A stretch of DNA of 30,470 bases from a virus, in IMG/VR virus record IMGVR_UViG_3300025872_000207, positions 1 through 30,470 of that record. One strand, 5' to 3'. Within the stretch, counting starts at the first letter, position 1. Each line of letters starts with the position of its first letter. A program made the translations under genes and the position numbers. Positions 1-30,470 of the stretch are shown one piece after another. The notes below the pieces were generated by a model, which was given only the letters and a program-made list of their open reading frames with translations, was not told where the DNA came from and searched no databases.

Positions 1-751
1 CTGTAACATTGAGCACAAAGCGCTCATGTGGTTTAAGGTCTTTTAGCTTCTTAGCACGAAGACCACTTTGAACTGTACCATCATTATAGTTGATGAGACG
101 GAAGTTCTTCAGAGCATAAGCTGGCAAGAATGCCTTGTTATATATACCCTGATATTCTTTGTTCTCACCATCTTTCTCTTTCATGATGATTGTAGCAAGA
201 GCACCAATGTTTGTGCAATAAGCACCATCCACTTGTGCCTTCAGTTCGCTAACATTACCTTTCATTAGCTTCTTCCAGTCAGCTTGTAGAACAGCGTTCT
301 CTTTCATGAAGTCAAGCTTACCCAACCAGGTGCGCAAGAATTCATAAAGTTCTTCTTCTCCTACATATGCAACACGGTAGTCACGCTTTGTGAACCAGTC
401 AGCTAAATCATTAGCATCTGCAGCCCAAGCACATCTACCAACATTATTGATATATTGTTTCTTAGAACCGTCTTTGTTTTCACGCTCTTTGTCCTCTAGG
501 AAGAATGAAGCCTTGAACTTATCTCCGCTCTTGACATCCTTCAACCAGACATCAACACGCAGATAGGTGTTCTTATCCCTGCTCTGTCCTAAATACTCTG
601 TAGCTTTACTGTTCTCAGGAAGTTCAATTCCTAATACTTCTTTGTACTCTTCTGCTGTAGGATTGATGGCTATTACCTCAGCCTCAAACAATCCCACCTT
701 CTTTGCGAATTCTTGTAACTGTTTCTGTTCTCTTTGATCACCTTGAATCAT
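1..751 (-). CDS. Unrecognised protein, C-terminus cut by window edge
   Basis: An open frame runs from an ATG at 751 to the left edge with no stop, so at least 250 codons are present and the C-terminus is missing. The product is soluble, mixed charged, with no signal peptide or membrane segment. A central stretch (about residues 105-145) has the pattern CAWAADANDLADWF followed by YVGEEELYEFLRTWLG. The leader AAATTCAAAGCA before the ATG is A-rich, as in neighbours. It is the last gene seen of the minus-strand replication arm, 35 bp downstream of the P-loop ATPase gene. A role such as single-strand DNA binding would suit that position, but I see no OB-fold signature and do not assign it. Confidence 0.8.
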   Translation of the reverse strand, partial: MIQGDQREQKQLQEFAKKVGLFEAEVIAINPTAEEYKEVLGIELPENSKATEYLGQSRDKNTYLRVDVWLKDVKSGDKFKASFFLEDKERENKDGSKKQYINNVGRCAWAADANDLADWFTKRDYRVAYVGEEELYEFLRTWLGKLDFMKENAVLQADWKKLMKGNVSELKAQVDGAYCTNIGALATIIMKEKDGENKEYQGIYNKAFLPAYALKNFRLINYNDGTVQSGLRAKKLKDLKPHERFVLNVT

Positions 752-786
752 TGCTTTGAATTTTAAATGTTAATTAATGTGTGCTT

Positions 787-1458
787 TTATTTATAATACT
801 CGTCTATTGTTTCTGATACTAGCTTCAGATTGTTTGGCACCTTCACATCAGTGAACATACCATCTGGGCTCTTAGCAGGATATTTTCTAAACCTGTTGGT
901 TAGGAAATAATAATTGGATGTACCATCTTTGCTCTCTTCAACAAATGTGTATAGACACACTGTTAACAAACCTTCTAAGACAATCTGGTTATCGATCATC
1001 TTACCAGCAGTTTTGATCTTGTATCCAATAATCTCACCACCATCTTCAATAGTTTCAGGATGTGTGAAATAGAACACTTTAAGATCGTCACGAAGAGCAC
1101 GGGCTGTTCTAAAAAGATCAACCATATCTCTAGCCATCAGTGTAAACTTGGTGAAACCAGTTTCTGTGGCTTTTGCCATCATGTTAAAACCCATGATGTA
1201 GTTGCTGTCCTCAATAATAACATTCTTGATGTGAGGAGCATCATTGGATAGCTTGCGCAATCTCTGTGAAATCAGGTTTGCGTCATCTATCTCATCATAA
1301 TTTCTGTTCTCTCTGTTGTACAGTTTCTCTGCGCCTTTGAATGGTAATTCTTTCTTTGCTACGTTGATGATGTACGTTTCTTTCGGGTCCAGATGTTTGA
1401 TTGAAGTGGACTTGCCTGTACCAGTTGGGCCCACAATTCCGATTAATTTACTTGCCAT
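787..1458 (-). CDS. P-loop ATPase (AAA/RecA-like, Sak4-type)
   Basis: A 223-aa protein with a clear Walker A, GPTGTGKST, at residues 10-18 right after the first beta strand, and a Walker B-like NVIIED at about 79-84. The short length, N-terminal P-loop and absence of extra domains fit the small phage AAA_24/Sak4-like ATPases that accompany recombination or annealing proteins; family assignment is from overall pattern only. It lies between the SF2 helicase gene (1517) and the edge gene, with 58 and 35 bp gaps, in the replication arm. The likely role is ATP-driven DNA recombination or repair during replication. Start at ATG 1458 gives MASKLIGIVG, correctly placing a beta strand before the P-loop. 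Confidence 0.85.
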   Translation of the reverse strand: MASKLIGIVGPTGTGKSTSIKHLDPKETYIINVAKKELPFKGAEKLYNRENRNYDEIDDANLISQRLRKLSNDAPHIKNVIIEDSNYIMGFNMMAKATETGFTKFTLMARDMVDLFRTARALRDDLKVFYFTHPETIEDGGEIIGYKIKTAGKMIDNQIVLEGLLTVCLYTFVEESKDGTSNYYFLTNRFRKYPAKSPDGMFTDVKVPNNLKLVSETIDEYYK

Positions 1459-1516
1459 GTGCTTTGATTTAAAATATGTAGTTTGATGAGCTATAAAGAT
1501 AAGAAATCCCTATGAA

Positions 1517-2593
1517 TTAAACAAATTTTATTTTGTTTTTATCAAAGAATTCTAGGGCTTTTTTCAGCCATTTTCTCTCTACATCCTCGGTTGTACAAAT
1601 AATGTATATCTTGGCCTTCTTGTCTGGATTATCATACTCCATGGCCATGCATCTGTTAATCTTCTGAGCCAGGTTTTCTGCATTACTATCGAAATAGTTG
1701 ATAATCACCTTATTTAGGGGTTTATACGTAACACCTGTGTTACCTATCTTTACGACAGCCATGTGATTACCCTCTCCTGCAGCAAACTTCTCAAACATAT
1801 CCTTCTCTCCCTTTTTAGAGTGATAGGAAGGAATGCCTAATGCATCAGCTATTTTAGTGACACCACAGAACACCAGAATGCGTTCATCCTTGAAGTTCTG
1901 TAATATTCTTCTGGTGCACTCACGCTTGGCTAAACTGTTCTGGATTATTCTCATCCTTGCGAGCCTAAGAAACATTGTGTTCTTACCCTCACGCTCAGAT
2001 TGATTTATGCCCCACGTGTATGCATCAAATTGCTTTTTCTCTGTTCTCATCTTACCCTTGTAGTCTTGCTTCACTCTGTCATCCAAAGGAACTAGCTTTA
2101 CAACTATCTCATAATCAACAATTACGCCTTCCTGGATAGCTTGCTCAATAGTGTAAGTGGCAACAACACACATATCTAAGTGGTCACAAAGTGTATCCTC
2201 TGTCCATCTAGATAGGGTGCCTGTTAGTCCCAGAGCTACATCATTATTCTTTAGCAGGTCCTTGGTTGCAAATAGCTGATTATCAGAGAGTAAGTGAATC
2301 TCATCTATAATCACCATATCATACTTATTATCCTTGTACTTATGGAGAGATAGATGGGTGGTATATGTGACACCACTGTCATCATATCCACGTGTTTCAA
2401 AGTCTGCCTGCCAAGCAGCTTTGATCTTTGTGTCTGGATAGGCAATAAGAATGCTCGATGGTTTGGTCTTCTCAAGGATGTTGATGGTAGTGTAAATCTT
2501 GCCAAATCTGGGGCATAGATTCAATATACCAAACTTCCCTGCATTAATCCACACATCAGCAAACTCAGCTTGCCTTTGGTCTCTTAGTGTCAT
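1517..2593 (-). CDS. Superfamily 2 DNA helicase (UvsW-like)
   Basis: A 358-aa compact SF2 helicase/ATPase. Visible motifs in order: a Q-like N-terminus (LRDQRQAE), motif I CPRFGKIYT (about 27-35), motif II DEIH (97-100), motif III LTGTLSR (123-129), and a motif VI-like AQKINRCMA near residue 310. The family unwinds or remodels branched DNA; phage members such as T4 UvsW act in recombination-dependent replication. Oddity: the residue after the P-loop lysine is Ile where Thr or Ser is expected, so magnesium coordination may be altered. The start codon overlaps the stop of the 81-aa gene upstream by 4 bp (ATGA), implying coupled translation. Confidence 0.88.
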   Translation of the reverse strand: MTLRDQRQAEFADVWINAGKFGILNLCPRFGKIYTTINILEKTKPSSILIAYPDTKIKAAWQADFETRGYDDSGVTYTTHLSLHKYKDNKYDMVIIDEIHLLSDNQLFATKDLLKNNDVALGLTGTLSRWTEDTLCDHLDMCVVATYTIEQAIQEGVIVDYEIVVKLVPLDDRVKQDYKGKMRTEKKQFDAYTWGINQSEREGKNTMFLRLARMRIIQNSLAKRECTRRILQNFKDERILVFCGVTKIADALGIPSYHSKKGEKDMFEKFAAGEGNHMAVVKIGNTGVTYKPLNKVIINYFDSNAENLAQKINRCMAMEYDNPDKKAKIYIICTTEDVERKWLKKALEFFDKNKIKFV

Positions 2594-2835
2594 AGTATTT
2601 TTATAAGTTGTCTATTCCTGTCAAGCAGTTGCACCACACCAAACTTAGCATCATACTCCTCAATAATACCATCTAATATATCACGAGGATTACGCCACAT
2701 AGGTAGATAGGTGAGCAGCTCCTGAGCAGATAGCAGTCTACCATGCTTAGAGCTGTCATACATTTCTCTATACCTCTCATATATTAGTATAGTAGGATTG
2801 GTCCTTCTGATTATCAGGTAGTCTTCTCTTGTCAT
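2590..2835 (-). CDS. Small unrecognised protein (81 aa)
   Basis: An 81-aa soluble protein, rich in Arg, Leu and Tyr, mostly predicted helical from its pattern (MTREDYLIIRRTNPTILIYE at the N-terminus). No family recognised. It overlaps the SF2 helicase gene by 4 bp downstream and the 73-aa gene upstream by 59 bp. The ATG at 2835 is preceded by TTTTTTA-type A/T sequence and is the only reasonable start. Its tight packing between two helicase genes suggests an accessory role in replication; that is inference only. Confidence 0.7.
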   Translation of the reverse strand: MTREDYLIIRRTNPTILIYERYREMYDSSKHGRLLSAQELLTYLPMWRNPRDILDGIIEEYDAKFGVVQLLDRNRQLIKIL

Positions 2836-2998
2836 TAAAAAAGATTGATACGCTCCAGAAAAGCCATTCTAGATTCACCACTGTGTATTTGTCAGCAGGA
2901 TCAGGACTTCTCAAGATTGTGATGGTGGGTAATAGAATAATCTGCCAATAGGGTTCTTCCTTACAGGGAACTGTAGAGAAGGTTTTAATACTCATCAT
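2777..2998 (-). CDS. Small unrecognised protein with WLFWSVSI motif
   Basis: A 73-aa protein starting at ATG 2998 (or 2995, a double Met), 2 bp after the stop of the DnaB-type helicase gene. Its core, about residues 18-53, has the pattern WQIILLPTITI then VVNLEWLFWSVSIFF, an alternating beta-rich layout ending in an aromatic strand. I recognise this general pattern from small phage proteins of unknown function, but cannot name it. The last 19 codons overlap the next gene in another frame, so the C-terminal tail (RRLPDNQKDQSYYTNI) may be little constrained. Confidence 0.65.
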   Translation of the reverse strand: MMSIKTFSTVPCKEEPYWQIILLPTITILRSPDPADKYTVVNLEWLFWSVSIFFNDKRRLPDNQKDQSYYTNI

Positions 2999-3000
2999 AG

Positions 3001-4062
3001 TTATTTGTTTAAGAAATAGGTTTTGTTTATAACTGCCTCATAATCACTATCTGTTATAGCAGACTTCTTAGGCAACTCTTTGAACATACCAATCTGGCCC
3101 ATAAAGCCTAGACCAATACGCACATCATCTTCACCATAGGAATTCTTTATCAGCCTAAGGTTTCTAAAATACTTAGCACCATACTGATCCTTCAGCTTAT
3201 TCAGGTCATAACCACTTGGGTCAGCCACTTTATAACGCATAGGATCAAACAGGGCTAATACAACATCAGCATCATTCTGAGTCTGTGAACTCTCAGCAAA
3301 ATCTTCCAGCTGAGGCTCAACATCACCATTCTTTATCCTGATGGGATTTGAGATATCACGATTGAACTGACTCACCACAACAGGCGTATACCCATAAAAG
3401 TCACGAGCATATCTAAGCTCATCTGACATCTTATCAATAGCCTGCTTCTTGGTAGTCTGGTCCTTGGTGGTCTTTAGTAGACCAATGTGATCAATGATAA
3501 CAATTGTTATCTCGTTCTCGTTGTTTGGGAAATAGCGCTTGTTAAACTCATCCACCTGCTCAATGCGCCCATTTTGCAAGGCATGCGCCTTTAACTCTTT
3601 GGCTACACCTACAGCATTCTCTGGACCATCGATAATTGTGATGACATCATCCATCCTTTGGATGTAATCTTCATACATCAGGAACAAATCATGCTCATCT
3701 TTGGTCATTTTCTCATTCCAGCCCAATAGCTTGCTTACGGGGATGATAATCCCTTGGTCAATGAATATCTTCCTACTGACCCACTTTGCTAGCTTATATG
3801 TTCTAGAGCGCTCCATTGAACGATATATGATGCGTAGCTTAACTCCTGGATCTTTCTGACTGATATACCAGTCAAATGGATTCAAGACAAACGCATCATC
3901 AATAAAACTTGTCTTACCAGAGCCTGTTAAACCACCTACCAGGAAGTACATGCTCTTACGGATACCAATATACCTATTGAGCCTATTAAAGCCCATGGGT
4001 ATACCATTATTCCTCCCTGTCAGGCCAAGCTCTACTTCTTGTTTAAGTAGTTCAAAACTCAT
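3001..4062 (-). CDS. DnaB-type replicative helicase (RecA fold)
   Basis: A 353-aa replicative helicase of the DnaB/RecA-fold family, which unwinds the phage fork as a hexamer. Motifs: Walker A GLTGSGKTS (44-52), H1a-like YRSMERS with Glu84, Walker B IVIIDHIGLL (187-196), motif SQFNRD (231-236, the counterpart of DnaB SQLNR), then QTQNDADVVLALFDP, the counterpart of the DnaB QDADVV segment. It lacks the ~100-residue N-terminal domain of cellular DnaB, so it is a core-only helicase as in several phages. It overlaps the upstream helicase-loader-like gene by 4 bp, consistent with a loader/helicase pair made together. Confidence 0.92.
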   Translation of the reverse strand: MSFELLKQEVELGLTGRNNGIPMGFNRLNRYIGIRKSMYFLVGGLTGSGKTSFIDDAFVLNPFDWYISQKDPGVKLRIIYRSMERSRTYKLAKWVSRKIFIDQGIIIPVSKLLGWNEKMTKDEHDLFLMYEDYIQRMDDVITIIDGPENAVGVAKELKAHALQNGRIEQVDEFNKRYFPNNENEITIVIIDHIGLLKTTKDQTTKKQAIDKMSDELRYARDFYGYTPVVVSQFNRDISNPIRIKNGDVEPQLEDFAESSQTQNDADVVLALFDPMRYKVADPSGYDLNKLKDQYGAKYFRNLRLIKNSYGEDDVRIGLGFMGQIGMFKELPKKSAITDSDYEAVINKTYFLNK

Positions 4063-4685
4063 ATATCTGTTCCTCCTACGGGTTTATCAGTTTCTTCAAC
4101 CTTACCACCCTCTTTAATTAATTCAATGAATGGTTCAAAGCTTCGTTGATTCAAATAAGTGAAAGAGTTCTGCATATAACTAAGTCTGTTAGTACCAGTT
4201 TTAACAGAGTTCTCTTTCTTCTGAAGGACATCAAACTCCAGCGCTTCTATCATTTGAGCTGCTGTATATTCTCCCTCAAGAAGAATCTTATCAAACCTGA
4301 GTCTGCATTCATCTTTATTCTGTCTCAAGCTTCTTGCGCCTGTGAACTTCTTACCCTTGTGGGTAAATGTATCAGTGCCTGGATATACTTTCCACCACTC
4401 TTCAAACTCTGTGGTGGCAGGCTTACGTTTAACAATCTTTGTTGATTCTTTGCTTTCTATAAATTTAAGGAGCTCTGTTCCTTCTGTCGTTATCTTCTCA
4501 TCACTAGTGGATATGAGTCCCTTTCTAATTAAAGTTTGATAGAGTGCAGCGATCTTCATACTTCCTTCGCAGAGAGGCTGAACATCAAACTGCTGCTCTA
4601 TCAACTTTAGGAGATAAATAACGTCCAAGGAATAGCCTTTTTTAATGAGCTCTTCAAAATGGTAGGGCGTTATCTTTAAGTTCAT
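4059..4685 (-). CDS. Replication initiation/helicase-loader-like protein
   Basis: A 208-aa protein. The N-terminal ~70 residues look like a winged-helix module (YQTLIRKGLIS, then a beta wing KITTEG). The C-terminal half has the pattern EFEEWWKVYP (about 93-102), an Arg/Lys-rich middle, and SYMQNSFTYLNQRSFEPF near 170-187. A WW..YP motif followed by a LNQR.FE motif is typical of the small phage replication initiators and DnaD-like helicase loaders that I know. The 4-bp overlap with the DnaB-type helicase gene supports a loader role. The function is inferred from this pattern and position, not proven. Confidence 0.6.
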   Translation of the reverse strand: MNLKITPYHFEELIKKGYSLDVIYLLKLIEQQFDVQPLCEGSMKIAALYQTLIRKGLISTSDEKITTEGTELLKFIESKESTKIVKRKPATTEFEEWWKVYPGTDTFTHKGKKFTGARSLRQNKDECRLRFDKILLEGEYTAAQMIEALEFDVLQKKENSVKTGTNRLSYMQNSFTYLNQRSFEPFIELIKEGGKVEETDKPVGGTDI

Positions 4686-4893
4686 CTGGCTGGGGTTGTT
4701 TATTTTCGTAAATCACTGTAATCTTTGCAGGAAGTCTATTCTCTTCCTCAATGATTTCCTGCATAATTTCTTCTTCTGTTCTAGCTTTGTCAGCCTGCAA
4801 ATATACAACATCTTTCAGGTAATCCCGCTCAAAATCTTCAGAAAAATTAATAGCCTGCCCATCCAAAGAATACGTATTTTCCTTCTTTTTCAT
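4654..4893 (-). CDS. 79-aa protein with SSB-like C-terminal tip
   Basis: Start chosen at ATG 4893 (MKKKENTYSL); a longer frame to 4926 would need a non-ATG start deeper inside the upstream gene. The 79-aa product is charged and helical in the middle (EEEIMQEIIEEE). Its last ten residues are DELKDNALPF. An acidic stretch ending in Leu/Ile-Pro-Phe is the hallmark of the C-terminal tip of bacterial SSB (DDDIPF type), which docks many replication and repair proteins. There is no room for an OB fold, so this is not itself an SSB. It overlaps its neighbours by 32 and 47 bp. Confidence 0.7.
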   Translation of the reverse strand: MKKKENTYSLDGQAINFSEDFERDYLKDVVYLQADKARTEEEIMQEIIEEENRLPAKITVIYENKQPQPDELKDNALPF

Positions 4894-5398
4894 TTGATGA
4901 CTTTTTGTAGGAGATGTTAGCCACAATAGGCTTTCCCTTCTCCAAAGTTTTCTCCATCACAACTGTTGTGGGAGACTGATGTTTCTCTGTGTAAGCTCTT
5001 GCAGCTTTCACTGCATCTCCTTTCGTGTTATGTCTGCTTAATTCGCCTTCACGCTTATGCACAACATACTTGAGCACCCATTTCTTGGTGCCAGGAGTTA
5101 CAATGTGTTGCACCTGTGTCTTTATTTTATTACCGTTAGTCACAGGTTCCTCTAGACATATGCATTCTGCACCTTGGAACTTAGTGAGCTCATCAATGCG
5201 CTTCTCAATGTAGTTATACAGAGGAAGCTTTGCAGCTTTATATTCTTTTGTTACATCTCTGAACCCTGGTGTAGCATTAATAGCACCACTATATCCTTGT
5301 TGGTGACCATATTCTGCTTCAGCATCATCAACTGCGTTTTGGTATGCTTCTTTAGCAGACATACCTCTGCTGTTCACTGTAAATGCTTGTGATCCCAT
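4847..5398 (-). CDS. Unrecognised conserved-looking protein (183 aa)
   Basis: ATG at 5398 (MGSQAFTVNS) is preferred; the frame is open for nine more codons only from a TTG. The product is soluble with an N-terminal helical part (SAKEAYQNAVDDAEAEYGHQ), a Gly-rich turn (GYSGAINATPGF), and a basic C-terminal half with strands (KKWVLKYVVHKREG). Two close cysteines occur in ECICLEEP. No family is recognised. It lies between two small membrane-type ORFs upstream and the SSB-tip protein downstream, in the same minus-strand operon. Confidence 0.75.
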   Translation of the reverse strand: MGSQAFTVNSRGMSAKEAYQNAVDDAEAEYGHQQGYSGAINATPGFRDVTKEYKAAKLPLYNYIEKRIDELTKFQGAECICLEEPVTNGNKIKTQVQHIVTPGTKKWVLKYVVHKREGELSRHNTKGDAVKAARAYTEKHQSPTTVVMEKTLEKGKPIVANISYKKSSNEKEGKYVFFGWAGY

Positions 5399-5402
5399 AG
5401 TT

Positions 5403-5498
5403 TTAACATTTATCAAATAAAACAATAAGTAACATTGTGATGAACACTCCAGCTAATCCTATTAGCTCAAGCTTAGCATCATCTCGATAGTTTCCCAT
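5403..5498 (-). CDS. Tiny single-pass membrane protein (31 aa)
   Basis: A 31-codon frame starting at ATG 5498: MGNYRDDAKLELIGLAGVFI and then TMLLIVLFDKC. A charged N-terminus of about 10 residues precedes one hydrophobic helix of ~18 residues. It ends 4 bp before the next gene and fits the packing of the arm. At this length coding status is uncertain, but the hydrophobic pattern and the neighbouring 46-aa membrane protein support it. Confidence 0.5.
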   Translation of the reverse strand: MGNYRDDAKLELIGLAGVFITMLLIVLFDKC

Positions 5499-5513
5499 AA
5501 ATATTCTTTTAAA

Positions 5514-5654
5514 TTATTCATCATCCTCATGCCAAAATGTAGTGGTTGGGTCATCATCATCTTCTGGCTCTTCTAATGTAGGGGCATGTATTATCTCATA
5601 GGCAATCCATACCCAGGCAATCACTAAGATTGCAATAAAAATGTAAGTGAGCAT
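5514..5654 (-). CDS. Small membrane protein with acidic tail (46 aa)
   Basis: A 46-aa frame from ATG 5654. Residues 3-22 form one transmembrane helix (TYIFIAILVIAWVWIAYEII); the tail is strongly acidic (EEPEDDDDP ... WHEDDE). This is the classic form of a one-pass inner-membrane phage protein. It sits 6 bp after the 143-aa gene and 15 bp before the 31-aa membrane protein, so the two may act together at the membrane. Function unknown; roles such as superinfection exclusion or membrane anchoring would be guesses. Confidence 0.65.
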   Translation of the reverse strand: MLTYIFIAILVIAWVWIAYEIIHAPTLEEPEDDDDPTTTFWHEDDE

Positions 5655-5660
5655 AAAGGG

Positions 5661-6092
5661 TTAGTCTTTAATGCGAAGTCCATAACCTAAATCAAACCAT
5701 TGAAAGGTTTGCTCAGCCTTCGCTTTGTTGAATTTAAATATCTTCCTCAGGAGAGGAATAGCATAAGACTTGAACAGCTCGTGCTGTTTTGAGGTCATTG
5801 TGAAGTTGTGAAACCACATCTCATCCTTTTTAGCATCTTCTATGGTTTTACCCACCATATTCAGCTGATACTCAATTAGATGGTCCTGTATGTTTGTTCT
5901 ATTGATGGTCACCTTAGGCTGTGGGAAGAATCTATTGAGCCTTATTTGCTCTAGGAACTCTTTTTTATCCCACACCTCTACATGTGGACGCTCTTCAATA
6001 AAAGACAGCTTGACAATATCCCCTTTAATGTAATTGATGAAACAAGGAGTACCAATGTAGTCCTTGTACTTGTCTCCTTTTGAAAGTTTCAT
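5661..6092 (-). CDS. Unrecognised protein next to DNA polymerase (143 aa)
   Basis: A 143-aa basic soluble protein. The N-terminal third looks like a small beta barrel (GDKYKDYIGTPCFINYIKG, IVKLSFIEERPHVEVWDKKE). The C-terminal half is helical with aromatic residues (FQWFDLGYGL at the end). The start ATG overlaps the polymerase stop by 1 bp (TAATG), so it is likely translated by reinitiation after the polymerase. A polymerase accessory role is suggested by this coupling alone. I see no catalytic motif. Confidence 0.8.
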   Translation of the reverse strand: MKLSKGDKYKDYIGTPCFINYIKGDIVKLSFIEERPHVEVWDKKEFLEQIRLNRFFPQPKVTINRTNIQDHLIEYQLNMVGKTIEDAKKDEMWFHNFTMTSKQHELFKSYAIPLLRKIFKFNKAKAEQTFQWFDLGYGLRIKD

Positions 6093-8050
6093 TAGAATAA
6101 GGTTAACTGATTAGGATTAACTACCACCTTGCGCTTCTTGCCTTCAGATGCTATCTTATAGATAATCTTCTCAGCACGCTCAATGTAATAGTCATAATTA
6201 ATGTTATCCAGAGGATAGTTTTTGTCTAGGTGATTGCATACAGTGGCTAACCACTCACCAGCTTCCACTTGTGAAACACTGGCAGCACCACTTTGACTGT
6301 CCTCATTTTTAACCTTTAGGAGCTTTTCTCCTGTATTGGAGATGTAATAACGAATGAGCTTATTGTATAGCTTCTTCTCACCTGTTGACTTATCTATTCC
6401 TTCATAATGGAAATCCTTGCTAGCCTTCTGTCTTAGGCAGAAGTCAAAGATATTATTATGATTCCTAATAGTATGCTCAATAGGTATATCACGAACAAAA
6501 TATTGTTCGAGAGCCATTGGTACAATGCGTGCTGACTTGTTCTTATGAAGCTCGAAATCTGTGAGGAAATCGCCTTTCTTCTTAATTTCTCCATCTGTTT
6601 TTATCGCAAGATAGTCATTTACAGTGGAAAATATAATTTTTTGATAGTCAGCTCGTTCTAGCTCATATTTGGTCAGTTCAGACCACCATTTGTTTATCTC
6701 ATGCATCTTATCGATGTAACATTTCTTTATCATAATTGTTACACCATCTGTATTTGCAGAGATAACACGTATACCAGCTAGTTCATAGGCCTCAATAAGC
6801 ATCATCAGGCTGAGTTCACCTGTAATAGTGGTAAACATAGTGAGCTGCCTGTCATAGATCCAGGATTGCATATCACTAGACTTACCATAAACTGAGTTTA
6901 CAGCAAGCTTCAGTGCACCTACAATACCCTTGATTTTCTTATCCTTCTTAGCTAAAGGCTTGAGTTCCAATCGCTTCTCAAACATGGCTTGATAGCCTCT
7001 GAGAAATGCAGATCCCAAGTGTTGTGGATAACGGCCATTATTAATGATGATGGCTGGATAATAGGAACTTACGTCCCAGTCTATAATCTCATGCTCATCA
7101 TCAGCTTCAAATATCTTAGGTTTATTCTCTGTATGCAGTCCGCCCTTCATGAAGGAATACACATTATCATAGAAATGTAGTTCCTCTTTAAAGTCATCCT
7201 GCAGCCCTAAGCTTAATCTCTTTATTCTCTTGAGGAAGTCTTGTAGCTCTTTGGTCTGAAACTCCACATATGGAGCAATACAGTTCTTTACAGCTATAGT
7301 CTTCCTAAAGAAGCCCTTCTTGGGCAGTTCTTTATAGTCTATTCCCTTCTCCTGGCAATAGAACTTCTTGATCATCTCATCACCTATCTTACTATCAGAA
7401 TAGTTGAGACAAGGTATACCAAACTCTTGCTCGATATCCTGTCTCAGCTCAATCTTATTATCTCCCTTATACAAGGGATGATCTGTCTGTCCAATAGTAA
7501 CTAAATAGAATTGATAAGTGGCCCACACATCATTCAAACAATAACCCGTGATGGTAACAATATCATCCTTGGTCATGTCTGTCTTGTTGTGATCAATAGG
7601 CATCTCCTCAATATTCTCAAGGTCCATCTCAAACTCTAGTCTCTTCAGGCTCACTCTTCTATTCTTGTTGTCAAAGTGGTGTATCCTGAATAAATCTATT
7701 TGTTTGAGTGTGAGGTCTGTTTCACGATATTCTGGAAATACATCATGATTAGCGTCATCAATAACATCAGATGCTTTCTGATTTATCCTGGCTGTAATCT
7801 CTAGACTAGAGAGCTCATGCCAATTCTCATAGTTGCGTATCACCCATTCTATCACTTGAGAGTCAAAGCGCAAGTTGTTGTAGCCCACCCAATAATGATC
7901 TTTGTACTTCTCTGTGAAATTAATAAACGCATCCAGATTGTTCTCATCCTTATTCACCTTGAACACTCTGTATGGTTCTTGAGGAATCAACGCCACCACA
8001 AGGAAATATTCTTTAAGCGTCTCTATGTCATAAATGATTACATTGTCCAT
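6092..8050 (-). CDS. Family B DNA polymerase with 3'-5' exonuclease
   Basis: A 652-aa family B replicative polymerase. Exonuclease motifs: Exo I YDIET (Asp8, Glu10), Exo II GYNNLRFD (Asp63), Exo III YCLND (Tyr170, Asp174), all intact, so proofreading is expected. Polymerase motifs: A DVSSYYP (326-332), B KLAVNSVYG (381-389), C ANTDG (432-436). Motif C has Asn where most family B enzymes have the first Asp of DTD; the second Asp (435) is kept. It has no long phi29-like insertions, and its length is short for the family. The last five residues are QLTLF, a canonical bacterial sliding-clamp-binding peptide. Flanking genes overlap by 1 bp on both sides. Confidence 0.95.
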   Translation of the reverse strand: MDNVIIYDIETLKEYFLVVALIPQEPYRVFKVNKDENNLDAFINFTEKYKDHYWVGYNNLRFDSQVIEWVIRNYENWHELSSLEITARINQKASDVIDDANHDVFPEYRETDLTLKQIDLFRIHHFDNKNRRVSLKRLEFEMDLENIEEMPIDHNKTDMTKDDIVTITGYCLNDVWATYQFYLVTIGQTDHPLYKGDNKIELRQDIEQEFGIPCLNYSDSKIGDEMIKKFYCQEKGIDYKELPKKGFFRKTIAVKNCIAPYVEFQTKELQDFLKRIKRLSLGLQDDFKEELHFYDNVYSFMKGGLHTENKPKIFEADDEHEIIDWDVSSYYPAIIINNGRYPQHLGSAFLRGYQAMFEKRLELKPLAKKDKKIKGIVGALKLAVNSVYGKSSDMQSWIYDRQLTMFTTITGELSLMMLIEAYELAGIRVISANTDGVTIMIKKCYIDKMHEINKWWSELTKYELERADYQKIIFSTVNDYLAIKTDGEIKKKGDFLTDFELHKNKSARIVPMALEQYFVRDIPIEHTIRNHNNIFDFCLRQKASKDFHYEGIDKSTGEKKLYNKLIRYYISNTGEKLLKVKNEDSQSGAASVSQVEAGEWLATVCNHLDKNYPLDNINYDYYIERAEKIIYKIASEGKKRKVVVNPNQLTLF

Positions 8051-8211
8051 TATTCTTCTATTTTCCAGTAGTGATCACATTCTTTCTTCTCCTCATTGTA
8101 TGGAGGATTAACAAAATAGGATTGTCTATATTCATTAGGAATAGCTGTATATCTATAACAGTCTTCCTTTAGAGGACAATCTTTGCCTTTACACATTGTT
8201 ATGTCTGGCAT
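8050..8211 (-). CDS. Small Cys-rich protein, putative zinc binder (53 aa)
   Basis: Start at ATG 8211 (MPDITMCKGK); the frame extends upstream only inside the neighbouring gene. Four cysteines occur: C7, C12 and C18 within CKGKDCPLKEDCYRYTA, and one near the end in KKECDHYW. The pattern CPLK..CYRYTA followed by ..YRQSYF is one I associate with small proteins of Bacteroidota phages of unknown function. It overlaps the polymerase start by 1 bp, so it may be translationally coupled to it. Confidence 0.75.
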   Translation of the reverse strand: MPDITMCKGKDCPLKEDCYRYTAIPNEYRQSYFVNPPYNEEKKECDHYWKIEE

Positions 8212-8212
8212 A

Positions 8213-8506
8213 CTATTTCTTTTTAGGAGCGGCCTTCTTAACTGCAGCTTTTTTCTTAGGAACAGCTTTCTTAACCTTGTCACCAGCTTCAAGAACCACC
8301 CTAATAGCTAGTCCCATCATGTTACGAAACTGATTCTCATCATCATCATTTGCCATGAGACAAGCAAGTGCTGCTGTTAATGTACCAGGATCACCCTTTG
8401 TTTTCACTGCACACACTTCATCACTAGTACATACAATAGTGAGGCGTGCCACTTCTTTTACAGCTTTCTTTTTTGGAGCTGCCTTTTTAGTTACTGCTTT
8501 AGCCAT
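8213..8506 (-). CDS. Small protein with histone H1-like Lys/Ala tails
   Basis: A 97-aa protein with a ~45-residue hydrophobic core (ARLTIVCTSDEVCAVK to LAIRVVLEAGDK, residues 20-77) flanked at both ends by Lys/Ala/Pro tails: AVTKKAAPKKKAVKE at the N-terminus and KKAAVKKAAPKKK at the C-terminus. Such tails are typical of histone H1-like and bacterial Hc1-type proteins and bind DNA or RNA without sequence preference. It could compact phage DNA or coat nucleic acid. It ends 1 bp before the 53-aa gene. The tail repeats are partly repeated at DNA level. Confidence 0.75.
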   Translation of the reverse strand: MAKAVTKKAAPKKKAVKEVARLTIVCTSDEVCAVKTKGDPGTLTAALACLMANDDDENQFRNMMGLAIRVVLEAGDKVKKAVPKKKAAVKKAAPKKK

Positions 8507-8738
8507 TTTCCTTGTTTTGATAATAAATAAATCTCACCTTAGATCCAAGCTCTTGGTCATTAGGTGTGTTGTAAATAACATTGTTTGGAACACAAGTGTT
8601 TGAACGCTCTGTTCCTCCATCATAACATGCTTTGCACAATTGTCCAGCCCCTTCAATATACCCTATACGCATGTCAACATGTGTGTCGTAATCATATGGT
8701 GTTTCTACACCACATATGATGCATACATCTTTTGCCAT
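8499..8738 (-). CDS. Small zinc-ribbon-like protein (79 aa)
   Basis: ATG 8738 (MAKDVCIICGVETPYDYDTH) is preferred over an upstream GTG. Two CxxC pairs, CIIC (6-9) and CKAC (about 34-37), are spaced like a zinc ribbon or a small 'hydrolase-like' zinc knuckle. The C-terminal half is polar. It overlaps the next gene by 8 bp. A hairpin (8756-8780) lies just upstream. Specific function unknown. Confidence 0.7.
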   Translation of the reverse strand: MAKDVCIICGVETPYDYDTHVDMRIGYIEGAGQLCKACYDGGTERSNTCVPNNVIYNTPNDQELGSKVRFIYYQNKENG

Positions 8739-8755
8739 AAGAAAGGTTTTAAATG

Positions 8756-8780
8756 GTCCCACCTCAATACGAGATGGGAC
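8756..8780 (-). other. Intergenic hairpin upstream of zinc-ribbon gene
   Basis: The arms GTCCCA (8756-8761) and TGGGAC (8775-8780) pair perfectly. After one mismatch a CTC/GAG segment extends the stem, leaving a five-base loop AATAC. It lies in the 48-bp gap between the 73-aa gene and the zinc-ribbon start at 8738. No U-run follows, so it is more likely a processing, stability or translation-control element than a terminator. Confidence 0.5.
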
Positions 8781-8786
8781 TCAAAT

Positions 8787-9008
8787 TTACTTAAATCTGC
8801 GCAATCTAACAACTCTTTTGTATGCGTCCGAAGGACAATAATACATTTTGTTGTTTTCTATCACCAGTCTATTAGTTTTCTTCTGTTTAAAGATGGCATC
8901 AATGAGCTTGTTGACATTAATGTTATCAGTGTCATCAGAGTAAACCAATGGTCTGATTGGGCTCCATGAGGAGCGGTACACGAGGGATGATGAGGGTTGT
9001 GTAAGCAT
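8787..9008 (-). CDS. Small unrecognised protein (73 aa)
   Basis: A 73-aa basic protein from ATG 9008. The N-terminal half is polar with Ser-rich turns (SSSLVYRSSWSPIRPLVYS); the C-terminal half reads as helix then strand (VNKLIDAIFKQKKTNRLVIE). A single Cys occurs. No known family. Gaps of 19 bp upstream and 48 bp downstream; the downstream gap contains a hairpin. Confidence 0.65.
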   Translation of the reverse strand: MLTQPSSSLVYRSSWSPIRPLVYSDDTDNINVNKLIDAIFKQKKTNRLVIENNKMYYCPSDAYKRVVRLRRFK

Positions 9009-9027
9009 GACTATATGGGTTTATGGT

Positions 9028-9345
9028 TTAGAAATATATTCTAATATGATCGTCATATCTCTCCACTCTTGCTATTCTCTGTGTAGGTGTTGTAGGTGTT
9101 GTTTCTACAACAGCTGCTTCAGGGGTTGCAGGTGTATTCTTTTTCCTGCGTCTTTTTGGACCATTCCATTCTGCAATTTTGTACGTACGCTTAGCGAGAT
9201 TGTACAATGTCATACGAAATGATTCTTCTGGTCTGTTGTACTGAGCTGCCAATCTTTCTGAAATAGAAACAATAGGCTCTCCTGTGCGAATAATTGCTTT
9301 AAGTTGATTTACTTCTTCTGTTGTGAGGCGTTGTCCTTTTGGCAT
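9028..9345 (-). CDS. Putative helix-turn-helix DNA-binding protein
   Basis: Start at ATG 9345 (MPKGQRLTTEEVNQLKAIIR). The frame extends to 9387 but only inside the upstream gene. Residues 8-60 look like a helix-turn-helix: LTTEEVNQLKAII, then VSISERLAAQYNRP and FRMTLYNLAKR as a possible recognition helix. The tail is basic (KRRRKKNT) then Pro/Thr-rich. The 105-aa protein may be a regulator of the minus-strand operon; target unknown. Confidence 0.65.
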   Translation of the reverse strand: MPKGQRLTTEEVNQLKAIIRTGEPIVSISERLAAQYNRPEESFRMTLYNLAKRTYKIAEWNGPKRRRKKNTPATPEAAVVETTPTTPTQRIARVERYDDHIRIYF

Positions 9346-9364
9346 TTTATTGAATTTTAATTGG

Positions 9365-9937
9365 TTACCAGATTTCAAATCCTCCACAATGGCGGAGGAA
9401 TGTTACAAAGTTTGTTACATGATAAAGAGGAGCGCTGTGTGCTGGAAATGCTAATGTACCATCTTCAGCCACCACCCCATTATAGAGAATAGTGCCTACT
9501 GGATGGTCTTGGTTAAGCTTTTCTGTCCTATTAGGACCAATAAACCTACCATCAGATGTGCTCCAAGCTCCTAAGCATAGGTAGAATCTGTCCTCATCAT
9601 CATGCATGTTGGCATTATTGAGTATCATGAATGCCTCAATTGCGTCAGCCAACATATCACAGTCTTCCTGTGTCTTCAATCCACCACCGTCATTAGATCC
9701 CCAATTGTTTGTATCAAAAGGAAGCTCTGTAGCATGTATAGCCATGTCAGCTATTGCATGAATTGGTCTCCATCCCCACCAATTGCTTCTGAAATACACA
9801 CCAGGATTATTACTATGGAATAGATCCATAGAGTTGAAATACATACTCTTTTCATAATCTGTGGCTGTCTCCCAGTTTGGTTCTTTTGGGCGATCCCCTG
9901 TAATACGAGGATTTATCCCAGCAATGTCTACTCCCAT
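9365..9937 (-). CDS. Unrecognised Trp-rich protein (190 aa)
   Basis: A 190-aa soluble protein from ATG 9937. Distinctive Trp/Gly-rich pattern: YFRSNWWGWRPIHAIADMA (about 48-66) and NNWGSNDGGGLKTQEDCDML (77-96). Scattered His, Asp and Cys residues could bind metal, but no catalytic signature is recognised. I have the impression that this is a widespread phage hypothetical protein, but cannot name its family. It overlaps the 65-aa gene upstream by 10 bp. Confidence 0.8.
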   Translation of the reverse strand: MGVDIAGINPRITGDRPKEPNWETATDYEKSMYFNSMDLFHSNNPGVYFRSNWWGWRPIHAIADMAIHATELPFDTNNWGSNDGGGLKTQEDCDMLADAIEAFMILNNANMHDDEDRFYLCLGAWSTSDGRFIGPNRTEKLNQDHPVGTILYNGVVAEDGTLAFPAHSAPLYHVTNFVTFLRHCGGFEIW

Positions 9938-10125
9938 AAACTGTTTTTTGATTTTGAATAATCTTGCATCATTTGGTTTGCTGTAATGATCCCTGATCTA
10001 TCCACATGTAGTCTGCCAACATGTAAGTCTTGCATCCATCTGTGAAAACGAGGATCTTGTTGTGTCTGTGCTCTTTCAGACTCAATCTCTTGAAGTCTTT
10101 CAATAGAAATGTGCTCTAAATTCAT
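9928..10125 (-). CDS. Small unrecognised protein (65 aa)
   Basis: ATG 10125 (MNLEHISIERLQEIESERAQ) is the real start; the open frame reaches 10311 but that part lies inside the acidic zinc-finger gene and is a Met/Lys-rich shadow. The protein is helical at the N-terminus, then basic (RFHRWMQDLHVGRLHVDRSG). Probably conserved and soluble, no family known. Spacing to the gene upstream is 16 bp. Confidence 0.65.
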   Translation of the reverse strand: MNLEHISIERLQEIESERAQTQQDPRFHRWMQDLHVGRLHVDRSGIITANQMMQDYSKSKNSLWE

Positions 10126-10141
10126 ATGCTTTTTATTAATG

Positions 10142-10729
10142 TTAAGAATCGTCGTCCATATCTGACTCATCTTCTTCTTCATCATCATCATAGTATATTT
10201 CTCCCTCTCCCTTACATACAGGACAGGCTGTGTCTGGTGTAGCACCATATCCTGAACCATTACAATGATCACATAACCAAGGACCATCATCATCATCCTC
10301 TTCTTCCTCATACATCCCTGGAATGGTCATGGTCACCTTATCTGCATATAGGATGGGATTTAACTCATCATCATATGCAAAATCATACTCATCTACCTCC
10401 ACATCCACATATCCATCAAAGTCATTGATGATAATGTTGACATCTCTGAGCTCTATATCTCTCAACTCATCATACTGTGGTCCATCATCCCACCATCCAA
10501 TCTCATGTGGCTCAGCTATCACCTGCTCATCATATATCAAATAAGGCTCAACAGGTGCACCATTTGCAGCTATAAACTCTTCCATTGATTGAAGAGGCAT
10601 CTTATCCAAGGCCCATATCTCTGAATATTCTTTTCTGGTGCCTGGATTAATCTTAGTTATAAACCACATTCCTAGCTCCAATTGCTTAGGCATATAGCTC
10701 TTAAGCACGAGTTCTGCGGTGAAATGCAT
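10142..10729 (-). CDS. Acidic protein with DnaJ-type CxxCxGxG zinc motif
   Basis: A 195-aa, very acidic protein. Residues 152-159 are CDHCNGSG and 169-176 are CPVCKGEG: two CxxCxGxG repeats, enough for one zinc centre of the DnaJ cysteine-rich type. There is no J domain (no HPD) and no substrate-binding domain. It ends in an Asp/Glu-rich tail (DDDEEEDESDMDDDS). The N-terminal part reads as beta-rich. It may bind protein partners through the zinc module. It starts 2 bp after the stop of the 72-aa gene. Confidence 0.75.
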   Translation of the reverse strand: MHFTAELVLKSYMPKQLELGMWFITKINPGTRKEYSEIWALDKMPLQSMEEFIAANGAPVEPYLIYDEQVIAEPHEIGWWDDGPQYDELRDIELRDVNIIINDFDGYVDVEVDEYDFAYDDELNPILYADKVTMTIPGMYEEEEDDDDGPWLCDHCNGSGYGATPDTACPVCKGEGEIYYDDDEEEDESDMDDDS

Positions 10730-10731
10730 AA

Positions 10732-10950
10732 CTATTTGTTTTGTAAGTGTTTAAGAATGTCTTTCTCTTTAAATGTACGCTTTTGTGGATTAGCAGCTCC
10801 CATAGGATCTTGTGTACTATCTACACGAACACATTCGTATAACCCATCTCCTAGGTCTTTTACCACCTTCCACGCTTGATACAATGATTTGCCAGCTGTG
10901 CCAGCCTCATGTCTTTCAATATGCTTTCTAAATATGGTTCCTATTGTCAT
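10732..10950 (-). CDS. Small unrecognised protein (72 aa)
   Basis: A 72-aa basic protein from ATG 10950 (MTIGTIFRKHIERHEAGTAG). The pattern WKVVKDLGDGLYECVRVDS then KRTFKEKDILKHL reads as a small beta-barrel fold such as KOW- or Tudor-like, but this is weak. Its leader, plus-strand 10948-10963, is identical over 16 bases to that of the gene starting at 11875. It is the first gene downstream of the palindrome-rich gap and begins a run of close-packed minus-strand genes. Confidence 0.7.
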   Translation of the reverse strand: MTIGTIFRKHIERHEAGTAGKSLYQAWKVVKDLGDGLYECVRVDSTQDPMGAANPQKRTFKEKDILKHLQNK

Positions 10951-10985
10951 AACTAATTGATTTATAATATGTTATGTTAATAATT

Positions 10986-11287
10986 TGCATGAAATTTCCT
11001 GAAATGTCATGCATTTACTTCCTGATTTGGCCGTTTATCGCTCATTTAAAACCCATTTATAGCTCAATAAACTCATATAATGAGCTATAACAAGCTTTTT
11101 TATGATCAATAATGTGCGTTATAATGCACATTACCATGTGGTTTTGTCCGTTTTAACGGACATTATACCTTTTTGCGTATAAATTGGAAATATATTGCTC
11201 TTTTATATGCTTTTGGGTATAAAAATCACAGCATAAGTGCCAAAAAGGAAATATATTTCCACTTTTACGTACGTAAAAATGTGATTT
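10986..11287. repeat. Cluster of six inverted repeats (candidate origin/operator)
   Basis: Within about 300 A+T-rich bases there are six inverted repeats. TGCATGA/TCATGCA lies at 10986-11013. TTATAGCTCA/TGAGCTATAA, 10-bp arms, lies at 11057-11090. TAATGTGC/GCACATTA lies at 11110-11133. TGTCCGTT/AACGGACA lies at 11145-11162. GGAAATATATTTCC lies at 11247-11260. TTTTACGTACGTAAAA lies at 11263-11278. The last two are enclosed by AAATCACA (11223-11230) and TGTGATTT (11280-11287). GGAAATATATT is also repeated at 11186-11196. Only a doubtful ORF covers part of it. It could be a replication origin, an operator array, or structured RNA. Confidence 0.7.
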
Positions 11288-11383
11288 ACAACACTTTTTC
11301 AAACATATACACATCCTCTTTATAGCCAGAGTGTAGAACCAGGAATCTGGATTATCAGTTCCAGCCCTTGATTCTACATACAT
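11153..11383 (-). CDS. Doubtful small ORF over palindrome region (76 aa)
   Basis: An ATG at 11383 opens a 76-codon frame. Its first third (YVESRAGTDNPDSWFYTLAI) could be coding, but the rest runs through four of the six inverted repeats. It encodes an odd Cys/Lys/Phe-rich stretch (CICLKKCCKSHFYV). No leader like that of the neighbours is seen. It may be a chance frame or a real short gene ending near 11300. Low confidence. Confidence 0.25.
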   Translation of the reverse strand: MYVESRAGTDNPDSWFYTLAIKRMCICLKKCCKSHFYVRKSGNIFPFWHLCCDFYTQKHIKEQYISNLYAKRYNVR

Positions 11384-11397
11384 CTGACTAATGCTTA

Positions 11398-11544
11398 CTA
11401 ATAACCCAACCCTTCGAGTTCATATGCATTAGCTTCCACGACAATATTGCCATGGCTCACTGAATACATAAATAAGATGTGCAAGCGATTTGCAAGGGCT
11501 TGGAATAGTTTAAACTCTGTTGGTGTGAATGTGATCTTTTTCAT
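11398..11544 (-). CDS. Small unrecognised protein (48 aa)
   Basis: A 48-codon frame from ATG 11544: MKKITFTPTEFKLFQALANR, then a hydrophobic stretch LHILFMYSVS and a polar end (EANAYELEGLGY). The basic start, helical FKLFQALANR segment and 23-bp gap to the lipoprotein gene fit the gene packing here. No family known. Confidence 0.5.
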   Translation of the reverse strand: MKKITFTPTEFKLFQALANRLHILFMYSVSHGNIVVEANAYELEGLGY

Positions 11545-11567
11545 TTTGAAGGATTGTGTGTTGTTGA

Positions 11568-11693
11568 TTAATAAGGACGATTTGCTTTACGAACAACCTG
11601 TTCCCAAGTCATTCTACCCTTGCAGCCGTATCCTGTGGTCCTGCAAGATGACATAAATATAGCAATAAATGCTAATAGGAGCAACTTCTTCAT
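11568..11693 (-). CDS. Small lipoprotein (41 aa)
   Basis: A 41-aa protein: MKKLLLLAFIAIFMSSCRTT. This is a basic n-region, a hydrophobic h-region and a lipobox ending at Cys17, so signal peptidase II cleavage and lipid attachment are expected. The mature part is short (GYGCKGRMTWEQVVRKANRP). CRTTGYGCKG is a pattern I know from tiny lipoproteins of Bacteroidota phages. Its ATG overlaps the stop of the membrane-protein gene upstream (TAATG). Phage lipoproteins often act in superinfection exclusion; that role is possible but not shown here. Confidence 0.75.
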   Translation of the reverse strand: MKKLLLLAFIAIFMSSCRTTGYGCKGRMTWEQVVRKANRPY

Positions 11694-11875
11694 TAGAATT
11701 TGTTTTTAGGGTTGAGGAAATCTTGTTTATTGTCTTTGAGAGCTGTAAATATGCCCTCACAGGCATTGTCCCAATAGTTGCTGTCCCACATAATGAGACC
11801 AACAACCCCATGCCATAGAATAAATGGTAGAGCTAATGTTAGACTCACACCATAATAAAACCATCTTAACAACAT
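11693..11875 (-). CDS. Small membrane protein (60 aa)
   Basis: Start at ATG 11875, giving MLLRWFYYGVSLTLALPFIL and then WHGVVGLIMWD: one transmembrane helix (about 5-31) followed by a polar 30-residue tail (NACEGIFTALKDNKQDFLNP). The frame stays open upstream to 12121 but that part lies antiparallel to nothing and inside the 121-aa gene, so it is a shadow. The leader TCAATTAGTT before the ATG is shared with the gene at 10950. It is coupled by a 1-bp overlap to the lipoprotein gene: a likely two-gene membrane unit. Confidence 0.7.
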   Translation of the reverse strand: MLLRWFYYGVSLTLALPFILWHGVVGLIMWDSNYWDNACEGIFTALKDNKQDFLNPKNKF

Positions 11876-11899
11876 AACTAATTGATTTTTAAATGAATG

Positions 11900-11935
11900 A
11901 ATAAATAAAAGGGGCCAGGATAGACATCCAGCCCC
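11900..11935 (-). terminator. Rho-independent terminator (minus strand)
   Basis: Read on the minus strand, GGGGC (11931-11935 complement) pairs with GCCCC (11911-11915 complement). An inner GGA/TCC helix is separated by small bulges. It is followed by TTTTATTTAT. It lies between the stop at 11964 and the membrane-protein start at 11875, so it would partly separate the two units. Confidence 0.65.
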
Positions 11936-11963
11936 GTACGATTGCTTGCCATAAATATCTTTT

Positions 11964-12329
11964 CTATCTATCTTCCTCTGTATAACCAGCTGAATCATAT
12001 ATTGGTTCATCAGGATATAGTTCAGGCGGCACAGATGGACATCTATTATACTGCCACCACTCTGAGCCATCATATTCTCCCCTATCAGCCCATGTACCAT
12101 CTTCAAACCATATAACACCATCTAAGTTCTGTGATCCATAACCACTGTCATATGTAAAGTCTAGCTTAGCCATAAACTCAGCATATTGTTCATCTGTATA
12201 TCCTAATGGAAGACATATCTTCTGTTTATCTTCCCCATCATCTGTCCAAGAACATATATCTTGTACCCATGCACATATAACATGAGGCTTTGTAACAATG
12301 AAATTGTTGAATTCTATCTGTGCGTTCAT
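11964..12329 (-). CDS. Unrecognised acidic protein (121 aa)
   Basis: ATG 12329 (MNAQIEFNNFIVTKPHVICA) is chosen; a TTG at 12335 is the only other option. The protein is acidic and Trp/Tyr-rich. Its C-terminal half, DGVIWFEDGTWADRGEYDGS then EWWQYNRCPSVPPEL, has a compact pattern I have seen in phage hypothetical proteins. The leader at 12327-12342 differs by one base from those at 10950 and 11875. It is followed by a terminator. Confidence 0.75.
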   Translation of the reverse strand: MNAQIEFNNFIVTKPHVICAWVQDICSWTDDGEDKQKICLPLGYTDEQYAEFMAKLDFTYDSGYGSQNLDGVIWFEDGTWADRGEYDGSEWWQYNRCPSVPPELYPDEPIYDSAGYTEEDR

Positions 12330-12420
12330 AACCAATTGATTTTTAATGAATAATATTATCTATACAACCCCTTTACCACAAGGTTGGCCGTGTGAAGCCC
12401 ATCCGTTGTATAGAATATAA

Positions 12421-12447
12421 TAAAAAAGAGCCCTGTTACAGGCTCTT
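12421..12447 (-). terminator. Rho-independent terminator (minus strand)
   Basis: On the minus strand AAGAGCC and GGCTCTT form a perfect 7-bp stem around an 8-base loop, followed by TTTTTATT. The left arm overlaps the last codons of the 83-aa gene, whose stop is at 12436-12438. This is a standard terminator that ends that gene's transcript. Confidence 0.85.
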
Positions 12448-12687
12448 GTTAATCAACTCATCCAATTGAGCCCTATACAGAGCTAAATCATTCTCCAAGC
12501 ATTGGATCAAACCCTTCTGCTCATCTACCCACCAGTTATACTCTAATCTGGCTTGATAGGCATCAGACACATCTTCTATGTCTGAATACGATATCCTAGG
12601 AGCAGGAGTGTTAGCTAAGTCATACTTAGCAGTTTCAAGCTCAGTAGATGTATCAACTACAAGCTTGAACAATTGTTCCTTTGTCAT
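12436..12687 (-). CDS. Small coiled-coil-like protein (83 aa)
   Basis: An 83-aa, almost fully helical protein from ATG 12687. Residues 5-25 (QLFKLVVDTSTELETAKYDL) and 55-80 (EQKGLIQCLENDLALYRAQL) have heptad-like Leu spacing, suggesting a helical hairpin or dimer. There is one Cys and no known family. It stands alone, with a terminator at its end and a 238-bp gap upstream, so it likely has its own promoter, though no consensus was found. Confidence 0.75.
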   Translation of the reverse strand: MTKEQLFKLVVDTSTELETAKYDLANTPAPRISYSDIEDVSDAYQARLEYNWWVDEQKGLIQCLENDLALYRAQLDELINKSL

Positions 12688-12925
12688 AACAAGCGTTTAA
12701 ATGGTTAATTAATGCTATATTTATCCTCTAATAATTTGATTTACCTATTCTCTGATTTACCCATCAAAAGTGTCTATGGGTCACACCACCACTCTCTAAC
12801 TCACACTAAATCAATGAGTTATGAGATGGAAGTAATGATGAGCCCACCCTAAGGAATGGTAATTCCCCACCCATATATATAATAGAAGAAAGAATGTCCC
12901 CATTGAGAGGACATTCTTCTATTCA
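12688..12925. other. Non-coding gap between two minus-strand genes
   Basis: A 238-bp gap with no convincing ORF. It holds the terminator at 12876-12918, a 9-base direct repeat TGATTTACC near 12739 and 12761, an imperfect inverted pair around TACCCATC/ATGGGT, and the 14-mer ATTAATGCTATATT (12708-12721), which recurs at 21012-21025. No Bacteroidota-type promoter was found for the 12687 gene. Confidence 0.5.
12876..12918 (-). terminator. Terminator after the 142-aa gene (minus strand)
   Basis: On the minus strand AAGAATGTCC (complement of 12909-12918) pairs with GGACATTCTT (complement of 12890-12899), a perfect 10-bp stem with a 9-base loop, then the pyrimidine-rich TTCTTCTATT. It starts 8 bp after the stop codon at 12926-12928. 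The tail is less U-rich than ideal but the stem is strong. Confidence 0.75.
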
Positions 12926-13354
12926 TTAGGATGTTTGCAACAACTTCTCCATTAGTTCATCACTAATCTCTGTTGTAGCAAGTGTCTCGTAACGCTTGAT
13001 TTGAGACTCTACTCTTGCATCTTCGAGTTTCTCGTTACGAAGAGAAGACCATTGCATCTTGTTAATGTAAGTGCTGAAGTTGAGTGTAGCAACTTCTGTG
13101 GCTGTTACATTACCGTCACTATCAACACGGTCAACGGTTGCTGTTCCTGGAATCAAGGTGATGCTTTTAACATTACCGCTCTTGAAATCAGCATTGAAAG
13201 GATGGTCATCTGGTACAGAGAATACTACATTGTTTCTCTGATAACGAGTGAAGGTCTTGCCTTCCTTTGCTCTCTGACCCTTTTGGTACTTCAAGCCACT
13301 TTGTACAAAAGCAACTTCGTAAACACTTTCATCTTGCAACTTAATTGGTTCCAT
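12926..13354 (-). CDS. Unrecognised protein at strand switch (142 aa)
   Basis: A 142-aa protein, beta-rich in the first 100 residues (KLQDESVYEVAFVQSG, VKSITLIPGTATVDRVDSDG), ending in a charged helix (LRNEKLEDARVESQIKRYET). It is the first minus-strand gene after the divergent region and has its own terminator, so it is a single-gene transcript. Its codon use (GTT, ACT, CGT) resembles the capsid genes, hinting at high expression. Role unknown; single-strand binding or a regulator would suit the position, but this is a guess. Confidence 0.8.
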   Translation of the reverse strand: MEPIKLQDESVYEVAFVQSGLKYQKGQRAKEGKTFTRYQRNNVVFSVPDDHPFNADFKSGNVKSITLIPGTATVDRVDSDGNVTATEVATLNFSTYINKMQWSSLRNEKLEDARVESQIKRYETLATTEISDELMEKLLQTS

Positions 13355-13505
13355 AATGCCCTTTCAGTTTTTTGTGTGGTGACTCCACATTTTACAGTTA
13401 ATAATTATTAAGGAAAAGAATAGGGGGGCTATCCCAACTCTCCAAATTCTGCTGGGGGTTTCTGGATGGAATACCCTCCCCTCCCATGCACATGATAGGT
13501 TTTTG

Positions 13506-13519
13506 GTTCCACGTGGAAC
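13506..13519. promoter_or_regulatory. parS-like 14-bp palindrome
   Basis: GTTCCACGTGGAAC is a perfect palindrome and fits the universal chromosomal parS core GTTnCACGTGnAAC bound by ParB. It lies in the non-coding divergent region, 23 bp before the first iteron-like repeat. Known: ParB-parS sites are highly conserved across bacteria. Inferred: the host ParB, or a phage-encoded homologue outside the window, could bind here. Confidence 0.55.
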
Positions 13520-13528
13520 ATGGGGGGA

Positions 13529-13582
13529 TTGTCAACCTATAGGCTTACATATGGGGGTGTTTTGTCAGCTTATAGGTTTACA
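13529..13582 (+). repeat. Two 21-bp iteron-like direct repeats
   Basis: TTGTCAACCTATAGGCTTAC(A) at 13529-13549 and TTGTCAGCTTATAGGTTTAC(A) at 13562-13582 match at 18 of 21 bases. All three differences are transitions. Starts are 33 bp apart, about three helical turns, so bound proteins would face the same side. The second copy runs into an A-rich tract. Candidates: iterons for an initiator, or operator sites. Confidence 0.6.
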
Positions 13583-13786
13583 AAAAAAATTTGTTGGTTA
13601 TATGGAGGATGTCTTGTAACTTTGGGGCGGTGGGTGGGGAATGGGACATAAGTCCGTCCTACAGATATAGAGTGGATAGGTGGTTAAATCTGGTGAATGG
13701 ATGTCTCTGGTAGATGGAAATAAGAATGGGGATAGTGTATCTGGTTGAAAATAAGACATAATATAGCAATAGTATAAAAGATTGTA

Positions 13787-13818
13787 TTTGACTATGTTAT
13801 AAAGTCTTCCTATCTTTG
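13787..13818 (+). promoter_or_regulatory. Bacteroidota-type promoter for the virion arm
   Basis: TTTG at 13787-13790 and TATCTTTG at 13811-13818 are separated by exactly 20 bp. This matches the Bacteroidota primary-sigma consensus (-33 TTTG, 19-21 bp, -7 TAnnTTTG) at every defined position. Transcription would start near 13825, giving a leader of about a dozen bases before the ATG at 13838. No other full match was found in the window, so this may drive most of the plus-strand genes, probably with internal help. Confidence 0.8.
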
Positions 13819-13837
13819 TATCAACTACATTAACAAT

Positions 13838-14182
13838 ATGAAGGTCATATTACAAAAGCTGAAGAAACAGGAGGAGGATAGCTATCTGGTAGCAGAGAGG
13901 TATTACACCATCCTGTCAGCTATTAATGATCTTAAGCTGACACAAAGGGAAATACAGCTTTTGGCTTTTACGGCTATTAGGGGGAATATATCCTATGCCA
14001 ATATAAGACAGGACTTCTGTGATAAGTATGGCACCACCAACCCCTCTATAAATAACATCATTTCCAGGCTGAAGAAGATGGGGGTGCTGGTGAAGGATGG
14101 AACGAAGGTGAAGGTGAACCCCAAAATCATATTAAACTTTGAAAACGATGTCACCCTTGAAATCAGACTTGTTCACAGATAA
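13838..14182 (+). CDS. Winged-helix DNA-binding protein, putative regulator
   Basis: A 114-aa basic protein. Residues 34-80 look like a winged helix: KLTQREIQLLAFTAIRGNIS, then QDFCDKYGTTNPSINNIISR with the likely recognition helix, then LKKMGVLVKDG as the wing. The KLTQRE..LL start resembles LuxR/sigma-region-4 or MarR-type domains. It is the first gene after the late promoter, a usual place for a regulator. It ends 7 bp before the IHF-like start. Confidence 0.75.
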   Translation: MKVILQKLKKQEEDSYLVAERYYTILSAINDLKLTQREIQLLAFTAIRGNISYANIRQDFCDKYGTTNPSINNIISRLKKMGVLVKDGTKVKVNPKIILNFENDVTLEIRLVHR

Positions 14183-14189
14183 TAAGCCC

Positions 14190-14606
14190 ATGAGCCTTCC
14201 TGTTAAGGATTGGATCATTAGAAAGCTGGCTGTGAAGATGATGACCAGTGAGAAGACAATTGAGACGGTGGTGAACCACCAGTTTCAGGAGGCTAACAAG
14301 GCGCTGGTGAAGCATAAGAGTTTGGAGATCAGTGGGTTTGGTAAGTTCTTCTTCAATGAGGGAAAAGCTGCCAAGCAGATGGCGAAGTTTGAAAGCCAGA
14401 AAGAGCTGTTCAGCAGGATTTTGGAGAACGAGGTGTTGACGGACCAGAAAAGGAAGTCGATAGAGCTCAAGCTGCAAATAGCCCTGGATAATATAAGAGA
14501 CTTAAAACCAAAGATGTATGTCGATGATTTCCCAGATTTACGAGGGGTGGAGGAACAACTTGATACCCCCAGAGAAACTGAAGACAGCGATCATAGAGAC
14601 GAGTAA
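14190..14606 (+). CDS. HU/IHF-like DNA-bending protein with tail
   Basis: Start at ATG 14190 (MSLPVKDWIIRKLAVKMMTS) is preferred; earlier starts at 14139/14148 fall inside the previous gene. Residues 1-70 follow the HU/IHF fold: helical dimer part, then LEISGFGKFFFNEGKAAKQM, matching the GFGxF strand and Arg/Lys-rich arm of the family. The remaining ~70 residues form a helical extension and acidic tail. IHF-like genes just upstream of terminase are a crAss-like phage trait. The role may be DNA bending in packaging or regulation. Confidence 0.82.
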   Translation: MSLPVKDWIIRKLAVKMMTSEKTIETVVNHQFQEANKALVKHKSLEISGFGKFFFNEGKAAKQMAKFESQKELFSRILENEVLTDQKRKSIELKLQIALDNIRDLKPKMYVDDFPDLRGVEEQLDTPRETEDSDHRDE

Positions 14607-14817
14607 TGAAAGAATGAGGATTTGTAAGCAGTGTGAACACCACTCAGCTAACAAAAAAGATTATAAAACCATCCGTCCTGATGCTCATTGCACCAAATGT
14701 GGGTGCACCCTGTCTGCAAAAACCAAATGTTTAGCATGTAGCTGTCCAATAGACAAGTGGGCAGCGGTGGTTACGCAAGAACAAGAAGAGCAAATGAAAA
14801 AAGATGATGGAAAATAA
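14518..14817 (+). CDS. Cys-rich zinc-binding protein (99 aa)
   Basis: A 99-aa protein with eight cysteines: CKQC (36-39), then CTKCGC, and CLACSC with the ending CPIDKW, suggesting two zinc sites. The N-terminus (IYEGWRNNLIPPEKLK) is a pattern I associate with small zinc proteins of Bacteroidota phages, so the start at 14518 seems real although it lies 89 bp inside the IHF-like gene in another frame. Function unknown. Confidence 0.8.
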   Translation: MSMISQIYEGWRNNLIPPEKLKTAIIETSNERMRICKQCEHHSANKKDYKTIRPDAHCTKCGCTLSAKTKCLACSCPIDKWAAVVTQEQEEQMKKDDGK

Positions 14818-15064
14818 AGAGGTTGTTTTAAAGAAGATTCCCCTGAGGGTGTTGATAGACATTCTGCAGGATGCCTGGAACAAAGGAGCTGACTACATCG
14901 ATATTATTGGTGTGGCAGACGAGGTTCAGGACAATATAGCCATTGCTATAAAGGAAGAATATTTTAATACCAATCCAGAGGAGGAGTTTGAAGTGGATGT
15001 GGAGCTAGAAAAGCTGGATGAAGATAAAGACATTACTGACGAAGATTTAAACCAATTAATATGA
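14804..15064 (+). CDS. Small acidic protein (86 aa)
   Basis: An 86-aa acidic, helical protein. Two ATGs (14804, 14807) open it. The core PLRVLIDILQDAWNKGADYI is followed by a very acidic tail (EEEFEVDVELEKLDEDKDIT). It overlaps the zinc protein by 14 bp and the next gene by 4 bp (ATGA). No family recognised. Confidence 0.7.
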   Translation: MMENKEVVLKKIPLRVLIDILQDAWNKGADYIDIIGVADEVQDNIAIAIKEEYFNTNPEEEFEVDVELEKLDEDKDITDEDLNQLI

Positions 15065-15240
15065 ACCCTGTAGTAGAAGCATGGATTGTTATTGAGAAAC
15101 TGGGAGCTCTTGTGGCTACACCAGGCATCTCAGAAGATGTTAAAACTCTAGCTAACGAACAGATTGCTAAGCTTTTAAAGGATGTGATTACACCTGGACT
15201 AAGCAAGCTCTCTGCTAGTTCGGCTGGAATTATTGCCTAA
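15061..15240 (+). CDS. Small helical protein (59 aa)
   Basis: A 59-aa frame from ATG 15061, which overlaps the previous stop by 4 bp. The sequence MNPVVEAWIVIEKLGALVAT and then PGISEDVKTLANEQIAKLLK reads as amphipathic helices ending in a Ser/Ala-rich tail. The tight overlap and clean packing (3 bp to the next ATG) support it as a gene. Function unknown. Confidence 0.65.
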   Translation: MNPVVEAWIVIEKLGALVATPGISEDVKTLANEQIAKLLKDVITPGLSKLSASSAGIIA

Positions 15241-15243
15241 ATT

Positions 15244-15531
15244 ATGCATATGGGAAAACCCAATGATTATTACAGAGTGCTTGCACTCCTCCAGCAATTA
15301 CAAGTTAGCTATCCTAATTACAATATGGGTAGACATATAGCCACTGCGCTAGATGAGTATGGAGATGTGTGGGGACTTACAGATAGGGAGATATTGTTTG
15401 CTCTGGAGAAGTATAAAGCTGAGCTGGATATGGATGTCCCACACACGGACGAGAGTGAGATAGACCAGATTATAAAGGAGGGGATGAATCTGGAGAACAT
15501 ACTAAAAGAAGAAGATGGCGAAGACTATTAA
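15244..15531 (+). CDS. Unrecognised acidic protein (95 aa)
   Basis: A 95-aa soluble helical protein; start at 15244 or the in-frame ATG 15250 (MGKPNDYYRV). The pattern YRVLALLQQLQVSYPNYNMG then WGLTDREILFALEKYKAELD suggests a compact helical domain. An acidic tail overlaps the next gene by 17 bp. Position two genes before TerL means it could take part in packaging, but I see no diagnostic motif. Confidence 0.75.
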   Translation: MHMGKPNDYYRVLALLQQLQVSYPNYNMGRHIATALDEYGDVWGLTDREILFALEKYKAELDMDVPHTDESEIDQIIKEGMNLENILKEEDGEDY

Positions 15532-15850
15532 AAAAACTACATACGTAAATGCTGAGCTTGATTGGGCAGAACAGCAGCTTTCCTCATGGAAGGCTTATGT
15601 TGATGCCAATCCCCTGCATGAACTTAAAGACAGGATTGAGTGGAAACCAACGGCAAAAGGTGGAATGCTTCCAATGGTGATTGCATCAATCGAAGCACAA
15701 GGTAAGTTTATACAGGAAACAATGAAGAACTACTTAGCTCTTCTTGAGGTGGTGGAGAAACTACGTGAGAAAGAGGAAGCTAAAGTGGAAATCAGAGGTA
15801 ATGGAGAACTAAGCTCCATGGCTGAAGACTTCCTTAAGAGCAGAAGATAA
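15515..15850 (+). CDS. Protein before TerL, possible small terminase
   Basis: A 111-aa basic helical protein (WAEQQLSSWKAYVDANPLHE, FIQETMKNYLALLEVVEKLR) with a C-terminal coiled-coil-like part. It overlaps the TerL start by 1 bp (TAATG). The position directly upstream of TerL and the helical make-up fit a small terminase subunit. However, I see no clear helix-turn-helix at the N-terminus, so this is position-based only. Confidence 0.6.
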   Translation: MAKTIKKTTYVNAELDWAEQQLSSWKAYVDANPLHELKDRIEWKPTAKGGMLPMVIASIEAQGKFIQETMKNYLALLEVVEKLREKEEAKVEIRGNGELSSMAEDFLKSRR

Positions 15851-17877
15851 TGAGCGAGCTTATAAGCATAGACTACAAAGACTGGTTTATTAACCAGGGG
15901 CGTCTGCCTGACCGTGAGTCTGCAGAGTATAAGCCGTTTTTTGACTTTCATAGAGAAATATGCTTGAACGGGTGCTTAATGAACGGGGTGTATATCAACC
16001 CATTCCTTTACTGGCACCTAAATGTTTGGCATACAGAGGTGGATGTTGTAGATGAAAGAGGACGCATCTTCCAGAAATATGCAAATCCCCTGTTACGTGA
16101 TAACGAATGGATTGTGACAAATGAGATTGACAGGGCACAACAAGATAAAAAGGGCTTGGTGATACTAGGAATACGACGTTTTGCCAAGTCTGTTTTAGAG
16201 GCTTCTTACATAGGGTGGGGCGCAACATTTGATGAAAACTCCCAGAATGTGATCGCTGGGTTAAATGCCCCCGACATAAAGCTGATCACAGATAAGCTGG
16301 ACAAGGGCCTCAACTTTTTGCCTGAAGCATGGAGATGGCAGAGAGTTGAAGACAACTGGAAAAACCAAGTCACCCTAGGTATCAAGACTCGTGGAGGAGA
16401 ACGTATACCGTTCTCTCAAATCCTCATCCGTAACCTGGATGAAGGTAATAACGAAGAGGCTATTGCAGGTACCAAACCTCGTAAACTAATCATTGACGAG
16501 ATTGGTAAGGGCAACTTCCTCAGAGGCTTTCAGGCAGCTGTGCCAGGTTTCACCACACCTTATGGTTGGGGATGTTCTCCTCTACTTACGGGTACAGGTG
16601 GTGACATGAAGAAATTCATGGATGCCAAGAGCCTAATGTTTGACGTGGACAACTTCAACTTTCTCACTTATAACAATGAGAAAGATGATAGACGAGTGCA
16701 CGGACTTTTCATTTCCTATAAGTATAGGATGGAAGCTAAGGAAGAATCTACACTTGGAGCATTCCTTGAACATTCAGAGGACAGCGACCTGCACAATGTT
16801 CCTATGCTTGTAAGTAATGAGGAGAAAGCAAAGGAGATAACAGAAAACAATCTCGAACGCCTTAAAAAGGCTGGAGATAGAGTGGCCTATCTGAAGGAAA
16901 AGATGTACTATCCTATGGAGGTGGATGACATCTTCCTGAATGAGGACACAAATATATTTGACATAGAAGCAGCCAAGCGTCAAAAGTCTAGGTTGCTCAT
17001 GCAGGGGCGTACAGGCACTCCCATTGTTCTGTTTCATGATGGTGAAAACATCAGCCATGAGTTTACAGATAAACAGCCCATAACCAACTTCCCCCTAAAG
17101 AACAGTGACTTGAAAGACGCTCCTGTTGTCATCTACGAATTTCCCATCGAAAATCCTCCATATGGACTTTATGTAGCTGGTGTTGACCCATATAGACAAG
17201 GTCAAGCTGCATATTCCACCTCTCTGGGTAGTGTGTACATTTATAAAAGAATGCATGACATAACAGGAGAGAAATATCAGGATATGTTCGTAGCTTCGTA
17301 CTGCGCTAGACCTGAGAAGAAGGAAACGTGGGAAGAACAGGCTAGATTGCTCATCAAATATTACAATGCTAGAACGCTTTGTGAGAATGATGACATCTCC
17401 TTCATAGAATACATGAAAGCAAAGGGAGATGCACACTATCTAGAGAAACAACCTGACTGGCTGAAAGAAGTGGTGCCTGGAACAACAGTGAAACGTGACT
17501 ATGGTGTACACCGTTCTGCAGATAAGATAAGAGACTACCTGCATAACTGTCTGAAGAAGTATATGGAGGCTGTGATATATCAGGATAAAGATGAAGATGG
17601 TAAGGTGATTAAAGAAGTGACAGGTGTATCAAAGATATTTGATCCTGTGCTGTTGGAGGAGATAATTCAGTATAACGATCAAGGTAACTTTGACCGTATT
17701 GTGGCTGCAGAACTTGCTATAGCTCAGGCAATTAAGATGGACCCTGTGCTTGGTAAGGTGGGAGGATCATCAGATCCTAGAGTGAGTGCGATATTCAAAC
17801 CCAACAAGAAGAACGTATTGTTCACAGAATCTCGTGGGTTATTTAATAAAAGGAAAAAAAGTAAACTATTTTTATAA
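15850..17877 (+). CDS. terL: Terminase large subunit
   Basis: A 675-aa packaging motor. ATPase half: Walker A-like GIRRFAKS (107-114), Walker B LIIDE (213-217), coupling motif TGTGG (248-252). Nuclease half: GVDPY with Asp446, ENDD around 512-515, and NFDRIVAAE with Asp615, the three acidic clusters of the RNase H-like nuclease. The Walker A has Ala instead of Gly before the catalytic Lys, an uncommon variant. TerL pumps DNA into the prohead through the portal and cuts it. The stop overlaps the portal start by 1 bp. Confidence 0.93.
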   Translation: MSELISIDYKDWFINQGRLPDRESAEYKPFFDFHREICLNGCLMNGVYINPFLYWHLNVWHTEVDVVDERGRIFQKYANPLLRDNEWIVTNEIDRAQQDKKGLVILGIRRFAKSVLEASYIGWGATFDENSQNVIAGLNAPDIKLITDKLDKGLNFLPEAWRWQRVEDNWKNQVTLGIKTRGGERIPFSQILIRNLDEGNNEEAIAGTKPRKLIIDEIGKGNFLRGFQAAVPGFTTPYGWGCSPLLTGTGGDMKKFMDAKSLMFDVDNFNFLTYNNEKDDRRVHGLFISYKYRMEAKEESTLGAFLEHSEDSDLHNVPMLVSNEEKAKEITENNLERLKKAGDRVAYLKEKMYYPMEVDDIFLNEDTNIFDIEAAKRQKSRLLMQGRTGTPIVLFHDGENISHEFTDKQPITNFPLKNSDLKDAPVVIYEFPIENPPYGLYVAGVDPYRQGQAAYSTSLGSVYIYKRMHDITGEKYQDMFVASYCARPEKKETWEEQARLLIKYYNARTLCENDDISFIEYMKAKGDAHYLEKQPDWLKEVVPGTTVKRDYGVHRSADKIRDYLHNCLKKYMEAVIYQDKDEDGKVIKEVTGVSKIFDPVLLEEIIQYNDQGNFDRIVAAELAIAQAIKMDPVLGKVGGSSDPRVSAIFKPNKKNVLFTESRGLFNKRKKSKLFL

Positions 17878-20471
17878 TGGCTATCATTAGATATACCAAG
17901 GATGCTACGATTAGATATGCCTATCTAAACATATTCCCTGATCAGTTCAAGACTGACAAGGAAAAGCAAGATGAGAGTTGGATAAAGAATACCATGGACT
18001 ACTTTGCAAACAAGGCATATGCTGAGTATGTAAAGAATCGTGACACCTTTGTCAAGAATTATGACTTAATGAAAGGCATCCTTCGCATGGAGGACTTCTA
18101 TCAGGAGCCTCAGGTGAGAAGCTTTACAGATATGATGACAGCTGATTTACAGCTTCCTGCATACGTGAAGATGTATTCCATCATAACCACTCCTGTTAAC
18201 GAGCTGGTTGGCGAGATATCAAAACGTCCAGACACATTCCGTGTTAAGGCATTTGATGATGACAGTAAATCTGAAGAGTTGCAGTTTAAGACAGAGATTC
18301 TTCAGCAATACGTTTTAAATGAGGCTAAACAAAAAATCATACAGTCTGCTGCTCTGAGTGGAGAAGAAATTTCTGATGAGGAATTGCAGCAGATGAGTTT
18401 TGAACAAGTGAAAGAACAATTGGATGCTTACACATCTGTGGCTGAGAAATGGGCCAACCATGTTCTCACTTGTCAGAAAGCAGAGTTTAACTTAAAAGAA
18501 AAGTCAGAAGACGCCTTCCGTGATATGTTGATATCTGGAAGGGAGTTCTATCACATATATGAAGACAACTCAAAACTTGGATTTAACATTGAGGTGGCTA
18601 ACCCAAAGAACACTTGGTTTCTTACAACTCCTGATCGTAAGTGGATCTCTGATCCTACAGGTAGAGCTCAGGGGGCTTATGCCGCTGGTACAGTTCAGGT
18701 TATGGAGCTTTCAGAAATCATTGAGAGTATTCCTGACCTCACCAAAGAAGAGATTGATCACTTACGTTCATCTCTTCAAGACTATGGATTGATTAATGTA
18801 CGTGAGTCCAACCTTGGTAATCCTGATGCGATTCCTGGTATAGACTCTGTAATGTATGATACATATGATCCTCTTGTTCTTCAAACTCGTATGATTATTG
18901 AATCAGAGATGAAGGAGAACAATGATGGATTGAAAGACTTCTTGGGACTTACATCTAACGTATCTTCCTTTGGATACAAATACGTTGTTGTTCGTTGTTA
19001 CTGGATTAGTAAGAAGAAGATTGGTAAGCTCATCTATTTAGATGAATTGGGCAACGAACAGTCTGTTCTGGTAGACGAGAACTACAAATCTGGTACTGTT
19101 CCTACACAACAGAGTTTGGAATGGGGATGGATTAATCAATGGTATCAGGGTACAAAGATTGGTCCAGACATCTATCACATCAAACCATTCAAGCTTCTTA
19201 ACTATTGTCCCATCATTGGTACAACTTATGAAGTGAAGAACACAGAGGCTAAGTCTCTAGTAGATTTGATGAAACCTTTCCAAGTGTTGTACAACGTTTG
19301 TATGAACCAGTTGTACAAATTGCTTGAGAAGGAAGTGGGTAAGGTGTATTTGACTTCCATCAGACATATTCCTGTTCCAAAGGATGGTGATGCTCAAGAT
19401 GCATTAGACATCTGGGAAATGGAAGCACGTAACAGGGGTGTTGTATTTATTGATGATAGCCCTGAGAACTTAAAGAGTCCTTCTAGCTTCAACCAGTTTA
19501 GGGATATTGATCTTACACGTACACAGGAGATTCAATCTCGTTATACACTAGCTCAGCAAATGAAGAATGAATGTTGGGAACTGGTAGGTTTGTCTAAGCA
19601 ACGTCTTGGTTCTGTATCAGCTAGTGAGTCTGCAACAGGAACTAACACAGCCATTCAACAATCCTATTCTCAGACAGAACCTTTGTTTGTAGCACATGAA
19701 TATGTTCTTGGACAGCTATATCAAGCCATCATTGATGCAGCCTTGTATGTAGAATCCAAGAAGCCTCAGTCTACACTCTCTTATATTACAAATGAAGGAG
19801 AGTCAGCATTTGTTTCTGTAAATGGTTCTGATTTAAGATTCCGTGATTTGAAAGTGTTCTTGACTAATCGTCCTGAGGATACACAAATGTTCAATGAGCT
19901 TCGTCAACTTGCTCAGGCTGTTATTCAGAACGGTGGAAGCTTGTACGATGTAATTGAGCTTTACAGCACCAAGTCTATGAGAGCCATGAAGAAGGTGTTC
20001 AAAGATTTGCGTGATAAGCAAGATGCCATCCAGCAACAGCAATTGCAACAAAGACAACAAGAGCTTGATCAGCAACAACAACAAGCTGCAGCTCAATTGG
20101 AGCAGTCTCAATTGCAACATGAACAACAAATTGCTCATGATGACTACCAGAAAGAGCTTGACAGAATCAATAAGAAAGAGATTGCTATAATCTCAGCCAC
20201 AGGTTATGGAAAGGTGGCTTCCGAAGATGTAAACTCTAATGCTGTTCCTGATGTGTTGGAAGTGAGCAGACTTGCTAATGAAGAAACATCTGCAGCAAAT
20301 CAACATCAGGCAAAGCTTATGGAAATAGCATCCAAGGAAAGACAGGCTGCTGAAAAGCTAGCTCTGGAAAGAGAGAGACTTCAAGTAGATAGAGAAAATC
20401 AAAAGAACGACTTAGCAGTAGCTAGAGAAAATGCAAAAGGAAGGGCTAAACAACCTAAACCTAAGAAATAA
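17877..20471 (+). CDS. Portal protein
   Basis: An 864-aa protein directly after TerL, the canonical place for the portal, which forms the 12-fold ring through which DNA enters and leaves. The core (about 60-700) contains the typical mixed helix/strand layout. After it comes a long Gln-rich coiled coil (about 715-765, QQQQLQQRQQELDQQQQQ) and a Lys/Glu-rich helical tail ending in RAKQPKPKK. Long portals with Q-rich tails are known from crAss-like phages. No single signature motif exists for this family, so the call rests on order, size and pattern. Confidence 0.88.
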   Translation: MAIIRYTKDATIRYAYLNIFPDQFKTDKEKQDESWIKNTMDYFANKAYAEYVKNRDTFVKNYDLMKGILRMEDFYQEPQVRSFTDMMTADLQLPAYVKMYSIITTPVNELVGEISKRPDTFRVKAFDDDSKSEELQFKTEILQQYVLNEAKQKIIQSAALSGEEISDEELQQMSFEQVKEQLDAYTSVAEKWANHVLTCQKAEFNLKEKSEDAFRDMLISGREFYHIYEDNSKLGFNIEVANPKNTWFLTTPDRKWISDPTGRAQGAYAAGTVQVMELSEIIESIPDLTKEEIDHLRSSLQDYGLINVRESNLGNPDAIPGIDSVMYDTYDPLVLQTRMIIESEMKENNDGLKDFLGLTSNVSSFGYKYVVVRCYWISKKKIGKLIYLDELGNEQSVLVDENYKSGTVPTQQSLEWGWINQWYQGTKIGPDIYHIKPFKLLNYCPIIGTTYEVKNTEAKSLVDLMKPFQVLYNVCMNQLYKLLEKEVGKVYLTSIRHIPVPKDGDAQDALDIWEMEARNRGVVFIDDSPENLKSPSSFNQFRDIDLTRTQEIQSRYTLAQQMKNECWELVGLSKQRLGSVSASESATGTNTAIQQSYSQTEPLFVAHEYVLGQLYQAIIDAALYVESKKPQSTLSYITNEGESAFVSVNGSDLRFRDLKVFLTNRPEDTQMFNELRQLAQAVIQNGGSLYDVIELYSTKSMRAMKKVFKDLRDKQDAIQQQQLQQRQQELDQQQQQAAAQLEQSQLQHEQQIAHDDYQKELDRINKKEIAIISATGYGKVASEDVNSNAVPDVLEVSRLANEETSAANQHQAKLMEIASKERQAAEKLALERERLQVDRENQKNDLAVARENAKGRAKQPKPKK

Positions 20472-21001
20472 TGTTTGATAGGCTAATAGACCTACTTACA
20501 GGCTGGTTTGAACAACTGATTCCCTTCTTCATCGTAAGAGATTATGAGGAAGCAGTTGTTCTAAGGTTTGGTAGGTTCCACAAGGTGGCTAAACCTGGTT
20601 TCCACTGGCGCATCCCTTTTGTGGATGAGCCTATGGAACAGCATGTTGTGGTTACTACTATCAGCCTAGCTCCCCAGAGCTTATATACAAAAGACAAGCA
20701 GAACATTGTGGTGAAGGGTGTGATTAAGTACAGGATCTATGATGTTCAGACATTTCTTTTAGAAGTGTATGATGCTCAGGATGCTATATCAGATATGACC
20801 CAGTCTATCGTTAAGAACATCATCATGGATAAAACCCTGGATGAGTGTATAGATACTGAGATAGACAACACCCTCACGAAGAAAGCTAGGGTGGAAGCTA
20901 AGAAGTGGGGAGTGGAAATCCAGCAGGTAACCCTCACTGACCTAGCCCCAATCCGTTCTTTCAGGCTTATAAACGATACCATCGTAAACAAACTTGATTA
21001 G
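20471..21001 (+). CDS. SPFH/band-7 (prohibitin-like) domain protein
   Basis: A 176-aa protein. After a hydrophobic N-terminus (LIDLLTGWFEQLIPFFIV, about 5-22) comes the band-7 opening EEAVVLRFGRFHKVAKPGFH then WRIPFVDEP. The rest of the SPFH core follows (KDKQNIVVKGVIKYRIYDVQ). Cellular SPFH proteins (HflK/C, prohibitins, QmcA) are ~280-400 aa with a C-terminal coiled coil; this one stops after the core. They form membrane cages, often around the FtsH protease. Lying between portal and scaffold, with a 1-bp overlap to the portal, it is probably co-translated with head genes. Role unknown. Confidence 0.85.
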   Translation: MFDRLIDLLTGWFEQLIPFFIVRDYEEAVVLRFGRFHKVAKPGFHWRIPFVDEPMEQHVVVTTISLAPQSLYTKDKQNIVVKGVIKYRIYDVQTFLLEVYDAQDAISDMTQSIVKNIIMDKTLDECIDTEIDNTLTKKARVEAKKWGVEIQQVTLTDLAPIRSFRLINDTIVNKLD

Positions 21002-21123
21002 AGTAAATTAGATTAATGCTATATTATCTACGAAAAACCTTGATATAGCAACATAACTCTTTGCTATTCAATTATATCTATCTATTTTTACAGGCGTATA
21101 AACCAAATTAAAATAAACTACAT
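21002..21123 (+). promoter_or_regulatory. Intergenic leader before scaffold gene
   Basis: A 122-bp A+T-rich gap. It holds the inverted repeat TGCTATAT (21017-21024) / ATATAGCA (21043-21050), and the leader AAATAAACTACATATGG (21111-21127) that is repeated exactly before the gene at 24167. No full promoter consensus was found. The break suggests an internal promoter or an RNA processing point separating packaging from head genes. Confidence 0.5.
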
Positions 21124-22410
21124 ATGGCTGAGAACCTTGATAGTCCGTCATTCGGCAACTTTAGTATTGAAAATACTATGGAAATGGGACCTGGGGGAGC
21201 AGAATTGTTAAACGATCTGTTGTCTCCTGAGACTTCTACAAGCAACCCTGATGGTATTCAGGAGATTGTAAAGAATGTAGAAGATCCTGCCCCTGCTCCA
21301 AAACCTGATGTTCCTAAGGGAAAAGAAATTGTTCCTAAAGAAGATGGTAAAGAACCCACAGGTCAAGACCTCATCTCAAGCTTCCTTGGTGATAACACTG
21401 ATGAAGAAGAGACTGAGGATACACAACCCGCTGACAATCAACCAGTTAAAAAGAAAGCACCTGAAGCAAAACCTGCTGAAGCTGCTCCTGCTGATGAAGA
21501 AGAGAGCGAAGAGGGTGATGAGCAAGTGAGTCAATTCACAGCTCTTTCCCGTGATCTCTTTAAACTTGGTGTCTTTTCAAAAGATGAAGAAGAGGAAGAT
21601 GTAAACATCTCTACTCCTGAAGAATTCCTTGAGCGCTTCCAAAATGAGAAGAAGAAAGGAGCTGTTGAAATGGTACAAAACTTCATTGGTCAGTTTGGTG
21701 AAGACTATCAACAAGCATTCGACGCTATATTCGTAAAAGGTGTTAGTCCTAAAGAATACTTTGGTACCTACAATAATGTAGTGAGCTTTTCTGAAATGGA
21801 TCTGTCACAAGAGAACAATCAGGTGGCAGTGATAAAGCAAGCATTAGCTGACCAAGGTTTTGAGCCTGAGGACATTAACACAGAAGTTGAAAGACTTAAA
21901 AACTATGGTGATCTTGAGAGCGTAGCTACAAAGCACCATAAAGTGTTGGTTAAGAAGGAAGCCGCAAAGCTCTCACAAATGGAGCAAAAGGCTGAACAAG
22001 AACTCCAACAAAAACAGGCAGTTAAAAACCAATACATCCAAAACGTTCAACAAGTTTTACAAGATAAGTTGAAATCTAAGGAGTTTGATGGAATCCCCAT
22101 CAATCCCAAGTTGGCTAACGAACTACAAGACTTCCTACTGGTAGATAAGTACAAAACTCAGTCTGGTGAAACACTGACTGATTTTGACAAGACCATCTTG
22201 GAATTGAAGAGACCTGAGAACCATGCAACAAAAGTGAAGGTTGCTCTCTTGCTCAAAATCCTAGAAAAAGATCCCACCCTATCTACCATCCAAAAAACAG
22301 GCGTTTCAAAGAAATCAAACGAACTGTTTGGGGAAGTGGCTAGACAAGTGACTCGCACTAAGACAGCAAGTAGCTCTCAGCCTTCTAAACAAAATTCATG
22401 GTTCATTTAA
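21124..22410 (+). CDS. Capsid scaffolding-like protein
   Basis: A 428-aa acidic protein directly before the major capsid gene. Residues 1-140 are disordered-looking, rich in Pro, Glu, Asp and Ala (APAPKPDVPKGKEIVPKEDG). A helical middle and a coiled-coil region (about 275-325, AKLSQMEQKAEQELQQKQAV) follow, with a basic C-terminus (TRTKTASSSQPSKQ). An acidic disordered front, coiled coil and basic end is the usual make-up of phage scaffolds, which bind capsid subunits through the basic end. No protease motif is seen. Confidence 0.75.
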   Translation: MAENLDSPSFGNFSIENTMEMGPGGAELLNDLLSPETSTSNPDGIQEIVKNVEDPAPAPKPDVPKGKEIVPKEDGKEPTGQDLISSFLGDNTDEEETEDTQPADNQPVKKKAPEAKPAEAAPADEEESEEGDEQVSQFTALSRDLFKLGVFSKDEEEEDVNISTPEEFLERFQNEKKKGAVEMVQNFIGQFGEDYQQAFDAIFVKGVSPKEYFGTYNNVVSFSEMDLSQENNQVAVIKQALADQGFEPEDINTEVERLKNYGDLESVATKHHKVLVKKEAAKLSQMEQKAEQELQQKQAVKNQYIQNVQQVLQDKLKSKEFDGIPINPKLANELQDFLLVDKYKTQSGETLTDFDKTILELKRPENHATKVKVALLLKILEKDPTLSTIQKTGVSKKSNELFGEVARQVTRTKTASSSQPSKQNSWFI

Positions 22411-22437
22411 ATTTTCATTAAATAAAAGGATAACAAA

Positions 22438-23991
22438 ATGGCAATTCAAACAATCCCAGGTCTAACTGGCTTCACGTATGCTCGTGTCGCATCTATGGAC
22501 AAGCGTGCTGTGGGTAAGCTAACTGACGCTAACCACCTGGAGAGCTTTCACTCAACTGAGCCTGCTGATTACGATAAGAAAATCATCAGTCTCTATACAC
22601 AGAGCTCTCTTTACAGCAATGACTTCCTAGACATGATCAACAAAAGCACGCCTTATTACATTGATAATAATAGCGATGCTTGGAAATGGCAAGTAGCTGT
22701 TCCCTACAAATTCCCTAAGATTATCGACATCCCTGCTTCAACTCTTGAGTTGAGCAAGCCTGGTATCGATGGTCAAGAGTTCCAATTGGTAATTGACACA
22801 AACGAGTTCTCTAAGAACGCAATCGTTTCTGTTGGTTCTCGCCAATATGGTCCTCGCTTTTACGTTATTAAGGATCCAGTTCCTTGGAACATGGGCTTCC
22901 TTTATAGCTTCACTTTGGTTACAGACAATCCAACTGTAGACTTCGTTAGCCCTACCTTCTTGCAAGTGGGTATTGAACTTGAGTTGGTTGATGCTGCAAT
23001 TGGTGAGTTCGATCAAGATTTGTTAGGTCTTCCTCGTTTGGGTGAGCAAATCACAATGTTTGAATCTTTGGGTTCTGCATATGGTTTTGAGCACAAAATC
23101 ACTGAGTGGGCTGATGACAAAATGATGCGTGACTCTGCAGGACGTCCTTTGGATATCCTTGTTTATGCACCTCAGCGTCGTAACCAACTTCCTTTGACTC
23201 GTAACGATGTTAAATGGGAGCCATTCATTGAGTTCTGGATGCGTAAGTCTATGCTTGAGTTGAAAGTTAAGCGTATGATTTGGTCTCGTCCTGGTACTGT
23301 TAAGACTAACGGTAGCAAGCAAGAACTTAAGCGTACATCTGCTGGTGTTTATCACAGAATGCGTAATAACGGTAACTTGGTTCAGTACAACCGTGGAGAA
23401 TTCACTGCAAACTTGATTCGTTCAGTGTTTGGTGACTTGTTCTATCGTCGTGTGGATGTTAAGGACCGTCGTGTTAAAATGTATACTAACGAAGCAGGTT
23501 TTGACGTGTTCCAACAAGCTTTGAAGACAGACGCTTTGAACAGTGGTTTGACATTCATGGCTGATAGCGGAAACCGTTACATGCAAGGAGAAGGTCAACA
23601 CATCACTTACAACTTTGCATTCGATGCAATGGTTACTCGTGAGACTGGTCGTGTTGAATTGATTCACTTGAAAGAACTTGACTTGCCTCAATCTAACCTT
23701 GAATTTGGTCAGAACAAGAAGTCAACTCCTGTATTCATGGTGTTCGACGTATCTCCAATGTCTGATGGTTCTTTGGTTAACAACATCCGTGAAGTTCGTA
23801 TGAAGGGTGCACCTTCTATGACTTGGGGTTATATCGATGGAACTCGTCACCACTTAGGCTTTGCTAAGTCTCAGGGTATGAGCTCTGCGAACAAATTCCC
23901 AGGATATGAAATCTGGATGAAGGATCGTTGTGATGTATTCATTGAAGACTTGTCTCGTACAGTTTTGATTGAAGAGATCCCACAATTCTAA
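22438..23991 (+). CDS. Major capsid protein
   Basis: A 517-aa protein following the scaffold, with codon use shifted to GGT, CGT, AAC and TTG, as in highly expressed genes. Size and place match the HK97-fold capsid proteins of crAss-like phages (~490-520 aa). The C-terminal part, GYEIWMKDRCDVFIEDLSRT, looks like the final strands of the A-domain/P-domain. It is preceded by a short leader AAAGGATAACAAA. A structured, G+C-rich RNA region follows the stop. The HK97 fold is inferred; no motif proves it. Confidence 0.85.
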   Translation: MAIQTIPGLTGFTYARVASMDKRAVGKLTDANHLESFHSTEPADYDKKIISLYTQSSLYSNDFLDMINKSTPYYIDNNSDAWKWQVAVPYKFPKIIDIPASTLELSKPGIDGQEFQLVIDTNEFSKNAIVSVGSRQYGPRFYVIKDPVPWNMGFLYSFTLVTDNPTVDFVSPTFLQVGIELELVDAAIGEFDQDLLGLPRLGEQITMFESLGSAYGFEHKITEWADDKMMRDSAGRPLDILVYAPQRRNQLPLTRNDVKWEPFIEFWMRKSMLELKVKRMIWSRPGTVKTNGSKQELKRTSAGVYHRMRNNGNLVQYNRGEFTANLIRSVFGDLFYRRVDVKDRRVKMYTNEAGFDVFQQALKTDALNSGLTFMADSGNRYMQGEGQHITYNFAFDAMVTRETGRVELIHLKELDLPQSNLEFGQNKKSTPVFMVFDVSPMSDGSLVNNIREVRMKGAPSMTWGYIDGTRHHLGFAKSQGMSSANKFPGYEIWMKDRCDVFIEDLSRTVLIEEIPQF

Positions 23992-23999
23992 GGATCCAC

Positions 24000-24138
24000 T
24001 CTAAGGATAATATCCTTAGACCCCTATACCGAGAAGAGAATGCCCCCCACACTCCCTGTGGGGGAGCTCTTCTCAAATTACAGAGTGTTTGGATTGGGGA
24101 GTCTCCCAGTCGCTGGCCCTTCGGTGGGAACCACTCTG
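24000..24138 (+). ncRNA. Structured RNA region after the capsid gene
   Basis: Three consecutive structures, unusually G+C-rich for this genome. First is a palindrome TCTAAGGATA/TATCCTTAGA (24000-24020). Second is a long hairpin with outer arms GAGAAGAG (24031-24038) and CTCTTCTC (24067-24074) and inner arms CCCCCAC (24044-24050) and GTGGGGG (24058-24064). Third is a branched domain closed by CAGAGTG (24081-24087) and CACTCTG (24132-24138), enclosing alternative stems GGGA/TCCC and CCAG/CTGG and a TTCG turn. No U-run follows, so simple termination is unlikely. It may protect the capsid mRNA end or act in cis. Confidence 0.65.
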
Positions 24139-24166
24139 CAAATAAAACCAAATAAATAAACTACAT

Positions 24167-25135
24167 ATGGGTAAGTTAGGTAAAATCTCAACAATTAAGA
24201 AGGAGTATAATAACTCACAACTTCAGACAATGCAAGGTGGTCTTGCACTTAAAGGCTTAACACGTATTCCTGGAACAGGGGTGTTTAAATATCCCTACAA
24301 GGAGCTGGATGGTCAATACAGAACAGGACTTGATCCTAATGCTGCATACATCCGCAGAATCCAAGATCCTCTAGAAAGAGAAATGGAAACTGAACGTGTT
24401 ACAAAACTTAAAGACAAGCTGCAAGCTGCACTTGGTGATATTGACTTAGGTCCTCGTTCTAGTTTCTGGAACTATGGATTGTCTACATCTACACAAGATA
24501 GTTTGCATGTTCAACCTGTGAAATTGCTGGATGGTGATAACTTCTTTGATCTTGCTATTCCTCTTCAGGAATTAGCTTTCTCTTGGTTACGTGTTCATCC
24601 AACAATTGCAAGCTCATATCAAGCTTGGGAGCGTGGTGAATATGCTGCTGAAACTCAGTTCTATGTAGCTGATGATGAAATCGAGAATGCTGTACTCTTC
24701 AAGAAGAAGCAACTTATCAATAAAGCTATTGTTAAGTTTGACAGTATGACTCCTGAGAAGAAGAGAAAAGTGGCACGTTTGTTGGGACTACCTGTAACTG
24801 ATGATACTAAAGAGGAAGCAGTTTACAACCTTGTAGACAATGTCCTTAAACAAACCGAGTTTAAAAACGGTAAGTATCAAGGGTTAAATCCTGTTGAAGT
24901 GTTCACACGCTTTGCAGATATGAAGGATAACTTACTACATATTAAAGACTTAGTGAAACAAGCAATCACTCACTCTGTTTATAGAGCTAAGCCAAATGGT
25001 AAAATCTATGAAGGTGAGTTTGAAATAGCTAAGGACGAAGATGATTTAATTAAACAACTTGCAGATGATGATAACCAAGACTTGCTCTTGACCCTCGAAG
25101 GTAAGTTGAAAACTAAGAAATTAGCTGCAGTATGA
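24167..25135 (+). CDS. Putative head/connector structural protein (322 aa)
   Basis: A 322-aa soluble protein starting within the repeated leader CTACATATGG. The N-terminal part is basic with Gly-rich turns (KGLTRIPGTGVFKYPYKELD). The middle is aromatic (SSFWNYGLSTSTQDS, ELAFSWLRVHPTIASSYQAW). The C-terminus is helical and acidic. It lies right after the capsid gene and overlaps the next gene by 4 bp. In crAss-like phages this position holds a virion protein of the head or neck; I make no finer assignment. Confidence 0.7.
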   Translation: MGKLGKISTIKKEYNNSQLQTMQGGLALKGLTRIPGTGVFKYPYKELDGQYRTGLDPNAAYIRRIQDPLEREMETERVTKLKDKLQAALGDIDLGPRSSFWNYGLSTSTQDSLHVQPVKLLDGDNFFDLAIPLQELAFSWLRVHPTIASSYQAWERGEYAAETQFYVADDEIENAVLFKKKQLINKAIVKFDSMTPEKKRKVARLLGLPVTDDTKEEAVYNLVDNVLKQTEFKNGKYQGLNPVEVFTRFADMKDNLLHIKDLVKQAITHSVYRAKPNGKIYEGEFEIAKDEDDLIKQLADDDNQDLLLTLEGKLKTKKLAAV

Positions 25136-25863
25136 TACCAGTAGACAGTTTGTTGTACAAGATAGACCAAAAACTAAATAAACTGTCAACCAACATTCAC
25201 CAGCAAATAAACTTAGAAGATAAGATATTGGCTTTGAATGAAGCCCAAATAAAGCTGATAAAACAAAAGGTTGATGGTTTTAGTGTAATAAGTGGAATGG
25301 GACTCGACGCTTTCAAGAAGCGTTATGAGGACCTCCAAAGCTTGGTTATAACCTACAACCACCAGCCCCTTAAGTTGAAACTTAAGAACAAAGAACTAAA
25401 TCAATGGTTTGCCAATATACACCTACTTGATCCCAAGTATATGTTCTACATAGATGCATATGTAATTGCGGACAAGGGAGTGTGTAAGGACAGAAAGATC
25501 TGGATTAACAGAGACTTGGCTAAACATGGTGACCTTCAGTTCATTCTGAATAACGATCACTACAAACCAAGCTTTGAATACCAAGAGACTTTCAACTTCC
25601 TTTCGACAGATGAAATAAGCATCTTCACTGATGGCACGTTCACACCAAAGCATATCTACATGTCATACATGAGATATCCTGTTTACATAGACAAAACTGG
25701 TTATGTAAGATTTGATGGAACTGACTCAGTGGACCAAGACTGCGAACTTGAACTCTATCTAGAGGATGAATTGGTAGACTTAACAGTACAAAACCTGGCT
25801 ATGTACACAGAGAACGCTGCTGCTGTTCAGAGTGCACAGTTCAGGATACAGACAAACGAATAA
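25132..25863 (+). CDS. Putative neck/ring protein (243 aa)
   Basis: A 243-aa protein. The N-terminus is a helical segment with heptad spacing (LYKIDQKLNKLSTNIHQQIN); the rest is beta-rich (FYIDAYVIADKGVCKDRKIW, YPVYIDKTGYVRFDGTDSVD). The ending, DCELELYLEDELVDLTVQNL, is a pattern I loosely associate with crAss-like connector proteins. A head-to-tail adaptor role fits its place after the 322-aa gene, with which it shares a 4-bp overlap. Inference from context. Confidence 0.7.
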   Translation: MIPVDSLLYKIDQKLNKLSTNIHQQINLEDKILALNEAQIKLIKQKVDGFSVISGMGLDAFKKRYEDLQSLVITYNHQPLKLKLKNKELNQWFANIHLLDPKYMFYIDAYVIADKGVCKDRKIWINRDLAKHGDLQFILNNDHYKPSFEYQETFNFLSTDEISIFTDGTFTPKHIYMSYMRYPVYIDKTGYVRFDGTDSVDQDCELELYLEDELVDLTVQNLAMYTENAAAVQSAQFRIQTNE

Positions 25864-25891
25864 ATTTTTTAATCACCTAAAATAAAGCAAA

Positions 25892-27064
25892 ATGGCTGAT
25901 TTTTCATTAACTACGCTCTTCGTAGTACCAGTAGGGCAAACTGCGCTCCCTAGCTCTGGATCTACGCAAGACTTAACAGCAGGTCAGGTAGGTATCTACA
26001 AAGCTGACTACACTGTTGCCAACGCTGGTAACATTGCTGCTGCTCCTTACTTTTATATTGCGCAGGGCCGTACTAACACTTATCTGCAAGGCTCTAAGCG
26101 TTCTGATAAGATTAAAGGCTGTCCTTCAGGTGCTGGTTGCAATAGCAACGTAACTGAGTGGTATAAAGTGAACGGTTGTCCTACACCATTGACTCAGATC
26201 ACTGATGTAGTTAACTGGAACGTACAGTGTGGTGACATTGTTACCTTGACACTTCGTGCTCACTCTAGCTACTTGGATACTTTGTATTTCAACGGTTTCA
26301 CTCGTTCAGTGACTGTAAATGCTCCTTGTTGCAACTGTGGTGATAACCCATGTGACACTGTAGACATTCCTGCATTCATTGATGATGTTATCTACCATTT
26401 GAATTTGCAAGCTCCAGGTAACAACCCTGATAACATCACTTTCTCTGACTTCTATCAGTTCCAGAGAATTGGTAACGACCAAAACGCTTTCTTGCGTATC
26501 ACTGGTAAGCCTCTTACCAAATATGGTCAGCCTTGTGATGTTGCAGCGTTTCCTTTCGAGTATGACAGAATGTGGTTCCGTACATTCGTATTCAGTGGAC
26601 CTGCTACAACTGCTGACTTCATTGTAGCTGATCCTTGTAACATTGTTGCTGATCCTGTAGTTGTACAGCGTTCTTCTTACGCTACTGGTACTTCTGCTGA
26701 GATTGCACAATTGGAGAAAAACTTCTACAGCTACCAAGCTGGTTACTTGAAGCATTTGTACAGAATGAATGGCTACAACGAGAACTTTGAATCTTGGGTT
26801 AGTGATGGTACAACTTATACCACCTACTACATCAAATTCAATGAGCTTGACAAGTCTGCATACAGCTGGGGTGACTACATCAAAGAAGATAGCACTGTAA
26901 TCATCGCTGTTGAAAAAGACAGTCTTGCTGAAGCTGCTATTGAAGCTGTTCTTGTAGCTGGTCTTGGTGCAGTGGCTGATGAGAATGGAGTTTGTGTAAC
27001 AACTACTTCTACCACAACCACAGTATGGCCTTCTACTTCTACTACTACAACCTTGATTCCGTAA
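25892..27064 (+). CDS. Virion protein with Cys clusters and poly-Thr tail
   Basis: A 390-aa protein with capsid-like, highly expressed codon use. The N-terminal ~120 residues are an Ig-like beta layout (VGIYKADYTVANAGNIAAAP). Cys clusters follow (GCPSGAGCNSN, CCNCGDNPC), then a mixed domain. The end (368-390) is TTTSTTTTVWPSTSTTTTLI. Thr-rich tails recur in two later proteins here. Abundant expression, repeats and location suggest a major tail, auxiliary-capsid or surface protein; which one is unclear. Confidence 0.75.
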   Translation: MADFSLTTLFVVPVGQTALPSSGSTQDLTAGQVGIYKADYTVANAGNIAAAPYFYIAQGRTNTYLQGSKRSDKIKGCPSGAGCNSNVTEWYKVNGCPTPLTQITDVVNWNVQCGDIVTLTLRAHSSYLDTLYFNGFTRSVTVNAPCCNCGDNPCDTVDIPAFIDDVIYHLNLQAPGNNPDNITFSDFYQFQRIGNDQNAFLRITGKPLTKYGQPCDVAAFPFEYDRMWFRTFVFSGPATTADFIVADPCNIVADPVVVQRSSYATGTSAEIAQLEKNFYSYQAGYLKHLYRMNGYNENFESWVSDGTTYTTYYIKFNELDKSAYSWGDYIKEDSTVIIAVEKDSLAEAAIEAVLVAGLGAVADENGVCVTTTSTTTTVWPSTSTTTTLIP

Positions 27065-27096
27065 TAGTAGGATAGTAACATAGATTATATTAACCT

Positions 27097-27147
27097 AAGC
27101 CAGAGGTGAGAGGATACAAACTCAGATCCTCTGGCTTATTTATTTAA
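27097..27147 (+). terminator. Terminator-like hairpin with alternative stem
   Basis: AAGCCAGAGG (27097-27106) and CCTCTGGCTT (27128-27137) form a perfect 10-bp stem followed by ATTTATTTAAAA. An alternative 7-bp stem, AGAGGAT (27109-27115) with ATCCTCT (27126-27132), cannot form at the same time as the main stem. It lies 33 bp after the stop of the 390-aa gene and 17 bp before the next ATG, so it probably reduces read-through. Confidence 0.7.
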
Positions 27148-27153
27148 AACAAC

Positions 27154-27717
27154 ATGGCAGATTTAAAACTAGATATATTGGTGATCCCTACATATAATGT
27201 AACCACATTGGGGGTTGCTGATGCTTCTACCTATCCAACTAATCCACCTGTTGTTTCTGGTGCTACGATTGAGATTACTGTTCCTGGATTTGGTACATTC
27301 TTTAAACCGTTCAGTGTTAACGACTTTAACATATTCACTACATCAAACTTGGGCATAACACCTCCAGGGATAGATCAACCTCTTCCTGATGGTGTGTATC
27401 GTTTGAAATATTCTGTTGCTCCTGCGTATAAAAACTTTGTAGAAAAGTCTATTATGCGCATTGAACAGCTACAAGAAAAGTTTGATGGTGCGTTTATGAA
27501 GTTGGATATGATGGAATGTGATAGAGCTATAAAAACACAAGCGTTTGTAGATCTGAACACCATAAACTTCTTCATCCAGGGAGCTCTAGCTGCTGCAAAT
27601 AACTGTGCTGATGTTGAAGCAACAAAGATGTACAATCAGGCAGATATGATGCTGAATAACTTTATTAAAAACAATTGTGGCTGTTCTGGAAACAACTACG
27701 TCATAAACTTCTACTAA
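27154..27717 (+). CDS. Unrecognised structural-region protein (187 aa)
   Basis: A 187-aa protein starting MADLKLDILVIPTYNVTTLG; the first ~90 residues are a beta-sandwich-like domain (ATIEITVPGFGTFFKPFSVN), the rest helical with cysteines (MKLDMMECDRAIKTQ, FIKNNCGCSGNNYVINFY). The N-terminus resembles that of the preceding 390-aa protein (MADFSLTTLFVVP), so the two may share a domain type. Probably a virion or tail component. Confidence 0.72.
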   Translation: MADLKLDILVIPTYNVTTLGVADASTYPTNPPVVSGATIEITVPGFGTFFKPFSVNDFNIFTTSNLGITPPGIDQPLPDGVYRLKYSVAPAYKNFVEKSIMRIEQLQEKFDGAFMKLDMMECDRAIKTQAFVDLNTINFFIQGALAAANNCADVEATKMYNQADMMLNNFIKNNCGCSGNNYVINFY

Positions 27718-27718
27718 T

Positions 27719-27871
27719 ATGGCAGTATGTAAAAAATGTGGAGCTAAGGTTGGATGTGGATGTCAATTGATTAACGGTCTTTGTGCAGCATGTAACAGTG
27801 CTGTAAAACAAGGAAGAAAACTTATAGGAAATGTTATCACCCAGGCTTACAAGTTGTCCAGAATGCGCTAG
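27719..27871 (+). CDS. Small zinc-ribbon-like protein (50 aa)
   Basis: A 50-aa frame from ATG 27719, 1 bp after the previous stop. Cysteines: CKKCGAKVGCGC (4-15) and CAAC (22-25), a compact zinc ribbon. The tail is basic. The same pattern (CG.K.GC.C.LINGLCAAC) is one I associate with small proteins in Bacteroidota phage tail regions. Its 3' end overlaps the next frame by 41 bp. Confidence 0.75.
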   Translation: MAVCKKCGAKVGCGCQLINGLCAACNSAVKQGRKLIGNVITQAYKLSRMR

Positions 27872-28097
27872 TATTCCTGCACTTATTGCTACAATAGATT
27901 GCAAGCTAGCTGAATTAGGAAACAACTTATACAATAATGTTGTATTTATGTTGAACCAGCCTGTACCTGGAGGTGTGATGCTGGCCCTCATAAACTACAG
28001 AAGAATACTTGCTTACAAGTATTGTAACCCCGATTATGCTGCTCCATATACAGTGAATATGATAGCTAGCAGAGTAAAACTTTTAAAATATAAATAA
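27831..28097 (+). CDS. Unrecognised protein (88 aa), overlaps zinc gene
   Basis: An 88-aa frame in the +1 frame relative to the zinc protein. It begins MLSPRLTSCPECASIPALIA, adding a CPEC knuckle, then helical stretches (CKLAELGNNLYNNVVFMLNQ) and a basic end. Start could be ATG 27831. The overlap and the shared Cys theme raise the possibility of ribosomal frameshifting joining the two. It ends immediately before the next ATG at 28098. Confidence 0.7.
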   Translation: MLSPRLTSCPECASIPALIATIDCKLAELGNNLYNNVVFMLNQPVPGGVMLALINYRRILAYKYCNPDYAAPYTVNMIASRVKLLKYK

Positions 28098-29225
28098 ATG
28101 TCTAACAATTGTTCAAATTGCTATAATGGTTGTGCAGAAACCATATCTGATCAATGTGTAAGATATACGGGTGTTGATGTTCCCATTTTGGGAATTCAGA
28201 CAGGAGATTCTCTCTCGTATGTTGAACAAGCTTTGATTACATTTCTAGTTTCTACACTAGATGGTACAGGAATAACGCTTGTTATTGATCCTCAAATCAT
28301 CTGTGAAATTGTAAACAAAAACCTTATAGAATGTGAAGATCTCACTCTTCCAAATGTAATACAAGCATTAATCAAAGCTATCTGTGAGTTAGACGAAAGA
28401 CTTACTTCTCTTGAACTTGATTTTGCTGCTTTGGAAGGATCATATGATGTAGATTGTCTTGAAGGTGTGAACAGTGGTTCTGGAACCCATGACATTCTTC
28501 AGGCAGCTATCAATAAAATATGTGGTCTGGAAATTGACCTTACAGCTCTTGCTATTGATGTAGATACAAACTACGTTAAGTTGTCTGAGCTTAATGCGTT
28601 AATTGCAGCCTATCTTGCTAGTGTAGGAACTAGCACCAAGTATTACAATCGTATGGTTCCATACACTGTTGTAGAATTTTATGGTGATCCTACTGGTAAG
28701 TTTGATGTAACAGGAGCTGGTACTGGTGACTGGGAGAAGATCTATTTGTGTAATGGTAACAACGGCACTCCTGATAAAAGAGGACGTGTACCAGTTGGTG
28801 CTACAACAGGAATGGGTGGTGGAGCTTTGAATCCTGCAGTTGATCCTGCTGTTTCTGGCAACCCTGCTTACACTCTGTTAGGAACCGCTGGTTCTAACAC
28901 AGTGACTCTTTCAGCTACACAGATTCCTGCTCACTCTCACAGTGCTACAAACACTGTCACTGTTACTAACCACACTCATAATACTGTCCTAGTTGGAAGT
29001 CAGGTGGGACTTACATCTACCACTCCTATTGTACAAACTGCTACATATGGAGGCAACACAAGCTATAGCTTGTCAGGTGCTGTAGGCACACCGAATATAG
29101 GCACTACTAGTGAGAACAAGAGTGATGTAACAGTGGATACTGTGATTGGATCTACAGGAGGCGGATTAGCCCATACAAACTACCAGCCTGGTCTGGGATG
29201 TTATTACATTATGTACATTCCTTAA
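28098..29225 (+). CDS. Tail fibre-like protein with collar domain
   Basis: A 375-aa protein. The N-terminus is Cys-rich (MSNNCSNCYNGCAETISDQC). Residues 85-180 are helical, likely a trimeric stalk. The C-terminal ~180 residues match the phage tail-collar pattern: WEKIYLCNGNNGTPDKRGRV then PVGATTG (212-238). Then come IPAHSHS (277-283) and NHTHN (291-295), His pairs like the metal-binding ones of T4 short-fibre-type proteins, and the closing NYQPGLGCYYIMYIP. It is probably a receptor-binding or fibre tip protein. Confidence 0.8.
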   Translation: MSNNCSNCYNGCAETISDQCVRYTGVDVPILGIQTGDSLSYVEQALITFLVSTLDGTGITLVIDPQIICEIVNKNLIECEDLTLPNVIQALIKAICELDERLTSLELDFAALEGSYDVDCLEGVNSGSGTHDILQAAINKICGLEIDLTALAIDVDTNYVKLSELNALIAAYLASVGTSTKYYNRMVPYTVVEFYGDPTGKFDVTGAGTGDWEKIYLCNGNNGTPDKRGRVPVGATTGMGGGALNPAVDPAVSGNPAYTLLGTAGSNTVTLSATQIPAHSHSATNTVTVTNHTHNTVLVGSQVGLTSTTPIVQTATYGGNTSYSLSGAVGTPNIGTTSENKSDVTVDTVIGSTGGGLAHTNYQPGLGCYYIMYIP

Positions 29226-29239
29226 ACTTCTTACGTAAA

Positions 29240-29524
29240 ATGATATTCCTTCCAGAAAATCCTTGCTGTAATCCTGTACCAGTAACAAACACTATTCCTT
29301 GCCCTGGATCAAACCCTTGTGCATCAAATATAGTGTCATCTGATTATGTTGGGTATAGTGGCCCTAATCTTCCCTGTACAACCATCCAAACCTGCAATAC
29401 ACTCACAGTGTCTTTGCAGAAGTTAGATGAACAAATCTGCATTCTTAAAAGCACTGTGTATTCTTTACAGCAGCAGATTAATGCAATTAATGCCACTACC
29501 ACCACAACAACTACACTTATTTAA
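29240..29524 (+). CDS. Small Cys-rich protein with poly-Thr end (94 aa)
   Basis: Start at ATG 29240 (MIFLPENPCCNPVPVTNTIP); an upstream start at 29198 lies within the fibre gene. Six or more cysteines lie in the first 60 residues (CCNPVPVTN, CPGSNPC). A helical coiled-coil segment follows (LTVSLQKLDEQICILKSTVY), and the end is ATTTTTTTLI. Likely a small virion or fibre-associated protein. Confidence 0.7.
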   Translation: MIFLPENPCCNPVPVTNTIPCPGSNPCASNIVSSDYVGYSGPNLPCTTIQTCNTLTVSLQKLDEQICILKSTVYSLQQQINAINATTTTTTTLI

Positions 29525-29535
29525 ATCAATAACTC

Positions 29536-30372
29536 ATGACGGTATTAATAACATTAACAACAGCTGGAACTGATACAGGACCATTCGATCTCTATTCAGA
29601 TGTCGATGGTTATGTGTCAGCATTTGAAACAGGTGTGAGTAAAGCAGCTCTAGAAGCTGGTTATTCTTCAGCTCTTGTTCCAAATGGCACCACAGTGATT
29701 AGAGTGAAGTCTACAGGAATTTGTACAAATTATGTAGACATTACAGTAACCACAACCACTACAACAACAACCAGCAGTACAACCACTACAACCACCACTA
29801 CAGTCTTTGTATGTGCTGATTGTAGAAACTGGGATTATGTTTCAGAAAACATTCCTGAAGCAGGAGACATTATTCACTATTATAGCTGCTATGATGGTTC
29901 TGCTCAGAGCATAGCGTTGAGCTTTGGTGATCCTAGTGGAAACTTCTGTAACTGTAATAGTGTAGATCTTCCATACACAGAGAATGGCACTATAATTACA
30001 GAGGTGGGAATCTGTACAACCACCACAACTACCACCCTATTTACAAACTTGGTATTTGACTTGTCAACTGGTATAGGTGGATATACAATCGGTGGAATAG
30101 ATGTAAACTCTGTAACACCAACTCTCACTGGAGGAACAGATGTTCCATTCAGCACAGATACACACTCATACAACACAAGCCAAACAGGCTTAAGTGAAAC
30201 CTTGAACATATTTGTTTCATCATTCACTTTGAACGGTTGTATCACTGTAACTGACAGCTCTTCAGTGAGTTATCAACAGAATGTGACCTCGTCTGGAACA
30301 TACACTTTCTCAGGACTAGTTATTGACAACATAACACCTGTCCTTGTAGTGTGTGCAGACAATGTATGCTAA
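29536..30372 (+). CDS. Modular protein with poly-Thr linkers (278 aa)
   Basis: A 278-aa protein with three parts joined by Thr runs. Residues 1-70 form a small domain (FDLYSDVDGYVSAFETGVSK). A Thr-rich linker follows (71-89). A Cys-rich middle (CADCRNWDYV, FCNCNS) ends in a second run (TTTTTTTL near 160-168). The beta-rich C-terminal domain ends in VVCADNVC. This bead-and-linker form suits a surface-displayed or fibre protein. Linkers may be glycosylated; that is inference. It is the last gene before the terminator. Confidence 0.75.
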   Translation: MTVLITLTTAGTDTGPFDLYSDVDGYVSAFETGVSKAALEAGYSSALVPNGTTVIRVKSTGICTNYVDITVTTTTTTTTSSTTTTTTTTVFVCADCRNWDYVSENIPEAGDIIHYYSCYDGSAQSIALSFGDPSGNFCNCNSVDLPYTENGTIITEVGICTTTTTTTLFTNLVFDLSTGIGGYTIGGIDVNSVTPTLTGGTDVPFSTDTHSYNTSQTGLSETLNIFVSSFTLNGCITVTDSSSVSYQQNVTSSGTYTFSGLVIDNITPVLVVCADNVC

Positions 30373-30381
30373 TTGACTAAA

Positions 30382-30445
30382 AAGCCTTGTTTGTTGGTTT
30401 TCAAGGCTTCTCCCTGGGGTTTCCACCCTGGGGAGTTTTTATTTT
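30382..30445 (+). terminator. Tandem hairpins, strong terminator of virion arm
   Basis: AAGCCTT (30382-30388) pairs with AAGGCTT (30403-30409). Directly after, CTCCCTGGGG (30410-30419) pairs with CCCTGGGGAG (30426-30435), a 10-bp stem with two G-U pairs and a 6-base loop, followed by TTTTTATTTT. It sits 10 bp after the stop of the 278-aa gene and is the clearest terminator in the window. Confidence 0.88.
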
Positions 30446-30470
30446 ATAACGAAGTTAGTTAGTACCAATA

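Follow-up and report, generated by a model that had tools for sequence, protein, structure and literature searches.

An orphan parS-like site at the probable replication origin of freshwater crAss-like phages

Organization of the divergent region

The window, i.e., the whole 30,470-nt stretch of virus record IMGVR_UViG_3300025872_000207 analyzed here, consists of two gene arms that diverge from a single non-coding region (Table 1). The leftward arm contains the replication genes, encoding a DNA polymerase, a DnaB-like helicase and a Sak4-like protein, whereas winged-helix, HU-like, terminase, portal and capsid genes lie on the rightward arm. The GC skew switches sign within the divergent region and, as deduced from GC skew only, this is the probable replication origin.

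Table 1. Features of the divergent region and of the adjoining genes (positions in the window)
Feature	Position	Strand	Remarks
First gene of the left arm, 142 aa	12926..13354	-	No PHROG or Pfam match
Non-coding divergent region	13355..13837	.	483 bp between divergent genes; probable replication origin and control region
parS-like palindrome GTTCCACGTGGAAC (orphan parS)	13506..13519	.	0 mismatches to GTTnCACGTGnAAC
Iteron-like 20-mer 1, TGTCAACCTATAGGCTTACA	13530..13549	+	Imperfect palindrome; core unique in the window except for its partner
Iteron-like 20-mer 2, TGTCAGCTTATAGGTTTACA	13563..13582	+	Imperfect palindrome; 33 bp after 20-mer 1
Conserved G-rich block, CTTTGGGGCGGTGGGTGGGG	13620..13639	+	Near-invariant in the upstream-region alignment of close relatives
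Bacteroidota-type promoter, TTTG-20-TATCTTTG, for the downstream operon	13787..13818	+	Read from sequence; near-invariant in relatives
Winged-helix protein, 114 aa, first gene of the right arm	13838..14182	+	Weak Phage_rep_O match, below cut-off
HU/IHF-like DNA-binding protein	14139..14606	+	Pfam PF00216, over cut-off

Several elements accompany the parS-like palindrome. The pair of 20-mers starts approximately 11 bp past it and is present in many relatives, often with the 33-bp spacing kept, including some relatives without parS; by their sequence, the 20-mers are candidate iterons or operators for a phage protein. The G-rich block could form a G-quadruplex; four of the ten runs of at least five G in the window fall in the divergent region. 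The promoter was assigned by a consensus that we take to be established for Bacteroidota. The AlphaFold model of the 114-aa winged-helix protein has a pLDDT of 76, and its top PDB match is the activation domain of T4 MotA (weak, E 0.005); judging by this model, the protein could be a transcription switch or an initiator. The divergent region had no DNA matches in the phage collection.

The parS-like site and its conservation

The palindrome GTTCCACGTGGAAC is the sole exact match to the consensus GTTnCACGTGnAAC in the window; when up to two mismatches were allowed, the scan returned a second match, with two mismatches, at 23632, inside the major capsid gene. The strict 16-mer tGTTnCACGTGnAACa is one base off, with G for T at 13505. 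The first-pass annotation had described the 14-mer as fitting all twelve fixed positions of the ParB-binding consensus, within the non-coding region where the arms diverge, and both statements hold. Its estimate of 0.002 chance matches per 30 kb is close to the approximately 0.0014 exact matches that we obtained by arithmetic from the G+C content of the window (39-40%). With two mismatches allowed, dinucleotide shuffles of the window gave a mean of 0.78 matches. It should be noted that we judge the site to be real because it is conserved in relatives, rather than because of the odds in a single window.

The 114-aa gene and the terminase served as queries for gathering relatives from viral contigs; 160 loci were obtained, many of them on the same contigs. 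The site (at most two mismatches, within 460 bp of the 114-aa gene) was found in 27 of approximately 79 upstream regions. A non-redundant set, with gap identities below 90% (median 0.70), comprised 19 site-bearing phages. In these 19 sites, only two of the twelve fixed parS positions vary: G1 has a frequency of 0.68 and C14 one of 0.89, and the other ten are invariant. The two n positions are variable (0.58 and 0.53) and restricted to T/C and A/G. The mean frequency of the major base is thus 0.96 over the twelve fixed positions versus 0.52 and 0.59 in the flanks; the choice of the best match in each region adds little bias, because 30 kb should contain only about 0.8 matches of this kind by chance. 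Two types of controls were used. For 60 permuted palindromes of the same composition, there were 0 matches within 1,500 bp upstream, compared to 19 for parS, and the parS pattern occurred 31 times in 37 records (a minority of these being coding) versus 0 for the reversed control. The 14-mer is a genuine parS-like site.

A chance match, or mere shared ancestry without function, is therefore very improbable: it is contradicted by the reversed and permuted controls, by the selective conservation, by the position at the skew minimum described below, and by one 116-kb genome with six perfect sites. This explanation draws on the shortness of a single site and on two recurrent matches elsewhere that are coding coincidences, namely GTTCCACGTGAAAC, encoding GFHVKLP in a 176-aa gene after the portal gene, and GTTACACGTGAAAC, encoding VTRETGR in the capsid gene. 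A third recurrent match, in a 406-418-aa gene of genomes G046, G055 and G058, is probably a coding coincidence, too.

Two other readings of the palindrome were rejected. An RNA hairpin was dismissed because the half-sites vary independently, with C4/A11 pairs that break a stem, while the central CACGTG is fixed; there was no Rfam match. A Noc site (NBS) was dismissed because, at the bases by which parS differs from NBS, the palindrome is of the parS type: this holds for the core A in both half-sites and, in the majority of sites, for G1. No terminator and no tRNA were found.

The site nevertheless appears to have been gained and lost repeatedly. It is found almost throughout the large clade of the window, yet an intact copy is absent from L012-L015, L029 and L069/L070, and the homologous place is also without the site in L035, L044 and others. 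The first base of one half-site is T instead of G in several close relatives, and the copy in L018 is more decayed; in other lineages, the site lies at different distances and sometimes takes the variant form CACATG or CATGTG. At least seven changes between presence and absence are required on the tree of the 114-aa gene, on which the labels cluster far more than shuffled labels. Thus, the expectation that relatives would carry the 14-mer at the same spot is borne out in close relatives and fails in several others, and since several lineages lack the site, it is not essential. This pattern of gain and loss suggests that the site is useful yet dispensable and undergoes turnover.

Position relative to the GC-skew minimum

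Six long site-bearing genomes (98-116 kb; G016, G020, G034, G038, G046 and G051) were used to locate the site relative to the presumed origin. Terminal repeats are exact in G016, G038 and G051 and near-exact in G034, so these four are probably full length. In all six genomes, the nearest site lies 48-225 bp from the minimum of the detrended cumulative GC skew; these are not six independent tests, as the genomes share ancestry and their skew minimum doubles as the transcription divide. The site is 1.1 kb from the winged-helix gene and 77 bp from the skew minimum in G038, and the corresponding distances in G046 are 1.4 kb and 48 bp; therefore, the site tracks the presumed origin and not the promoter of the winged-helix gene. 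The 116-kb genome G046 (L172-L177) has six exact parS sites, three of them non-coding and within 900 bp at the skew minimum.

These distances also bear on gene control, whereby recruited host ParB would spread from the origin, dampen both divergent early promoters and delay lysis. The site does lie between the divergent arms, with a well-conserved promoter approximately 270 bp downstream of it, and ParB spreading is able to silence neighboring genes (reviewed in PMC7333895). However, the site follows the skew minimum when the HTH gene is 1.1-1.4 kb away, as in G038 and G046, and does not overlap the promoter elements, which makes gene control an unlikely purpose.

Search for a phage-encoded partner

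The first-pass annotation had reported no ParB-like gene in the window, and this absence extends to near-complete relatives. There was nothing over the cut-off for ParB_N (PF02195) and no match to TIGR00180 in 37 records; in 15 records, there was no match to HTH_ParB (PF17762) and nothing over the cut-off for ParA (PF13614), and no integrase (PF00589) was found in 11 records. One genome without the site, G028 (G028:C1:3780-3968, L162), encodes a 257-aa ParB-fold-like protein, a weak match below the Pfam cut-off. Furthermore, no gene that occurs in each of the six long genomes with the site is absent from every one of the four genomes without it.

A different protein, of phage or host, could bind the palindrome, its likeness to parS being convergent. 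Phage operators are often palindromic; the winged-helix gene, the HU-like gene and the iteron-like repeats adjoin the site, and T is tolerated at position 1 of one half-site. In particular, a protein present in all these phages could be the binder. However, the winged-helix protein of L013, a phage without the site, is 88% identical; there is no phage gene whose presence and absence match those of the site; the variation follows the pattern of the parS consensus; and the iteron pair, which persists without parS, is the better operator candidate for phage proteins. The similarity of the L013 protein and the lack of a site-tracking gene favor a host protein, and we consider another binder improbable.

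With no recognizable viral reader, the phages probably borrow that of the host. All 17 ParBs tested, from various clades, prefer parS (PMC7383237), and Bacteroides caecimuris is among the bacteria with origin-located parS clusters (PMC10197239). Host ParB is accordingly the likeliest partner of the phage site, and binding by the chromosomal ParB of the host is predicted with good confidence.

Phage lineage and host

The capsid protein of the window matches Crass_capsid (PF23898) in Pfam with 91 bits versus a cut-off of 27, so the crAss-like label is right, and the site-bearing viruses are a group of freshwater crAss-like phages. The terminase is 26-28% identical to Crassvirales terminases, 33% to that of Lightbulbvirus and 40% to that of Lbo-JY46, being closer to Lbo-JY46 and Cellulophaga phi17:2 than to named Crassvirales; hence, a sister lineage is a safer description than a position clearly inside Crassvirales.

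By terminase and capsid together, the nearest named phage is PP438436.1 (L164), recorded from the cyanobacterium Leptolyngbya, a source that is odd compared to the Bacteroidota-type promoter of the window. A terminase 74% identical to that of the window is found on a contig of a Clostridiales MAG (L163, DHFP01000064.1). This was the one contig from the search for a host among genome contigs; it is probably a binned phage fragment and thus names no host.

Occurrence outside the lineage

Long coexistence with the host, without integration, is a feature of crAss-like phages, and the way in which they maintain their genomes is an open question (PMC8375218). The first-pass annotation had connected the site to this puzzle; however, the extension to gut crAss-like phages failed, as a search allowing one mismatch found no site in eight named crAss-like or related phages, crAss001 included. 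These phages span gut, marine and cyanobacterial relatives. The link to the persistence of gut crAss-like phages is therefore indirect, and the site does not explain that persistence. Still, a parS at the origin of a phage without its own ParB offers a concrete, testable route for keeping non-integrating crAss-like genomes.

In viral contigs at large, TGTTYCACGTGRAACA was found at at least 120 loci (L220-L299 included) versus 23 for a matched control palindrome (L340-L362), and sites outside long open frames made up 64 of 147 among the matches listed compared to 2 of 23 for the control; since a single control palindrome was used and CACGTG may differ in its general frequency, this enrichment is a lead only. 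None of the TGTTYCACGTGRAACA loci listed matched the key proteins of the window's lineage, and 48 of the 50 records tested among the matches listed, many of them fragments, had no ParB_N match. Across viral contigs as a whole, orphan parS-like sites thus look enriched and seem to fall in non-coding DNA more often than the control. We tentatively consider a widespread strategy, in which orphan parS sites at viral origins would let the host segregation machinery partition many non-integrating phages, although we regard this as somewhat doubtful; if it is widespread, such phages, including the lineage of the window, would persist without lysogeny genes.

Discussion

The parS site is the centromere-like element by which bacteria segregate their chromosomes. 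We propose that the phages carry a copy of it, an orphan parS, at their probable origin, on which host ParB is loaded, most likely for partition (probability of about 0.6). Host ParB would recognize the phage parS and load as a CTP clamp, and the loaded ParB would slide onto the flanking phage DNA, tagging the phage origin like the host's own. Host ParA, possibly together with SMC, would then position and separate the copies of the phage genome, so that a non-integrating episome could be kept through a slow or carrier-type infection. Taken by itself, partition as the overall purpose of the site is a possibility to which we give slightly less than even odds. The proposal as a whole is weakened by the lineages without the site, by the altered or decayed copies in some relatives and by the single site of most phages; bacterial chromosomes often have several parS sites.

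The number of sites also bears on a lytic role, in which the site would be a decoy or a loading point: phage copies would pull ParB, and perhaps SMC, off the host origins, stopping segregation or organizing phage DNA. Every replicated phage copy has the site, and the parS mimics of SGI1 displace the helper plasmid in such a way (PMC10954446); however, the usual one site per genome is weak for titration, and we consider this role unlikely.

If host ParB is indeed loaded for partition, it would handle the phage as a member of the host's own chromosome set; ParB would then rank among the host factors exploited by phages, and scans of viral genomes for episomal persistence could use orphan parS as a marker. 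The open-access papers searched contained no description of a crAss-like phage that uses the partition system of the host chromosome.

Three known systems can be compared with the phage site. The parS of chromosomal ParABS systems (Spo0J/ParB family) is similar in the 14-bp consensus, the tolerated variation and the position near the origin; in contrast, the phage genome has no detectable parA or parB, there is usually one site, and binding of ParB is putative. The phage-plasmids P1 and N15 and the extrachromosomal prophages of mycobacteriophages also have centromere-like sites on a phage replicon; however, they encode their own partition proteins, whereas none were found in the site-bearing relatives. 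The third system is SGI1, the parS mimics of which hijack the ParABS of IncC plasmids (PMC10954446). SGI1 is an integrative element for which the use of a plasmid ParB has been proven experimentally, whereas for the crAss-like phages we only infer the use of host chromosomal ParB. The two are alike in that a mobile element carries parS-like DNA and the partition system is encoded elsewhere in the cell.
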